Below, piece by piece: positions 1-64,000 of a stretch of DNA of 64,000 bases. Every line of letters starts with the position of its first letter. Position 1 is the first letter of the stretch. Under the pieces are notes generated by a model, which ran no database searches, was not told where the DNA came from, and worked only from the letters and a program-made list of their open reading frames with translations. The DNA lies in NCBI RefSeq assembly GCF_002735925.1, contig NZ_PEDL01000015.1:1-64000 (forward strand). The letters are read 5' to 3'. The position numbers were made by a program, and so were the translations under genes. Origin of the DNA: Sporanaerobium hydrogeniformans. GTDB taxonomy: Bacteria; Bacillota; Clostridia; Lachnospirales; Cellulosilyticaceae.

Positions 1-5
1 GGCTA

Positions 6-198
6 GCAAGTAAGGGAGCTCTTCGCAAGCTTCCTCCACAGGATGGATGTAAAATCTTAGAGAAGTCCTATAGGCTGTTTTTAGGGACGTTATCACAAGT
101 GCTTTTCTTGTGATAGGTAGGACCGTTAGCCTATTGGACTGAACTTAGATTTTACCCATCCGAGGACCGAGAAGCTTGCGAAGAGCTCCCTTACTTGC
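6..198. repeat. Long imperfect inverted repeat (rod-like hairpin)
   Basis: Bases 6-33 and 171-198 are exact reverse complements (28 bp). Pairing resumes inside: 41-46 with 156-161, 49-57 with 147-155, 64-76 with 128-140 (one mismatch), and a terminal hairpin 91-99 with 107-115. About 65 base pairs can form in a 193-nt segment. No reading frame of note lies within it. It could be a structured RNA, a miniature inverted-repeat element or an intergenic repeat. It does not fit 6S RNA well, because the largest internal loop lies near the tip instead of the centre. Identity is unknown; the pairing itself is certain. Confidence 0.75.
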
Positions 199-355
199 GG
201 CCCCTGAGAACACCCCCTATCTCTTTCCTTTTAGTAGTCTAATATGTAAAACACCTCGATAAACTGAAATTTATCGATTTTAAGGTGAGATAACTAACTT
301 GGGCATTTTAAAATATTGGGTTCAGTTTTGAGGATATTTTAACTGTTTTTTAGGA
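199..355. other. AT-rich intergenic stretch, small hairpin only
   Basis: No gene is seen between the long hairpin and the promoter of the first gene. A 7-bp hairpin (257-263 with 270-276) has no U-run after it. Nothing else could be assigned. Confidence 0.5.
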
Positions 356-384
356 TTGAGAGAAATCTATAAAAGTTTTACTAT
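356..384 (+). promoter_or_regulatory. Sigma-A-like promoter for the binding-protein gene
   Basis: TTGAGA at 356-361 and TACTAT at 379-384 are separated by 17 bp, about 40 bp upstream of the start codon at 425. Confidence 0.5.
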
Positions 385-424
385 TTAATTAAGCAAGAAA
401 ACATTAAATGAGGGGGAAAACAAA

Positions 425-1531
425 ATGAAGAGACGATTTGCTGTATTAATAGCTGGGGTAATGATGGCTACATCTTTAGTAGGCTGTGGAGGAAGTAAGA
501 GTACGGAGGTGCCAGCTAGTAGTGAACCAGAAAAGAAAGTAGAGGCTACAACAGATACAAAGAAAGAAGAGGCACCAGCAACTGAGGTAGCTGATCCGGA
601 GACGAAGGAACTTGTCATTTACTGTCCACATCCACTTGAATTTATTAATCCATTAGTAAGTGAATTTGAGACACAAACAGGTATTTCTGTTGAAGTTGTA
701 GCAGCTGGTACAGGAGAACTTTTAAAGAGGGTAGAATCTGAGCAAGGTAATCCTTTGGGTGATATTTTTTGGGGGGGTTCACTTTCTACTATGGAACCTA
801 AAAAGGATCTCTTTGAAAATTATCAATCTGTGAATGAAGCGTTTGTCTATGATACGATGAGAAATATAGAAGGTCCACTTACACGCTTTACCAACATTCC
901 AAGTGTTATTATGGTGAATACAGATCTCATTGGAGACATTAAAGTAGAGGGTTACGAAGATCTACTTAATCCAGCATTAAAGGGAAAGATTGCACACTGT
1001 GACCCTTCTAAATCATCATCTTCTTATGAGCACCTTATCAATATGTTGTATGCAATGGGTAAAGGAGACCCAGAACAAGGCTGGGACTACGTACAAAAAT
1101 TATGTGAAAACTTAGATGGTAAGTTATTAAGTGGTTCCTCTGCTGTTTATAAAGGGGTAGCAGATGGCGAATATACAGTAGGACTTACCTTTGAAGAAGG
1201 TGGTGCAAAATATGTAGCAGATGGTGCACCGGTTAAATTAGTTTACATGAAAGAGGGCGTTATTTCTAAGCCAGATGGTGTCTATATTATTAAAGGTGCT
1301 AAAAATATGGGTAATGCAAAGAAATTTATTGATTTCGTAACAGGTAAAGATGCGCAAACCATCATTATTGAACAGCTTAATCGTCGTTCGGTAAGAACGG
1401 ATGTACCTGCACCAAATGGACTTGAAAAACTTGAAAATATTAATTTAATTTATGATGACCAAAATCTTGTAGTGGAGAAGAAGCAAGAATGGCTTGATAA
1501 GTTTAAAGATATTTTTACAAGTGCACAATAA
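425..1531 (+). CDS. ABC transporter substrate-binding lipoprotein, AfuA-like (family 1)
   Basis: This 368-residue protein has a lipoprotein signal peptide with a lipobox (LVGCGG, Cys21), then an acidic and Ala/Glu/Lys-rich linker to about residue 60, then a family 1 solute-binding fold. Such proteins sit outside the membrane and feed an ABC importer; here the ATPase and permease follow at once. The relatives are the ferric iron (FbpA) and hexose-phosphate (AfuA) binders. The Tyr-Tyr iron-ligand pair of FbpA is absent: the corresponding stretch reads GLTFEEGG. A phosphorylated sugar or another small anion is therefore more likely than iron. The downstream HAD phosphatase supports this, but the substrate is inferred. 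A clear GAGGGGG ribosome site precedes ATG 425. Confidence 0.85.
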   Translation: MKRRFAVLIAGVMMATSLVGCGGSKSTEVPASSEPEKKVEATTDTKKEEAPATEVADPETKELVIYCPHPLEFINPLVSEFETQTGISVEVVAAGTGELLKRVESEQGNPLGDIFWGGSLSTMEPKKDLFENYQSVNEAFVYDTMRNIEGPLTRFTNIPSVIMVNTDLIGDIKVEGYEDLLNPALKGKIAHCDPSKSSSSYEHLINMLYAMGKGDPEQGWDYVQKLCENLDGKLLSGSSAVYKGVADGEYTVGLTFEEGGAKYVADGAPVKLVYMKEGVISKPDGVYIIKGAKNMGNAKKFIDFVTGKDAQTIIIEQLNRRSVRTDVPAPNGLEKLENINLIYDDQNLVVEKKQEWLDKFKDIFTSAQ

Positions 1532-1556
1532 TTAAGCTAAATAGGAGTTCATATGT

Positions 1557-1595
1557 AGCCCACGTTGGTCTTGCCTATGTGGGCTCATTTTGTAA
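1557..1595 (+). terminator. Intercistronic hairpin after the binding-protein gene
   Basis: AGCCCAC (1557-1563) pairs with GTGGGCT (1579-1585), and a weak T-rich tail follows. It probably acts as a partial terminator or mRNA 3'-end stabiliser, so that the binding protein is made in excess over the ATPase and permease. Confidence 0.6.
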
Positions 1596-1663
1596 CCTTT
1601 AGATATAGACCTTGAATTATAAAAAGAAGGAATAAATTAAATATTTAAGAGGAGGGACTTAAA

Positions 1664-2782
1664 ATGAGCGTTTCAATTAGTGCAGAAGATATAGTAAAAA
1701 AATATGGTGATATTACAGTTATACCTCATTTATCAATTCAAATTAAGAATGGAGAGTTTTTCACTTTGTTAGGACCGTCTGGTTGTGGTAAAACCACTTT
1801 ACTTCGTATGATTGCAGGTTTCAACAGTATAGAGGGAGGATGTATTAGGTTTGGAGAGCAAATCATTAATGAGATACCTGCTCATAAGCGTAATATTGGT
1901 ATGGTCTTCCAAAGCTATGCTATTTTTCCACATTTAACGGTAAGACAGAATGTAGAGTATGGACTTAAATTGCGTAAATTCAATAAGCAGGAAATGAAGG
2001 AGAAAGTGGATCAGATTTTAAAAATAGTAAAAATAGAAGAGTATCAAGACCGCTTGCCAGAGCGCCTATCAGGAGGTCAGCAGCAACGTGTAGCACTAGC
2101 CAGGGCTATTGTTATCCACCCAAGTGTACTTTTAATGGATGAGCCTCTCTCGAACTTAGATGCCAAATTAAGAGTAGAAATGCGTGGAGCTATTCGGGAT
2201 GTGCAAAAGGAAGTCGGTATTACTACAGTCTATGTTACGCATGATCAAGAAGAAGCTTTAGCTATTTCGGATCGTATTGCTGTTATGAAGGAGGGAGTGA
2301 TTGAACAAGTAGGCACACCTCATAAGATTTATACACGTCCTGCCAATGTATTTGTAGCTACTTTTATTGGACATTCCAATTTATTTAAGGGAGTTCTCAC
2401 TACAACGGATGAGGGAACTTTTGTAACCTTTAAAAATGGCTATAAGATACAAATGAGCAATCTTATAGAGCATACAAGGGACAAAGTAAATGTAACGATA
2501 GCAGTAAGGCCAGAAGAATTTGCTATTGCTAAACAAGGGATTACAGCCACTATTAAAAATAAAACTTTCTTAGGAAAATATGTAAATTATGAATTAGATT
2601 TTGCTGAGGAGATGCTTGTATCAGGTCAGCCCTCCATTGAGTACTCACAGGATATAGGGCATGCAGAAAAAACCTACGAAGTGGGTGAAAAAATAACCTT
2701 AATACCTAATAAAGATAAAATTAATATTTTCACAGATGAAGGCACAGAAAGTTTAATGAAGGATGTGAGGACATATGAGTAA
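1664..2782 (+). CDS. ABC transporter ATP-binding protein (FbpC/AfuC/PotA type)
   Basis: This 372-residue ATPase energises the importer formed with its neighbours. Visible motifs are Walker A GPSGCGKTT (about residues 38-46), signature LSGGQQQR, Walker B VLLMDEP, D-loop SNLD and the H-loop VTHDQEEA. Residues from about 240 onward form a TOBE-type C-terminal domain, as in CUT1 and polyamine/iron importer ATPases. The ribosome site GAGGAGGG lies before ATG 1664. The gene overlaps the permease gene by 8 bases, so the two are translationally coupled. Family assignment is firm; the substrate follows the binding protein and is not settled. Confidence 0.93.
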   Translation: MSVSISAEDIVKKYGDITVIPHLSIQIKNGEFFTLLGPSGCGKTTLLRMIAGFNSIEGGCIRFGEQIINEIPAHKRNIGMVFQSYAIFPHLTVRQNVEYGLKLRKFNKQEMKEKVDQILKIVKIEEYQDRLPERLSGGQQQRVALARAIVIHPSVLLMDEPLSNLDAKLRVEMRGAIRDVQKEVGITTVYVTHDQEEALAISDRIAVMKEGVIEQVGTPHKIYTRPANVFVATFIGHSNLFKGVLTTTDEGTFVTFKNGYKIQMSNLIEHTRDKVNVTIAVRPEEFAIAKQGITATIKNKTFLGKYVNYELDFAEEMLVSGQPSIEYSQDIGHAEKTYEVGEKITLIPNKDKINIFTDEGTESLMKDVRTYE

Positions 2783-4430
2783 AGCAAAAATAAAATGGGA
2801 CTTTTGGAGTACAATAACTGTTATTATTATGGCAATTTTTGCGCTATTTTTAGTCTACCCGCTTTTTTCTCTTTTTGTAAGTGGATTTCAAGATCCTCAA
2901 ACAGGTGAGTTTACCTTTGCAAACTTTGCTAAGTTTTTTGAAAAGAAATATTACTATCAATCTATGCTTAATAGTTTTAAAGTAACTGTTAGCGTAACGA
3001 TTCTTTCAATTTTAATTGGAGCGCCTATTGCTTATTTTATGACCTGTTACAAAATTAAAGGAAAGGGATTAATTGAGGTACTTGTTATTATTTCTATGCT
3101 TTCTCCACCCTTTATCGGAGCTTATTCTTGGATTTTATTAGGTGGAAGAAGTGGAGTGTTAACAAAGTTTTTTTCAAATTTATTAGGTATACAGATGCCA
3201 TCAGTATACGGGTTCGGGGGAATACTGCTCGTTTTTACCTTAAAGCTGTATCCTTTTATTTACCTTTATGTATCGGGTGCCTTAAAGAAAATAGATGTAT
3301 CCTTAAGTGAAGCAGCAGAAAGCCTAGGATGTAGTTCTGTAAAAAAGGTGGTTACCATTATCATTCCACTTATCTTACCAACAGTATTGGCTGGAGCTCT
3401 TTTAGTCTTTATGAATGCTTTGGCAGATTTTGGTACTCCTATGCTCATAGGTGAAGGATTTAGTGTCATGCCGGTTATCATTTATTCAGAGTTTATCAGT
3501 GAGGTAGGTGGGCAAGCTAATTTTGCAGCAGCTATGGCAGGAATTATGGTACTTATTACAGCCATACTCTTTATTGCACAAAAATATGTAGTTAACAAGA
3601 AATCCTTTACTATGAGTTCCTTACGTCCTATTCAGCCTAAGGAAGCTAAAGGAGTAGGAGGTTTCTTAATGCATGCCTTTATCTATAGTGCAGTGTTTTT
3701 ATCCATCATTCCTCAACTTACTGTTATCTATACCTCCTTCCTTAAAACAAAAGGTTCTATGTTTACCTCTGGTTTTTCTCTAAAAAGTTACCAAACAGTT
3801 TTTAAAAATGCAGGTAGAGCTATTGTAAATAGTTACCTTTATGGCATCATTGCCATCATTATTATTATTTTGTTAGGTATGTTTATTGCCTATATTTCTA
3901 CTCGCAGAAAAAACATCTTAACCAATACGATTGATTCCATTACCATGTTCCCTTATATTATCCCAGGTTCGGTATTAGGAATAACCTTACTTTTAGCCTT
4001 TAATGAAAGACCCCTACTTTTAAGTGGTACAGCGACTATCTTAATTATTGCTTTTGTTATTAGAAGGCTTCCTTATACACTTCGTTCTAGTGCAGCCATC
4101 CTTTATCAGATTAGTCCAAGTATGGAAGAGGCTTCGATTAGTTTAGGGTATTCACCTGTTCGCACCTTCTTTAAGGTAACAGCAGTGATGATGTTACCGG
4201 GGGTTCTAGCAGGAGCTATCTTAAGTTGGATTACTGTGATTAATGAATTAAGTGCTTCTATTATTCTTTACACAGGTAATACCCGTACTATGTCAGTGGC
4301 TATTTACACGGAGGTTATTAGGGCAAGTTATGGTACAGCAGCAGCACTTTCTACGATATTAACTGTTACAACGGTTATCTCCTTATTAATATTCTTTAAA
4401 TTATCAGGTAGCAAGGATGTTCATATTTAA
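2775..4430 (+). CDS. ABC transporter permease, fused double type (FbpB/AfuB-like)
   Basis: This 551-residue inner-membrane protein has about 12 membrane segments. It contains two copies of the binding-protein-dependent permease domain, one in each half. Each half carries an EAA loop that contacts the ATPase: EAAESLGCSSVKKV near residue 178 and EEASISLGYSPVRTF near residue 455. One fused chain thus replaces two separate permeases, as in FbpB and AfuB. It starts inside the end of the ATPase gene with the ribosome site GGATGTGAGG. The next gene is a sensor kinase 69 bases on. Confidence 0.92.
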   Translation: MSKAKIKWDFWSTITVIIMAIFALFLVYPLFSLFVSGFQDPQTGEFTFANFAKFFEKKYYYQSMLNSFKVTVSVTILSILIGAPIAYFMTCYKIKGKGLIEVLVIISMLSPPFIGAYSWILLGGRSGVLTKFFSNLLGIQMPSVYGFGGILLVFTLKLYPFIYLYVSGALKKIDVSLSEAAESLGCSSVKKVVTIIIPLILPTVLAGALLVFMNALADFGTPMLIGEGFSVMPVIIYSEFISEVGGQANFAAAMAGIMVLITAILFIAQKYVVNKKSFTMSSLRPIQPKEAKGVGGFLMHAFIYSAVFLSIIPQLTVIYTSFLKTKGSMFTSGFSLKSYQTVFKNAGRAIVNSYLYGIIAIIIIILLGMFIAYISTRRKNILTNTIDSITMFPYIIPGSVLGITLLLAFNERPLLLSGTATILIIAFVIRRLPYTLRSSAAILYQISPSMEEASISLGYSPVRTFFKVTAVMMLPGVLAGAILSWITVINELSASIILYTGNTRTMSVAIYTEVIRASYGTAAALSTILTVTTVISLLIFFKLSGSKDVHI

Positions 4431-4499
4431 AAGATGGCAACTAGTTAGTAAATTATATATAATAAAGACAAAAGGGTTTATTTATGAAGGAGTGAGGGT

Positions 4500-6206
4500 A
4501 TGAAAGAACAAGGGCGCAAATATTTTAAAGAAGATATTCGACGAACCTTTTTGATTTATGCTCTCATTCCTATTAGTATGATTACACTGATTACGTATTG
4601 TTCTGCCTTCTTTATTTGGAATCGAATGATTATTTCCCAAACACGAGATAAAAATAGAAGGATGCAGCAGAAGCTTGAACAGGTGGTAACAAGCTTTATG
4701 AAAAAAACAGTGGAGTTTGCAGAGGATGCTGATTTTTATGAGAAGCTTCAACAGCCTAGGCAAAAAAGTGCTATCTATCAAAAACTTTATACTTTTTCCA
4801 ATAGCATTGAAGAACAAGTAGATTTTTATATTTTTGATGAAAAGTTAGAAATGCTTGCTGGTAGCACAAAAGAAATACCGAATTTTATTCCTAAAGATAG
4901 TCACATTTCTTGGGGAATTACAAAAAGGATGAAGGATAATCCCACAGATATTATTCTAGAATGTAATAAAACTTATAAAGATAATTTGCAACGTACCAAA
5001 TTACTTATAGGACATACTATTTTACAAGATAACCAAATTAAAGGATATATTTTATTTATTTTATATGGGGATGAATTTATTAAGACCTCAGGGAGTCCTA
5101 CTACTCAGATTCTAGTAACAGATCAGTATGATAATCTTTTTTTGGCTACAACACCAGGCTTTAGTAATACCCTAGATAAAATTAAAGGAGAATTTAAGGA
5201 AGAGGATAACTATGTTACCATAGATGGTGATAAGTATTATAAAGAAAAAAGTAGCATTGTAGAGGGGAAGCTAAGAATTTACACCTTTACTTCTGTTGGT
5301 AGGCTCATGAAGGTATTTATATGGGCGGGTCTTTTTTTTATACTAGTCATTCTTACTTTAAGTATAGCAATGTTGGTAATTGCTGAAAAAATTGCAAAAG
5401 AAAAGACACATATCATCGATAGGATGGTGGATGCCTTTAAAGAAGTACAAGAAGGTAATTTAGATGTTACCTTAGACATTAAATCCTATGACGAGTTTGA
5501 AATCATAGGCGAGTCTTATAATCTGATGCTAGCTAGCATCAAGAATTTGCTTCTTATTAACGAAGAGAGAGTAAGACAGACTATTTTATCAGAAATTAAA
5601 CAATTAGAATCTCAATTTAATCCTCATTTTTTGTTTAATACCTTAGAGCATATTCGCTATATGGCAAAGCTAGATCCTCATGCAGCTAGTAAGATGATTG
5701 TCAGCCTTTCTACCTTGCTTCGCTATAGCATCAATAACAATCTTTCTGATGTGACCATTGCAGAGGATTTAGAATACACAAAAAGTTATTTACACATTCA
5801 ACAATATCGTTTTTCTGAACGCTTTCATTATACAACTTATATGGAAAGGGGGACAGAGGAGTGTATTGTACCTAAGCTCATACTGCAACCCATTATAGAA
5901 AACGCTATTAAATATGGGTTTGGGGATAAAGAAGATTTAACAGTTAGAATAAAGGTTAGTTTTTTAGCAGATGATTTGGTCATTGTAATCTATGACGACG
6001 GAGTAGGAATGCAACAGGAAATTCTTGAAGAATTACAGCATTTACTAAAGCAAGGCAATAATACTTCTAATCATATTGGACTGTATAATGTTCACAGGCG
6101 CATACAATTAATGTATGGAGAAGCTTATGGGGTAGAGCTTAAAAGTGAGATAGGTGAAGGCACGGTTGTTAAAATCATATTACCAATCAACAAGAGGGGG
6201 AAATGA
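4500..6206 (+). CDS. Sensor histidine kinase, YesM-type
   Basis: This 568-residue membrane kinase has TM1 at about 17-39, an extracytoplasmic sensor region to about 270, TM2 at about 272-294, a HAMP linker, a His_kinase domain with NPHFLFNTLEH (phospho-acceptor His near 376) and a HATPase_c domain with an N-box (ENAIKYGF near 465). It probably phosphorylates the response regulator encoded 2 bases downstream and senses the solute handled by the adjacent importer. Kinases of this class commonly control sugar uptake genes. Ribosome site GAAGGAGTGAGG precedes ATG 4500. Confidence 0.92.
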   Translation: MKEQGRKYFKEDIRRTFLIYALIPISMITLITYCSAFFIWNRMIISQTRDKNRRMQQKLEQVVTSFMKKTVEFAEDADFYEKLQQPRQKSAIYQKLYTFSNSIEEQVDFYIFDEKLEMLAGSTKEIPNFIPKDSHISWGITKRMKDNPTDIILECNKTYKDNLQRTKLLIGHTILQDNQIKGYILFILYGDEFIKTSGSPTTQILVTDQYDNLFLATTPGFSNTLDKIKGEFKEEDNYVTIDGDKYYKEKSSIVEGKLRIYTFTSVGRLMKVFIWAGLFFILVILTLSIAMLVIAEKIAKEKTHIIDRMVDAFKEVQEGNLDVTLDIKSYDEFEIIGESYNLMLASIKNLLLINEERVRQTILSEIKQLESQFNPHFLFNTLEHIRYMAKLDPHAASKMIVSLSTLLRYSINNNLSDVTIAEDLEYTKSYLHIQQYRFSERFHYTTYMERGTEECIVPKLILQPIIENAIKYGFGDKEDLTVRIKVSFLADDLVIVIYDDGVGMQQEILEELQHLLKQGNNTSNHIGLYNVHRRIQLMYGEAYGVELKSEIGEGTVVKIILPINKRGK

Positions 6207-6207
6207 G

Positions 6208-7017
6208 ATGCTAAAGGTGTTAATTGTAGAAGATGAGGATATGATTCGAAAAGGGCTTATACATACGATGGATTGGACAAATATGGAGTGTACAGTTGTA
6301 GGCGAGGCAGGAAATGGGCAAGAGGGGCTAGAGAGAATCAAGGAACTTATGCCAGATATTGTATTTACAGATATTATCATGCCTAAAATGACAGGTATTG
6401 AGATGTTAGAATTAGCTAAAGGGTTTGTGGATTTTAAAAGTGTCATTTTGACTAGCTACTCAGAATTTGGTTATGCACAAAAAGCTATTAATCTAAAGGT
6501 ATCAGACTATTTATTGAAACCTATTGATGAAGAGGAGCTACTAAAAGTAGTAGAAAAAATTAGAAAAGAAATTAATGAAAAACGTACTTATAGTGAGCTT
6601 TTAGAAAAGACGAAGGACAAAAGTAAGATGCAACTTGTGGATCTAGATATTTATATTCAGCAGAAGGAAGCAAGTAATCCTTATGTAGAAAAAGCTATTA
6701 CAGCTATTAAAGAAAATTATAGTACGAAACTTAGTATAGAAGCAGTAGCAGACACACTAGGAGTAAGTAGTAGTTATCTAAGTCGTAAGTTTAAGGAAGA
6801 AACAGCTCAAACCTTTTTGGAAATGCTCCATAAATACCGTCTTCAAAAGGCGATAGAGCTCCTTGGCCAAGGCTCTTATAGAGTCTATGAAGTCTCTGAT
6901 ATGACAGGTTTTAGTGAGTATAAAAACTTTTGTGCTATTTTTAAAAAATATACAGGTATGGCTCCTACGGAGTTTGCAAAGAATAAAAGCTTTATTATTC
7001 AAAAGGCAGTAAAATAA
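6208..7017 (+). CDS. Response regulator, AraC-type output (short YesN)
   Basis: The protein has 269 residues from ATG 6208, which has the ribosome site AGAGGGGG; an earlier in-frame start at 6154 lies inside the kinase gene and lacks one. A receiver domain occupies residues 1-120, with acidic residues ED near 9-10 and phospho-acceptor Asp55 in FTDIIMP. A two-helix-turn-helix AraC domain fills about 165-269. Typical YesN proteins have about 500 residues with a long middle region; this one lacks it. It is likely to activate the preceding transporter genes, but no binding site could be identified. Confidence 0.9.
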   Translation: MLKVLIVEDEDMIRKGLIHTMDWTNMECTVVGEAGNGQEGLERIKELMPDIVFTDIIMPKMTGIEMLELAKGFVDFKSVILTSYSEFGYAQKAINLKVSDYLLKPIDEEELLKVVEKIRKEINEKRTYSELLEKTKDKSKMQLVDLDIYIQQKEASNPYVEKAITAIKENYSTKLSIEAVADTLGVSSSYLSRKFKEETAQTFLEMLHKYRLQKAIELLGQGSYRVYEVSDMTGFSEYKNFCAIFKKYTGMAPTEFAKNKSFIIQKAVK

Positions 7018-7040
7018 AAGAGAAGTGATTGGAGGAGATT

Positions 7041-7880
7041 ATGGGTAAGTATACAAATTATATACTAGTAAGTGATTTAGATAATACTTTAATTGGAAGT
7101 GATAAAATTATTTCAGAAAAGAATAAAAGGGCCATTGCCGATTTTGTACAAGGTGGGGGTCAATTTGCAGTAGCTACAGGGAGGACAGCACAAAATGTTC
7201 TCCCTTATTTACAAGGACTAACTATTAATAGTCCTTGTATTCTTTACAATGGTGGAGGTGTTTATGATATACATACGCATACATTTTTAGCATGCCACTT
7301 CTTAAATACAAAGATACTTAAGCCTTTTATTGAAGAAATATGTAAGGCAAAGGAAGAGGTTTGTGTACAAGCCTTTGATACAGAAATAACTTATGTCATA
7401 AATGAAAATAGATATGTAGATCCGGTAATGCTAAAAGAAAGTCATCAGTTTAAGTTTGGTAGTGCAAAGGAAGTATTAATGAAGCCTTGTATAAAGATGA
7501 TCATCAATGCCTCTCATAAACAACTCTTAATTTATGAAAGGCTACTTCGGCCTTTAGTAGAGGCTAAAGAGATTCATACTGTTTTTTCAGTGCCAACATA
7601 CTTAGAAATCTTGCCTTATGGTGCCAATAAAGGAAGTGCACTTAAAGAGCTAATGCATCTTTTAAGAGTAGAAGATAAAATAAGTGTGGCTATAGGAGAT
7701 TTTGACAATGATAGGGAAATGCTACAAGTAGCTACTATTGGCATTGCACCTAGTAATGCGAATCCTAGGGTAAAAGAGGTGGCTGACTTAGTAACAGTAA
7801 GTTGTGACGAACATGCTATTTATGAGGTTATTTATCACGTTATAAGAGATTTGGAGATGACAGAACTGTTTAAAAAGTAG
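7041..7880 (+). CDS. HAD-superfamily phosphatase, Cof-type
   Basis: This 279-residue cytoplasmic phosphatase has the HAD motif I DLDNTLIGSD near the N-terminus (nucleophile Asp and acid/base Asp) and the C-terminal metal motif GDFDNDREML. The insert between them is the cap of the Cof (IIB) class, whose members dephosphorylate sugar phosphates and similar small molecules. ATG 7041 is preceded by GGAGGA; a TTG at 7029 is less likely. The gene follows the response regulator by 23 bases and probably belongs to the same operon, which hints that the importer brings in a phosphorylated compound. Exact substrate unknown. Confidence 0.88.
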   Translation: MGKYTNYILVSDLDNTLIGSDKIISEKNKRAIADFVQGGGQFAVATGRTAQNVLPYLQGLTINSPCILYNGGGVYDIHTHTFLACHFLNTKILKPFIEEICKAKEEVCVQAFDTEITYVINENRYVDPVMLKESHQFKFGSAKEVLMKPCIKMIINASHKQLLIYERLLRPLVEAKEIHTVFSVPTYLEILPYGANKGSALKELMHLLRVEDKISVAIGDFDNDREMLQVATIGIAPSNANPRVKEVADLVTVSCDEHAIYEVIYHVIRDLEMTELFKK

Positions 7881-7926
7881 TACAATAAAAGGAGTAAAAA
7901 TGAAAAATATACAAGGAGGATGACAG

Positions 7927-8496
7927 ATGCTTAAAGATTTGGTTTTAAAAAGTAGGTCTTATAGAAGATTTGATCAATCAGTAGAAGTAAAAGAAGAGGA
8001 TCTTCGTGAACTTGTAGACTTAGCAAGGCTTACACCTTCAGGAATGAATAAGCAGCCACTAAGATATATGCTCTCTTATACAAAAGAAAACAATGAAAAA
8101 ATATTTCCTACCCTCAAATGGGCAGGTTATCTTACACAGTGGGATGGACCAGAGGAAGGAGAAAAACCAAGTGCATATATCGTCATGCTCAAGGATACTT
8201 CGTTAGGTGCTTATGCCATGCAAGATGAAGGAATTGTGGCTCAAACTATTTTATTAGGTGCTACAGAAAAAGGGCTAGGAGGCTGTATGTTTGGGAGTAT
8301 TAATCGAGGAGAGCTAAAAAAACAACTGGATTTAGAAGAAAAATATGAAGTAGCTATGGTAATAGCTCTTGGTAAACCTATTGAAGAAGTTGTAATTGAT
8401 AAGCTTGAGCAAGATGGGGAATTTAAATATTGGAGAGATGAGAACAAGGTACATCATGTACCTAAAAGGCAACTAGAAGATCTTATTATAAAATAA
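7927..8496 (+). CDS. Nitroreductase-family flavoprotein
   Basis: This 189-residue protein begins with the family pattern KSRSYRRFDQS, followed by a DLARLTPSGMNKQPLRY segment that contacts FMN, and ends with ALGKP before a variable tail. Such proteins are cytoplasmic FMN-dependent NAD(P)H oxidoreductases, usually dimers; their true substrates are rarely known. An AAGGAGGATG ribosome site precedes ATG 7927. It is 46 bases behind the HAD gene and may be read through from that operon. Confidence 0.85.
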   Translation: MLKDLVLKSRSYRRFDQSVEVKEEDLRELVDLARLTPSGMNKQPLRYMLSYTKENNEKIFPTLKWAGYLTQWDGPEEGEKPSAYIVMLKDTSLGAYAMQDEGIVAQTILLGATEKGLGGCMFGSINRGELKKQLDLEEKYEVAMVIALGKPIEEVVIDKLEQDGEFKYWRDENKVHHVPKRQLEDLIIK

Positions 8497-8579
8497 AGCG
8501 TTTATTGTTTTTAAGTAAAGAATAGACATAAATAGGCTTTCCCTTACATAATAATGAAGGTAAAGGGGGAGGATAAAAT

Positions 8580-9104
8580 ATGGAATTAAAGATGTGTCAA
8601 GTTATAGGAGCACTATTTACTATTATTGCAGGTACGCTTTTACATTTTGTTTATAAATGGACAGGACAAAATATATTCGTTAGTTTTTTTGCACCCGTGA
8701 ATGAAAGCACATGGGAGCATTTAAAGCTTCTCATTACACCTATTCTTTTGTTTGCTATAGGGGAGTACATATTAGGGGGAAAAGAGATTATAAATTTTGT
8801 TCCAGTAAAGCTGTTAAGTATAGTAGCAGGTATGCTAACAATTGTAGTAAGCTTTTATACGTATGTAGGCATTGTGGGGAACCATTATTTATGGGCAGAT
8901 ATAGCAACCTTTATATTAGGAGTGATTGTAGCGTATGGATTAAGCTATAGCCTTTTAGGGACTTCGTATTTCACTTCCCTTAGTGCCAGGCAGTATGCAT
9001 GGATAGGATTAGTTATTTTAATGGGGTGTATGATTCTTTTTACCTGGAGTCCTCCAACTATTGGTTTGTTTAAAGAGCCTTCCACCACTGCATTAAAACC
9101 ATAA
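8580..9104 (+). CDS. Small integral membrane protein, DUF6512-like
   Basis: This 174-residue hydrophobic protein has about five membrane segments. The conserved-looking stretch FAPVNESTWEHLKL follows the second segment, which matches my recollection of DUF6512 proteins, a common Clostridia family of unknown function. The ribosome site AAGGGGGAGG precedes ATG 8580, and a terminator follows at 9147. The function is not known. Confidence 0.7.
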   Translation: MELKMCQVIGALFTIIAGTLLHFVYKWTGQNIFVSFFAPVNESTWEHLKLLITPILLFAIGEYILGGKEIINFVPVKLLSIVAGMLTIVVSFYTYVGIVGNHYLWADIATFILGVIVAYGLSYSLLGTSYFTSLSARQYAWIGLVILMGCMILFTWSPPTIGLFKEPSTTALKP

Positions 9105-9146
9105 AGCAGATACTTTTATAGTGAAAATAAATAGAAGTTTAAAGAA

Positions 9147-9190
9147 AAGCCAAGGGCGTTTAAAAGTGAGCGCTAACTTGGCTTCTTTTA
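9147..9190 (+). terminator. Intrinsic terminator
   Basis: AAGCCAAG pairs with CTTGGCTT (about 9147-9154 with 9177-9184) and TCTTTTA follows. It closes the transcript ending with the gene at 8580. Confidence 0.7.
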
Positions 9191-9313
9191 AGTTAAGACA
9201 TATTAAAGGAATTTTGAAGGATTTTAATAAAGAAAGAGTTGCACCTAGCTAGTAAAAATGATAGTGTAGATAACAGATTAAAGCTAAGAAGCCATAAAAG
9301 ATGAGGAAAAAGA

Positions 9314-10804
9314 ATGATTCGAGAGACTTATGAAAAGATAGTAAGGCAAGAAGATATACGTAAAAACTTAATACAACTTAGGCAAGAGTTAAAAGTAGAA
9401 GGAGTAGCCCCTTTGCTGTATTATTTAGGAGGTAACTACCAGCTATTAAGTAGTTTGTTAGAGCATGAGGATGCTAAGGTGCGTAAAAATGTGGCACTCA
9501 TTATGGGAGAATTAAGATCTCCAGAGCTGAGAGAGTATTTATGGAAGGCTTATCAAAAGGAAGAAAAGCTTTTTGTAAAGGCAGATTATTTAAGTGCATT
9601 AAGTGGTTTTAATTATAGCTCTTTGGTGGGAAACTTAAAAGAGCGATTAACTTTTTTGACAGAAAACAAGTGGGAAGAAGCAAGCTTAAAGCATATTAAT
9701 GAAGAAAAACGAGCTTTAACTAAAATGATTTTAGATTTAGAACAACCAGATAAACATACCTTTACAGGAAACGAGATCCTTTCTGATTTATTGCTTCTCA
9801 CGAACCGTGACCATAGAGAGATAACTTTAGAACAAATCAAAAAGGGACAGGCTAAGGTTTTTAATGCAGGGGTAGTGGTTAGGACGAAAGATTTAAATGA
9901 AATTTTTGAAATTCGTACTTATTCTGATTTGCTTTTTAGATTAAAAGAAGTTGCGAAAGTAGATGATGATCCTGCTTTAGCTGCACAAGCGTTAATCAAG
10001 GGCGGGCTTGTAGCTTTCTTAAAAGAAAGACATAAGGAACCAGCACCCTTTTATTTTAGACTAGAGCTTAAAACGCAACGCTCACTTGATAAAAAAAGTA
10101 TTTTTGCTAAGAAAATGGCAGAGGAGTTAGAAAGACTCTCAAATAGGGAGCTAATTAATTCAACTTCTAACTATGAAATAGAAATTAGGCTAATTGAAAG
10201 TAAAGATGAAGATTGGAATGTACTCTTAAAGCTTTATACCCTAATAGATGAGCGCTTCAGCTATAGAAAAGAAGCTATTGCAGCAAGTATTCAGCCCGTC
10301 CATGCAGCTCTTATTACTCGCTTAGCTAAGCCCTACCTCAAAGAAAAGGCAACTGTTTTAGATCCTTTCTGTGGGGTAGGCACGATGCTCATTGAGCGTC
10401 AGAAGCTAGTTGAAGCTGAAAACATGTATGGCATTGATAGTTTTGGAGAAGCCATCCTTAAGGCGGCTCAAAATAGTGCTTTAGCAGGATGTAATATACA
10501 CTTTATTAACAAAAATTTCTTTGATTTTACTCATAAATATCTAGTTGATGAAATCTTTACGAATATGCCAACAGTTACAGGGCGTAAAACAGAAGAAGAA
10601 ATAAAAGGACTTTATAAAAGCTTCTTTAGTAAGGCTTTAGAGTTCTTAAAACAAGAAGCAATAATAGTTCTTTATACGCGTAATAAGGAGTTTGTAGAAG
10701 AGGAAGTAATGAAACGAAAAGCATATAGCATTCGGGAAATGTATCCTATTTCTAAGAAAGAAAATGCATATCTCTATATCTTACAAGTTCATAAAGATTT
10801 ATAG
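9314..10804 (+). CDS. HEAT-repeat / THUMP-like SAM-dependent RNA methyltransferase (UPF0020 type)
   Basis: This 496-residue cytoplasmic protein has three parts. Residues 1-110 look like HEAT-type helical repeats (LEHEDAKVRKNVALIMGEL). Residues about 240-340 resemble a THUMP-like RNA-binding region (FYFRLELKTQRSLDKKS). Residues about 345-496 form a Rossmann methyltransferase with DPFCGVGTMLIE at 350-361 for SAM binding. The usual catalytic NPPY of N6-adenine and N2-guanine methylases is replaced by NMPT near 417, so the target base cannot be named. ATG 9314 has GAGGA upstream. It is flanked by terminators and appears monocistronic. Confidence 0.75.
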   Translation: MIRETYEKIVRQEDIRKNLIQLRQELKVEGVAPLLYYLGGNYQLLSSLLEHEDAKVRKNVALIMGELRSPELREYLWKAYQKEEKLFVKADYLSALSGFNYSSLVGNLKERLTFLTENKWEEASLKHINEEKRALTKMILDLEQPDKHTFTGNEILSDLLLLTNRDHREITLEQIKKGQAKVFNAGVVVRTKDLNEIFEIRTYSDLLFRLKEVAKVDDDPALAAQALIKGGLVAFLKERHKEPAPFYFRLELKTQRSLDKKSIFAKKMAEELERLSNRELINSTSNYEIEIRLIESKDEDWNVLLKLYTLIDERFSYRKEAIAASIQPVHAALITRLAKPYLKEKATVLDPFCGVGTMLIERQKLVEAENMYGIDSFGEAILKAAQNSALAGCNIHFINKNFFDFTHKYLVDEIFTNMPTVTGRKTEEEIKGLYKSFFSKALEFLKQEAIIVLYTRNKEFVEEEVMKRKAYSIREMYPISKKENAYLYILQVHKDL

Positions 10805-10860
10805 TAGGAAAAGGTCAGAGAAATTTTTGATAAGTATAGGAAAAATAGAGAGAGCATAAA

Positions 10861-10911
10861 AGAGAGAATGCCAATAACTTACTTAAGAATTAGGGGCATT
10901 CTCTCTTTTTA
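10861..10911. terminator. Intrinsic terminator, possibly two-way
   Basis: A 12-bp stem (10861-10872 with 10895-10906) is followed by five Ts on the + strand and three Ts on the - strand. It separates the convergent methyltransferase and chemoreceptor genes. Confidence 0.85.
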
Positions 10912-10945
10912 GGATAATTTTAAGGTCTATTAAAAATTTAAACCC

Positions 10946-12637
10946 CTAGAGTGGAGGTAATTTAAAAAGTTTAAGTTCTTTACTCAGATGATGGGTAAGT
11001 GCATCAAGCTCAGTAGAGAGACTCGTTACTTCTTCTACGACAGCATTAACCTCTTCAGTGGAAGAAGCAACCTCTTCACAAGCAGCTGCAATAGCTTGAC
11101 TGATAGAGGAGGTATGATGGATACGTTCTACAATGGTGGCTTTTTTATGGTCTATTTCTTTTGTTTCATGATTGATAGTTTGAATTTCAGGAATAATGGT
11201 AGCAATAGAGGTTGCAATTTCTTGGAAGACTTCTGCATTTTTTTCTATATTATTGACTTGATTAATAAGATTTTCATTCATGCTCGTTGTGCTTGCGGCT
11301 AACGCTTGAGCGGTTTTTAAAAGTGAAGTAATAATGTTGGCAATGCCTTGAACGGAATTTTGACTTTCTTCAGCTAGTTTTCTGATTTCTTCAGCAACTA
11401 CAGAGAAGCCTTTACCTGATTCACCTGCACGAGCAGCTTCGATAGCAGCATTTAAAGCAAGCAAGTTAGTTTGATCTGCAATGCTGTCAATCGTTTGAGT
11501 GATTTCACTTACCTTATTAATTTTTTCTTCAAAAGATTTCATTTCCTGCATGTAATTGGTAAAATTATCGCTAAACAAATAAATAGAAGAAAGAGTGCTT
11601 TCCATATGAGCTTTACTAGAAGTAGAGTGTTCACCAATTTGGGAAGAATGTGTATCAATATTTCCCATGGAATGTGCTAAAGTACCGATGTTATGTGAGA
11701 GGTTCCCCATATGGTCATTGATACCAAGTAAATCATGTGCTTCATCTGTTACGCTAACAGTAATTTCTTCTGTAGCAGCCACAACCTTTTCAGAGTGTTC
11801 AGCTAATTTTTGAGAAGTATGAGCAAGGGCTTTAGCTTCCTGTCTTACTCCCATGGTGAGCTTATGTACATCCGATAAAATAGAAACAATACTTGCTTGC
11901 ATTGTTTCTAGGCCACGAGCCAATTCGCCAATTTCATCTGTACGTTTACTAATACGCGCATCCATATGTTTTGTAAAATCTTTGGTAGTTAGAAGGGCTA
12001 AATGGTTAACTACTTTATTGATTTTTGTGCTGATAGAGCCTACAGCAAAGGTTACTACGATGAGTGTAATGAGAGATAAAATAATACCGATACTGAGATT
12101 AAGCGTAATGAGTGCGTTAAATTCTTTGTTGTAAGGTGTGAGGTCAAGGCCGATAAAAATCATACCAATAGCTTCACCGTTTTTATCTTTAAGTGGTTTA
12201 TACTGAGCAAGGTAAGGCTTGGCTTCTAATTGGAGTTCGGTAGTAAAGGTTTCACCATTTTCTAAAACCTTTTCTACAACATTTGGGTCAGCCTTCGTTC
12301 CAAGGAGTGAAGCATCTAATGTAGTGAGTAGACGTGTATCACCTAAAAATAAAGTATAATCAAAGGTGGTCCTTGATTTTAACTCATCTAAAAGAGGAAG
12401 TGTAGATAAATCAATTTCTCCTTTTAGAAGGGTAGTACCATCCGTGAAATAAGGCCCCGGTAAGGCCATTTCAGTGATATCCTCATAGTAATACATGTTG
12501 GTGTTAAGTTCTGTATAAATGGTTTTATCTGTAGCAATACGGGTGGAATAGACGGATAAAGACATGAGTGTTAACGTGAGAACAAAAAACATGGGAATGA
12601 CGGCTAAGTAAATACGACCTCTTAATTTTAATTTCAT
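10946..12637 (-). CDS. Methyl-accepting chemotaxis protein with a single-Cache-type sensor
   Basis: This 563-residue membrane receptor has TM1 at about 9-30, a periplasmic-side sensor of about 140 residues with a Cache-like ending ([15 protein letters not shown]), TM2 at about 178-200, a HAMP domain, and a long helical signalling domain. The signalling tip carries the conserved hairpin [20 protein letters not shown] and [17 protein letters not shown]. It would signal to CheA/CheW, none of which is in the window. The gene stands alone on the minus strand; the ligand is unknown. Confidence 0.93.
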
Positions 12638-12788
12638 TTTTAATTGACTCCCTTACAAATAATTGAATTTTAATTAAGCATATATTTATTATAGTTAAGA
12701 TTTTAAATATATTAAGTAGAAAAAATGGATAAAATTTTTTGTCCATATATAAAAATAAAGCTAAATTTATGAAAGAAGGTAGAATAAT

Positions 12789-13616
12789 GTGATACAAATA
12801 GGTAAATGGCATCAGTTAAAAGTAGTTAAAAAGACAGTACAGGGTCTTTATTTAGGAAATAAAAAAGAGGAGGTTTTACTTCCTCAGTCACAAATAGGAG
12901 AGACTGCTCAAGTAGGTGATGAATTAAATGTATTTGTGTACAGGGATTCTCAAGATAGGAAGATTGCAACACTGAACAAGCCTAAATTAGAGATAGGTGA
13001 ACTCGCTTCGTTAGAGGTGGTAAGTATTAACCATATAGGAGCTTTTCTAGATTGGGGGCTTGAAAGGGATTTATTTCTACCTTATAAAGAACAAGTAGGG
13101 ATGATCCACAAAGGAGAAGTTCATTTAGTTGGTATGTATGTAGATAAAAGTGACCGATTATGTGCAACAATGAAGGTTTATGATTTATTACAAACAGATT
13201 CTCCTTATAAAGTAAATGACGAAGTAAAGGGGATAGTCTATGCCATTAAAGAAGAGATAGGTATCTTTATAGCAGTCGATTACAAATACCATGGGCTTAT
13301 CCCTAGCAAAGAGATTTATGGTAAAGTTAAAGTAGGAGATCATATAACGCTTAGGGTAAGTAGAGTGCAGTCGGATGGTAAACTAGAGCTGAGCTTTCGT
13401 AAACAGGCTTATTTACAGATAGAAGAGGATGCTAAAAAAATTATGGAAGAGCTAGATAAACACAATGGTGTACTACGAATCCATGATAAGAGCTCACCAG
13501 AGGAAATCAAAGCAATCCTTCATATAAGTAAAGCTGCCTTCAAAAGAGCCACAGGTAGACTTATGAAGGAAGGTGTACTAGAAATAAAAGAAGATTGTAT
13601 CAAACGAAGCTGGTAG
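12789..13616 (+). CDS. cvfB: CvfB-like S1-domain RNA-binding protein
   Basis: This 275-residue protein matches the CvfB/YitL layout: an N-terminal S1-like domain, a second S1 domain (LASLEVVSINHIGAFLDWGL near residues 75-95), a third (VNDEVKGIVYAIKEEIGIFI near 140-160) and a C-terminal winged helix (LHISKAAFKRATGRLMKEG). CvfB proteins bind RNA and affect virulence genes in staphylococci; the general role elsewhere is unclear. The likely start is GTG 12789 with a GAAGGT ribosome site. It is divergent from the chemoreceptor and followed by a terminator. Confidence 0.85.
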   Translation: MIQIGKWHQLKVVKKTVQGLYLGNKKEEVLLPQSQIGETAQVGDELNVFVYRDSQDRKIATLNKPKLEIGELASLEVVSINHIGAFLDWGLERDLFLPYKEQVGMIHKGEVHLVGMYVDKSDRLCATMKVYDLLQTDSPYKVNDEVKGIVYAIKEEIGIFIAVDYKYHGLIPSKEIYGKVKVGDHITLRVSRVQSDGKLELSFRKQAYLQIEEDAKKIMEELDKHNGVLRIHDKSSPEEIKAILHISKAAFKRATGRLMKEGVLEIKEDCIKRSW

Positions 13617-13720
13617 AAAAACTTTTTTCAGTTGTAATATACTAGACAGACATCTAAATAGTTTAAAGCTAATACTATTAAAAAAATTAAGTCTTAATTA
13701 AGTATGTATATAGAAATTAA

Positions 13721-13755
13721 AGTCACAATATAAAATTGTGGCTTTTTTATTTTTG
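13721..13755 (+). terminator. Intrinsic terminator
   Basis: AGTCACAAT (13721-13729) pairs with ATTGTGGCT (13735-13743, one G-U) and TTTTTTATTTTT follows. It ends the cvfB-like transcript. Confidence 0.8.
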
Positions 13756-13873
13756 AGAATATTACTAATTGGGACATTAGTAAAAAAGAAAATTTGTGAT
13801 ATTGATTATAATTATATATAATTATAACGTAGGTAATGGATAGAATGACTATAAGTACTAGGAGTGAAGGTAG

Positions 13874-15637
13874 ATGAAAGGTTTTTTTTTACAAAGTAGT
13901 AGGTCTTTAAAGATACAATTATTAGCTGCAATGATTATTATTATTATTACGTTACTTTCACTTTTAGGAGTAACTAATTATTGTATTGCCCATAAAGGAA
14001 TATTGGAGGTAAGCACTTCTTATAATCAACAGCTTGTTGAACAAATTTGCAAAAATATTGAACTGTACTGTGATGAGGTGATGAGACAAACAGATTCACT
14101 AGCCAATCAGTCCAGTATAAAATATTATGGGGATTATTTTAATACAGTTCCATCTAAAGAAACAAAAGATGATATTAAGAAAGTACTCTTTCAAACAGTA
14201 GTAGAACGGAGTGATATAGATGATATTAATATTGTCCATAATGATAACAATCTTGTATCTATGTTTGGATTATATGATGAGGAAACTCTTGGTACACTCT
14301 GTAATTATTATGGGGTCAAGGATATGTATTTAAATGCTAGAATAATTCCAATTATTACAACAAACAAATATGGTAAGCCTACTTTGTCTATAGCACGAAG
14401 TATTTATCGCCCAGATGAGATGCAAGGTAGTAAATACTTTATTATAGTGAGTTTAGATATCAATAATATCAATTCTATTTTAAATAGCATTTACTTAGGG
14501 GAAGGGGCAGGTGCCTTTATAGTAGATGCACAAGGAAAGAGTGGAAACATAAAAGGTCATAATAAGGAAGTAGAGCAAAGTATTCTTGAACAAGTTAAGC
14601 TACATAAAAGTTCTAAGTCGATTAATGAGATAGATACTATTCTAGGTAAAAAATATCTTGTTTCAGTTAATCCACTTAACCAATCAGGTTTTCGTATAGT
14701 AGTTTATAATCCACTCAATAACCTTACAAAGACTTCTGAAAATATAGGTAGGTTTTCAATATTCATTGTAATATTAGGGATTTTAGTAGCTTCTGCATTA
14801 ACATTATATATCACTTCTAAATTTATGAAACCTATATCACAGCTTGTACACCATATGTCTAAAATTAGCACAGGGAATCTTAAGACTATTGATGTAAAAC
14901 AAAAGGCTATTGAAATGAAAATCCTATATGAGAAATTTAATGAAATGATTTTAGATTTAAGAGAACTAATGAAGGATATTCATGAGAAAAATAAACTCAA
15001 AAGAAAGGCAGAGCTCTATGCTCTTCAAACCCAAATCAACCCTCACTTTTTATACAACACGTTAGACTCTATTAATGCGATGGCAGCGTTGAGAGGTGAA
15101 AAAGATATTATGCAAATGACAGTAGCCCTCGCAAGGCTATTACGTTTAAGCATTAATACAAAAAGAGAATTTGTAAGCATAGCTGAGGAAATTGAACATG
15201 TAAAATGTTATCTTAAAATCCAAAAAATTAGGTATGCGGATAAGTTTGAAGTTATATTTGATATACAGCCTTCTATTTTAAACTATAAAGTAGTAAAACT
15301 AATCTTACAACCCTTAGTAGAGAATGCAATATATCATGGAATAGAGTTAAAACCAACTCATGGAATAATTACGATTAGGGGGTATGAAAATGAAGGAAGC
15401 ATTTATCTTGAAATTCTAGACAATGGGATAGGTGTGAATAGAGAAAAGGTTAATGAGATAAGGCAACGCTTAAAGGAAGATATTTTATTAGGCAATTGTG
15501 ATAGTGTAGGACTTTATAATGTGAATAGCAAGATAAAGTTGTATTATGGAGAAGATTATGGCCTTAGTTTTGAAAGTGAGCAGGAGATAGGTACAACAAT
15601 AAAAGTGATGATTCCTAAAATGATGGAGGTGGTCTAG
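13874..15637 (+). CDS. Sensor histidine kinase, YesM-type (second locus)
   Basis: This 587-residue membrane kinase has TM1 at about 15-36, an extracytoplasmic region to about 293 resembling a dCache-type sensor, TM2 at about 294-316, a HAMP segment, QINPHFLYNTLDSINAM with the phospho-acceptor His near 391, and a C-terminal HATPase_c domain (LQPLVENAIYHG near 477). The regulator gene starts one base after its stop. It probably senses a sugar or oligosaccharide and switches on the importer and hydrolase genes that follow. Confidence 0.92.
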   Translation: MKGFFLQSSRSLKIQLLAAMIIIIITLLSLLGVTNYCIAHKGILEVSTSYNQQLVEQICKNIELYCDEVMRQTDSLANQSSIKYYGDYFNTVPSKETKDDIKKVLFQTVVERSDIDDINIVHNDNNLVSMFGLYDEETLGTLCNYYGVKDMYLNARIIPIITTNKYGKPTLSIARSIYRPDEMQGSKYFIIVSLDINNINSILNSIYLGEGAGAFIVDAQGKSGNIKGHNKEVEQSILEQVKLHKSSKSINEIDTILGKKYLVSVNPLNQSGFRIVVYNPLNNLTKTSENIGRFSIFIVILGILVASALTLYITSKFMKPISQLVHHMSKISTGNLKTIDVKQKAIEMKILYEKFNEMILDLRELMKDIHEKNKLKRKAELYALQTQINPHFLYNTLDSINAMAALRGEKDIMQMTVALARLLRLSINTKREFVSIAEEIEHVKCYLKIQKIRYADKFEVIFDIQPSILNYKVVKLILQPLVENAIYHGIELKPTHGIITIRGYENEGSIYLEILDNGIGVNREKVNEIRQRLKEDILLGNCDSVGLYNVNSKIKLYYGEDYGLSFESEQEIGTTIKVMIPKMMEVV

Positions 15638-15638
15638 T

Positions 15639-17171
15639 ATGATTAGAGTACTTATTGTAGATGATGAGGTATTACTGAGAAGAGGGCTACATGCACTTAT
15701 TCATTGGGAGGAACTTGAGTGTGAACTAGTTGGTGAGGCAGCTAATGGATTAGAAGCTTTAGATTTTTTGGAAAAAAATCAAGTAGATTTAGTTATTACA
15801 GATATTCGTATGCCTGTAATGAATGGACTTGAGTTAATAGAGAATATAAATATTAAAAATAAAAGTACTAAGGTGATCATTGTAAGTGGTTATGATGATT
15901 TTGTTTATGCAAAAGCAGCCTTACAGTATGGTGCTAGTTATTATGTACTTAAACCTGTAGATGAAGAAGAAATCAATGAAGCTATATTAAAGGCAAAAGA
16001 GCAGATAGAGGATACATTAAAGCTGTATACTTTTGAGAAAGAACGAAAACAAGCCTTTTTAAAAAAATTTGTACAAGGAAAGCTAAGCAAAGAGGTAGAT
16101 GTACTAGAGCAAATAAGAGTATGGAATCTTGCTTTAATGGAAAGTCATTTTTGTGTAGCTGTGGGCCTGCTCAGGAAAGATAACGAACACAATATAAATA
16201 ATGAGCAAGCTATTATAAATACTATAAAGGTTTTTCTAGCTAACAACTACAGCGGAGAAGTGTTTTTTTTAGAGCCGTATAAGTTTTGTATTATTTTAGG
16301 TTATACAGATGATTATTTTGAACCAGAGAATATACTTAATGAGCTTTTAAGAAAAATAGAGGATGAAAATAATGTGTGCTGCTACTTTGGAGTAGGTGGC
16401 ATTTACGAAGGAATTAAGCAAATCGAGAGGTCTTATCAAGAAGCAATGGAAGCTTTAAGTTATGTTATAAACTACAAAAATAATGTAGTTATTTGTTTTG
16501 AACGTATCTTACATATTACAAAACTAAAATATACGTATCCTTTAGAGGCAGAAAAGAAGATATTAACAGAAGTAGCAAGTGGTAATGCAACTAGTATTGA
16601 GGAAGCAATTAATGGTTTTTTGGAGCAGTTATTTCGAGAAAAAATATTAACAATAAATGAAATAAAAGCAGTGTTAATAGAACTTATCATTGCTATAAAG
16701 CGCTATTTTATTGGTTATAAGAGTGAAGAAGGTACAGACTATAAGGAGTTAATTGACAGGGTGAATGAAGAAGAAAGTATAGAGAGAATGAGAGAACACC
16801 TACGTAAAGAGCTAGTAGGGATTAATAAAACAATTATTAAATGCAAAGGGAACTCTTCGCGCAGTATCATTATAATGGCAAAGCAATTCGTAGAAGAACA
16901 TTATGCTGAACGTTTTACATTAGATGAAATGGTAGAGCAGTTATTTGTAAGCAAAAGTTATTTTTGTAAGATTTTTAGAGAAGAAACAGGAACTAATTTT
17001 AAGAATTACTTAAATGATTATCGGATTGAAAGGGCCAAAGATTTATTAAAGGATTCAGCTAATAAGAACTATGAAGTATGCCTTAAAGTAGGTTTAGAAG
17101 ATGTAAGTTATTTTAATCAGCTTTTTAAGAAAAAGGTAGGACTTACCCCCTCAGAATATAGAAATATATAA
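15639..17171 (+). CDS. Response regulator, YesN-type with AraC output
   Basis: This 510-residue protein has a receiver domain (1-120) with VDDE near the N-terminus, phospho-acceptor Asp55 in ITDIRMP and KPVDEEE at the end. A long helical middle region (about 150-390) is typical of YesN. The AraC DNA-binding domain occupies about 400-510 (LFVSKSYFCKIFREETG). It overlaps its kinase operon almost without a gap and lies 150 bases before a binding-protein gene, the usual arrangement for local control of sugar uptake. Confidence 0.92.
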   Translation: MIRVLIVDDEVLLRRGLHALIHWEELECELVGEAANGLEALDFLEKNQVDLVITDIRMPVMNGLELIENINIKNKSTKVIIVSGYDDFVYAKAALQYGASYYVLKPVDEEEINEAILKAKEQIEDTLKLYTFEKERKQAFLKKFVQGKLSKEVDVLEQIRVWNLALMESHFCVAVGLLRKDNEHNINNEQAIINTIKVFLANNYSGEVFFLEPYKFCIILGYTDDYFEPENILNELLRKIEDENNVCCYFGVGGIYEGIKQIERSYQEAMEALSYVINYKNNVVICFERILHITKLKYTYPLEAEKKILTEVASGNATSIEEAINGFLEQLFREKILTINEIKAVLIELIIAIKRYFIGYKSEEGTDYKELIDRVNEEESIERMREHLRKELVGINKTIIKCKGNSSRSIIIMAKQFVEEHYAERFTLDEMVEQLFVSKSYFCKIFREETGTNFKNYLNDYRIERAKDLLKDSANKNYEVCLKVGLEDVSYFNQLFKKKVGLTPSEYRNI

Positions 17172-17321
17172 AGGAGAATAAATAAATTTTAAAAGAAGAT
17201 AATTTTACCACATAAAAGAGAATTTACACACTTTATTTAAAATGACTTAAAAAGTAAAATTTAATTATAAAATTCATATGCATATTGGATGGTAAAGTGA
17301 AAAAATGAGAGGGGTAATTAT

Positions 17322-18689
17322 ATGAAACAACTAAAAAAATATTTAGCTTTAGGTCTTGGTATTGTTATGGCAAGTTCGGCCTTAGTAGGATGTGGAAGTA
17401 ACAGTAAAGAGTTATCAGGAACTAATAGCAATCAAACAAGTACATCTAAACAAGATGAAAAAGCTAAAGATGTAACAATTAGGTTATATATACCATTTAG
17501 TTCACAAGAGCCTGCTAATAAACCTACTCAAGAAATCGTCAATCAATTTATGGAAGATAATCCTAATATCAAAGTAGAACTAGAAGTGCAGACAGCAACC
17601 CAATATCACGATAAGTTAAAAACTGAAATTGCCTCAGATACGCTTGCTAATGTTTTTGTAAGCTGGGGTGGCAGTGAGCTTGTAGAAGCTGTTAAATCTG
17701 GAAAAGTGATGGATTTGACAGAAATGTTAGAAGCAGACCCAGAGTTTAAGGATGGTTTTCTTTCATCAGCTTTAACAGCTACCAATGTAACTTATGAAGA
17801 TATTCCAGGGTTATGGGGTATGCCTCTTTCCAACGTTGCAGCAGGTTTTTACTATAATAAGGATTTATTTGAAAAAGCTGGTGTAGAACCCCCTACAACA
17901 TGGGAAGAAATGTATACAGTTATTGAAAAATTAAAAGCTATTGATACCATACCTATTTCGCTTGGTGGAAAGGATGGTTGGCGTGTGGAGCATCTCTATA
18001 GTCAAATTTTTTACAGCTGGAATGGCGTTGGAAAATCTAAGGATTTAGCAAATCGTACGATGAAATACACAGATGAAGGGGCAACTAAACCTTGGGAAGT
18101 TTTACTCAAGATTAAAGATATGGGAGGGTTTGGACCGGATCCAGCTTCTGTAGATTTTGGTATGGAGCAAAACTTATTTAAGACAGGTAAAGCAGCTATG
18201 AACTTTAGTTTATCAGCTTTTGTAGAGACTTTTAGTGGGGCAGATTCAGAAATTAAAGATGTAGTAGGCTTTTTCGCAGCACCTACATTTGCAGACAAAC
18301 CAGAATTTACAGGTTCTATATTTGCAGGTGGAGATTGTGCACTTAATGTAGCTGCAAATCAAAGTCCTGAAGAGCTAGAAGCTTCTTATAAGCTTGTAAA
18401 GGCTCTTACAGGGAAAGAGGGACAAAGTATTTATTTAAATTCTAATGCACTTTTAATGACAAGAAAAGATTTAGAATTGGATCCGAATAAAGTAAATCCA
18501 CTGATGATAGAATTCTCTACCTATCTAGAGGTAGCAAAAGAGTGTGAAACAGATGTAACTAATCCAGATCCAGTAAGTGCGATGTTAAATAAAATTAGAA
18601 GTGTTGCAACAGCAGTTATCAACGGACAGCTTACACCAGAGCAAGCTGGTAAAGAATTAGATGATGAAATTAGAAAGAATGAGGAGTAA
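17322..18689 (+). CDS. Sugar ABC transporter substrate-binding lipoprotein (family 1, CUT1)
   Basis: This 455-residue lipoprotein has a lipobox SALVGCGS (Cys24), a Ser/Thr/Lys-rich linker and then a family 1 (MalE-like) solute-binding fold. Visible segments include the MPLSNVAAGFYYNKDLFEKA hinge region and the AGGDCALNV stretch near the C-terminal lobe. It captures an oligosaccharide outside the cell for the two permeases encoded next. No ATPase is encoded here, so a shared MsmK-like ATPase from elsewhere is expected. ATG 17322 is preceded by GAGAGGGG. Confidence 0.9.
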   Translation: MKQLKKYLALGLGIVMASSALVGCGSNSKELSGTNSNQTSTSKQDEKAKDVTIRLYIPFSSQEPANKPTQEIVNQFMEDNPNIKVELEVQTATQYHDKLKTEIASDTLANVFVSWGGSELVEAVKSGKVMDLTEMLEADPEFKDGFLSSALTATNVTYEDIPGLWGMPLSNVAAGFYYNKDLFEKAGVEPPTTWEEMYTVIEKLKAIDTIPISLGGKDGWRVEHLYSQIFYSWNGVGKSKDLANRTMKYTDEGATKPWEVLLKIKDMGGFGPDPASVDFGMEQNLFKTGKAAMNFSLSAFVETFSGADSEIKDVVGFFAAPTFADKPEFTGSIFAGGDCALNVAANQSPEELEASYKLVKALTGKEGQSIYLNSNALLMTRKDLELDPNKVNPLMIEFSTYLEVAKECETDVTNPDPVSAMLNKIRSVATAVINGQLTPEQAGKELDDEIRKNEE

Positions 18690-18702
18690 TTAAATCTTTA
18701 TT

Positions 18703-18734
18703 GAACCGGAGAATGCTAAAACAGTCTCCGGTTC
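18703..18734 (+). terminator. Intercistronic hairpin after the binding-protein gene
   Basis: GAACCGGAGA (18703-18712) pairs perfectly with TCTCCGGTTC (18725-18734), and no long U-run follows. It most likely protects the upstream mRNA or partly reduces read-through into the permease genes. Confidence 0.65.
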
Positions 18735-18753
18735 AGTATTAAGGGGGAAATAT

Positions 18754-19638
18754 ATGCTTAATTATAAAAACTATAAAAAGACAGTTATTTGTTTTTTACT
18801 TCCAGCATTATTATTTTATACAGCCTTTCTCATTTTGCCTGCTTGTCAAACTGTTGTTTTATCTTTCTTTAAATGGAAAGGGGTAGGAGGAACAGTCTTT
18901 AAATTTTATGGTTTCAAAAATTATATACAAGTTTTTTCGGACAAAACATTTTGGCTTTCCGTAAGCAACCTAGTTAAGTTTCTGATTATAAGTATGAGTA
19001 CACAACTGCCTTTAGGATTTATACTGGCTTATATTATTAGTCTTCAGCTTAAAGGGCATAAGTTTTTTAAACTTTCTTTTTTCCTTCCGGCCGTTTTGTC
19101 TGTTACGGCTATTTCATTAATGTGGCGAATGATTTTATCAGGTAATTATGGACTTGTAAATACATTTTTAGAGGTTATAGGTTTAGAGAGTTGGACACGT
19201 TCATGGCTTACAGACCCTAAGATATGCTTTACAGTAATATGTCTTATTAATACGTGGCTACAAGTAGGTGTAACATTTGTTATACTACTTGCAGGGATAT
19301 TAAATATTTCAGAAGAAATGTTTGAAGCAGCAGAGATTGATGGTGCTACTCGATTTGATAAGATATTTAGAATTATTATACCGATGACTAAGGATATTAT
19401 AGGTATTTGCGCCATACTTATTGTGACTAATACAATGAAAAGCTTTGATCTTATCTATGTACTTACAAATGGTTCTTTTGGTCCTGGAGATATTAATCAG
19501 GTACCAACAGGGCTTATGTATATTACTTCCTTTATAGGAGAGAATTTCGGAAATGGTAGTGTAATAGCAGTATTTATTATGATAATGGGTGGACTTCTTT
19601 CTTCTATGCTTTACTTTAAGTCCTTCCAAGAGGAATAA
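18754..19638 (+). CDS. Sugar ABC transporter permease, MalF/UgpA-type
   Basis: This 294-residue inner-membrane protein has six membrane segments and the EAA loop EAAEIDGATRFDKIFRIIIP near residue 193, which docks on the ATPase. It is the first of the two CUT1 permeases, and the second starts 13 bases after its stop. Ribosome site AAGGGGGA precedes ATG 18754. Confidence 0.92.
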   Translation: MLNYKNYKKTVICFLLPALLFYTAFLILPACQTVVLSFFKWKGVGGTVFKFYGFKNYIQVFSDKTFWLSVSNLVKFLIISMSTQLPLGFILAYIISLQLKGHKFFKLSFFLPAVLSVTAISLMWRMILSGNYGLVNTFLEVIGLESWTRSWLTDPKICFTVICLINTWLQVGVTFVILLAGILNISEEMFEAAEIDGATRFDKIFRIIIPMTKDIIGICAILIVTNTMKSFDLIYVLTNGSFGPGDINQVPTGLMYITSFIGENFGNGSVIAVFIMIMGGLLSSMLYFKSFQEE

Positions 19639-19651
19639 GGGGGAAGCGGAT

Positions 19652-20485
19652 ATGAGAGAAAAAAAATTATCACTTGGCAATGTCATCTGCTATATCATAT
19701 TGATTTTATGGGGGATTATAACAATTTATCCTTTGATTTATACCTTTATTTCTTCTTTTAAAACAGAGACAGATATGTTTTCAAATCTTTTTGGACTACC
19801 TAAGGAGTATATTTTTTCTAACTACTCACATTTATTTACTGAAATGAATCTGATGCGCAATATAATGAATAGCTTATTTTTAGCAATAATGACAGTTACT
19901 CTGCAACTTATTTTTGGTGCAATGGCCTCTTATATTATTGCGAACTTTAGTATGAAAATAAACAATAAAATAATGCTCTATTTTATTATCGGTATGCTCA
20001 TACCTGTACATGCCATTATCATACCTATTTCTATTATTGCAAAAGCTGTGAATGGTTATAATAGTTTCTGGTTCATTATTGCAATCTATGTAGCTACAGG
20101 TTTACCTTACCTTATATTTGTGGTAACAGGTTTTATGAGATCCATTCCTAAAGAACTTGTAGAGGCAGCTATTGTAGATGGCTGTAATGCTAATCAAGCT
20201 TTTTGGAAGATTGTATTGCCACTTAGTAAACCAGTACTTGCAACAATGGGAATGCTATCTTTTATAGGTGCATGGAATGAGTTAATTCTTGCCCTCGTTT
20301 TACTTAAAAACAATGCAACAAAGACAGTATCACTTGCCTTGACATTATTTGCTGGGGAAAGATTCTCTAATTATCCTGGTATGTGTGCAGCTGTTATTGT
20401 AGGTGTATTACCTACTATGATAATTTATTTTATGTTCCAAGAAAATATTATCAAGGGAATGACAGCTGGATCAGTAAAGGGGTAA
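19652..20485 (+). CDS. Sugar ABC transporter permease, MalG/UgpE-type
   Basis: This 277-residue permease has six membrane segments and the EAA loop EAAIVDGCNANQAFWKIVLP near residue 169. ATG 19652 has the ribosome site AAGGGGGAAG. An upstream ATG at 19589 would overlap the previous gene and add unrelated residues, so it is rejected. It pairs with the permease before it. Confidence 0.92.
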   Translation: MREKKLSLGNVICYIILILWGIITIYPLIYTFISSFKTETDMFSNLFGLPKEYIFSNYSHLFTEMNLMRNIMNSLFLAIMTVTLQLIFGAMASYIIANFSMKINNKIMLYFIIGMLIPVHAIIIPISIIAKAVNGYNSFWFIIAIYVATGLPYLIFVVTGFMRSIPKELVEAAIVDGCNANQAFWKIVLPLSKPVLATMGMLSFIGAWNELILALVLLKNNATKTVSLALTLFAGERFSNYPGMCAAVIVGVLPTMIIYFMFQENIIKGMTAGSVKG

Positions 20486-20542
20486 AGAGAAATATACATC
20501 AATAAATTTAAAAAGTAAAAGAAAAAATAAGGAGTGTATAAG

Positions 20543-22606
20543 ATGAAAGAATTAAATTTCAGACAAGTGCATTTAGATTTTCATACAAATAGTGAAATAC
20601 TAGGTATTGGAAGTGAATTTGATCCTAAAGAATTTGCAAAAACATTAGTGGATGCCAAGGTAAATTCTATTACTTGTTTTGCAAGATGTCATCATGGGAT
20701 GCTTTATTATGATTCTAAGCTTAATCCAGAGAGAGTCCATCCTCATCTTGTAAATAAAGAGCTGTTAAAAGAACAGATAGAAGCTTGCCATGAGGTTGGA
20801 ATAAGGGTACCTATTTATACAACGGTACAATGGGATTATTATACGTCTAAAGCACACCGTGACTGGGTATGTATTGATACAGAAGGAAGGGCAATAGGGG
20901 AAGCAGGATTAGGTCCTCAAAATCCACTTGAACCAGGTTTTTATGAAACACTTTGTATAAATACACCTTATAGAGATTTTTTGAAAGCCCATGTAAAAGA
21001 AATTTTAGAAACCTTTGAAGGTGCAGATGGACTCTTTTTAGATATTGTATTCCCAGTAGAATGTTGCTGTAGTAACTGTATAAATAAGATGCTTTCAGAA
21101 GGATTTAATCCACATGATAAAAAAGATAGACAGTTCTTTGCGCAACAAAGTATTGATAACTTTAAAAAAGATATGACAGCTTTTATTAGGCAATTTAATA
21201 AAACATGTACAATTTTTTATAATCGTGGACATGTAGGCACACCACATAGGTCTGTAAAAGATGCCTATACACATTTTGAGCTAGAAACTTTACCAAGTGG
21301 TGCATGGGGGTATTTACATTTCCCAGCAACTATACGTTATGCTAGAACATTAGGTAAAGATTGCCTTGCACAAACTGGTAAATTCCATACTATGTGGGGA
21401 GATTTTCATTCTTTTAAAAATAAAGCAGCTTTAGAATTTGAATGTTTTAACATGCTAGCACTTAATGCAAAATGTATGATAGGGGATCAACTTGAGCCTA
21501 AGGGGAGCTTGTCAAAGCCAGTATATGAGCTCATTGGTTCAGTCTATGAACAAGTAGAACAAAAAGAAGCATGGTGCACTCAGACACCGTCATCAGAAAT
21601 TGGTGTATTAACACCAGAAGAATTTATTGGTGCGACAGTAGGTGTGTTGCCTGATTCTTTACGAGGGGTTATTCGTATACTTCAAGAAAGTAGTTATCAG
21701 TTTGATGTTCTAGATACATACAGTGAATTTGATAGATACAGACTTATTATTTTGCCAGATGTGATTCCTGTATCCTCTAGCCTTAACAAAAAATTAGAAC
21801 AGTATATGGCGAAAGGGGGGAAAGTGATTTGCACTTTTGAGTCAGGGCTTAATGAAGAAAAAACTCAGTTTGCTCTTCAGGATATAGGAGTAGTCATGAA
21901 AAAAGAGCAAGGAAAAGATATATATGGTCATTTAGTAGCTGGAGAGATTTATGATAGAGGAAATTATGGAGAGTATTTGATTCCCAAAGGAGTTATTGGA
22001 GCAGGGTTACCTGAGACAGAGCACATTATGTATACAAAAGGACTTAATGTAGAGGCAAGTACAGAAAGCACTGTATTGGTAGATGTAATTAGTTCAGTAT
22101 TTGATAGAGATTATCGTCACTTCTGTTCTCATAGACAATCACCTTCTTCTGGTAATAAAATTTCAGATGGTATTGTAATAAATAAAGATAAAAATATACT
22201 TTATTTTTCACATCCTATATTTAAGCAATACAACTATAATGCACCTAAATGGTGTAAGACAATGTTGATTAATGGGATTAGGCTCTTAATGGAAGATAAA
22301 CTACTAGAACATGAAGGACCAAGCACTATGCTTACTACTATCAATGATCAGTTAAGAGAGAATCGCAGAGTAGTACATTTATTACACTATATCCCAGAGC
22401 GACGCTCTGAATCTATTGATATCATAGAAGATGTCATTCCGCTTTATAACATCTCTATTAAAGTAAAAGTAGAGAAAGCAGTTGAAAAAGTAGTATGCGA
22501 ACCTCAAGGAATGCCTATAGACTTTGTAATCGAAGAAGGCTATGTAAAATGTACTGTTCCTAAAATAGAAGGCCATCAAATGTTAGTTATATATTACTCT
22601 TGCTAG
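20543..22606 (+). CDS. GHL6 / GH151-like glycoside hydrolase
   Basis: This 687-residue protein has no signal peptide, so it is probably cytoplasmic. It begins with the pattern of hypothetical glycosyl hydrolase family 6 (GHL6): DFHTNSEILGIGSEFDPKEF and ITCFARCHHGMLYY. A TIM-barrel strand ends in DGLFLDIVFP near residue 163, a possible catalytic Asp. Residues about 350-480 resemble a beta-galactosidase trimerisation (class I glutamine-amidotransferase-like) domain. Relatives include GH151 alpha-fucosidases. The gene follows the sugar importer and probably cleaves the imported sugar; specificity is not known. ATG 20543 follows AAGGAG. Confidence 0.78.
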   Translation: MKELNFRQVHLDFHTNSEILGIGSEFDPKEFAKTLVDAKVNSITCFARCHHGMLYYDSKLNPERVHPHLVNKELLKEQIEACHEVGIRVPIYTTVQWDYYTSKAHRDWVCIDTEGRAIGEAGLGPQNPLEPGFYETLCINTPYRDFLKAHVKEILETFEGADGLFLDIVFPVECCCSNCINKMLSEGFNPHDKKDRQFFAQQSIDNFKKDMTAFIRQFNKTCTIFYNRGHVGTPHRSVKDAYTHFELETLPSGAWGYLHFPATIRYARTLGKDCLAQTGKFHTMWGDFHSFKNKAALEFECFNMLALNAKCMIGDQLEPKGSLSKPVYELIGSVYEQVEQKEAWCTQTPSSEIGVLTPEEFIGATVGVLPDSLRGVIRILQESSYQFDVLDTYSEFDRYRLIILPDVIPVSSSLNKKLEQYMAKGGKVICTFESGLNEEKTQFALQDIGVVMKKEQGKDIYGHLVAGEIYDRGNYGEYLIPKGVIGAGLPETEHIMYTKGLNVEASTESTVLVDVISSVFDRDYRHFCSHRQSPSSGNKISDGIVINKDKNILYFSHPIFKQYNYNAPKWCKTMLINGIRLLMEDKLLEHEGPSTMLTTINDQLRENRRVVHLLHYIPERRSESIDIIEDVIPLYNISIKVKVEKAVEKVVCEPQGMPIDFVIEEGYVKCTVPKIEGHQMLVIYYSC

Positions 22607-22637
22607 CGATAAAGTTGTACCACTCCTATATTATATA

Positions 22638-22666
22638 TTGACATTCTTGGTATATATTGATATATT
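22638..22666 (+). promoter_or_regulatory. Sigma-A promoter for the MpsC-like gene
   Basis: A consensus TTGACA (22638-22643) and TATATT (22661-22666) are 17 bp apart, just upstream of the gene. The leader would be only about 20 bases. Confidence 0.75.
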
Positions 22667-22692
22667 ATGAATAATTAGTGGGTGGTGATGAC

Positions 22693-23058
22693 GTGACAAA
22701 GGGACAGTTAGAAGCTAAGATTAGTGAAGCAGTTAGTAAGTTTGAAGTGGAGTATATGGGAAGAGGTCCTAAATCCATTCGGACTTATGTTATTAACGAG
22801 ATAATTATTATTAGGCTTTTGGGCTTTCTTAACCCTTCAGAGCAAAAACTTACTGATAATCCTCAAGGCATTGAGTTGTTTAAAAAAATGCGCACTCTGC
22901 TTTTTGAAGGTGGGAGAGAATACTTGGAAACATTGATCAAGAATATTATTGATGTAGCCGTGATTAGCACTCACTCGGATATTAGTACGAGAACTGGAGA
23001 AAAAATTATTGTCATTACAACAGATTCTAATTTAGAAGAATTAGTTACAAAAAAATAA
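22693..23058 (+). CDS. MpsC-like (former DUF2294) small protein
   Basis: This protein has 121 residues from GTG 22693, which has GGTGGTGAT upstream; a GTG at 22678 has no ribosome site. The RGPKSIRTYVINEIIIIRLLGFLNPSEQKL stretch is split by the family pattern: GRGPKS, a helix, then the L-x-x-L-L-F-E-x-G-R motif near 85. The family is the MpsC-like domain, formerly DUF2294, named after a staphylococcal membrane-potential system. No MpsA or MpsB relative is nearby, so the role is open. It has its own promoter and terminator. Confidence 0.75.
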   Translation: MTKGQLEAKISEAVSKFEVEYMGRGPKSIRTYVINEIIIIRLLGFLNPSEQKLTDNPQGIELFKKMRTLLFEGGREYLETLIKNIIDVAVISTHSDISTRTGEKIIVITTDSNLEELVTKK

Positions 23059-23107
23059 ATAATATATACGGAAGACAATGCAAGGTAGCTTAGCTAAATT
23101 GTAAGTA

Positions 23108-23149
23108 AGCCGATATCCAAGAATTATTTCTAGGATATCGGCTTTTTAT
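23108..23149 (+). terminator. Intrinsic terminator
   Basis: An 11-bp stem (23108-23118 with 23133-23143) is followed by five Ts. It ends the MpsC-like transcript. Confidence 0.88.
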
Positions 23150-23192
23150 ATTTTTATAAATGATATTTAGAAACATTCAATAAGGAGGCGCT

Positions 23193-24422
23193 ATGGAAAA
23201 AGTAAAGCATTGTTTGAAGATGGGTGATTTTATACCTGCTTTATCAGGTTTGATTGGGAAAATATCACTGGTATCTTCTTTTGCAGTTGTTTGGGCACAG
23301 GAATTAAGGATAACGAATCCACATTTTGTATTTGACAACATACGATTGGAATTATTAATAGGAGGTATCATTGCTTTAGTAGTCGCATGCATCTCACCTA
23401 AAATAGCTCCTGCAGGAACCCTGGCGCCACTTGTTATATTGATTCCTTCGATGGTAAAGTTTGGTGTACATCCTTTTGTTTTGAGTATACTGGTAGGGGT
23501 TATTGGTCTTATTTTTATTAGAATGGAATTACTATCCAAACTTATTCTTTTGTCTAAGCATGTAAGCAAAACAAGTCTTACTCTTGTTTTTGGAGTATCA
23601 GGTGTATTACTATGTGTTCAAAAGCTATTTAGCTTCTTTAATGAAAAGTATCTTATTTTAGCTTTACTTCTCATACTTTTAACGCTTTGTTATGTTTACT
23701 TAATAAAAATGGATAAAGTTTGGATGATGATTCCCATTTCAGCTGTTGTCTCGCTTTTAATAGCTTTTTTAGGGGGAATAAAGTTAAACCTTATGGAACC
23801 TATGAATCCTTTAGTTCTGAATCCAATCTATTGGTGGGAGGAAGTATGGGGGATTGGTTTTGGACTTAACTTCGTTACAATTTTAAAAACCTTACCTTTT
23901 GCTTTTTTTGTGATGCTACTTTGGGGGATGGATACAGTTGCTATTACAACCTTATTGGAAGAACAAAGTAGCGAAGAAGAAAATCCAGAAGAAATAGACT
24001 TAAATAAATCTTTTATGGTAGTGGCTGTAAGAAATATGCTAGCAGGAAGTTTGGGAGGGGCGCAGACAGGCTCTTTGTGGCGAAGTTTTCTTATTCCACT
24101 TTTTATGATACAACGCCCCATGAGAGGAGCAACTTTTTTATTAGGTGGGGCATGTATCCTTGTAAGTTTATTTGGTAGTCCTATTAAGCTACTAGCCTTT
24201 CCACCTCTTGTATGGACTGTATTGCTCTTTGGAATATTTATGCCTTTATCCGTTATTGGATTCAATAAATGGCGAAGAAGCAAACAGGCACTACAAAAAA
24301 TAGCGATTATCCTTTTAGCCGCTATAGGAGTTGGTTATAGTCCTATTATAACTTGGTTAGGTGCATTAATCGTTCAACATTTTAGTAAGGACGAGGAGGA
24401 TAAAATAAGTAGTTTATTTTAA
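23193..24422 (+). CDS. Polytopic membrane transporter-like protein (DUF3360/UraA-SulP-like)
   Basis: This 409-residue protein has about 11 membrane segments. The stretches APAGTLAPLVILIP, LLWGMDTVAITTLLE and NMLAGSLGGAQTGSLWRS recall the half-helix and NCS2/SulP-like core of DUF3360-type proteins. That relationship is recalled, not tested. An acidic loop (EEQSSEEENPEEID) separates two segments near residue 260. Ribosome site AAGGAGGCG precedes ATG 23193. Substrate unknown. Confidence 0.6.
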   Translation: MEKVKHCLKMGDFIPALSGLIGKISLVSSFAVVWAQELRITNPHFVFDNIRLELLIGGIIALVVACISPKIAPAGTLAPLVILIPSMVKFGVHPFVLSILVGVIGLIFIRMELLSKLILLSKHVSKTSLTLVFGVSGVLLCVQKLFSFFNEKYLILALLLILLTLCYVYLIKMDKVWMMIPISAVVSLLIAFLGGIKLNLMEPMNPLVLNPIYWWEEVWGIGFGLNFVTILKTLPFAFFVMLLWGMDTVAITTLLEEQSSEEENPEEIDLNKSFMVVAVRNMLAGSLGGAQTGSLWRSFLIPLFMIQRPMRGATFLLGGACILVSLFGSPIKLLAFPPLVWTVLLFGIFMPLSVIGFNKWRRSKQALQKIAIILLAAIGVGYSPIITWLGALIVQHFSKDEEDKISSLF

Positions 24423-24430
24423 ATAGAGCT

Positions 24431-24464
24431 ATTACACCACTAGATATGCCATTAGTGGTGTAAT
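24431..24464. terminator. Hairpin downstream of the membrane protein gene
   Basis: ATTACACCACT (24431-24441) pairs with AGTGGTGTAAT (24454-24464), 11 bp, with no U-run on either side. It may mark the transcript end or be a mirror-symmetric binding site. Confidence 0.5.
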
Positions 24465-24524
24465 ACAAATTAAGCTTAAAGAGGGGAGCTTTATAGATAC
24501 ATCAATATATTTATTAAAATTATG

Positions 24525-24553
24525 TTGACAAGTTATGGAAAGCCATGTATACT
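24525..24553 (+). promoter_or_regulatory. Sigma-A promoter of the cold-shock gene
   Basis: TTGACA (24525-24530) and TATACT (24548-24553) are 17 bp apart, so transcription should begin near 24560 and leave an untranslated leader of about 150 bases. Confidence 0.8.
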
Positions 24554-24594
24554 AAGAGTGTATCAAGTAGTTGTTTATAGCTTTAAAAGATAGT

Positions 24595-24665
24595 GAAATT
24601 CACATGTTATTAGAGATTATATGCAGTACGAGGTGTAATCTGTAATAGTATGTGAATTTTTTTGT
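24595..24665 (+). promoter_or_regulatory. Terminator-like fold in the cold-shock leader
   Basis: AAATTCACAT (24596-24605) pairs with ATGTGAATTT (24650-24659) and seven Ts follow (24657-24663). Inside, AGATTA (24614-24619) pairs with TAATCT (24636-24641). This resembles an intrinsic terminator 45 bases before the start codon and could be an attenuator or a temperature-responsive leader. No antiterminator partner was clearly identified. Confidence 0.6.
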
Positions 24666-24709
24666 TTGCGACCATTACAGAAATTTATATTAAATAGGAG
24701 GTACCGCAC

Positions 24710-24907
24710 ATGACAGGTACAGTTAAATGGTTTAACGCAGAAAAAGGATTTGGATTTATTGAAAGAGCAGATGGAGATGATGTATTCGTACATTTCTCAG
24801 CGATTCAAGGAGATGGATTTAAATCTCTTGATGAAGGACAAAGAGTAAACTTCGAGATTACACAAGGTCCTCGTGGCGCACAGGCAGAAAATGTAACAAA
24901 AGCATAA
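24710..24907 (+). CDS. Cold-shock protein (CspA/CspB family)
   Basis: This 65-residue single cold-shock domain has RNP1 KGFGFI (residues 12-17) and RNP2 VFVHF (residues 25-29). It binds single-stranded RNA and DNA and melts mRNA structure. Ribosome site TAGGAGGTA precedes ATG 24710. It has a strong promoter, a long leader and its own terminator. Confidence 0.97.
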
Positions 24908-24919
24908 TCTATAACGAAT

Positions 24920-24958
24920 AAAAGAGGTAGAGCTAAGGCTCTGCCTCTTTTATTTTTA
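24920..24958 (+). terminator. Intrinsic terminator after the cold-shock gene
   Basis: AAAAGAGGTAGAGC and GCTCTGCCTCTTTT (24920-24951) form a 14-bp stem with one G-U pair, followed by ATTTTTA. Confidence 0.88.
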
Positions 24959-24991
24959 TGTCATTAAATAGTTTTAAATCAAACTTTTTTG

Positions 24992-25050
24992 TTTACATTT
25001 TATGAAAATAGGTTTATTATATAGACAAAAAATAGTTTTAATTAGAACTA
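24992..25050 (+). promoter_or_regulatory. Promoter and palindromic operator of the MarR/MATE operon
   Basis: TTTACA (24992-24997) and TATTAT (25015-25020) are spaced by 17 bp. An interrupted palindrome TAGTTTTAATTAGAACTA (25033-25050) sits right after the expected start site. MarR proteins typically bind such sites and repress their own operon, so this is the probable operator. Confidence 0.6.
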
Positions 25051-25064
25051 ATTGAGGTGAAGGT

Positions 25065-25508
25065 ATGAAAAACTTAGATTTTATAGAGAAGTTAATGGTT
25101 ATACATCATTTTACAAAGGGGTTATTTAAATATTCCTCCATAAAAGAAATAGAGCCCAATCTAAATGAAACACACGCCAAGATTTTACTATTTGTATATA
25201 AGCACAGCCAAAGACAAATGAGTAAAATTAATGAGTATATAGGACTTCAAAAAGGAGCTTTTACAACATCTGTTGATACTTTAATTGAGAAGGGATATAT
25301 GTTAAAAATCAAGGATGAAAAGGATAAAAGATCTATGAACTTAGAGTTAACAGAAAAAGGCGTAGAAGTAGCAGATAAGTTAAAAGATAATTTATACAAA
25401 AATATAAATGACATGTTTGATACGACACAGGGAAAAGAGAAAGAAGAAATAAATAATGCAGTAGAATTATTATCAAGATTTTGTATAAACAATAAAAAAA
25501 AGCATTAA
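25065..25508 (+). CDS. MarR-family transcriptional regulator
   Basis: This 147-residue protein has the MarR winged helix: HAKILLFVYKH, the recognition helix region KGAFTTSVDTLIEKGYM and the wing KDEKDKRSMNLELTEKG. Such dimers repress transport genes until a toxic ligand binds. It lies 13 bases before the MATE gene in the same operon. Ribosome site GAGGTGAAGG precedes ATG 25065. Confidence 0.9.
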   Translation: MKNLDFIEKLMVIHHFTKGLFKYSSIKEIEPNLNETHAKILLFVYKHSQRQMSKINEYIGLQKGAFTTSVDTLIEKGYMLKIKDEKDKRSMNLELTEKGVEVADKLKDNLYKNINDMFDTTQGKEKEEINNAVELLSRFCINNKKKH

Positions 25509-25521
25509 ATAGGAGGGTCAA

Positions 25522-26889
25522 ATGGAAGATAAAAAGATATTTATTTTAAAAGATGAAAGTGTTTCAAAAGCTATATTAAAGTTATCTATACCTATGGTTA
25601 TGGGGATGATGGTTCAAGTTTTATATAATTTAGTAGATACGTACTTTATAGGCATGCTAAACGATTCAAATCAATTAGCAGCAGCTAATATAGCACTTCC
25701 TGTGTTCATGATGCTTATGGCTATAGCGGGGATTGTGGGTTCAGGTGCAGCTTCATATATATCAAGATGTCTTGGTAATAAGGATTATGAGGAAGCGAAT
25801 AAGACTATTTCAATAGCAACCGGTATTTTAATTATAATAAGTATGCTTGTTATGATAGGGGGAGGATTAATGTCTCCGAATCTTGCAAAAGGTTTAGGAG
25901 CAAATGAAGCTACATTTGATGATACTTATAGCTATATAGTTATAATGTTTATAGGTTCAATACCTGTTATGTGCAGCTATGCACTAGGGCAGCTCCTTCG
26001 CTCAGAGGGGAATATAATGCAGTCAGTTATAGGGCTTGCACTAGGTACTGTTGTTAATATAGTACTTGATCCTATTCTTATCTTTGGGTTAAATATGGAG
26101 ATAGCTGGTGCGGCCATAGCTACTGTAATTGGGCAAGCCTCAACACTATTCTATTTTGCTTATGCTTATTTTAAAGGTAAGACTACCTTAAAAATAAGTC
26201 TAAGACAATTTAAATATGATCAAAAGATATTTAAAGAAATATTTATAATTGGTGTTCCAGCCTCATTCAATCAAATGTTAATGGGAGTAGCTACTGTTGT
26301 TGCTAATAACATAGCTGTTGGCTATGGTAATCTAACTGTTGCTGGTATGGGAGTTGCGATGAAAATAATGACTATAGGTACCTTTGTATTTATGGGTTTC
26401 TCTGCGGGATGTCAGCCTTTAGTTGGATATAACTATGGATGCGGTAACATTTCTAGGGTTAAGGAGATTATCAAAAAAGGAATAATCATAACCTCTATCA
26501 TTGGCCTGAGCTTAGCTTTAATCTTTGGTGTATTTGCTAGTTCTTTAATAGGATTATTTACAAGTGATATTGAAGTTATAGATAAAGGAGCTACCATACT
26601 TAGAGCCTTAATCGTTTCACTTCCTTTTGTTGGTGGTCAGATGATATCTACAACATCAGCTCAGTCAATGGGTAAGGCTATGGTGGCCTTTATCTTATCT
26701 ATATCAAGACAAGGAATACTTTATATGCCTCTTTTAATTCTACTGAACAAACTATTCAGCTTTTCAGGATTTGTTTATGCACAACCTATAACTGATATTA
26801 TTATGATAGTATTTTCATCTATGCTATTATATAAGGTTATGCCAAAGGATAGTATTAAAGAAATTTCTACAACAGAGGAATTTGTTTAA
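25522..26889 (+). CDS. MATE-family multidrug/cation efflux transporter
   Basis: This 455-residue protein has twelve membrane segments in two homologous halves. The first half carries the MATE pattern KLSIPMVMGMMVQVLYNLVD near residue 18 and the second carries GVPASFNQMLMG near 244. GCQPLVGYNYG is typical of the family. It exports drugs or metabolites in exchange for Na+ or H+, and it is probably repressed by the MarR protein encoded just before it. Confidence 0.93.
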   Translation: MEDKKIFILKDESVSKAILKLSIPMVMGMMVQVLYNLVDTYFIGMLNDSNQLAAANIALPVFMMLMAIAGIVGSGAASYISRCLGNKDYEEANKTISIATGILIIISMLVMIGGGLMSPNLAKGLGANEATFDDTYSYIVIMFIGSIPVMCSYALGQLLRSEGNIMQSVIGLALGTVVNIVLDPILIFGLNMEIAGAAIATVIGQASTLFYFAYAYFKGKTTLKISLRQFKYDQKIFKEIFIIGVPASFNQMLMGVATVVANNIAVGYGNLTVAGMGVAMKIMTIGTFVFMGFSAGCQPLVGYNYGCGNISRVKEIIKKGIIITSIIGLSLALIFGVFASSLIGLFTSDIEVIDKGATILRALIVSLPFVGGQMISTTSAQSMGKAMVAFILSISRQGILYMPLLILLNKLFSFSGFVYAQPITDIIMIVFSSMLLYKVMPKDSIKEISTTEEFV

Positions 26890-27021
26890 AAGCTCAAAAA
26901 GACAACTGCTTTAATAAAAGGATAGGGTTTTAAAAGAGAATTTGCAAAAATAGATTGTATTTAGTATCCCTATTATCCGATAATAGTAGAGATTAAAAAA
27001 TATACAGGAGAAGGGGACATT

Positions 27022-28167
27022 ATGAATATTTCACTAGAGAGTATTTTAAAACATCCTATTTTTGAATCTGCTCGTTGTTTAGCCGGAAGTCAGGGAATGA
27101 ATCGGCACCTCAAAAGAGTTTCTGTATTTGACTGTCCATTTTCTAAAGAAGAAAGCTACGACTCACTTATAGAAGAGGGAGACTTTTTCCTTTCTTGCCT
27201 TGAACAATTTGATAATAATAAGGGGCAGATTATAGAATTCTTACAGCAACTTATTAACAGAGGAAGTAGTGGGCTTTGTATTGTTACTAATAGTGAGAAG
27301 CCTCTCCTTTCAGAAGAAGAAAAACAAGTTTGTGAAGCCCATAACTTTCCTGTTATTGCTTTTACTAACAATATTCCTTATGCTGTTCTTTTAGATGTTA
27401 TTAATAAGCAAATTATCCACCAACAACTTAATCTGATTAATGAGTATAAATTAGAGCAGCTTCTTCGTTCAGGAGATGGGAAGGAGAAATTACAGCTGCT
27501 TTATAACATAAATCCTCATATTAAGTCTTATGTTTGTATTTTACTTTTAACAGGTCCTATGAATTCTGCTATTTCATTAGCACATGTTAAAAAGAGTTTT
27601 ATGAATAAAGAGGATGATCTCTTTATTGAAGGGCAGGCTTATAGGCTACTTGTTATTAGCAGTACAGATAGTAAGCAGCTAGAGCTAAAAGAAAGGCTAT
27701 TAACAGAAACCATTACTCAAAACTTTAGAGAGATCCATTTAGGAATTAGTCAAATTTATGATAAACGGGAAATCAACTATGCTTTGCAAGAAGCACAAAA
27801 TGCCCTTATGTTAAGTAAGTTATTTGAGAAGCCATTTATTCGTTATTCACCTTTATCCACTCTACCTTTATTAGTAACCTTAAGAGACTCCCATGAACTA
27901 CTTGCTTTTTATAATAGTTATGTGGAAACCCTTAGGATACAGGCATCTGACAATAATCTTGAGGAGCTATTACATACGGTTGAAGTCTATGTGGATAGGG
28001 GAGGAGATTATAAACGGGCGGCAGAACAAATACGACAACATGAAAATACTATTCGTTATCGGATAAATAAAGTGAAGGCCTATCTTAATCTAGAGCATGA
28101 TACAATTGAATTTCATCAAATAATCGCTTTAGCAGTACAAGCTCAAAAATTGTTAAAGCAAAGATGA
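27022..28167 (+). CDS. PucR-family transcriptional regulator
   Basis: This 381-residue protein has the PucR N-terminal domain (residues 1-130), a middle GGDEF-like region and a C-terminal helix-turn-helix of the PucR type (RQHENTIRYRINKVKAYL near 345-362). PucR proteins control purine catabolism and similar nitrogen-scavenging genes. The CodB-like permease gene starts 103 bases downstream, so it is the likely target. Ribosome site GGAGAAGGGG precedes ATG 27022. Confidence 0.9.
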   Translation: MNISLESILKHPIFESARCLAGSQGMNRHLKRVSVFDCPFSKEESYDSLIEEGDFFLSCLEQFDNNKGQIIEFLQQLINRGSSGLCIVTNSEKPLLSEEEKQVCEAHNFPVIAFTNNIPYAVLLDVINKQIIHQQLNLINEYKLEQLLRSGDGKEKLQLLYNINPHIKSYVCILLLTGPMNSAISLAHVKKSFMNKEDDLFIEGQAYRLLVISSTDSKQLELKERLLTETITQNFREIHLGISQIYDKREINYALQEAQNALMLSKLFEKPFIRYSPLSTLPLLVTLRDSHELLAFYNSYVETLRIQASDNNLEELLHTVEVYVDRGGDYKRAAEQIRQHENTIRYRINKVKAYLNLEHDTIEFHQIIALAVQAQKLLKQR

Positions 28168-28270
28168 AAAATGTATAAAAATACACTCTAATTTTTAAAA
28201 AATCTACAAACATATCCTTCTAAAGCTGTAATATACTATTTTTATCAAACAATAGGGAGGATTTTGAGTA

Positions 28271-29560
28271 ATGAGTGAAGCAAATAAAAATACATTTGAA
28301 ACGACTACATTAGAAGCGGTTCCTTTATCTGAAAGGAAGAGTTGGATTAATGTAGCGTATATTCAAGCTGGGATTATGATTTGTGTTCCAAGCCTGATGT
28401 TGGGGGGGATTTTAGCAGAAGGGATGTCTATAAGTAAAGCGATTTGGGCAGGTATAGTGGGTTATACACTTGTCACTATTCTTTTTTGTTTAATTGGAAT
28501 CATTGGAAGTGATTTAGGAGTTCCTACTTGCATTGTTGCTTGTTCTGCCTTTGGGAAGAAGGGGGCACGTTTTATTGTTAGTACGCTATTAATGCTTTCT
28601 ATGATTGGGTGGTTTGCTGTTCAGACTAGTGTCTGTGGAAGTGCCTTTTCTAACTTACTAAAAGAGTTTACCGGCATCAACTTTTCACAGGAATTTTCAA
28701 TGCTTATTTGGGGACTTATTATGCTTATAACGGCAGTATATGGTATTAATGCTTTGGAAAAATTAAATAAGTTAGCCGTTCCTGCTTTGTTTGTAGTGAC
28801 GATTATTGGCTGTTTTATGGCGCTTAAGAGTTATGGTACAGCTAATCTTTTTGTAAATCCAGCAGAGGAAACAATGAGCTTTATAGATGGTATTGTTCTT
28901 ACTGTTAGCTTTATGGCAGCAGGAGCACTTTGTGCGCCAGATTTTACAAGGTATCAAAAAACACGTAAGGATACTATTCTTTCTTCTTCTATTGGTGTGA
29001 TGCCAGCAGGGATTCTTATGCTCATTATGGGAGCAGTTATGACACGTATTGCCAGTGAGTATGATATTACTTTAGTTTTCTGCCAAATAGGTATTCCTAT
29101 TATGGGTATGTTAGTTCTTATTATTGCTACTTGGACTACGAACACTACCAATGCTTATTCAGCGGGTTTAGATGCTGTTTCTATTTTTAATTTAAAAGAA
29201 AATAAAAGGGCGCTGGCTACTATGTTAGCAGGTGTTATTGGTACATTGGCAGCCGTTATTGGCATGGCTACCCATTTTGAAGCGTTTTTATATATTTTAG
29301 GAGATATTCTCTTACCTATTATGGGGATTTTTTTAGCAGATTATTGGGTTTTAGCAAAAGGAAAAGCTGCAAGCTATAATGTTAGAACAAACTGGAATTG
29401 GAATGGAAATGGTTTAGTAGCTTGGATTTGTGGGGTATTAACCATTAAGTGTATTCCTGTAGGTATTCCTTTTATTCAAGGGATTGCAGTTGCTTTTATA
29501 GTTTTCATTGTTATGAGCAAGACAGTGGGTACAAAGACCTACGAAGCCCTTACAAAATAA
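28271..29560 (+). CDS. NCS1 cytosine/purine permease, CodB-like
   Basis: This 429-residue protein has twelve membrane segments with the NCS1 pattern: WINVAYIQAGIMICVPSLMLGG near residue 25, GSDLGVPTCIVACSAFG near 78, and APDFTRYQK near 221. These Na+- or H+-coupled carriers import cytosine, hydantoins, purines or pyridine-like bases. With the PucR gene upstream, a nitrogen heterocycle is likely, but which one cannot be told. Ribosome site AGGGAGGA precedes ATG 28271. Confidence 0.88.
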   Translation: MSEANKNTFETTTLEAVPLSERKSWINVAYIQAGIMICVPSLMLGGILAEGMSISKAIWAGIVGYTLVTILFCLIGIIGSDLGVPTCIVACSAFGKKGARFIVSTLLMLSMIGWFAVQTSVCGSAFSNLLKEFTGINFSQEFSMLIWGLIMLITAVYGINALEKLNKLAVPALFVVTIIGCFMALKSYGTANLFVNPAEETMSFIDGIVLTVSFMAAGALCAPDFTRYQKTRKDTILSSSIGVMPAGILMLIMGAVMTRIASEYDITLVFCQIGIPIMGMLVLIIATWTTNTTNAYSAGLDAVSIFNLKENKRALATMLAGVIGTLAAVIGMATHFEAFLYILGDILLPIMGIFLADYWVLAKGKAASYNVRTNWNWNGNGLVAWICGVLTIKCIPVGIPFIQGIAVAFIVFIVMSKTVGTKTYEALTK

Positions 29561-29599
29561 GTAGTTGTTCTTATTTTTAATAAAATAACCACAGATAAT

Positions 29600-29660
29600 A
29601 AAGGCCATGTAGGACTAGAAAGGATTTTTCTAGTTTTACATGGTCTTTATTAGGATATAA
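29600..29660 (+). terminator. Long hairpin after the permease gene
   Basis: The sequence around 29604-29619 pairs with 29628-29643 with G-U pairs, and the outer AATAAAGG/TCTTTATT arms extend it. The U-tail is poor, so it may stabilise the mRNA end or terminate weakly. Confidence 0.55.
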
Positions 29661-29781
29661 TGCTATTATAATAAGTGATAATTCTGTATATAACAAATCT
29701 TAAAAAATGTGACTTATTAAAGAGAGAGGAGGGGCTTATTTAGGTATTATCATTCAAAGCGTCTTAGAGGATATAGAGTGG

Positions 29782-30693
29782 TTGGGACGCATACCAGAAG
29801 TACTTATTATGCCTCTATTTCTAAGTATTATTTATACGATTTTAGTAGGAATAGGTACAGCTATTGGTGCGTTATTTGGATATGCTTTTGGAAGGGAGAC
29901 TAAGCAGACAATGTCATGGATAAAAAAAGGTATTGCAGGGATATTGGGGATTTTACTTATGTGGGTAGTTTTATGGGGAGCCAATGATTTACTGGGTAAT
30001 CCTATCACAGCTACTTTGGCTACTCATAAAGTTAAAGCGTATGTAGCTGAGAAATATCCAGAGCTGGATTTAGAGGTTGGGAAGGCCAGTTATAATTTTA
30101 AATTTAAGACCTATGGGGTGAGTGTAAGTTCAAAAACGAGTATAGATACTCACTTTACCATAGAGTATAAAAAAGGAAGAATAAAATATGATGAGTATGA
30201 AAGCTATGTACAAGGCAAGTTTAATACAAGACGTAGGTTAGAAGAAGCTTGTACTAAAGAAGTCATTTCACTTTTATCAAAAATACCTCAGTTAGAGAAC
30301 AATACGGCTATGGTAAACTTTGTAGATCCTGAGAGATTAGAGGAGAGTGAGAGGGAAGCATTAGAAAAAAATATTGTATTAGACATGCCCTTTAATAAAG
30401 AAGTAACTTCTAGTATGCTTATTAGTATTAGAGCAGAATTAAAGGATATAACTCCTCGAAATCTAGAAAATATATTAAAAGAATCCCATTCTCTTTTAAA
30501 GAGAGAGGGGTATGAATTTAAAAATTATGGATTGTTTTCTGACACCCAAGAAGCATTAGTGATGATAGATAATGTAACTTCGGAAGATATGGCAAACGGT
30601 CAATTACTCAAGGCATTAGAGGAAGCAAATCAAAACGTAAATAGTGAAGGATCTTCTGGAATGAGTGCGATGATTCGGAGAAAAGAAAAGTAA
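29782..30693 (+). CDS. YfjL-like membrane protein, start uncertain
   Basis: From TTG 29782 the protein has 303 residues and two membrane segments near 11-36 and 48-70. The later part (WVVLWGANDLLGNPITATLA and EVGKASYNFKF) resembles YfjL-type proteins of Clostridia, which lack a known function. The frame is open from 29713 and carries plausible residues before 29782. A strong GAGGAGGGG site sits at 29726-29734 with no ATG, GTG or TTG at the right distance, so the real start may be a rare codon. A terminator follows at 30701. Confidence 0.55.
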   Translation: MGRIPEVLIMPLFLSIIYTILVGIGTAIGALFGYAFGRETKQTMSWIKKGIAGILGILLMWVVLWGANDLLGNPITATLATHKVKAYVAEKYPELDLEVGKASYNFKFKTYGVSVSSKTSIDTHFTIEYKKGRIKYDEYESYVQGKFNTRRRLEEACTKEVISLLSKIPQLENNTAMVNFVDPERLEESEREALEKNIVLDMPFNKEVTSSMLISIRAELKDITPRNLENILKESHSLLKREGYEFKNYGLFSDTQEALVMIDNVTSEDMANGQLLKALEEANQNVNSEGSSGMSAMIRRKEK

Positions 30694-30700
30694 GAAACAT

Positions 30701-30730
30701 AAAAAGGCATCCTAGGAGGGTGCCTTTTTA
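30701..30730. terminator. Intrinsic terminator, two-way
   Basis: AAAAAGGCA pairs with TGCCTTTTT (30701-30709 with 30721-30729), inner bases pair further, and five Ts end each arm. It separates the convergent genes at 29782 and 30741. Confidence 0.85.
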
Positions 30731-30740
30731 GTAGCTTAAG

Positions 30741-31772
30741 CTATTTAACAGGAGAAAGGGCTAATAATGTTTCATCTACGATTTTACCTTCCTTCATGAT
30801 CAGCTTATTGTCTAGCCAAACAGAAGAATTTAAACAAATACCATCACAGTGAGATTTTGCATCTTGACCTATTGGAGGTGCATCAAAAGGACTTACATAA
30901 CCAATTCCCCATTCTGTACATCCCCATACACGCTCATCTTCTACAATATTTCCTGTTAAAATAGCTCCTGGATTAAAACCATAAGCAATATGTGCCATTT
31001 TAAACATACCTTCATCATCAAAAGATTTTAAGAAACGTTCAAACTCAGTAGCTTCTGTACCTCCTGAAATCTGGGTAATGATACTGTTTTCTACCTTTAA
31101 TGCAATAGGTGTATGAGGTACGTGACCAAAAGGTGGTGTCACACAACCATCAAAAACGATCGTTCCTTGGATACTACCAAACTTGGGCACAACATTAATT
31201 TGCCCTGTAAGCATATGAATAGCTGGATAAGATGCATCTCCACAGTCACATGCTACAAAATGATTGGGGTCAATTTCAAAGCTTACATCACAGCCTGCTG
31301 GAGTAGTGACACGCATTGTATGAGCTGCTTTAGTCATTTCCGTCACTTTTTGCATAAAAATTTTTAATTGAGAGGTTTCTACTTTTCCTACTGTACGAAT
31401 AAGAAGCTCTGGAGTGAAATCTACTAAACACATATAGCGTAATTTCTTATTTTCTGCCTCTGCCCTTTCAAAAGGCGTTGAATATAATAACCACTGATGA
31501 TTAAATTCTATCCATACATCAGCATGAACAAGTGCTCCAGCTAATGCATCAATCGGTAAGTTAGGGTCAGCAGCTTTTCCTACTCCAGAAGGTGTTGGGA
31601 TAGTAATGACCATGGGAATAGCCCCTGCTGCATAGGCACTAGAAGCAACTGCCTCAACAACTTGCTCGTTAGAGCAAGTATCAGCAGTAATGATGACAGT
31701 TTCTCCTGATTTAACTGCGAACATCTCTTTAATTAATTTATCTGCTGCATGTTGTAATTCATAATGTAACAT
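30741..31772 (-). CDS. NicX / M29-like metal-dependent enzyme (annotated as leucyl aminopeptidase in relatives)
   Basis: This protein has 343 residues from ATG 31772 with AAGGAG upstream; an earlier ATG at 31853 has none. It belongs to the M29-like superfamily that includes NicX, a 2,5-dihydroxypyridine dioxygenase. Possible metal ligands are His261 (AHIAYGFNP), His308 and Asp310 (SHCDG), spaced like the known NicX triad. The length also matches NicX better than M29 aminopeptidases of about 410 residues. It is divergent from the M20 gene and near a CodB-like permease. Peptide or ring cleavage are both possible; the reaction is not proved. Confidence 0.72.
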   Translation of the reverse strand: MLHYELQHAADKLIKEMFAVKSGETVIITADTCSNEQVVEAVASSAYAAGAIPMVITIPTPSGVGKAADPNLPIDALAGALVHADVWIEFNHQWLLYSTPFERAEAENKKLRYMCLVDFTPELLIRTVGKVETSQLKIFMQKVTEMTKAAHTMRVTTPAGCDVSFEIDPNHFVACDCGDASYPAIHMLTGQINVVPKFGSIQGTIVFDGCVTPPFGHVPHTPIALKVENSIITQISGGTEATEFERFLKSFDDEGMFKMAHIAYGFNPGAILTGNIVEDERVWGCTEWGIGYVSPFDAPPIGQDAKSHCDGICLNSSVWLDNKLIMKEGKIVDETLLALSPVK

Positions 31773-31937
31773 ATCGTTATTCTCCTTATTTTTTAAGTTA
31801 ACTAGCTTTAAGTATATCAGAGGTACAACTGATATATTTTGTATTAGTAACAAATTTTAGGAGTTATTTTAATAATATTTATAAGCAAAACCTAGGAGCT
31901 ATCAAGTTATAATAAGCATAAAATAAGGAGGTATAGC

Positions 31938-33353
31938 ATGTTTAACAATTTTATAGGTAACCATACACAAGAAATGATTGAAAACTTAATGCAGCTTATT
32001 AATATTCCAACTGTTATGGGGGCAAAGGAAGAGAAGGCTCCCTTTGGAAGAAATATAGCACAAGGATTAGACTATATACTAAGTTTAGCAGAAAAATGGG
32101 GGATGCAGGTTAAAAATTATGAGGGGTATGCAGGCGAAATTACTATAGGAACAGGAGACTACAGGGTGGGTATCCTTTGTCATATAGATGTTGTAGATGC
32201 TGGAGAAGGATGGGAAACCCCTCCCTTTAAGGCAACTATAAAGGATGAAAAAATTTATGGACGAGGCGCTATAGATGATAAAGGGCCACTTATCAGTTGT
32301 TTATATGTCATGAAATATTTAAATGACCACCAACTTATTCCACCTTCAACTTCTTTACGAATGATTATCGGTACCAATGAAGAAGAGAATTGGGAGGGGA
32401 TTCAATATTATGTTGCCCATGCTCCTATTCTTCCTCATGTCTCTATTGTTCCAGATGGTAATTTTCCAGCAATCTGTTATGAAAAAGGACTACTTGATTT
32501 TAATTTAATCTCTAAACACCCAAGTGACGCTCGTTTACCTATTCAGCTCATTTCTATAGAGGGGGGCAATGGTAGGAATGTTGTTCCAGGTAAATGTATG
32601 TGTCAGCTTAAAGTAAGTTCTGAAGTTTTTTTAAAAGAACGCATTGAAGAACGTTTAGAAGCATTGAAACATACTCAGATAAGCTATGAACAAGGATTAC
32701 TAACCATTGAGACATCAGGTAAAAGTACGCATTGTATGACACCTGAAAAAGGGCGTAATGCCATTGCTTTATTGATGCATGCTTTATATGAACTAGGTCC
32801 TCTTTTTTCTCACCATGAAATGGTAAAGAGCTTTAAGCACTATATTGGCAAAGAATATAATGGGCAGTCGTATGGGTGTGGTTTTGAAGATGCTTTATCA
32901 GGTAAATTAACTTTTAATATTGGTAAGATTTATTTAGATAAAGATAGCCTTATTATGGAAGCTAATCTACGTTATCCTGTTTCTACCCCTTATGAAGTAG
33001 TTAAAGAAGCTGTAGAGCAAACATCCTTAAAAGCAGGCTTTGAGTATAATCAAATAGATCATCTAGCTGCTATTTGTATGGAAAAGGATGCACCACTTAT
33101 GACCTGCCTCTTAAAAGCTTATCGAATGATTACAGGGGATGAAATCAGTGAACCTTTATCTATAGGGGGTGCAACCTATGCAAGAGCCATTCCAAACGCC
33201 GTAGCTTTTGGTCCCTTACAACCCTATGAAGAGGAGTTAGCACATGAAGCGAATGAATATTTGAGCATCGACAGTTTATTTAAAATGACTGAGATATATG
33301 AAAGGGCACTAACTCTTCTTTTAAATGAACCTATTGATAGGGCAAATCTTTAA
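31938..33353 (+). CDS. M20-family metallopeptidase, PepV/Sapep-type
   Basis: This 471-residue cytoplasmic hydrolase has the M20 dizinc site: CHIDVVDAGEGW with His82 and Asp84, IDDKGPL with Asp113, and GTNEEENWEG with the general-base Glu near 148. The layout with a long lid domain is that of the Sapep/PepV dipeptidases. Ribosome site AAGGAGGT precedes ATG 31938. It shares a 165-bp divergent promoter region with the NicX-like gene, so the two may act on the same compound. Confidence 0.9.
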   Translation: MFNNFIGNHTQEMIENLMQLINIPTVMGAKEEKAPFGRNIAQGLDYILSLAEKWGMQVKNYEGYAGEITIGTGDYRVGILCHIDVVDAGEGWETPPFKATIKDEKIYGRGAIDDKGPLISCLYVMKYLNDHQLIPPSTSLRMIIGTNEEENWEGIQYYVAHAPILPHVSIVPDGNFPAICYEKGLLDFNLISKHPSDARLPIQLISIEGGNGRNVVPGKCMCQLKVSSEVFLKERIEERLEALKHTQISYEQGLLTIETSGKSTHCMTPEKGRNAIALLMHALYELGPLFSHHEMVKSFKHYIGKEYNGQSYGCGFEDALSGKLTFNIGKIYLDKDSLIMEANLRYPVSTPYEVVKEAVEQTSLKAGFEYNQIDHLAAICMEKDAPLMTCLLKAYRMITGDEISEPLSIGGATYARAIPNAVAFGPLQPYEEELAHEANEYLSIDSLFKMTEIYERALTLLLNEPIDRANL

Positions 33354-33379
33354 CCTCTTTAGGTATTTTAGAGAGTAGC

Positions 33380-33417
33380 AAAAAAGACATCCTTTTATCG
33401 TAAAGGCTGTCTTTTTA
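33380..33417. terminator. Intrinsic terminator, two-way
   Basis: AAAAAGACA at 33381-33389 pairs with TGTCTTTTT at 33409-33416, with an inner CCTTTTA/TAAAGG hairpin. It separates the convergent M20 and mscL genes. Confidence 0.82.
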
Positions 33418-33442
33418 CATACCGCTATTAAAGTTATCTCTA

Positions 33443-33877
33443 TTAAACTATATCACCTGTACAATAAGGACACTTAGTAGCATCAATATGAATATCTGAA
33501 ATGCAATGAGGGCATTTTTTCGTTGTTGGAACTACTATTGTATTTTCAGATTTTCTAAGTTTATTCATCCATTGCACTAATAAGAATACAACAAATGCCA
33601 TAATAATAAAATCAATAACACCTGTTATAAATAAGCCATAATTTATTGTTGCAGTTTCTGCACTTTTAGCTGCTTCTAATGTTGCATATTTTTTTCCATC
33701 AAGTGCTATAAACAAGTTTGTAAAATCAATTTTATTTGTTAGGATACTTAATACCGGCATGATAATATCCTTTACAAGTGAATTAACTATTCCGCTAAAA
33801 GCACCTCCAATAATAATACCTATTGCAAGATCAATCATATTTCCTTTTAACGCAAATTTCTTGAATTCTTTTAACAT
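33443..33877 (-). CDS. mscL: Large-conductance mechanosensitive channel with a C-terminal zinc ribbon
   Basis: This protein has 144 residues from ATG 33877 with GAGGAGGA upstream. Residues 1-40 (KEFKKFALKGNMIDLAIGI) and 85-105 are the two membrane helices of MscL, the osmotic safety valve. The C-terminus carries CPHCISDIHIDATKCPYC, two CPxC knuckles like a zinc ribbon, which replace the plain helical tail of the Escherichia coli protein. I recall such tails in other Clostridia MscL proteins. Confidence 0.92.
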   Translation of the reverse strand: MLKEFKKFALKGNMIDLAIGIIIGGAFSGIVNSLVKDIIMPVLSILTNKIDFTNLFIALDGKKYATLEAAKSAETATINYGLFITGVIDFIIMAFVVFLLVQWMNKLRKSENTIVVPTTKKCPHCISDIHIDATKCPYCTGDIV

Positions 33878-34252
33878 TTCGCTATTCCTCCTCATAGATG
33901 ATTTTAATCTTCCCTCAACAATAATATACTGTTTTAATCCATCTATCAATATTATTTAATCAAAAAGCAATGCAGTATAAAGAAGAAAAAACATAATATT
34001 GATAAGGGTACTATAAGAATGACAAGCTAAGGTAATGTGTCCATCTAAAGGTAGATATTGACAAGCGGAGTTATAAGTACATAGATTGTTTAACCTATAC
34101 TCATACTAAAAGAAAAAGATGCTAACACATACTTTGACTTTTTGAGGATAAGCGTTCAAAAAGGTTTGAAAAGATAGTAAATGTAAAGAGAATTATATCT
34201 ATCAGAAATGGATTTATGTACTAAGAAATAAATTAAAAAAGGGGATATTTTG
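33878..34252. other. Intergenic stretch, no gene seen
   Basis: 375 bases separate mscL from the Rad52-like gene. Weak AT-rich promoter-like strings are present, but no open frame, tRNA or stable hairpin was found. Confidence 0.4.
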
Positions 34253-34777
34253 ATGCAATTTAGAAAGTTAGAACCTAAAGAGATTGAGTGTAGGGTGCAA
34301 TTAGTTAAAGACAATGGACTCGTTTTATTACTCTATAAAGATGCAAGATGTGATATGAATATACTTGATGAAACGGTAGGAGCAGATAATTGGCAACGGC
34401 GCCATGAGCTAGTAAACGGAAACCTTTTTTGTAATGTAGGTATACGTTTTGAGCGTAAGGATGGTTTGGGAGAATGGGTTTGGAAACAAGATGTAGGCTC
34501 CGAAAGCAATACAGCGAAAGAAAAGGGGCAAGCAAGTGATAGTTTTAAGAGAGCTTGTTTTAACTGGGGTATAGGAAGAGAGCTATATACAGCACCTTTT
34601 ATATGGATTAGTGCAGTAGATTGTAATATTAAAGAGTATAAAGGCAAAAAAATATGTAATGATAAATTTGCAGTTGAAAAAATAACTTATGACGGATCAG
34701 TTATTGATGGACTATCTATTATTAACCAAACAATAGGCAAGAGAGTATTCTTGCAAAAACCAAAGGGAGATAAGTAA
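34253..34777 (+). CDS. Rad52/Rad22-family single-strand annealing protein (phage-type)
   Basis: This 174-residue protein carries the Rad52/Rad22 pattern: VGADNWQRRHELVNGNLFC, a KQDVGSES turn, and ASDSFKRACFNWGIGREL. Such proteins anneal single-stranded DNA and in bacteria are mostly phage or mobile-element genes. ATG 34253 follows AAAGGGG; a TTG at 34250 is rejected. No recombinase, terminase or integrase is nearby, so it looks like an orphan left by a mobile element or a domesticated gene. Confidence 0.78.
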   Translation: MQFRKLEPKEIECRVQLVKDNGLVLLLYKDARCDMNILDETVGADNWQRRHELVNGNLFCNVGIRFERKDGLGEWVWKQDVGSESNTAKEKGQASDSFKRACFNWGIGRELYTAPFIWISAVDCNIKEYKGKKICNDKFAVEKITYDGSVIDGLSIINQTIGKRVFLQKPKGDK

Positions 34778-34802
34778 GAGTGAGCGTAGCAGCTAATAAA
34801 AT

Positions 34803-34855
34803 AAAAAAGCGTAAGCATCCTTTGAATGCCAATGGAAACTTACGTTTTTTAATTT
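34803..34855 (+). terminator. Intrinsic terminator
   Basis: AAAAAAGCGTAAG (34803-34815) pairs with CTTACGTTTTTT (34839-34850), and AATTTT follows. It ends the Rad52-like gene. Confidence 0.88.
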
Positions 34856-34858
34856 TAG

Positions 34859-34878
34859 ATAATCGGAGTGACGTGACT
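34859..34878. repeat. Direct repeat of the tRNA-Pro 3' end (att-like, left copy)
   Basis: A 20-base sequence here is identical to 35527-35546. It contains the acceptor and T-stem part of the tRNA-Pro gene (minus strand). Beyond the repeat the two copies differ, as expected of an attachment-site duplication. Confidence 0.7.
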
Positions 34879-34960
34879 ACTACTCATCATCCCTGTTGTG
34901 CTCTTCTTTTTAGACAGAGAGATTTTAGCTGCAAAATAGATAGGACAATAAATAAATGAA

Positions 34961-35003
34961 TAGTTTTAGTAGGACCAGGTGCAAGTATTTGGTCTTATTT
35001 TTA
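34961..35003 (+). repeat. Hairpin repeat, copy 1
   Basis: TAGTTTTAGTAGGACCAGGT, a short loop and TTGGTCTTATTTTT form a terminator-like hairpin (GACCA with TGGTC) similar to copy 2 at 35351. It lies about 90 bases before the small gene at 35092. Confidence 0.6.
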
Positions 35004-35091
35004 TCGCACATAATTACAAAATGCAACACTCCTAAAGTGATATACTGTATAAATAGTCTATAAATTTTAATTAAACAAGGAGTGAAAAAGA

Positions 35092-35298
35092 ATGAGTAAA
35101 TACAATTCTTTATGGGAATATGTACAGAAAAACGGAAATCAGTCATTCAAATTAACTTTTAATGAAATTAAGGATATTGCCGGAATACCAATAGACCATT
35201 CCTTTTTGAAGTATAAGAAAGAATTGGCAGAATACGGTTATCAAGTAGGAAAAATATCTATGAAAGAACAGACAGTCGTTTTTAATAAAATTGACTAA
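35092..35298 (+). CDS. Small DUF7662-like protein
   Basis: This 68-residue protein begins MSKYNSLWEYVQKNG and contains IPIDHSFLKYKKELAEYGYQ, a pattern I recall from a widespread small protein family (DUF7662-like) with no known function. A strong AAGGAGTG ribosome site precedes ATG 35092. It is the only gene between the two copies of the tRNA-Pro repeat and is flanked by two similar hairpins, so it may be the cargo of a degraded element. Confidence 0.72.
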   Translation: MSKYNSLWEYVQKNGNQSFKLTFNEIKDIAGIPIDHSFLKYKKELAEYGYQVGKISMKEQTVVFNKID

Positions 35299-35350
35299 TC
35301 AATTCCAGTTTATTGTAATAAATAGCTGCTTAAGCTAGCAATTAAAAAGA

Positions 35351-35391
35351 TAGTTTTAGGAGGGCCAGGTTATGCCTGGTCTTATTTTTTT
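35351..35391 (+). repeat. Hairpin repeat, copy 2 (terminator)
   Basis: TAGTTTTAGGAGGGCCAGGT followed by ATGCCTGGTCTTATTTTTTT forms a strong hairpin with a seven-T tail and closely matches copy 1. It would terminate the small gene at 35092. Confidence 0.7.
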
Positions 35392-35467
35392 GTTTAATAA
35401 TAGAGCAGTTTTTTATAGTGATATTTACAGTAAAAAATATTTCAATCCGTTTCCAAAATGAAGAAAT

Positions 35468-35512
35468 AAAAAGTAGACAAGTCATTGATATACAAGGGCT
35501 TGTCTACTTTTA
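35468..35512. terminator. Intrinsic terminator near the tRNA gene, two-way
   Basis: AAAAGTAGACAAG (35469-35481) pairs with CTTGTCTACTTTT (35499-35511), 13 bp. Read on the minus strand it ends the tRNA-Pro transcript, with a T-rich tail toward lower coordinates. Confidence 0.85.
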
Positions 35513-35526
35513 TCAGTCTACTTCTA

Positions 35527-35546
35527 ATAATCGGAGTGACGTGACT
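35527..35546. repeat. Direct repeat of the tRNA-Pro 3' end (att-like, right copy)
   Basis: Identical to 34859-34878. This copy overlaps the 3' end of the intact tRNA-Pro gene. The segment between the copies (about 0.65 kb) would be the integrated DNA. Confidence 0.7.
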
Positions 35547-35603
35547 TGAACACGCGATCTCTAGACCCCCAGTCTAGCGCCTTACCAGCTAGGCCACACC
35601 CCG
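35531..35603 (-). tRNA. tRNA-Pro(GGG)
   Basis: The minus-strand sequence folds as a full cloverleaf: acceptor CGGGGTG with CACTCCG, D-arm GCCT/AGGC, anticodon stem CTAGA/TCTAG with loop CTGGGGG (U33, anticodon GGG), and T-arm GCGTG/CACGT with loop TTCAAGT. The discriminator base is A, and CCA is not encoded. Confidence 0.95.
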
Positions 35604-35621
35604 ATAGTTGAATGCCTAATC

Positions 35622-35650
35622 ATTATATACTAAATACTAAAAGGTTGCAA
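35622..35650 (-). promoter_or_regulatory. Promoter of tRNA-Pro
   Basis: On the minus strand TTGCAA (35645-35650) and TATAAT (35622-35627) are 17 bp apart, about 20 bases before the tRNA 5' end. Confidence 0.8.
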
Positions 35651-35677
35651 CTGTTATCTTTAAATTTTAGAGGATAA

Positions 35678-35712
35678 TAAGGCGTCCTTCATATCACTAG
35701 ACAGACGCCTTA
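35678..35712 (-). terminator. Hairpin after the DHHW gene
   Basis: TAAGGCGTC (35678-35686) pairs with GACGCCTTA (35704-35712). On the minus strand it lies 5 bases after the gene end; the T-tail is weak. Confidence 0.6.
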
Positions 35713-35716
35713 CCTA

Positions 35717-36838
35717 TTAGTTTCTAAGTAAGCTGAGTTTACCTTCTCCACTAAAGTTTTGAATATTATAGAGGAAGAGAATATCTTCAAAACCATTTTC
35801 AGTAGCGTAGCTTTTTAGGGGCATATTTAAAAAGCGCAAATCAAGCACATGGATTTCTTCATAGTGATGCGTGAGAAAGGGGATCAAGCAGTTAGCATAA
35901 GAATCTTTAATAAGCATAAGCTTTTTACCATTATTTATAGAGCTTTTAATTGTAATAATAGGATGATTGTTATCTAAGAATACACTGTATTTATCTTTAG
36001 ATTTAAGATGGGAGTATTCATAGAGTGTATCTGTTACTCTGTTTTCTGCTACATAAGTTACCTCAAGCTGTGGGGGATTTTTGAAATGGAAAAGCTGAAG
36101 GTTATCAGGCTGAGCAAAGGTGAAGTTTCCCTTACTAAAGAGTGAACCATAAAAGGAACTACTGGCATTGATAATATCAAAATCATTTAATTCTAAAGGG
36201 GTAAAACCTAGTTCATGGGCTAAGGTACGATAGCTGTAATAGGCCCCTAAGGTAGTCCAGTGATGGTCTGTTTTATAATAAATAGGTTCATTTTTCTTAG
36301 CAAGAAGAGTCTCAAGAACAGGGATAACTTTTATATCGCCTGAAAGGAGAGTAATAAAGTCTTCTAAATACCTTCCTTCATCATAAGGTGTAGCAAAGGG
36401 AGGAAGCTTATCTTCGAGTATTTTGGTAGAAGTAGGAGCAAGGAGTAAAGTCACATTAAAGTGTTTGGCAAAATCGTTAATATAGGTTGCATTTCGCTTT
36501 GCAAGCTCCATATCTGGTTTTATGAAGTTCTGAATAAAATAATGATCCTTTCCAATATAAACACCATTATTGTCTTTCTTTTGAAGAGTACGTTCTGAAT
36601 AGGCCTTCATTGAGATAAAGTGATTTCTAAAAGGAAATTGGTCAGCGATATATTTTTCGAAATCTTTACTAAAGTCACCGCTAAAAAACTTTTCTTGAGA
36701 GAAGCTAGGCAATAAACTAAGGTTACGGTTTTCTAATTCAGAGAAGGCTTTATCCTTCCCTAAAAGTTGAAAAACGAAAAAGCTAAAAATATAAAGTAGA
36801 AATAAAAAGCCTACTGTGTAAGATAATTTATTTTTCAT
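35717..36838 (-). CDS. DHHW-family protein (AlgX/AlgJ-like)
   Basis: This 373-residue protein has one N-terminal membrane anchor (about 7-25) and an extracellular domain with the DHHW signature at 191-194 (KTDHHWTTLGAYYSY). It resembles the AlgX/AlgJ SGNH-like acetyltransferase fold. It works with MBOAT acyltransferases to acylate cell-surface polymers. Its gene lies 13 bases after the MBOAT gene in the same operon; ribosome site AAGGGAG. The polymer is unknown. Confidence 0.85.
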   Translation of the reverse strand: MKNKLSYTVGFLFLLYIFSFFVFQLLGKDKAFSELENRNLSLLPSFSQEKFFSGDFSKDFEKYIADQFPFRNHFISMKAYSERTLQKKDNNGVYIGKDHYFIQNFIKPDMELAKRNATYINDFAKHFNVTLLLAPTSTKILEDKLPPFATPYDEGRYLEDFITLLSGDIKVIPVLETLLAKKNEPIYYKTDHHWTTLGAYYSYRTLAHELGFTPLELNDFDIINASSSFYGSLFSKGNFTFAQPDNLQLFHFKNPPQLEVTYVAENRVTDTLYEYSHLKSKDKYSVFLDNNHPIITIKSSINNGKKLMLIKDSYANCLIPFLTHHYEEIHVLDLRFLNMPLKSYATENGFEDILFLYNIQNFSGEGKLSLLRN

Positions 36839-36851
36839 GATGGTATCTCCC

Positions 36852-38237
36852 TTAAAATCGAAAATATAAGAAAGGGTTAAAGGTAGAGTCTACGAGATAT
36901 GCAGTACTTAAAACTAAAACAGCCAGATAAAAAACAGAGAGAATACTAGCATTTAAGCGTTTCTTTAAACGACTCATAAGTGGTGTTGCAAACAAAATAG
37001 ACACTAGGAGAATAAGAGCATAGTTATTTATCTGATAAAGGGTAGAGGTATTAATAAAGACATCTACACCTATACCAAACATCACTTTGAGATAATCTAA
37101 AGCTTGTTCTAAAGTATCTAGAGAGAAAAAGACCCAACTTATTAAAACCACTAATAATAGATAAAAATGTGAAAAAAAACTAGGGAGTTTTTCTAAAGCT
37201 TTTAAAAGGAAACTACGTTCCAAAATCATAAGGAAGGCAAAAAAGAGCCCCCATAAGATAAAATTCCAACCTGCTCCATGCCAGAAACCTGTTAAAAACC
37301 AAACAACTAAGAGATTAAAGTAGAAACGTGGTTTACTTACACGACTTCCACCCATTGGAAAGTAAACGTACTCTCTAAACCAGCTTCCTAAGGTGATATG
37401 CCACCTTCTCCAAAATTCAGAAACACTTTTGGAGATATAGGGATAGTTAAAGTTTTCGGGGAAGTTAAAGCCCATCATATAACCAAGACCTACAGCCATA
37501 TCTGAATACCCACTAAAATCAAAATAAAGCTGCAAGGCAAAGGCAATCATACCAAGCCATGCCCCAACTAAAGACAATTCGCTAAAGGCTGCCGCTTTAA
37601 TTGTCTCCCAAAGCATACCGATATTATTAGCAATGAGTACCTTTTTTCCAAGTCCTTCAATAAAACGTATACTTCCTAAGCCAAATTTTTCCCAAGTTGT
37701 AATGCGATGGTTGAGCTGCTTTTCTACAGTAGCATAGGTAACAATGGGCCCTGCGATAAGCTGTGGGAACATGGCTACGTAAGCACCAAAAGAAATGATA
37801 TTTTTTTGAACTTCAATTTTTTGGCGATAGAGGTCAATGGTGTAGGACATGGTTTGAAAGGTATAAAAGGATATTCCAATAGGAAGAGCTAACTTTAAAA
37901 GCCCTAGGTTTGTACCTAAAGCACCATTTAGGGTTGTAATAAAGAAATCTGAATATTTAAAGAAGCCAAGTAGAGAAAGATTGGTGAAAATAGAAACCAT
38001 AAGACCTAGCTTAGGAAGCCATTTATGCTCTCTAAAATGAGCAATGAAGTAGCCACAACTGTAGTCTAGTACAGTGGAAAAAAGCATAATGAGAACGTAA
38101 ATAGGTTCTCCCCATGCATAAAAAAAGAGACTAGCTAAAAAGAGTATAAGATTTCTTAATTTTTTAGGTACTATAAAATAAATACCTAAAAAGAGTGGCA
38201 AAAAAATAAATAAAAAAAGTAAACTACTAAAGACCAT
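36852..38237 (-). CDS. MBOAT-family O-acyltransferase (AlgI/DltB-like)
   Basis: This 461-residue protein has about twelve membrane segments and the MBOAT pattern SEFWRRWHITLGSWFREYVY with WFLTGFWHGAGWNFILWG, including the proposed catalytic His. Such enzymes pass acyl groups across the membrane to surface polysaccharides or teichoic acids. It sits between the DUF4358 lipoprotein and the DHHW protein, the common three-gene cassette in Clostridia. Confidence 0.93.
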   Translation of the reverse strand: MVFSSLLFLFIFLPLFLGIYFIVPKKLRNLILFLASLFFYAWGEPIYVLIMLFSTVLDYSCGYFIAHFREHKWLPKLGLMVSIFTNLSLLGFFKYSDFFITTLNGALGTNLGLLKLALPIGISFYTFQTMSYTIDLYRQKIEVQKNIISFGAYVAMFPQLIAGPIVTYATVEKQLNHRITTWEKFGLGSIRFIEGLGKKVLIANNIGMLWETIKAAAFSELSLVGAWLGMIAFALQLYFDFSGYSDMAVGLGYMMGFNFPENFNYPYISKSVSEFWRRWHITLGSWFREYVYFPMGGSRVSKPRFYFNLLVVWFLTGFWHGAGWNFILWGLFFAFLMILERSFLLKALEKLPSFFSHFYLLLVVLISWVFFSLDTLEQALDYLKVMFGIGVDVFINTSTLYQINNYALILLVSILFATPLMSRLKKRLNASILSVFYLAVLVLSTAYLVDSTFNPFLYFRF

Positions 38238-38246
38238 ATTTTCACC

Positions 38247-38939
38247 TTACTTTATAAGTGCATTAAAATTTTTAACGATAGTATCTACAGCTTCTCCATC
38301 TATAACAAATAATATGTAATTCCCTTTAGTTACAGTTTGACGTGCATCAAAGGCTTCTTGAAGAGAAGGATAGAGGAACATACCCTCTGTACGTTTTTCA
38401 ATGCCGTCAAGAACAGTTTGTACATCTTTACTATCTTTAACTTCAAATACAGCGTATTCATTAATTTGAGAAGACATAAGGGGCATTGTTACTTTATAAC
38501 TCTTAAGGATAGAGGCATCAATACCATACCAATCTTTAAGCATTGTATCATCCAGTGTATTTTGTCTAGGTATTTCTAAATCAGATAAGACTTTATCATA
38601 GATTTCTGATGCACTTAAAGAAGAAACTTCTGGCAGAGGGGTTTCAGGTGTAGCTTCCGGTGTAGGGATTGGCTGAGTTTTTTCAGGTTTAGTTATAGGC
38701 TTAGATGCTTCAGGTTTACTGGTGTTAGGTTTAGAAGTCTGAGGTTTAGTAGAAGCCTCAGGTTGAGCTGTATTGGGAACTTCCTCTGTTGGAGGTTTGG
38801 AGGTAGATTGTTCAAGTGCAGGTGTTTCAATAGCTGGTGTTTGCTCAGGGAGATCAGAAGTTTTTTCAGAGCCACAGCCTGTTAGTAGAACACCTCCTAT
38901 ACTCAGGATTGTAAATAACATAATAAAATGTTTTTTCAT
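38247..38939 (-). CDS. DUF4358 lipoprotein
   Basis: This 230-residue lipoprotein has a lipobox LLTGCGS (Cys22), a low-complexity Lys/Pro/Ser/Thr linker (about 45-110) and a C-terminal DUF4358 domain (ASEIYDKVLSDLEIP and YGIDASILKSYKVTMP). Its role is unknown; it is often encoded with MBOAT and DHHW genes, as here. Ribosome site AAGGAGAT precedes ATG 38939. It is the first gene of the operon. Confidence 0.85.
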   Translation of the reverse strand: MKKHFIMLFTILSIGGVLLTGCGSEKTSDLPEQTPAIETPALEQSTSKPPTEEVPNTAQPEASTKPQTSKPNTSKPEASKPITKPEKTQPIPTPEATPETPLPEVSSLSASEIYDKVLSDLEIPRQNTLDDTMLKDWYGIDASILKSYKVTMPLMSSQINEYAVFEVKDSKDVQTVLDGIEKRTEGMFLYPSLQEAFDARQTVTKGNYILFVIDGEAVDTIVKNFNALIK

Positions 38940-39161
38940 TGGACATCTCCTTATCTTTTACATAAAATGATTTTATTCAACAATTAGACGGAGTTAATAA
39001 GTAAAAAGTTCCAATTATCTTCATATAACTAGAAGTTACATGTTTATTGTGGAGAAAGGATATGATACTATAAGTTAAATCAATTAAATAACTAAAGAGA
39101 AGTACCCCTAATAAAAAAGATAGAATAATTGATTTGGGAGGAAATGGAGGAAAGCGAATCT

Positions 39162-41468
39162 ATGCTTCGACAATTAAAAACATTATTTATAAAAGAAGAA
39201 TTATTAAGTGGTGATTTTGGAATAGAAAGAGAGAGTTTAAGGACAACAGCACAAGGAACTCTTGCTCTTACCAATCATCCGGAAGTTTTTGGTGATAAAT
39301 TGACCAATCCCTATATTACTACAGATTTTTCAGAAAGCCAGGTAGAGCTTATTACACCTACCTTTAAGACAACTAAGGAGGTTTATGACTTCTTAAACGG
39401 ATTGTATGATATTACTGCTCTTGAGATAGGTGATGAATATTTATGGCCTCAATCCATGCCTTGTGATATTCCAGAAGATGAGCATATTCCTATTGCAAAG
39501 TATAAAAACTGTAGAGAGTGTGAAAAGGCACGTCTTTACCGCGAAGAGCTATTTAAGAAATATGGAGGTAAAAAACAACTTATTTCTGGTATACATTTTA
39601 ACTTTTCTTTTGAAGAAAGTTTTATCTTAAGACTCTATAATGCACAAAGTGAAGAAAAAGATTATAAGCTTTATAAGAATCAACTTTATCTTAAAATAGT
39701 GCGTAACTATTTACGCTATAGATGGCTTATGATTTACCTTATTGGTGGGGCACCCATTGTTCATGATACCTATAATAAAGAATGTAAAAAGAAACTTCAG
39801 AAAATTGGTGAAGATAGTTATACCAATCTAGGAGCTATTTCTTATCGGAATGGAGAATGTGGTTATCAGAATCAAGTGGATTTGTTTCCTGACTACACAA
39901 GCATTACAACTTATGTTAAGAGTATTGAAGACTTTGTGAAGCAAGAAACCATTCAAAGCTATAAAGAGCTATATACTCAAATTCGTCCTAAAGCAAAAGA
40001 TAATGAAAATCTTTTGGAGTCCTTAGAGGAAGAAGGAATTCGCTACATTGAAATTCGCAGCATTGATATTAATCCTTTTGATAAAACAGGGATTGCACTA
40101 GAAGATTTAGAGTTTCTTCATCTTTTTATGTTGTATTTACTTACTAAAGAAGAAACTGCTTATGAGAAATGGCAAGAAGAAGCCTTGTTTAATCAAAGAC
40201 AGATTGCTAAAGAAGGTCTTCAAAATGTGAAACTAAAAAGAGAGGGTGAGACCATTAAAAGTGTAGAATGGGCAAAAACCCTTCTCAATGAAATACAAGT
40301 GCTCAATGAGATATTAGGTCTAGGTAAGGAAGCTTTAGTGTTGCAAATGCTAGAGAGAGTCATGCAACCAGAAAAAACCTATGCCTATCGCCTACTAAAA
40401 CGCGTAGAAAAAGAAGGTTACTTACAAACTCATTTAGCTTTAGCTAAGGAGTATAAAAAGAGTGCTTATGCCAATCGCTATAAATTACAAGGTTACGAAG
40501 ATATGGAACTTTCTACTCAAATCCTAATGAAAGAAGCGATTAAAAGAGGGATTAAAGTGGAAGTTTTAGACCGTGCAGATAACTTTATAACTCTTTCTAA
40601 AAAAAATCATATCGAATATGTAAAACAAGCTACCAAGACTTCAAAAGATAGTTACATGACTATGTTAATGATGGAAAACAAGGTAGTAACTAAAAAAGTT
40701 TTAGAAAGACAAAATATCTGTGTACCAAAAGGGGTAGAAGTTACCTCTAAAGTGCAAATATCCTTAGCTACGAAAGAATTTGTCAATAAACCTGCAGTTG
40801 TAAAACCTAAATCCACTAATTTTGGAACAGGGATTAGTATTTTTCCAGAAGGAGCCAGCGAGGGAGATTTAATAGATGCACTTCATATTGGATTTGAACA
40901 TGACAATACTGTATTAATTGAAGAATTTGCAAAAGGAAAAGAGTATCGCTTTCTTGTTATAGACGATCAGGTAGTAGGTATTTTGCACCGTGTACCAGCT
41001 AATGTAAAAGGAGATGGTATTCATAGTATTAGGGAGCTAGTAGCGCTTAAAAATCAAGATAGCTTACGTGGGAAAGGGTATAAGACACCACTAGAGAAAA
41101 TCCAATTAGATGAAAGTAGTAGTTTATTTCTTAAACAGGCTGGTTTAACCTTTGAGAGTGTACCACAGAAAGATGAAGTAGTTTACTTGAGGGAGAATTC
41201 CAATATCAGTACGGGTGGAGATAGTATGGACTATACAGACAAAATACCTCAATGCTTTAAACAAATTGCAGTTCAAGCGGCACAAGCAGTAAGTGCAAAA
41301 ATTTGTGGTGTAGATATGATGTTAGAAGATTATAGGGATGAAAATACACCCTATTCAGTTATTGAGTTAAACTTTAATCCAGCCATTCATATTCATTGTT
41401 TTCCTTATAAAGGGGAAGAAAGAAATATTGCTCAACATATTTTAAAGGTTTTAGGGTTTGTTGACTAG
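39162..41468 (+). CDS. gshF: Bifunctional glutamate-cysteine ligase/glutathione synthetase GshF
   Basis: This 768-residue protein joins a gamma-glutamylcysteine ligase domain (residues 1 to about 430; GDFGIERESLR and ITTDFSESQVELITP) to a C-terminal ATP-grasp glutathione synthetase domain (about 480-768; VVKPKSTNFGTGISIFPEG). It makes glutathione from Glu, Cys and Gly in two steps. ATG 39162 has GGAGGAAA upstream; ATG 39144 and TTG 39129 are less likely. It appears monocistronic with an AT-rich promoter region. Confidence 0.93.
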   Translation: MLRQLKTLFIKEELLSGDFGIERESLRTTAQGTLALTNHPEVFGDKLTNPYITTDFSESQVELITPTFKTTKEVYDFLNGLYDITALEIGDEYLWPQSMPCDIPEDEHIPIAKYKNCRECEKARLYREELFKKYGGKKQLISGIHFNFSFEESFILRLYNAQSEEKDYKLYKNQLYLKIVRNYLRYRWLMIYLIGGAPIVHDTYNKECKKKLQKIGEDSYTNLGAISYRNGECGYQNQVDLFPDYTSITTYVKSIEDFVKQETIQSYKELYTQIRPKAKDNENLLESLEEEGIRYIEIRSIDINPFDKTGIALEDLEFLHLFMLYLLTKEETAYEKWQEEALFNQRQIAKEGLQNVKLKREGETIKSVEWAKTLLNEIQVLNEILGLGKEALVLQMLERVMQPEKTYAYRLLKRVEKEGYLQTHLALAKEYKKSAYANRYKLQGYEDMELSTQILMKEAIKRGIKVEVLDRADNFITLSKKNHIEYVKQATKTSKDSYMTMLMMENKVVTKKVLERQNICVPKGVEVTSKVQISLATKEFVNKPAVVKPKSTNFGTGISIFPEGASEGDLIDALHIGFEHDNTVLIEEFAKGKEYRFLVIDDQVVGILHRVPANVKGDGIHSIRELVALKNQDSLRGKGYKTPLEKIQLDESSSLFLKQAGLTFESVPQKDEVVYLRENSNISTGGDSMDYTDKIPQCFKQIAVQAAQAVSAKICGVDMMLEDYRDENTPYSVIELNFNPAIHIHCFPYKGEERNIAQHILKVLGFVD

Positions 41469-41663
41469 AATGAGGCGAAAAGATGTTTTAAACTTAAGAT
41501 TTCTTTTCTATAAAGATTAATAAGAATTAAAAAAATGATTTATTTTTAAAAATTAAAAAATACTATATAAGTATATAAAAATAAGGTATAATAAAGAGGA
41601 GCAAAGTATGGACTTTAAGTCATTGCATAATAAGGACCTTTGAAGAAAAGAGAAGGGGGAATT

Positions 41664-42011
41664 ATGATGAAAACAGGAAAAAAATTAGTGATACTTTGGA
41701 CAACGGATAATCCTATTACATCTGAAAAAATGGTAATGCTTTATGCTATTAACAGTGCAATTGGTAATAGGTGGGATGAGGTAACTGTTATCATATGGGG
41801 AGCGTCTGCGCAGTTAGCAGCTACAAGTCCTTTAATACAAGATAAAATAGAAGCAGCTCTTCATCATGGTGTAAAGGTAGTGGCTTGTAAAGGTGTAGCT
41901 CAACAACTTCAAGTAACGGATAAATTGACTTGGTTGGGAGTGGAAGTGAAATCAGTAGGTGACTTATTAACAGATGCCCTTCAGCAAGGTTATAGTGTAC
42001 TAAGTGTCTAA
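41664..42011 (+). CDS. DsrE-family small protein
   Basis: This 115-residue protein has a DsrE/DsrF-like alpha/beta pattern (VILWTTDNPITSEKMV, WDEVTVIIWGASA and VKVVACKGVAQQL). Such proteins handle sulfur relay or act as small-molecule binders. A single Cys in VACKG, near residue 75, is the likely reactive residue. ATG 41664 follows AAGGGGGA. It lies about 195 bases downstream of gshF; co-transcription is possible but not shown. Confidence 0.8.
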   Translation: MMKTGKKLVILWTTDNPITSEKMVMLYAINSAIGNRWDEVTVIIWGASAQLAATSPLIQDKIEAALHHGVKVVACKGVAQQLQVTDKLTWLGVEVKSVGDLLTDALQQGYSVLSV

Positions 42012-42084
42012 TAAATAGCAAAAAAGAACAAGTATGTTAAAATTAAAACAAAATGAAAAAATAAAAATAATTAAGAAAGTATAT

Positions 42085-42124
42085 AAGCTCTCAGAAATTT
42101 TTAGAGAGCTTATTTTATTTTTAT
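42085..42124 (+). terminator. Intrinsic terminator
   Basis: AAGCTCTC (42085-42092) pairs with GAGAGCTT (42104-42111), followed by ATTTTATTTTTAT. Confidence 0.8.
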
Positions 42125-45905
<3,781 letters not shown>

Positions 45906-45913
45906 TAAATAAT

Positions 45914-45952
45914 AAAAAAGGATTACTCCCAGTTTGGAGTAATCCTTTTTTA
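45914..45952 (+). terminator. Strong intrinsic terminator after nifJ
   Basis: A 16-bp stem (45914-45929 with 45936-45951) with a 6-base loop ends in a run of six Ts. Confidence 0.93.
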
Positions 45953-46142
45953 TTTGAATACTTTTGTGAAAAAAACTTCAACTAAATATCATGTACTTAT
46001 CACATAGCGCTATTAAAATACAATCTAAGAAGAAAAAATGAATAAGAGTAGTGAATTAAATAAAGAAATAGGAGTAGAAAAAGTTATTAGTGAGTAGCTG
46101 AAGAATTTTAAACATTTAAATTAGATACATAGGGGGATGTAG

Positions 46143-47030
46143 ATGAAAAAGAAGATAATTATAAAAATAGGATTAGATTTTATTATGGCTATACTATTTA
46201 TTCTTATGTTTAATAAAAGAGTACTAGGCATGTCTTTTCATGAAATAGGCGGTTTAGTGGTTTGTGTTATGTTTATAGCCCATCAGCTTTTAAATTGGAA
46301 ATGGATTGTAACAGTAACTAAAAAAATAACAAGTAAAGACTTACCCTCAATAGTGAAAATAAATTATTTATTAGATATACTCCTTCTTATAGTTATGTGT
46401 GCAATCGCTTTAAGTGGCATATTTATTTCTAAAATCTTATTTCCTAATTTTACTATACAGGGTAGCACATGGAAAATAATTCATATATCTGTAGCTGGGA
46501 TAGGATTAGCGCTTGTAGGTATTCATCTTGGCTTGCATTGGAGATTTATTATAAGTATATTGGGAAAGAGATTTAAAAATACGTTTAGTATACCTTTAAG
46601 AAAAGGAGTATGTGGGGTTACAGTAATAGTATGTATAGTTATAGGGAGTTATAGTATAGTAACTTCTAACTTTACAAGATGGTTGATGATGCCCTTTACC
46701 ACGAGCCAAATGAGAGGGGAAAGGACATCACTTACAGATAGAGATCAGTCTATAACAGAAGAAAGGCATTTTACTCAAAATGGGCAAAGTAAATCAGGAG
46801 AAAGAGGACAGAGTGAATTAAAGAGAAAAGAAAAAAATCAAAGAAAGGAAAGTGTTGATGGAGAACAAAATAAACATGAAGGAAAAAAATCAAATGAAAG
46901 TATGGATATAAGCATAGGAACTTTATTACAAACGTTAATAACCTTTATGTCAATTATGTCACTATTTACAATTACAACTTACTATATTGAAAAAATAATA
47001 AGAAAAACAAAGTTAAAATCTAAAAATTAA
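46143..47030 (+). CDS. DUF4405 cytochrome b-like membrane protein with charged linker
   Basis: This 295-residue protein has four N-terminal membrane helices with His residues placed as in DUF4405 or cytochrome b561-like proteins (FHEIGG, AHQLLNW, IHISVAGIG, IHLGLHW). It may bind haem and carry electrons. A fifth hydrophobic segment follows near 160. Residues about 195-262 form a very polar linker rich in Glu, Lys, Arg and Ser, and a last membrane helix (about 262-285) ends the chain. The partner is unknown. Confidence 0.75.
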   Translation: MKKKIIIKIGLDFIMAILFILMFNKRVLGMSFHEIGGLVVCVMFIAHQLLNWKWIVTVTKKITSKDLPSIVKINYLLDILLLIVMCAIALSGIFISKILFPNFTIQGSTWKIIHISVAGIGLALVGIHLGLHWRFIISILGKRFKNTFSIPLRKGVCGVTVIVCIVIGSYSIVTSNFTRWLMMPFTTSQMRGERTSLTDRDQSITEERHFTQNGQSKSGERGQSELKRKEKNQRKESVDGEQNKHEGKKSNESMDISIGTLLQTLITFMSIMSLFTITTYYIEKIIRKTKLKSKN

Positions 47031-47378
47031 ATCAATAGTTAAAAGGGGTTTTCTGTTAAAGAAGATCTCTTTTTTAATTTAATAAAGGATAATTTTAAAA
47101 ATAAATTGTTTAAAATTAGTTTGGTAGATATTAACAATTTATTACTGAAAAACATGGGAATACTAATCTACAAAGCATATTATATTTAAGACTTAGCTTA
47201 TAAATAAGCTTTGTATAATATTTAACTAGTCAATTCATTAGGTTTCATTCTTTCGTTTAAGGTCAAAGTTAACAAAAAATAGTTTAACAAATAAAAAGGG
47301 TTACTGACTTTTTACAACACATTTTTCAAACTAATGGCAATAATGAGCTAAAAATGACACGAAATGTAAAAAAATGAA
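47031..47378. other. Intergenic stretch before the TRAP operon
   Basis: About 350 bases of AT-rich DNA without a gene. A short inverted repeat (AGCTTA/TAAGCT near 47195) is the only structure seen. Confidence 0.45.
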
Positions 47379-47413
47379 TTGACTTACATTACATAGTATG
47401 TTAACATTGTAAC
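47379..47413 (+). promoter_or_regulatory. TRAP operon promoter with an overlapping palindrome
   Basis: TTGACT (47379-47384) and TAACAT (47402-47407) are 17 bp apart. The imperfect palindrome GTTAACATTGTAAC (47400-47413) covers the -10 region, a good position for a repressor. The regulator is unknown. Confidence 0.55.
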
Positions 47414-47463
47414 GTACTAGTATATTAGCTAGGATTAGAAAACCATTTTCTAGGGGGTATATA

Positions 47464-48483
47464 ATGAACAGTTTTATTAAAAAAGGAATGGCATTACTGC
47501 TTACAGTACCTATGGTGTTTGCCCTAAGTGGATGTAATCTTGCCAATAATGGTAAACGTATTATTCGTATTTCACATTCACAGTCTGAAGCTCATCCAGA
47601 TCATGTAGGGTTATTGGCTTTTGAAGAGTATGTAGAATCTAAACTCGGAGATAAATATGATGTTCAAATTTTCCCTAACGAGTTATTAGGTTCATCAGTA
47701 AAAGCTATTGAGCTTGTACAAACAGGTGCTATTGATTTTGCTATTGCGAGTACATCAAACCTTGAAACATTTGATGATATTTATCAAATTTTTACCATGC
47801 CTTACCTATTTAACAGTGTAGAAGCGTATCATGCCGTAATGGAGAATGAGGAATTAATCAGTGGTATTTTTAGCTCTACAGCTGAATCTGGTTTTGAAGC
47901 AGTTGCATGGTTTGAAGCAGGAACAAGAAATTTTTATGCAACATCACCTATTAAAACAGTAGAAGATTTAAAAGGTAAAAAAATCCGTGTACAGCAAAGC
48001 CCTGCTAATGTACGTATGATGGAGTTATTTGGTGCAGCAGCAACTCCTATGAGCTTTGGTGAGGTTTATACTGCTATTCAATCAGGTGTTATTAATGGTG
48101 CAGAAAACAATGAGCTTGCCTTAACAAACAATAAACACGGTGAAATTTGTAAATACTATACTTACAATCAACACCAGATGGTACCAGACTTACTGATTGG
48201 TAACCTCCGTTTCTTAGAAGGTTTATCTCCAGAAGAGAGACAAATATTTGATGAAGCAGCTAAAATTGCAACACAAGTAGAGCGTGAAGAATGGGATGAG
48301 CAAGTTGCAGTTGCTAAAGAGCAAGCTACAGAAATGGGTGTACAATTCTTTGAAACAGATATTGAACCTTTTAGAGAAAAGGTACTTCCATTACACCAAG
48401 AACTTTTAGCAGCAAATCCAAAACTTCAACCTATCTATGATCACATTCAGGCGATTAACAATCAAGTACAGGAGGCAAAATAG
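47464..48483 (+). CDS. dctP: TRAP transporter solute-binding lipoprotein, DctP-type
   Basis: This 339-residue protein has a lipobox (ALSGCNL, Cys24) and a DctP fold. It carries KGKKIRVQQSP with the family Arg that binds the substrate carboxylate (near residue 175) and AIQSGVINGAENN. Such proteins bind organic acids or sugar acids outside the cell for the membrane pair encoded next. The precise ligand cannot be told. It is the first gene of the operon. Confidence 0.93.
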   Translation: MNSFIKKGMALLLTVPMVFALSGCNLANNGKRIIRISHSQSEAHPDHVGLLAFEEYVESKLGDKYDVQIFPNELLGSSVKAIELVQTGAIDFAIASTSNLETFDDIYQIFTMPYLFNSVEAYHAVMENEELISGIFSSTAESGFEAVAWFEAGTRNFYATSPIKTVEDLKGKKIRVQQSPANVRMMELFGAAATPMSFGEVYTAIQSGVINGAENNELALTNNKHGEICKYYTYNQHQMVPDLLIGNLRFLEGLSPEERQIFDEAAKIATQVEREEWDEQVAVAKEQATEMGVQFFETDIEPFREKVLPLHQELLAANPKLQPIYDHIQAINNQVQEAK

Positions 48484-48486
48484 GCA

Positions 48487-48969
48487 ATGCAAACTATAAG
48501 AAATATTCTTGATAAAGGATTAGGAGCTATTTGCGCAATTTTATTTGTCTTTATGACAGTTGTAGGGACTTATCAGATTGTCACACGATATGTTTTTAAT
48601 TCACCTAGCACTGTTTCAGAAGAGCTTTTAACCTACTCATTTACTTGGATGGCTATTTTAGCAGCAGCTCTTGTATTTGGTATACGTGACCATATGAGAA
48701 TGTCTTTCTTTGCTGACAAGTTTACAGGTAAAAAAGCTATTTACTTATCTCTTTTTTCAGAAGTACTCGTATTTATTTTCTCAGCAGTAGTGCTTGTATA
48801 TGGTGGAATAAACATTACACGCCTTACCTTAACACAAGTGACTGCATCTTTAGGTATTCCAATGGGATATGTATACATGGTAGTACCAATTGCTGGTATT
48901 ATTATTCTAATTTACAATGTTCTTAATATGATGGATATTGTTGGACAATTAAATGAGGGGAGAAAATAA
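48487..48969 (+). CDS. dctQ: TRAP transporter small membrane subunit, DctQ-type
   Basis: This 160-residue protein has four membrane segments and the DctQ pattern TYQIVTRYVFNSPSTVSEEL followed by FTWMAILAAALVFG and RDHMRM. It scaffolds the large subunit. It starts 3 bases after the dctP stop, with GGAGG inside the end of dctP, so translation is coupled. Confidence 0.93.
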   Translation: MQTIRNILDKGLGAICAILFVFMTVVGTYQIVTRYVFNSPSTVSEELLTYSFTWMAILAAALVFGIRDHMRMSFFADKFTGKKAIYLSLFSEVLVFIFSAVVLVYGGINITRLTLTQVTASLGIPMGYVYMVVPIAGIIILIYNVLNMMDIVGQLNEGRK

Positions 48970-50274
48970 ATGAGTATTGCATTAGTATCAGGCTTAATTA
49001 TTGCGGTAGTATTAGTTGTTTTATTACTTTTAGGTGTACCTATTGCTATTTCAATAGGGGTATCTTCACTATTAGCCATTTTACCTACTTTAAACTTTGA
49101 TGCTTCTGTGTTAACAGGTGCACAACGTATATTTTCAGGTATTTCAGTATTCACATTAATTGCCATTCCATTTTTTATCCTAGCAGGTAATATCATGAAT
49201 CGTGGTGGGATTGCAATTAGACTTATTAATTTTGCAAAAGTTTTAACCGGTGGAGCTCCAGGTGCTCTTGCTCATACTAATGTTGTATCGAATATGTTAT
49301 TTGGTGCTATTTCTGGTTCAGGGGTAGCGGCAGCTTCTGCCATGGGGTCTATTATTGGACCGGTTCAAGAAAAAGAAGGTTATGATCGTGATTTTTCAGC
49401 AGCAGTTAACATTGCATCTGCACCAACAGGTCTTCTTATTCCTCCTAGTAACGTTCTTATTACTTATTCTCTTGTAAGTGGTGGTACTTCTGTAGGGGCT
49501 CTATTCATGGCTGGTTATATTCCAGGTATCTTATGGGGACTTGGATGTATGGTTATTGTATACTTTATGGCACGTAAAAGAGGGTATCGTAGTACTGCAC
49601 GTGTAACAATGAATCAAGCATTTCGTATTTTCTTGGAAGCCATACCAAGTTTACTACTTATTGTTATTGTTATTGGTGGAATTGTAGGAGGTATTTTTAC
49701 AGCAACAGAAGGTTCTGTTGTAGCCGTTGTTTACAGCCTAATTCTTTCTCTATTCTTTTATAAGACAATAAAATTAAAAGAATTACCAGAAATTTTTAGA
49801 GAAAGTGCAAAAATGACAGGTATTATCGTTCTTCTTATTGGAGTATCTAGTATCATGTCATGGGTTATGGCTTTTACAAGAATTCCAGAAGCTATTTCTG
49901 CAATTCTATTAAATATCACAAGCAATAAGTATATGATTATTCTTATTATTAATATTGTATTATTATTTATAGGTACATTCATGGATACAACTCCAGCTGT
50001 ACTTATCTTTACACCTATTTTCTTGCCTATTTGTCAACAGTTTGGTATGTCAGCTATTCAGTTTGGTATTATGCTTACCTTCAACTTATGTATTGGTACC
50101 ATTACACCACCTGTTGGAAACATCCTATTTGTTGGAGTTAAGGTTGCCAAGACGAAGATTGAAAATGTTATAAAAATGGTTATACCTTTTTATGCCATTA
50201 TTATAGCTGTATTAATGCTCGTAGCATTTATACCAGGTGTATCTATGTGGTTGCCACAGCTTATGGGCTATTAA
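48970..50274 (+). CDS. dctM: TRAP transporter large membrane subunit, DctM-type
   Basis: This 434-residue protein has about twelve membrane segments, with FGAISGSGVAAASAMGSI and GTFMDTTPAVLIFTPIFLPI matching the Na+-coupled DctM carrier. It begins the base after the dctQ stop and ends before a terminator. Together with DctP and DctQ it imports an organic acid. Confidence 0.93.
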   Translation: MSIALVSGLIIAVVLVVLLLLGVPIAISIGVSSLLAILPTLNFDASVLTGAQRIFSGISVFTLIAIPFFILAGNIMNRGGIAIRLINFAKVLTGGAPGALAHTNVVSNMLFGAISGSGVAAASAMGSIIGPVQEKEGYDRDFSAAVNIASAPTGLLIPPSNVLITYSLVSGGTSVGALFMAGYIPGILWGLGCMVIVYFMARKRGYRSTARVTMNQAFRIFLEAIPSLLLIVIVIGGIVGGIFTATEGSVVAVVYSLILSLFFYKTIKLKELPEIFRESAKMTGIIVLLIGVSSIMSWVMAFTRIPEAISAILLNITSNKYMIILIINIVLLFIGTFMDTTPAVLIFTPIFLPICQQFGMSAIQFGIMLTFNLCIGTITPPVGNILFVGVKVAKTKIENVIKMVIPFYAIIIAVLMLVAFIPGVSMWLPQLMGY

Positions 50275-50325
50275 GAAAAAGTCAGTATTTTTAGGTAAAA
50301 CAAAATTTTAAATTATTAAAATCTT

Positions 50326-50378
50326 AAAAAGGCCTCATACACAGTTATTTAGAGAATTGTGTAGGAGACCTTTTTAGC
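50326..50378 (+). terminator. Intrinsic terminator after the TRAP operon
   Basis: AAAAAGGCCTCATACACA pairs imperfectly with TGTGTAGGAGACCTTTTT (50326-50375), ending in five Ts. Confidence 0.8.
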
Positions 50379-50461
50379 ATTGTTTGTATAGTTCTTGAGT
50401 GGTGTGTTTTTGTTAAAGAAGAAGTGCTATAATATAACTTATAAATAAAGAGGTGAAGTAA

Positions 50462-51649
50462 ATGACAAAGAAGTTATTTTATGAAGATGGTTATTTAACG
50501 CTTTTTGAAGCACAGGTTATAGCTTGTGAGACACATTCAGAAGGTTATAGTGTCGTATTGGATAAAACTGCTTTTTATCCAGAAGGAGGTGGACAGCCTT
50601 CTGATACAGGTACACTAGGTGAAGCTAGAGTAAATTATGTTTTTGTAAAAGAGGGTATTATTTATCATATAGTAGATAAAGCTTTAGAGGTTGGTACAAA
50701 GATAAAGGGTAACATAGATTTTAATAGACGTTTTGATTACATGCAACAACACACGGGAGAGCATATTATCTCAGGCCTTGTAAATCAGCTTTATGGCTAT
50801 AATAATGTAGGTTTTCACTTAAGTGAGGAGTATATGACCGCTGACTTTGATGGTGAATTAGCTAAGGAACAAATAAGTGAAATAGAAAGACGTGCTAATG
50901 AGGGGATCTATAAAAATATTAAAGTACTTACTCAATTCTATCAAAAAGAAGATATAGAACAGCTATCCTATCGTTCTAAAATAGAATTGCCAGGTGAAGT
51001 TCGTCTTGTGACTATAGAAGGTTATGATAATTGTGCCTGCTGTGGGATACATGTAGCTTACACTGGTGAGGTGGGAATGATTAAGATTATCTCAGCAGAG
51101 CGCCATCGTGGAGGAATGCGTTTCACTATACTTTGTGGGAAGCGGGCACTTAAGGGGTATACTAAAAAACAAGAAATCATAGCTGAACTAATGGGTCTTC
51201 TTTCAACAAAAGAAGATTTATTGCCTACTTATATAAAAAAGCTTCAAGAAGAATTAGGAGCTACAAAACAAAAATTAGCTAGCTACAGGCAACAAGCTTT
51301 AGAAATGAAAGCAAAAGAAGTGGCAAAGGTAAAGAGTGGTCCTATCTGTTTACTGGAGGAGGAGCTAGTAGGGGAAGAGGTTCGTAAGATGTGTCTTGCT
51401 TTATGCGAAGAAACAGATGAAGTATGTCTTGTATTAAGTGGGGAAGGGGAAATGCTCAGATATGCTTTAGGGGCAAAAGGAAAAGATGTACGTTCTTTAT
51501 GTAGAGAATTAAATAAAGAATTTAGTGGAAAAGGTGGGGGACAGCAAGAATTATGTCAAGGGAGCTTAGTAGGGACTTTTGAGACAATAAAGGATTTTAT
51601 AGAGGGACGGCTACTACGTTGTATGGATGAAAAGAGAGAGGGTATTTAA
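50462..51649 (+). CDS. Alanyl-tRNA editing protein, AlaX-like with DHHA1-type tail
   Basis: This 395-residue cytoplasmic protein removes Ser or Gly wrongly attached to tRNA-Ala. The metal site is His97 and His101 in QQHTGEHIISG, with Cys193 and His197 in CACCGIHV. The N-terminal PEGGGQPSDTG is typical of the AlaX/AlaRS editing family. A coiled segment (about 240-290) and a C-terminal domain with GKGKDVRSL-like residues resemble DHHA1. It stands alone, with a terminator shared with the ferredoxin gene. Confidence 0.92.
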   Translation: MTKKLFYEDGYLTLFEAQVIACETHSEGYSVVLDKTAFYPEGGGQPSDTGTLGEARVNYVFVKEGIIYHIVDKALEVGTKIKGNIDFNRRFDYMQQHTGEHIISGLVNQLYGYNNVGFHLSEEYMTADFDGELAKEQISEIERRANEGIYKNIKVLTQFYQKEDIEQLSYRSKIELPGEVRLVTIEGYDNCACCGIHVAYTGEVGMIKIISAERHRGGMRFTILCGKRALKGYTKKQEIIAELMGLLSTKEDLLPTYIKKLQEELGATKQKLASYRQQALEMKAKEVAKVKSGPICLLEEELVGEEVRKMCLALCEETDEVCLVLSGEGEMLRYALGAKGKDVRSLCRELNKEFSGKGGGQQELCQGSLVGTFETIKDFIEGRLLRCMDEKREGI

Positions 51650-51652
51650 TAG

Positions 51653-51717
51653 AAAATAAAGCTACATAACTAAGCAAACGTTTTAAAACGAGCTTTATTT
51701 ATGTAGCTTTATTTTAT
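51653..51717. terminator. Terminator between convergent genes
   Basis: AAATAAAGCTACATA (about 51653-51667) pairs with TATGTAGCTTTATTTT (51700-51715), with an inner ACGTTTTAAAACG hairpin. It can act in both directions. Confidence 0.75.
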
Positions 51718-51732
51718 TTATTAGGACTTTTG

Positions 51733-51939
<207 letters not shown>

Positions 51940-52162
51940 TTATAAGCGATTATAGTTAGTATAAACCATTCTAGGAAAAACATACTTTATAAATTTTATT
52001 TGATTAAAAACAAGGTTATATTATAGAGATTGGATGTTATTTATTTTATTTATAAATAGGATTTAAAACATAAATGTATCAATGTATTGAATAGTATAAA
52101 TATATATATTACTATTCAGGAGAATAGGCCTTAGAATAAAGGCATATAAGGAGGAGTAGAAG

Positions 52163-53299
52163 ATGGGGTTTTTAATAGAGGGAGTGATGGCGGTCACATG
52201 GCAACAAGTACTGATGTGGGTGATAGGTGGTTTACTGATTTATTTAGCAATAGGTAAGAATTTAGAGCCAGCACTATTGTTACCTATAGGCTTTGGGGCG
52301 ATCTTGGTAAATATTCCTTTTTCTGGTGTACTTAATCAGAATTTGTCAAGTATCGGAAATGTGAATGGTATTATTCAGTGGTTATTTGAAGTTGGTATAG
52401 AAGCTGCGGAAGCTATGCCTCTTCTTTTATTTATCGGTATAGGAGCTATGATTGATTTTGGACCACTTCTTGTTAATCCCAAGCTTATCTTATTTGGAGC
52501 AGCAGCTCAATTTGGTATCTTTGTGGTTATAGTACTTGCAACTTTATTAGGCTTTAGTTTTAGAGATGCAGCCTCTATTGGTATTATAGGAGCAGCAGAT
52601 GGACCAACCTCCATCTTAGTTTCTCAGGTTTTAAAAAGTAATTACGTGGGGACGATTGCTGTAGTAGCCTACTCTTATATGGCACTTGTTCCTATTGTCC
52701 AACCAATGGCGATTAAGCTTGTAACAACAAAAAAGGAAAGGCAAATAAGGATGACATATAATCCTAAGAAGATTTCTAAGCTGACACGTATACTTTTTCC
52801 TATTATTGTTACACTGATTGCAGGTTTAGTAGCACCAGCATCTGTAGCTTTAGTAGGTTTCTTGATGTTTGGAAATCTCATTCGTGAATCAGGGGTACTT
52901 AAATCTCTTTCTGAAACAGCTCAAAATGAATTTGCAAATATTATTACCTTACTTCTAGGTATAACTATTGCAGCAACAATGAAAGCTGAACAAATTGTCA
53001 ACATTCAAACATTAATGATTATGGCACTTGGTTTACTGGCTTTTGTTTTTGATACAGTGGCAGGTGTTCTTTTTGCTAAACTACTTAATCTTTTTAGCAA
53101 GGAAAAGATTAATCCTATGATTGGAGCAGCAGGAATTTCAGCATTTCCTATGTCAGCACGCGTGGTACAGAAAATGGCTACAGCAGAAGACAAACAAAAC
53201 TATTTATTAATGCAAGCCATAGGGGCAAATGTATCTGGGCAAATTGCATCCGTTATAGCTGGTGGTGTGATCTTAAGTCTAGTACCTACATTTATTTAG
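52163..53299 (+). CDS. oadB: Na+-pumping decarboxylase beta subunit (OadB/GcdB type)
   Basis: This 378-residue membrane protein has about nine to ten segments and carries the conserved GAADGPTSILVSQ near residues 143-155, part of the Na+ channel of the oxaloacetate, methylmalonyl-CoA and glutaconyl-CoA decarboxylases. The C-terminal GAAGISAFPMSARVVQ is also typical. It expels Na+ using decarboxylation energy. The alpha and biotin subunits are not nearby. Ribosome site AAGGAGGAG precedes ATG 52163. Confidence 0.92.
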   Translation: MGFLIEGVMAVTWQQVLMWVIGGLLIYLAIGKNLEPALLLPIGFGAILVNIPFSGVLNQNLSSIGNVNGIIQWLFEVGIEAAEAMPLLLFIGIGAMIDFGPLLVNPKLILFGAAAQFGIFVVIVLATLLGFSFRDAASIGIIGAADGPTSILVSQVLKSNYVGTIAVVAYSYMALVPIVQPMAIKLVTTKKERQIRMTYNPKKISKLTRILFPIIVTLIAGLVAPASVALVGFLMFGNLIRESGVLKSLSETAQNEFANIITLLLGITIAATMKAEQIVNIQTLMIMALGLLAFVFDTVAGVLFAKLLNLFSKEKINPMIGAAGISAFPMSARVVQKMATAEDKQNYLLMQAIGANVSGQIASVIAGGVILSLVPTFI

Positions 53300-53311
53300 G
53301 GAGGGAAACAA

Positions 53312-53452
53312 ATGAATTTAGTAAATGAAATAAATGCGCTTATTTTAATGGGAAAAGGAATGTTGGCTATTTTCACAGTAATTATAATTATCTTTATTAT
53401 TATTACGGCACTCATTAAATTTTTACCTAATGAACCCACTGAAAAAAATTAG
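53312..53452 (+). CDS. Short OadG-like gamma subunit
   Basis: This is a 46-residue protein starting 12 bases after oadB, with the strong ribosome site GGGAGGGAAA. One membrane helix (FTVIIIIFIIITALI) follows a GKGMLAIF turn, and a short polar tail ends the chain. OadG proteins have this single-helix layout but are usually near 80 residues or longer; the size here is small. It probably anchors the decarboxylase complex. Function rests mainly on neighbourhood. Confidence 0.65.
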   Translation: MNLVNEINALILMGKGMLAIFTVIIIIFIIITALIKFLPNEPTEKN

Positions 53453-53552
53453 AAATAGCTCCATTAATTTGAGATATTGCTATAATTGCGTAATATTTAT
53501 TTGAAATTTAAAATATTTGTTTAATTTGTCAGAAAAAAAGCAGCTATCGATA

Positions 53553-53580
53553 TTGAATTTACATAAAATCTTGATATAAT
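53553..53580 (+). promoter_or_regulatory. Promoter of pyruvate kinase
   Basis: TTGAAT (53553-53558) and TATAAT (53575-53580) are 16 bp apart. Transcription would start near 53587, leaving a leader of about 160 bases with no obvious structure. Confidence 0.6.
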
Positions 53581-53746
53581 AGAATATAGAGTAAGTGAAC
53601 ATAATAAGGGCTTACAATTTAAGATTTAAAATGATTGCATAAGTGTTGCTCAATATGAAGAGTATATACTTATAAAAGAATTCCTATCAAAAGTTTACAT
53701 GATAGATGAAATAGCAATCTAACATATATGTACTGGAGAGAACAAC

Positions 53747-55486
53747 ATGAGAAAAACAAAAATTATCTGTACCCTTGGTCCATCTACCGATAACGATGAA
53801 GTATTAAAGCAATTAATGATTTCAGGTATGAATGTAGCACGTTTTAACTTTTCACACGGTACTCACGAAAGTCATAAGAAAAATTTTGATCGACTTGTTA
53901 AATTAAGAGAAGAGCTTAACTTACCAATAGCTGCTTTACTTGATACAAAAGGTCCTGAAATTCGCATTGGTCAATTCACTGAAGGGAAAATTACACTTAC
54001 AAAAGGTGATATTTTTACTCTAACAACAAGACAAGTAGAAGGAACAAAGGATAGTGTCAGTGTTAATTACAAAGATTTTGTAAAAGATATTACTGAGGAT
54101 TCAGTTATTCTTTTAGATGATGGTCTTATTGAACTTACTGTTTCAGAGATTAGACAAGAAGAAGTTGTATGTAAGGTTATGAATAGTGGTATCCTTTCTA
54201 ATAATAAAGGCGTTAATTTACCTAATACTCGCCTTTCTATGCCTTATCTTAGTGAAAAAGATAGATCAGATATTATCTTTGGTATTCAAACAGGCTATGA
54301 TTTTATTGCGGCTTCTTTTGTAAGGTCGGCACAGGATATATTAGATATTCGTGCAATCCTTGAAGAACACAATTGTCATACACTTAAAATTATTGCTAAG
54401 ATTGAAAATAGAGAAGGTGTAGATAATATTGATGAAATTATTCGTGTAGCTGATGGGATTATGGTGGCTCGTGGTGACATGGGTGTTGAAATACCAGCAG
54501 AAGAAGTACCAGCTCTTCAAAAAATGATTATTAAAAAAGTATATAGTGCAGGGAAACAAGTTATTACAGCTACACAAATGCTTGACTCTATGATGAAAAA
54601 TCCACGTCCAACTCGTGCAGAAACCAATGACGTAGCCAATGCCATTTATGATGGTACAAGTGCTATTATGCTTTCTGGTGAAACAGCTGCAGGACTTTAT
54701 CCAGTGGAAGCACTTCAAACTATGGCACGTATTGCACTGCATACAGAAAATGACATTGACTATATTAAGCGTCTTAAAAATAGAATGGATCATGAAGCAG
54801 CTAATGTAACAAGTGCTATTTCATATGCAACTTGTACAACAGCTCATGATTTAGGAGCAAGAGCAATCATTACTGTTACAAAATCAGGTAGAACAGCACG
54901 TATGATTTCTAAGTTTAGACCAGTACCACCTATTCTTGGCTGCACAACAAGTCCAAGTGTTTATCGTCAAATGAATCTTATGTGGGGTGTAACACCACTT
55001 CTTATTAACGAAGAAACTCAAACAGAAGCAATCTTTGAACATGCAGTAGAAGCTGCAGAAAAGGCAGAGCTTGTTGAAAGTGGTGATCTTGTAGTTATTA
55101 CAAGTGGTGTACCATTAGGTGTATCAGGAACAACTAATATGATTAAAGTAGAAGTAGTTGGTAATATTCTACTCTCAGGAACAGGTATTACACATAAAAC
55201 TGTTTCAGGTCCTCTTTGTGTATGTGAGGAAGAGGAGGAAGTGGAAAAAAAGTTCAATGATGGTGATATTTTAGTAGTACCTTATACCAGCAATAAAATT
55301 CTTCCTCTTTTAAAAAGAGCAGCAGGTGTGATTACAGAACAAAGTGGATTGAATTCACATGCGGCGATTGTAGGATTAGCACTTGATATTCCTGTTATTG
55401 TAGGTGCTCATAATGCAACTCAAATCCTTAAATCCGGTGCTATTGTAGAAGTAGATGCAGTAGCAGGAACAGTTGTGGCAAATTAA
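53747..55486 (+). CDS. pyk: Pyruvate kinase with a C-terminal PEP-utiliser-like domain
   Basis: This 579-residue cytoplasmic enzyme makes pyruvate and ATP from phosphoenolpyruvate. It has KIICTLGPSTDN at the start, the active-site region ARGDMGVEIPAEEVP near residue 242 and the TATQMLDSMMKNPRPTRAE strand. Residues about 480-579 add a domain like the mobile PEP-utilising domain (EQSGLNSHAAIVG), as in Bacillus-type pyruvate kinases. It has its own promoter and a terminator after it. Confidence 0.96.
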   Translation: MRKTKIICTLGPSTDNDEVLKQLMISGMNVARFNFSHGTHESHKKNFDRLVKLREELNLPIAALLDTKGPEIRIGQFTEGKITLTKGDIFTLTTRQVEGTKDSVSVNYKDFVKDITEDSVILLDDGLIELTVSEIRQEEVVCKVMNSGILSNNKGVNLPNTRLSMPYLSEKDRSDIIFGIQTGYDFIAASFVRSAQDILDIRAILEEHNCHTLKIIAKIENREGVDNIDEIIRVADGIMVARGDMGVEIPAEEVPALQKMIIKKVYSAGKQVITATQMLDSMMKNPRPTRAETNDVANAIYDGTSAIMLSGETAAGLYPVEALQTMARIALHTENDIDYIKRLKNRMDHEAANVTSAISYATCTTAHDLGARAIITVTKSGRTARMISKFRPVPPILGCTTSPSVYRQMNLMWGVTPLLINEETQTEAIFEHAVEAAEKAELVESGDLVVITSGVPLGVSGTTNMIKVEVVGNILLSGTGITHKTVSGPLCVCEEEEEVEKKFNDGDILVVPYTSNKILPLLKRAAGVITEQSGLNSHAAIVGLALDIPVIVGAHNATQILKSGAIVEVDAVAGTVVAN

Positions 55487-55491
55487 CAAAT

Positions 55492-55551
55492 AAAAAAGCT
55501 ATTGTGATATTCCATAAGTTTATCTTAAGGAATACGCAATAGCTTTTTTTG
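55492..55551. terminator. Terminator, two-way
   Basis: AAAAAAGCTATTG (55492-55504) pairs with CAATAGCTTTTTT (55537-55549), with additional inner pairs. It separates pyk from the convergent YjiH-family gene. Confidence 0.88.
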
Positions 55552-55559
55552 GTTTAGAT

Positions 55560-56954
55560 TTAAAAGAGAAAATGTGCGATAAGTGTAATAACAGGTAGAG
55601 TAATAAGTGTTCTTTCGATAAAGATAATGAAAAGCTCATGAAGCTTAACAGGTATCTTAGAACCTAAAAGAAGTGCACCTACTTCAGATAGGTAGATGAG
55701 TTGAGATACAGAGACACTTGCTATGATAAAACGTGTCATATCACTTTTAATAGATGTTGCCATAATGGAAGGCAGGAGCATATCAGCAAAACCAGCTACT
55801 AGAGTTTGAGAAGCTGCTGCTGCCTCAGGTACGCCTAAAAGTGATAAAAGAGGTAAAAATGGAAGTCCCAGTATTTTAAACAGAGGTGTAAAGGTAGCTA
55901 GCAAAAGTGCAATAGTTCCTACGGCCATAACAACAGGAATAACAGCTAACCACATATCGAGTACATTTTTAAAACCATCAATAATAATGTTTTGAAAGAA
56001 GCTCTGCTCTTCTGCTTTAATCAAAGCCTCATTTAAACCTTGCTTAAAGTGATGGCTAGTTGTGCTTGAATCCTTTTGAAGGGCAGGTTTACTTCCATCA
56101 AATAAAATATCTTTTTTGCGAGAAAGAGGTGGAAGTTTAGGAATAATAACTGCTGCAAGTAGACTAGCAACCGTGACGGTTAAATAAAAAGGAAGGAACA
56201 TCGAGCTAAGGCCTACTGTATCAATCACAACTAAACTAAAAGTAATGGATACAAGAGAGAAGGTTGTCCCAATAACAGCAGCTTCACGTTCTGTATAAAA
56301 GCCTTCTTCGTACTGTTTACTTGTTAAGAGTACCCCTATTGTTCCATCTCCTAACCAAGAAGCAATACAGTCTATAGCTGAACGGCCAGGAAGGTTAAAA
56401 ACAGGTCGCATTACCTTTATAAGGAGATTGCCAACAAACTCTAAAAGCCCAAAGTTAAGAAGCAAAGGCAGAAAGAGACCTGCAAATAAAAAGATAGAAA
56501 ATAAAATAGGAAGTAAGTTATAAAGGACTAAACCACCTGTATCCATAGAGGTAATAGCTGCAAATAAACCTCCTACCACTGGAACTTGAGATAAATCAGT
56601 TGAACGATTAACTAAAATAATCATCACAAAGGTAAAAGCAAGTAATCGAACAATAAACCAAAGAGGCGAGACATTAAATAAAGTTTGTATAAAAGGATAA
56701 GTAGAAAGCTTCTGAGGTTTAAAACACTTGACATAGATAGAGCCCATAAATGAAATAGTAGCTAGTAATGCAATAATATAAAGCATAACGGGTTCTAAAA
56801 AGTTTTGGAGACTACTAGAAATAATGGCTATAGGTATTGTAACCTCTCCGTTGATAGAGAGAGGACATATAAATAGGAAAACACCTATTAAAGAAGGGAT
56901 AATGAACTTTAAAACATTTTTAATATTTTTTGTTGGAGTATGAGAAGTATGCAT
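55560..56954 (-). CDS. YjiH-family nucleoside-recognition membrane protein
   Basis: This 464-residue protein has about ten membrane segments and the gate-domain patterns FAGLFLPLLLNFGLLEFVG and LSEVGALLLGSKIPV. It resembles the YjiH/SpmAB-like nucleoside-recognition families, whose transported solute is unknown. A polar loop (about 285-325) splits the two halves. It has its own promoter at 56991-57019 and stands alone. Confidence 0.78.
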   Translation of the reverse strand: MHTSHTPTKNIKNVLKFIIPSLIGVFLFICPLSINGEVTIPIAIISSSLQNFLEPVMLYIIALLATISFMGSIYVKCFKPQKLSTYPFIQTLFNVSPLWFIVRLLAFTFVMIILVNRSTDLSQVPVVGGLFAAITSMDTGGLVLYNLLPILFSIFLFAGLFLPLLLNFGLLEFVGNLLIKVMRPVFNLPGRSAIDCIASWLGDGTIGVLLTSKQYEEGFYTEREAAVIGTTFSLVSITFSLVVIDTVGLSSMFLPFYLTVTVASLLAAVIIPKLPPLSRKKDILFDGSKPALQKDSSTTSHHFKQGLNEALIKAEEQSFFQNIIIDGFKNVLDMWLAVIPVVMAVGTIALLLATFTPLFKILGLPFLPLLSLLGVPEAAAASQTLVAGFADMLLPSIMATSIKSDMTRFIIASVSVSQLIYLSEVGALLLGSKIPVKLHELFIIFIERTLITLPVITLIAHFLF

Positions 56955-56990
56955 AAATAGAACCTTTCTTGTTTTAAATTATGTAAACAT

Positions 56991-57019
56991 ATTATACCTA
57001 TAGATGTAAATAAAATCAA
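56991..57019 (-). promoter_or_regulatory. Promoter of the YjiH-family gene
   Basis: On the minus strand TTGATT (57014-57019) and TATAAT (56991-56996) are 17 bp apart, 37 bases before the gene start. Confidence 0.72.
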
Positions 57020-57094
57020 GAAAAAATGTATATTTATTCATAAAAGTAGTGTACATAAGTTTTGTGAAACAAAAAAACTAAAAATAACACTTAA

Positions 57095-57176
57095 ATTAAA
57101 AAAAGCTTAGTATCCATCGAATCATATGAGATGATTTATACTAAGCTATATAGGGAAAGGATATTAAAAACAGAAC
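57095..57176 (-). ncRNA. Candidate small RNA with its own promoter and terminator
   Basis: A minus-strand promoter (TTGCAA 57206-57211, 17-bp gap, TATGCT 57183-57188) points at a segment of about 80 bases. It ends in a hairpin (57104-57113 with 57138-57147) followed by seven Ts. Before the hairpin a C/U-rich stretch (ATCCTTTCCCTATA) could pair with ribosome sites. A leader of the YjiH gene is the other reading, but that gene has its own promoter further down. No coding frame of useful length fits. Confidence 0.5.
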
Positions 57177-57291
57177 ACAATAAGCATAGTATTTTTTAGA
57201 AGGCTTTGCAAGGTGGTGGGCCTTTAAAGTCTAAAAATAAGACAGAGTTCTTTAAAGTTATGGGATATTTTTAGTTTTTATAAGGGATGGT

Positions 57292-57321
57292 TTGAAACCC
57301 TGGGTATTCATGTAGTATAAT
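57292..57321 (+). promoter_or_regulatory. Promoter of the gene at 57365
   Basis: TTGAAA (57292-57297) and TATAAT (57316-57321) are 18 bp apart, giving a leader of about 37 bases. Confidence 0.7.
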
Positions 57322-57364
57322 AGGGGCAATAGGTGAAATGAACTATTTGATAAAGGAGCTGAAC

Positions 57365-58819
57365 ATGGAAAAATTAAAACAAGAGCTTATGCATTATAAG
57401 TGGGTTTTTATTATAGGTTTAGTTGTGGCTATTATATTAGGCATAATAGGTGCAAACTTACATGTATTTGCCTTTATGAGTTATAAGGCGCAAGGAGACA
57501 CAGATCGTATTATAGAACTTTTAAAAGATGATATAAAAAACACAAGAAGACAAGATGATTGGTATTATAAAGAAGGTGTAAATTATTTATTAATAGAAGA
57601 AAGTGAGGAAGGTTTAAGTTTTTTAGAAGAAAACCTAGCAAACTTTATTTTAGATAGACAATATGATATTATTGCATTTTATAATAAAAAACAGTTAAGC
57701 TTTAAAAACCCTAATGCATTTATGGATATTTTAATGCAAGATGTGGGACATTTAGCGTGTAAAACTTACCTGCAACGAATGACACCAGAGGCATTGGATG
57801 AGGCACTTTTTTATTACTATGGCACTAAGCCAGCGGTAGATGTTACTTTCATTGACACACTAAGTACACTACTAGGAAGTTATCCCAATAAAATCCCTTT
57901 GAATAAGTTTCAATTTAGTTTATATGAGGTATTAGTTTTAGAAGGTGAAACATTAACAGATAAGAAGAGTATTCTTTTTAGTAAGTCTGAAAGTGAGAAA
58001 GCAAGAGAATTATTTTTTAAAAAACTTAAGACCCATCCTGTAGAATTAGATACTTTGAAACAATGGGTAGAGTTCTTAAATAAGAATCAAGTTTTAAGAC
58101 CACAAGAATATGTAGAATTTAATACCAAGTATTCAGAACTCCAACTTGCACGTCAGGGTTTGAAAGATTTAGAGACAAAGGAAATTGACCTTAATAATCA
58201 AAAGGAAGCTATTGAGCTTCAGTTAGGAGACAAATTTAAACTACTAGAACAGCAGCAAAAAAGCTGTGAAGCTCTTAAAGGTGAAATAAGTACTCTCGAA
58301 AGCAAATTAGAGGGTTTAGCTGACTATGCCTATATGGCCCTCTATATTGAGACTTCTGCAGGACTTGGAAATGGAGAGTATGAAGCGTCTATTCCGAAAA
58401 AAAATATCTTTGGAAATTATAAACCCTCTAGTCAAAAGTATATTGTTAAATTAACAAATACAGAATTTTATAAAGAAGGTGTCTATTATTTAGATGTCTA
58501 CTTAAAGGGAACAAAGAGTAATAAAAAAGGAAATGAGTATCCTTATTACGTAGAAGTATCCAATCAGGAATTAATGAATATGGAGGCTCTTCAGGGAGAG
58601 AGGCAAGAAAAAGTTAATAAACTAAATGTTTTAAATACAGAACTTAAGCAATTAGAGACAGAAGTAGAAACAATGAAAACAGAACTTGGTTATGAACAAA
58701 ATCGTAAGGATTTAGTAGAGCTTGTTCAAAGACGTCAGGAATTTGCTAAGAAATTAGATGAAAAAGTAATAGAAATTAAAAACTTATTTGGGATAGGGAC
58801 CATTCATCTACCAGAGTAG
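57365..58819 (+). CDS. Unrecognised membrane-anchored coiled-coil protein
   Basis: This protein has 484 residues from ATG 57365, which has AAAGGAG upstream; an ATG at 57338 lacks one. A single membrane helix (about 12-40) precedes a large soluble part. Residues about 270-325 and 410-470 have strong coiled-coil character (heptad Leu/Lys/Glu), and between them lies a beta-rich patch (YMALYIETSAGLGNGEYEAS and YYLDVYLKGTKSNKKG). I do not recognise the family. The next gene, 15 bases on, encodes a Yip1-like membrane protein, so the two may form a complex. Confidence 0.7.
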   Translation: MEKLKQELMHYKWVFIIGLVVAIILGIIGANLHVFAFMSYKAQGDTDRIIELLKDDIKNTRRQDDWYYKEGVNYLLIEESEEGLSFLEENLANFILDRQYDIIAFYNKKQLSFKNPNAFMDILMQDVGHLACKTYLQRMTPEALDEALFYYYGTKPAVDVTFIDTLSTLLGSYPNKIPLNKFQFSLYEVLVLEGETLTDKKSILFSKSESEKARELFFKKLKTHPVELDTLKQWVEFLNKNQVLRPQEYVEFNTKYSELQLARQGLKDLETKEIDLNNQKEAIELQLGDKFKLLEQQQKSCEALKGEISTLESKLEGLADYAYMALYIETSAGLGNGEYEASIPKKNIFGNYKPSSQKYIVKLTNTEFYKEGVYYLDVYLKGTKSNKKGNEYPYYVEVSNQELMNMEALQGERQEKVNKLNVLNTELKQLETEVETMKTELGYEQNRKDLVELVQRRQEFAKKLDEKVIEIKNLFGIGTIHLPE

Positions 58820-58834
58820 TAAGGGAGGAAAAAA

Positions 58835-59371
58835 ATGTTATCAGGTGAAGAATTTCAAAAGAAATGTGAGCTTTATAGAATACTATTAATAAATCCACTT
58901 AAAGCAATAGAAGAGATTGGCAGGATTCGTGAGATTGACTTTGTGCAAATTGCTCTTGTAACGATTTTAGGCATAGCTATTGGACTTATTACCTCGGGTG
59001 TAGGTGGATTAGGGAATGTAATAAGTATTCCTCTTTCTATTTTTATAGGAGGGGCTATTTTGCTTTTATTTACCCTTATAGCAGGAGGAAAGATAGATTA
59101 TATAGGAATGGTAAATTTTTCTGCTTATTTAGCCATATTTACTGTGCTTGCTAGTTTATTCCATCGTGTACCTTTTATAGGTCAAGGAGTAGGGCTTTTA
59201 GCAAGCCTCTATAGTATTTATCTTATTTATATTGGACTCCCTTTATTAGTAGAAGCTAGAAGTGAAGTGATGAAGGTTATAGCGATTATTTTCATTATCC
59301 TTGTAGCCTTTGGCTTTGTTTTGAGTTTTGTATGGCGATTAGGGTTTATATTTTTGAATTTTATTTTCTGA
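58835..59371 (+). CDS. Yip1-domain-like membrane protein
   Basis: This 178-residue protein has about five membrane segments after a polar N-terminus (residues 1-35), with NPLKAIEEIGRI and GGKIDYIGMVNFSAYLAIF typical of bacterial Yip1-domain proteins. Their function is mostly unknown. It follows the coiled-coil gene by 15 bases with the ribosome site AAGGGAGG. A terminator lies 40 bases after the gene. Confidence 0.72.
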   Translation: MLSGEEFQKKCELYRILLINPLKAIEEIGRIREIDFVQIALVTILGIAIGLITSGVGGLGNVISIPLSIFIGGAILLLFTLIAGGKIDYIGMVNFSAYLAIFTVLASLFHRVPFIGQGVGLLASLYSIYLIYIGLPLLVEARSEVMKVIAIIFIILVAFGFVLSFVWRLGFIFLNFIF

Positions 59372-59410
59372 TGAGACAAGTATACATTGAACAGGTAACA
59401 ACATAATTGT

Positions 59411-59457
59411 AAAAACCTCTAAATTTGTGAATAACTTCACTGTTTTAGAGGTTTTTT
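59411..59457. terminator. Terminator, two-way
   Basis: AAAAACCTCTAAA (59411-59423) pairs with TTTAGAGGTTTTT (59444-59456) with a loop of 20 bases. It ends the Yip1-like operon and, on the minus strand, the spoVAF-like gene. Confidence 0.85.
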
Positions 59458-59467
59458 GTGAATAAAA

Positions 59468-60889
59468 TTATTTTACTTTTTGCTTAGTATTGAGTTTGGT
59501 TCTAAAGAGAAGATGGTGTAAGGCATTTGCATTAAAAGGTATAAGTGGATAGAGGTAGGGTTCATCTGTAAAGGTTTTAGTAAAGGCAAGACAGCAAACG
59601 TTAAGGATAACAGAAAGAATAAAACCAAGGGTTCCCCAAAAACCTGTAAGTATTATCATAACTATACGTGCAAATTTAAAAGCATAGCTAAGTTCTAGGC
59701 TAGGCTGAGTAAAACTTGAGAGAGCTACCACTGCCATATAGAGAATGGTGTGGGGGATAAACCACCCTGTTTTTACCGCAAAGTCACCTAAAATAAGTCC
59801 ACCTATAATGGAAAGAGAAGCTCCTAAAGCATCTGGTGTATTAAGAGATGCTAATTTCAAACCATCTACAGCAATTTCCAAGATGATAAATTGGATAAAA
59901 ATAGGAATAGGGTAGGGGTCTGTAGGGAGTAAAAAAGAAAAATGATTAGAAAACCACTGAGGATTATCTGTAAAAAGTACAAATAAAGGTGTTAAAAGTA
60001 AGTTGCTAAGAAATACAATATAGCGAACCAAGCGTAAATAATTTCCTGTAAAAACAGGTAAATAGTAATCATCTACAGATTGCATAAAATCAAAAATATT
60101 AGTAGGCAAGATAAGAGCGGTAGGGGTGTTATCTACTAATATAATGACTTTACCTTCCATAAGATGAGCAGCTGCCACATCAGGTCTTTCTGTATAGCGC
60201 ACCTTTGGAAAGGGGTTAAACCAAGATTTGGAATGAACAGCTTCAACAAGGCTTTGGTCTCCCATAGTAAGAGCATCTACTTGTAAGTCTGTAATTAACT
60301 TTTTTACGTGTTTAAACGTTTTTTTATCTACTTTATCACGCATATAACCAATGACTACGTCCGTTCGAGAGGTTTCACCTACACTATGCATTTCAAAAGT
60401 AAGGCGGGGATCTCTAATACGTCTACGAATAAGTGCGGTATTGCAAACAAGCGTCTCTACAAAACCATCATGAGAGCCACGAAGTACTTTTTCCTTAGCA
60501 GGTTCCTCTGTGCCGCGAGCTGGATAGGTACGAAAGTCTAAAAGAAGAGCTTCATTAAAACCAGGTCCAAGAAGTAAGGTTTGCCCTGAGAGAATACCTG
60601 TAATCATAAGCTCGATATCGGTCTCATAAGAAACCTCGATAGAGCTTATGGCTTTTTCAGCTAAGTCCCTAGCCGTTTTAATGGTTCTAAAGTCTTCATC
60701 TTTGAGGTTATACATATCACGTCTTACGTATTCGAGCACGCTATCCTTTACAAAACCATCTAAATAGTAAAGATAAAAGGTTGTATGATGAACGTTAATA
60801 ATACGTTCTAAAACGTCAAAGCTTTCGCCTATTCTAAGACTTGTTTTGATTTTCAAAAGATTATCTTCAAAATCATGTGTAATTTTCAT
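59468..60889 (-). CDS. Spore germination GerA-family protein, SpoVAF-like
   Basis: This 473-residue protein has a long soluble N-terminal domain (residues 1-270; LLLGPGFNEALLLDFRTYPARG and RRRIRDPRLTFE) and a C-terminal membrane domain of four to five segments (about 280-440) as in GerAA/SpoVAF. SpoVAF sits in the spore inner membrane and takes part in dipicolinate handling and germination. It is alone; no GerAB, GerAC or other SpoVA gene adjoins it. It supports a spore-forming host. Confidence 0.88.
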   Translation of the reverse strand: MKITHDFEDNLLKIKTSLRIGESFDVLERIINVHHTTFYLYYLDGFVKDSVLEYVRRDMYNLKDEDFRTIKTARDLAEKAISSIEVSYETDIELMITGILSGQTLLLGPGFNEALLLDFRTYPARGTEEPAKEKVLRGSHDGFVETLVCNTALIRRRIRDPRLTFEMHSVGETSRTDVVIGYMRDKVDKKTFKHVKKLITDLQVDALTMGDQSLVEAVHSKSWFNPFPKVRYTERPDVAAAHLMEGKVIILVDNTPTALILPTNIFDFMQSVDDYYLPVFTGNYLRLVRYIVFLSNLLLTPLFVLFTDNPQWFSNHFSFLLPTDPYPIPIFIQFIILEIAVDGLKLASLNTPDALGASLSIIGGLILGDFAVKTGWFIPHTILYMAVVALSSFTQPSLELSYAFKFARIVMIILTGFWGTLGFILSVILNVCCLAFTKTFTDEPYLYPLIPFNANALHHLLFRTKLNTKQKVK

Positions 60890-61052
60890 GTTTTCACCAC
60901 CAGGAGTTTAAATTAAGAGAGTTTTAAGCGTTTTTGTAACTACTTAGTAGAGTATACGAATTTAGAAAAAATATACAAAGCCTCTAGGGTTTCCTTAAAG
61001 GGTATGTTATACTGATGATAACGTGTTAAAATTAACTAATGAAGGTGACAAA

Positions 61053-61517
61053 ATGAATGAGGACAGACTGTTTATGGAGGAGGCACTTCTAGAGGCAGAA
61101 AAAGCCTATACTTTAGATGAAACACCTATTGGGGCAGTTATCGTTTATGAAGGGAAAATTATTGGCAGGGGATATAATAGGAGAAATACAGATAAGAATG
61201 CTTTAGCTCATGCAGAAATTTTAGCTATTCATGAGGCATGTCAGTATATAGGTGATTGGCGTTTAGAAGGCTGTACAATATATATTACATTAGAGCCTTG
61301 CCCCATGTGTGCAGGTGCTATTGTACAAGCGCGTATCCCAAGAGTAGTCTTCGGCGCAAAAAGCCCAAAGGCTGGCTTTGGTGGTTCTGTCCTTAATATT
61401 TTGCAGCTCCAGGAGCTGAATCATCAATGTGAAGTGGTTGAAGGGGTAGGCGAAGAGAAAGCAAGCCAAATGCTAAAAAACTATTTTAGAGAGATGAGGA
61501 AAAAGACACTAAACTAA
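61053..61517 (+). CDS. tadA: tRNA-specific adenosine deaminase
   Basis: This protein has 154 residues from ATG 61053 with GAAGGTGA upstream; a GTG at 61023 is less likely. It converts A34 to inosine in tRNA-Arg. The zinc site is His53 and Glu55 (HAEILA) with Cys83 and Cys86 (EPCPMCAGAI). The length matches the family. The YbjN-like gene starts 17 bases later and is probably co-transcribed. Confidence 0.95.
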   Translation: MNEDRLFMEEALLEAEKAYTLDETPIGAVIVYEGKIIGRGYNRRNTDKNALAHAEILAIHEACQYIGDWRLEGCTIYITLEPCPMCAGAIVQARIPRVVFGAKSPKAGFGGSVLNILQLQELNHQCEVVEGVGEEKASQMLKNYFREMRKKTLN

Positions 61518-61534
61518 AAGGCGGAGGGAAACAA

Positions 61535-61975
61535 ATGGCAACATATCCAAGACATAAAAAAGCAAGAATGTTAAGAGATTTTATGATTGAAACCAACGTA
61601 GTAGGCATGTTTAAAGAAGATGAAGCAGAAAACACCATCTTTTTTAGAACGGCATATCCTATGGAAGGGGATAGTGTACAAGTTGTAATCAATATAGATG
61701 ATACACCTTATGCAGGCGTGCAAAGCTTGCTTTTTAAGGATGTAGCCCCAGAGAAAAAGGAGGCTGTCCTTGAAATGCTTAATCAGTTTAATTTGAAATA
61801 TCCAACGATGAAATATGTTTTAACGCAAGACCACTGCATCATTGCCTCTATGTTCTTTACAGGACTTGAAGCTCAGTTTAATGCCAATATGGTATTGGGG
61901 ACAACGATAGAAATGCTGAAGAAAATTGCAAGTGAACATTATGGTCTACTTAAAAAATTAGTAGTAGAGGTATAA
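61535..61975 (+). CDS. YbjN-like protein
   Basis: This 146-residue protein has an alternating alpha/beta pattern like the YbjN / secretion-chaperone-like fold (NTIFFRTAYPMEGDSVQVVI and LNQFNLKYPTMKYVLTQD). These proteins have no clear known activity. The gene follows tadA with the ribosome site GGCGGAGGG, and a terminator follows directly. Confidence 0.65.
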   Translation: MATYPRHKKARMLRDFMIETNVVGMFKEDEAENTIFFRTAYPMEGDSVQVVINIDDTPYAGVQSLLFKDVAPEKKEAVLEMLNQFNLKYPTMKYVLTQDHCIIASMFFTGLEAQFNANMVLGTTIEMLKKIASEHYGLLKKLVVEV

Positions 61976-61981
61976 GACTTT

Positions 61982-62005
61982 AAAGGAGCCATAGGCTCCT
62001 TTTTA
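61982..62005 (+). terminator. Intrinsic terminator
   Basis: AAAGGAGCC (61982-61990) pairs with GGCTCCTTT (61994-62002) around a 3-base loop, with Ts following. Confidence 0.88.
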
Positions 62006-62104
62006 TGTTTGTTTTAAATAGAGTATCTTAAGCTAAAGAAGCTTTCTTTGGGGAAGAGCCCATAGTGATTTGTTAAGATATAAAAAAAGAAAAGGGGAAT
62101 AAAA

Positions 62105-62614
62105 ATGTTAAGATTAAGGCCATTTAAGATGAGTGATGCAACTTATTTAGCAAATTGGATACAAGATGAAAGAAGCTTTAACATGTGGAGTGCAAATAAA
62201 TTGAAGTATCCTTTATCAGAAGAGCAGATAAAGGGTTATAAAGAAATGTATGAGATAGATGAGTTTGGATGGATTTTTACAGCTTTAAATGAGAAAGGTA
62301 CACCAGTGGGACACTTTCTGATGCGAATGGCAGATTATAAGAAGGAGAGTGTGCACTTTGGTTTTATTATAGTAGATCCTAGTCTAAGAGGAAAAGGATA
62401 TGGTGTAGAAATGGTAAGCTTAGGGGTTCACTATGCTTTTGAAATACTTAAGGTAAGAAGAGTAACTTTAGGTGTATTTGACACCAACCCAGCAGCAGAA
62501 GCTTGCTATAAAAAAGTAGGATTCGTTACAGAAACCTATAACAAAGGTGTTTTTAACTATAAGGACGAAAAATGGGGCATATTTAATATGGCTATTCAAA
62601 GAGAGAAAAGTTAA
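62105..62614 (+). CDS. GNAT-family N-acetyltransferase
   Basis: This 169-residue protein begins LRLRPFKMSDATYLANWI and carries the acetyl-CoA site IIVDPSLRGKGYGVEMV near residues 92-108 (Q/RxxGxG/A pattern) and the motif B region GVFDTNPAAEACYKKVGF. It acetylates an unknown amine, perhaps a peptide N-terminus or an antibiotic. Ribosome site AAGGGGAA precedes ATG 62105. Confidence 0.9.
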   Translation: MLRLRPFKMSDATYLANWIQDERSFNMWSANKLKYPLSEEQIKGYKEMYEIDEFGWIFTALNEKGTPVGHFLMRMADYKKESVHFGFIIVDPSLRGKGYGVEMVSLGVHYAFEILKVRRVTLGVFDTNPAAEACYKKVGFVTETYNKGVFNYKDEKWGIFNMAIQREKS

Positions 62615-62658
62615 AAAATCCCCCTAGAACAATGAGAGAGTAGTCTAGGGGGATTTTA
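62614..62658. terminator. Terminator, two-way
   Basis: AAAATCCCCCTAGA (62614-62627) pairs with TCTAGGGGGATTTT (62644-62657). It separates the acetyltransferase and CofE-like genes. Confidence 0.9.
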
Positions 62659-63849
62659 TTATTTTGTATAATTATCAAAGTAACCTTGAATGTAAATGAT
62701 AGGAGTACCTTTATCACCACTTCCACTTGTTAAGTCTGAAAGTGAACCAATAAGGTCTGTTAATCTTCTAGGAGTAGTGCCTTGAGCTGCCATACTACCT
62801 ACAAGATCAGTTTCTTTATTACGAATATAATCAGAAATAGCTTCTTTAAGAGCATCACCACTTAAATGAGCAAAGTCGTTGTCAGCTAAGTATTTAAGCT
62901 TAACTTCATTAGGTTGACCATCAAGTCCTTTGGTATAAGCAGGAGAAACAACTGGGTCAGCAAGTTCCCATATTTTACCCACAGGATCTTTGAAAGCCCC
63001 ATCTCCATAAACCATGACTTCTACAGTTTTACCTGTTTTTTCTTTAAGAAGTGCTTGGATACGGTCTACGACTATTTGGCAGTTACGAGGGAAAAGCTTG
63101 ACAGTTTCTTCAGTAGCTTTATTAGAGCCAAGAAGACCATAAGCTTCATTATAACCACTTCCGTCAATAGACTCACATAAGATATCATCTAAGCCGCAAA
63201 CTGTTTCTGCGCCATTTGCTTTTAAAATACGTTTCGTACGAACTCTTGTATGGATATCGCAGGTAATGACATGTTTTGTGTAATCCAAAATGGTTTTTGG
63301 ATGATTAGAGAAAATAACTTCACATTCAGCACCACAAGATTCTACTAAGCTTTTATAGTATTCTATGTAATCAACACCTGTAAAGGTATGTTTATTATAA
63401 CCAAATAAATCACGGAATTGTTTTTCTGTTAAGACATCTGTCCAGGGATTAATACCTTTTTCATCTAAAAGATCAAGATCTACAAGATGATTACCTACCT
63501 CATCAGAAGGATAGCTTAGCATAAGAACAACCTTTTGGGTACCTTTTGCAATACCACGAAGACAAATCCCAAAACGATTGCGACTAAGGATAGGGAAGAT
63601 AACACCAATTGTATGCTCACCAAATTTGTTAGCAACATCTTTTGCAATGGCGTCAACAGAAGCATAATTCCCTTGAGCACGAGCTACAACTGCTTCTGTA
63701 ACGGTTACGATATCTTGATCCTCAATACTAAAGCCTTCAGCTTCAGAAGCGGCCAGTACACTCTTTACAACGATGTCAGCGATATCGTCTCCTTCACGAA
63801 TAATGGGTGCACGAAGCCCTCTAACAACAGTTCCTACCATTCTTTCCAT
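62659..63849 (-). CDS. CofE-like (F420-0:gamma-glutamyl ligase family) protein
   Basis: This 396-residue protein has the CofE family pattern: a GLRAPIIREGDDIADIV start, EDQDIVTVTEAVVARAQG near 41-58 and SRNRFGICLRGIAKG near 90. CofE adds glutamate to coenzyme F420, a cofactor that Clostridia usually lack; no other F420 gene is seen. A different glutamate or amide ligation is possible. The protein is longer than CofE (about 250 residues), with an additional C-terminal part (about 250-396). It stands alone. Confidence 0.8.
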   Translation of the reverse strand: MERMVGTVVRGLRAPIIREGDDIADIVVKSVLAASEAEGFSIEDQDIVTVTEAVVARAQGNYASVDAIAKDVANKFGEHTIGVIFPILSRNRFGICLRGIAKGTQKVVLMLSYPSDEVGNHLVDLDLLDEKGINPWTDVLTEKQFRDLFGYNKHTFTGVDYIEYYKSLVESCGAECEVIFSNHPKTILDYTKHVITCDIHTRVRTKRILKANGAETVCGLDDILCESIDGSGYNEAYGLLGSNKATEETVKLFPRNCQIVVDRIQALLKEKTGKTVEVMVYGDGAFKDPVGKIWELADPVVSPAYTKGLDGQPNEVKLKYLADNDFAHLSGDALKEAISDYIRNKETDLVGSMAAQGTTPRRLTDLIGSLSDLTSGSGDKGTPIIYIQGYFDNYTK

Positions 63850-63963
63850 TTTGAAATCTCTCCTTAAGTCTGTATTTTAAAAAACTCATCTCTTGTACTA
63901 TACACCATAACTGTGATATAAGTAAAATAAATGATAGTGATAAAAGGTATAAGGAGAAATTAT

Positions 63964-64000
63964 ATGTCTGTGCCATTAGGTTTATATAAGATATTTATAG
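63964..64000 (+). CDS. Start of a gene cut by the window edge
   Basis: AAGGAG precedes ATG 63964 by eight bases, and twelve codons follow (MSVPLGLYKIFI) before the window ends. The LYKIF start is often seen in LysR-type regulators, but too little is present to say. Confidence 0.5.
   Translation, partial: MSVPLGLYKIFI

Follow-up and report, generated by a model that had tools for sequence, protein, structure and literature searches.

The window, a stretch of 64,000 nucleotides from Sporanaerobium hydrogeniformans, which is probably an anaerobe, contains within positions 27022-33353 genes for a PucR-family regulator, an NCS1 permease, a metal enzyme of the NicX/M29 fold and an M20-family dipeptidase (Table 1). 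All four were found where the original prediction had placed them, with two amendments: an extra YfjL-like gene lies inside the cluster, and the likeliest start codon of the NicX-like gene is the ATG at 31772, preceded by AAGGAG, rather than the TTG at 31853, which gives a protein of 343 amino acids and a divergent gap of 165 bp to the M20 gene. The genome (3.74 Mb, 99.66% complete) encodes, at the cut-offs used (PF02133, E 1e-10; PF07905, E 1e-5; TIGR01887, E 1e-60; NicX-like, E 1e-10), one PucR regulator, one NCS1 permease, one Sapep/PepV dipeptidase and one close NicX-like protein, all within 6.4 kb, and each of the sole matches to the three named families lies at most about 4 kb from the sole close NicX-like gene. 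The four-gene grouping is more than chance.

Table 1. Genes and intergenic elements of the locus (positions in the window)
Feature	Position	Strand	Remarks
PucR-family transcriptional regulator	27022..28167	+	N-terminal PucR domain PF07905, 66.1 bits; C-terminal HTH_30 (PF13556), 44.4 bits
NCS1/CodB-like permease	28271..29560	+	PF02133, 133.7 bits (cut-off 23.5)
Terminator-like hairpin	29603..29645	+	20-pair stem, 6 GC pairs, T-rich tail; between permease and YfjL-like gene
YfjL-like fifth gene	29782-30693		Between permease and NicX-like gene
NicX/M29-fold metal enzyme	30741..31772	-	Stop codon 30741-30743; model mean pLDDT 96.0; 78 related loci
Divergent promoter region, NicX-like/M20	31773..31937	.	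165 bp, from sequence
PepV/Sapep-type M20 dipeptidase	31938..33353	+	TIGR01887, 395.6 bits (cut-off 207.95)

The regulator combines the two domains that define its family, PF07905 and HTH_30, and likely controls the four-gene module. The permease belongs to the NCS1 (Transp_cyt_pur) family by its PF02133 score, aromatic sandwich and Na2-site threonine pair, retaining W114, F214, T289 and T290 in a comparison with CodB, for which the text of PMC9379551 describes the roles of the sandwich, of the threonine pair and of the cytosine-binding Gln105. At the position of this glutamine the window protein has Met111, and its score against the CodB equivalog NF008241 (197.6 bits) falls under the cut-off of 326; both features speak against a CodB cytosine permease. 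The structure of the hydantoin transporter Mhp1 (4d1a) is matched at E 1.4e-11. From these sequence features, the permease, CodB-like and not of the cytosine type, probably takes up a flat ring compound together with Na+.

The second enzyme had been described as a peptidase-like amidohydrolase; its place in the M20 family stands, and it can now be specified as a PepV-like dipeptidase. Besides the TIGR01887 score, it matches the structures of the SACOL1801 dipeptidase (3khx, E 3.4e-65) and PepV (1lfw, 6.5e-54) and retains H82, D84, D113, E148, E149, D173, N214, H265, R345 and H436, which we take to be active-site residues, with Asp173 a metal ligand. Against the PepV equivalog NF005591 it scores 422.3 bits, slightly below the curated cut-off of 435, and in a tree of M20 copies it falls within an NCS1-linked group (support 100/100).

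Structural comparison of the predicted NicX-like protein gave a Z score of 34.9 with NicX (7cup_E; rmsd 2.9 over 323 residues) and of 23 to 24.5 with the M29 aminopeptidases AmpT, AmpS and PepS, AmpT being at 24.5; in a single-sequence search of the PDB, NicX was the sole match below E 0.01 (1.6e-12). The proposed His/His-Asp site was borne out, since H308 and D310 are present in 49/49 aligned members and H261 in 46/49, and the three align to the NicX Fe(II) ligands His265, His318 and Asp320. Over six site columns (Q191, H261, E280, E287, H308 and D310) the window enzyme reads Q-H-E-E-H-D, a pattern found in 43 of the 46 Q-H rows, as against F-H-R-L-H-D in NicX and E-E-E-H-H-D in a separate M29 enzyme of the same genome. 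Glu280 is present in all 46 Q-H rows (46/49 of all aligned members) where NicX has Arg, and column 287 aligns Glu with a NicX Leu; judged by this alignment, H261 and E287 are putative metal-site residues. In one tree, with a single long-branched NicX row, the window enzyme groups beside NicX and not within it. The resemblance to a NicX-type dioxygenase, as first suggested, is supported by the fold and the H-H-D match and not by the grouping in this tree or the site pattern.

A fourth Fe ligand of NicX, Ser302, is essential according to the text of PMC7910607. In the corresponding strand, where the alignment is ambiguous (columns 284-289 and 291-299), the best serine column is 294, with 24/49 members, and no conserved counterpart could be recognised; the window enzyme itself has Ser294. 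An O2-dependent pathway with a true pyridine-ring dioxygenase could draw on this serine, on NicX being the closest solved fold and sequence, on the three aligned Fe ligands, and on Leu96 and Asp176/His186, which in many members correspond to residues of the NicX pocket. It is nevertheless very improbable, given the apparently poorly conserved serine, a genome in which no haem-copper oxidase was matched (a search for that type of oxidase, as distinct from cytochrome bd), and relatives that, where named, are mostly clostridia or archaea of anaerobic habit, the exception being one Parendozoicomonas (locus L085), which is not known as a strict anaerobe.

M29 peptidases bind two metals through Glu, Glu, His, His and Asp, and their catalytic Glu sits in a DE motif. 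E280 aligns with this catalytic residue, whereas the ligand set is not matched (Q191, H261, E287, H308 and D310 against E, E, H, H and D in the genome's own M29 enzyme). The protein is thus a poor fit to both NicX and the M29 peptidases, though its fold matches both. Because it keeps an M29-type Glu that NicX lacks, hydrolysis is favoured, and we propose from the aligned residues that it may be a ring-opening cyclic-amide hydrolase. The earlier preference for a hydrolytic over an oxygen-using reaction still fits best, in view of the missing oxidase match, the Glu280/Glu287 pair and the types of enzyme that occupy the slot after the permease in relatives: S-Me-THD, HyuA or M29-type paralogues, in genomes of the same taxonomic order and in genome G488.

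Conserved co-occurrence, which the original prediction had called for, was found in 78 related loci selected by similarity to the NicX-like protein alone, some of them cut by contig ends: importer, regulator and the two metal-hydrolase-like enzymes occur as a unit in 8. PucR is present in 23 loci, NCS1 in 11 and PepV in 22 (including two very divergent copies, L087 and L095), where about 1.0, 0.6 and 0.5 copies were expected; they are absent from 55, 67 and 56, respectively, some of these being truncated loci. The order NicX-PucR-NCS1-PepV is shared by three Blautia, one Acetobacterium and one Roseburia MAG, and the carriers of the NicX-like gene also include Oscillibacter and several archaea. 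The genes form an operon in Blautia and lie on mixed strands in Butyricicoccus and in the window, so that linkage outlasts rearrangement. A close NicX-like gene (E 1e-60) is found in 2 of 344 genomes from the organism's taxonomic order, and the same 2 have a close NCS1 permease (at least 59% identity), out of 16 genomes in which NCS1 is matched at E 1e-70. In seven of the eight four-gene loci PucR is 27-35% identical to that of the window, the eighth aligning over 37 residues only, and the NCS1 proteins of L064 and L069 reach just 28-29% identity; the regulator and some importers therefore need not be orthologous.

If the four genes had separate functions and were neighbours by accident or by history, the weak conservation of PucR, the 70 of 78 loci that miss at least one of the four, and the presence inside the region of an unrelated YfjL-like gene, no recurrent neighbour in relatives, and of a terminator-like hairpin (a consensus match only; 5 such sites in the region against 3.4 expected) would be readily accommodated. 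The adjoining single matches in the genome and the recurrence of all four genes in several orders and strands make this explanation highly improbable, the conserved linkage largely refuting it. An inverted repeat of 8+8 bp at 31813-31836 is not significant (66/500 shuffles did as well), and in seven relatives the top repeats found upstream of the NicX-like gene differ from that of the window.

The wider neighbourhood in relatives also holds genes linked to peptides and to rings. In addition to PepV, the 78 loci hold PepT-like (7) and M24 (6) peptidases, typed from representatives; S-Me-THD (DUF917) occurs in 35, the Asp/Glu/hydantoin racemase family in 23 and both subunits of cyclodipeptide oxidase, CDOA and CDOB, in 14. 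An Opp-type solute-binding protein is present in 43; it coincides with NCS1 in only one locus, and either or both are found in 53. The window genome gave no match to S-Me-THD or to DUF6092/CDOB, the latter being likewise unmatched in control genomes, which leaves CDO and DUF917 linked to the module by association in other lineages. The Opp proteins, the M29 fold match and the dipeptidase partner would suit plain peptide scavenging, in which the NicX-like protein would be an M29-type aminopeptidase that, with the dipeptidase, breaks down linear peptides taken up by the cell. Against this, three site residues differ from their M29 counterparts (Gln for Glu, His for Glu and Glu for His), the Pfam M29 score (PF02073) is 15.9 bits against a gathering cut-off of 27, the separate M29 enzyme of the genome scores 550 bits, and PucR, NCS1, S-Me-THD and CDO would be unexpected partners for linear peptides; we consider this alternative improbable.

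The best reading is that the four genes serve to scavenge a cyclic amide, in a module built like the hydantoin operons around a putative NicX/M29-fold ring-opening hydrolase, with a 2,5-diketopiperazine (cyclic dipeptide) as the likeliest substrate; we put its probability at roughly 45%. The NCS1 symporter would bring in the flat ring compound, the NicX/M29-fold enzyme would open an in-ring amide with water, and the PepV-type enzyme would split the resulting dipeptide into amino acids, PucR turning the module on. Of the ring compounds initially considered, cytosine, nicotinate or purine are no longer favoured: with an enzyme that groups beside NicX and an M20 partner that is a dipeptidase, the likely substrate moves to a cyclic dipeptide or a hydantoin-like cyclic amide.

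Hydantoin (hyu) operons comprise an NCS1 transporter (Mhp1/HyuP), a hydantoin racemase, a hydantoinase and an M20 carbamoylase. By analogy, the NicX-like enzyme might convert a 5-substituted hydantoin, or else a dihydropyrimidine, into an N-carbamoyl amino acid by opening the ring, with the M20 enzyme as carbamoylase; the shared architecture, the inclusion of Mhp1 in the NCS1 fold and the S-Me-THD, HyuA and racemase-family genes of relatives in the same context, as in L114 (PepV-racemase-S-Me-THD-NCS1-PucR), speak for such a use. It is nonetheless unlikely: the M20 protein is PepV-like, with Asp173 at the metal-ligand position where carbamoylases and allantoate amidohydrolases have His, peptidases of other families recur in relatives' loci, and no hydantoinase or racemase-family Pfam match was found among the nine scanned proteins of 25065-34777. 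The genome has one partial Hydantoinase_A match, away from the locus (C18).

Returning to cyclic dipeptides, which are common microbial and food compounds, a broader and more doubtful reading is that the NicX-like family may be a new class of hydrolases opening 2,5-diketopiperazines. NicX-PucR-NCS1-PepV would then be a dedicated pathway of anaerobes, a version with an Opp importer, DUF917 and CDO would serve other Bacillota, deep-branching bacteria and archaea, and the NicX-like clade would lie between the M29 peptidases, which use two metals, and the oxygenase NicX, which uses one iron, with the same fold and exchanged metal-site residues. If so, genes that homology alone calls aminopeptidase, dioxygenase and cytosine permease would belong to one pathway, with carriers in Blautia, Oscillibacter, Acetobacterium and several archaea, and the aligned site would offer a testable explanation of how the same fold can serve peptidases with two metals, a dioxygenase with one iron and a hydrolase clade intermediate between them. 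No gene set for anaerobic use of cyclic dipeptides was named among the matches listed from open-licence literature, which is weak evidence of absence.

Among known systems, NicX (2,5-dihydroxypyridine 5,6-dioxygenase; 7cn3, 7cup) shares with the window enzyme the fold, the H-H-D triad and, in many members, the pocket Leu and acid/His; it differs in having Arg, Leu and Phe for Glu280, Glu287 and Gln191 and apparently in Ser302, and, among the neighbour types counted, those recurring beside the NicX-like gene are PucR, NCS1, PepV, S-Me-THD, Opp and others. The M29 aminopeptidases AmpT, AmpS and PepS have in common with it the fold, the Glu of the DE motif and the H-x-D at the end of the site, and differ at Q191, H261 and E287 and in the sub-threshold Pfam score. 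The M20 protein resembles the PepV/Sapep dipeptidases over its full length and in its active site, apart from the NF005591 score just under the cut-off and its place in the NCS1-linked group. PF19585 is named as the CDO B subunit in the text of PMC11055893, which reports CDO in clusters that are not of the CDPS type in Blautia, Clostridium and Thermococcus. As described there, these clusters share DUF917, hydantoin racemases, dipeptide ABC importers and peptidases with the relatives' loci; the main text of that paper contains 'dioxygenase', 'aminopeptidase', 'M29' and 'PF02073' 0 times each, and a search for the B subunit gave no match in the window genome, nor in any control genome. The hyu operons, finally, differ from the window in their hydantoinase and racemase, the window having instead a NicX/M29-fold candidate ring opener, a PepV-type M20 enzyme and a PucR regulator, and resemble it in combining an NCS1 transporter for a flat cyclic amide with a ring-opening metal hydrolase (in the window a proposed one) and then an M20-family hydrolase.

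The four genes are best called a putative cyclic-amide scavenging module with a hitherto unstudied candidate ring-opening enzyme, judging from their sequences and neighbourhoods. The original prediction, which placed a PucR regulator, a CodB-like permease, a NicX-like enzyme and an M20 hydrolase in one cluster, is sound: all four genes are confirmed where it put them (see the table), and their neighbourhood is conserved, with all four present in 8 of the 78 relative loci that were the best of 425 matches (L035 to L039, L046, L064 and L069). At the cut-offs used, the organism's own genome contains single PF02133, PF07905 and TIGR01887 matches, all at 27.0-33.4 kb of the window, and the close NicX-like gene is likewise single.

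Genes of the module and its surroundings in the window
Feature	Coordinates	Strand	Basis or remark
MarR-type regulator, then MATE exporter	25065-26889	+	
PucR-family regulator			PucR and HTH_30 domains
NCS1 symporter (permease)			PF02133, 133.7 bits; nearest solved structure CodB 7qoa, E 3.8e-32
YfjL-like two-domain gene	29782-30693	+	PF25425, PF24911; separates permease from NicX-like gene, behind terminator-like hairpin
NicX-like enzyme	start most likely ATG at 31772	-	
Sapep/PepV dipeptidase (M20 enzyme)			TIGR01887 score 395.6 vs cut-off 207.95; solved homologues agree
Isolated short gene	34250-34777	+	TTG start; weak Rad52/Rad22 match (22.1 bits, E 1.5e-4)

The YfjL-like gene is not a recurrent neighbour at the relative loci; a MATE gene of the same protein cluster as the window's also lies 3' of PepV at three Blautia loci (L037-L039). 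The divergent gap between the NicX-like and M20 genes contains a perfect 8+8 bp inverted repeat, and a shared operator there was considered and dropped because the repeat was equalled in 66 of 500 shuffles and the best inverted repeats 5' of NicX in the seven relatives examined differ from it. With up to two mismatches, TATCAG-N8-CTGATA has 10 sites in the window against 4.1 expected, the gap repeat being the sole exact match, and a promoter scan was uninformative (20 sites, 27.6 expected).

The relative loci were chosen by one contig search with the NicX-like enzyme alone; the 78 loci fall into 52 clusters at 85% identity, and many end at contig ends. Among these best 78 of 425, PucR is present in 23 loci, NCS1 in 11 and PepV in 22 (two of them, L087 and L095, doubtful), where 0.98, 0.61 and 0.51 copies, respectively, would be expected in the same DNA; the expectation rests on densities in 23 genomes chosen after the neighbourhoods had been inspected and, since these genomes include the clusters themselves, is overstated. 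After merging, PucR remains in 19 of the 52 clusters, NCS1 in 9 and PepV in 14. The same best 78 of 425 loci carry an Opp-type solute-binding protein in 43, S-Me-THD (DUF917) in 35, a racemase family in 23, the cyclodipeptide oxidase subunits CDOA and CDOB in 19 and 14, PepT-like in 7, and HyuA and M24 in 6 each. Neighbour labels come from HMMs built from protein clusters of the loci, with a Pfam/NCBIfam check on representatives only (PucR, NCS1, S-Me-THD, racemase, CDOA, CDOB, HyuA, M24, PepT-like, solute-binding protein and ABC parts); the PepV label was checked on the window copy, on locus L114 and via TIGR01887 in 23 genomes. Cluster c12 is weakly typed.

The order NicX-PucR-NCS1-PepV is found in three Blautia species, a Roseburia MAG and an Acetobacterium MAG; the Lutispora locus reads PucR-NicX-NCS1-PepV, PepV and NCS1 are oriented opposite to NicX in Butyricicoccus, and at L069 the module genes are scattered and the NCS1 belongs to another lineage. 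Compared with the copies linked at L035 to L039 and L046, the closest six loci, the window enzyme is 72-74% identical, its NCS1 56-61%, its PepV 47-49% and its PucR 32-35%. Within the 344 genomes of the order, a close enzyme (E 1e-60) occurs in two and a close permease (at least 59%) in the same two. Coordinates identify the second carrier as the genome of L037 (Blautia schinkii), which puts the window and Blautia in one order. In 14 other genomes the NCS1 matches are more distant, with identities up to 45%. The window PepV lies, in a 36-row tree, within a 100/100 group of eight rows: seven come from NicX-NCS1 loci, and the eighth (L113) is on a contig ending shortly after its NCS1. Other Sapep copies from the Blautia genomes represented in this group fall outside it. 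The tree includes eleven Sapep-type copies from elsewhere in the genomes, of which at most ten are paralogues, since L157 is the linked copy of L069.

Several other arrangements were observed. In genome G488, NicX-PucR starts one contig (L054) and NCS1-PepV ends another (L113), possibly a single four-gene cluster split by assembly. In a Blautia equi MAG, the NicX-like gene (L040:4605-5630) has one in-frame stop and was excluded from the alignment. In archaea and deep-branching bacteria, NicX-like genes occur as tandem pairs adjoining either amino acid permeases or Opp-type transporters (L073, L075, L076, L079, L080, L086, L092, L099 and others). The Opp-NicX-DUF917 operon at L021-L024 has two genes 3' of it, one for a small cupin and one, with no Pfam match, for a Gly/Gln-rich lipoprotein-like protein.

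Beyond the window and Blautia (16 NCS1-matching order genomes in all), the permease neighbourhood was examined in 12 of the 14 remaining genomes. S-Me-THD lies at most two genes from the permease in 11 of the 12, with PucR in nine, HyuA in three and a NicX/M29-like enzyme in three (representatives checked). G488 has PepV-racemase-S-Me-THD-NCS1-PucR without a NicX-like enzyme (L114) and, at another site (L115), NCS1, an M29-type enzyme, S-Me-THD and PucR. Taken together, these neighbourhoods suggest that NicX-like, M29-like, S-Me-THD and HyuA proteins share one importer/regulator context. The named thiohydantoin desulfurases have cut-offs of 440 and 450 bits, whereas two S-Me-THD members that were checked scored 60 to 88 bits, so that this exact function should not be transferred. 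Weaker cut-offs revealed more NicX/M29-like genes in the order, in G045 (39%, E 1.6e-59) and at L140, L141 and L147; the NCS1-slot paralogues of the last three and of L115, adjoining S-Me-THD and PucR, have an M29-type site (E-E-E-H-H-D) and make up another enzyme lineage within this context.

A cyclic dipeptide is proposed as the substrate on the basis of the importer pattern, the peptidase partners and the cyclodipeptide oxidase neighbours. NCS1 and the Opp-type solute-binding protein occur together in one of the 78 loci (best of 425), of which 53 carry either or both; ring and peptide importers thus seldom coexist, which we count as a line towards a cyclic dipeptide. Partner enzymes at the relative loci include several peptidase families, and nitroreductase-type and DUF6092 genes, matching both cyclodipeptide oxidase subunits, are jointly present in 14 of the 78 (best of 425). 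In extracts of PMC11055893, cyclodipeptide oxidase acts on 2,5-diketopiperazines, and DUF917 and hydantoin racemase genes are enriched in its non-CDPS clusters. A 2,5-diketopiperazine ring would be opened to a dipeptide, which PepV would then cut, and such a ring is preferred because it fits all module steps. A hydantoin-like substrate, as in hydantoin-utilisation (hyu) systems, appears less probable: it would suit the hyu analogy, and the same extracts have the authors leaning to hydantoin- or allantoin-like substrates for the non-CDPS clusters, but it suits a PepV-type partner with Asp173 less well.

Against the cyclic-amide reading, at least one of the four genes is missing from 70 of the 78 loci (best of 425), PucR is weakly conserved among linked loci, and the own genome has neither S-Me-THD elsewhere as the missing partner nor a detected cyclodipeptide oxidase B subunit, the latter search being silent in all control genomes as well. 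Also listed against it are a partial Hydantoinase_A match on own-genome contig C18, outside the window (10786-11199, minus strand, within a 674-aa open frame; 100.2 bits over profile positions 1-142 of 291), and the carrier L085 (Parendozoicomonas), which we take not to come from anaerobic groups. Haem-copper oxidase, the sole sign of O2 respiration covered, had no match in the own genome. Open-licence literature gave no match for diketopiperazine degradation, gut ring-opening, hyu terms or S-methyl thiohydantoin desulfurase, and none relevant by title among the matches listed for DUF917 with aminopeptidase or permease.

The window permease keeps the Trp/Phe sandwich and Na2 threonines of CodB, while Gln105 is replaced by Met, as in the six closest linked permeases (residue roles from extracts of PMC9379551). 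This replacement makes cytosine an unlikely substrate, and CodB-type cytosine import was set aside.

The NicX-like enzyme matches no NCBIfam or PHROGs entry and no Pfam family above cut-off; a plain M29 peptidase was set aside (Pfam M29, 15.9 bits vs 27). NicX is its sole solved relative below E 0.01 in a single-sequence search (1.6e-12), and a 49-row family profile matches NicX at 8.5e-33 and PepS at 5.6e-08. The site alignment of 55 rows sets 49 members beside NicX, the own M29 enzyme and four paralogues from the NCS1 slot. At columns 191-261-280-287-308-310, 43 rows have Q-H-E-E-H-D, three have Q-H-E-Q-H-D, five (the paralogues and the own M29 enzyme) have E-E-E-H-H-D and three have E-E-K/L-H-H-D, Glu and His being swapped between 261 and 287 across site types, whereas NicX has F-H-R-L-H-D. 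The DE-motif Glu, which we take to be the catalytic base of M29 enzymes, is kept in 46 of 46 Q-H rows, NicX having Arg at this position. By sequence alignment, this Glu and the 261/287 exchange favour a hydrolase rather than a NicX-type oxygenase, so the hydrolytic reaction guessed in the original prediction appears the better reading. In the tree, NicX adjoins the Q-H rows (100/97) with M29-type rows outside, NicX (one sequence) and the own M29 enzyme being very long branches and the Q-H group of 46 rows having 92/68. Orthology to NicX was considered and set aside. The predicted structure (mean pLDDT 96.0, pTM 0.91) resembles NicX (7cup_E; Z 34.9, rmsd 2.9 across 323 residues) most, then AmpT (Z 24.5) and crocagin CgnE (Z 15.4). 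According to extracts of PMC7910607, NicX ligates Fe(II) through His265, Ser302, His318 and Asp320 and holds its product via Glu177 and His189. It is plausible that the NicX-like enzyme could likewise bind a lactam-like ring, as the NicX pocket is matched in part by Leu96 (43 of 49 members), Tyr97 (45 of 49; His105 in NicX), an acid at 176 (37 of 49) and His186 (30 of 49).
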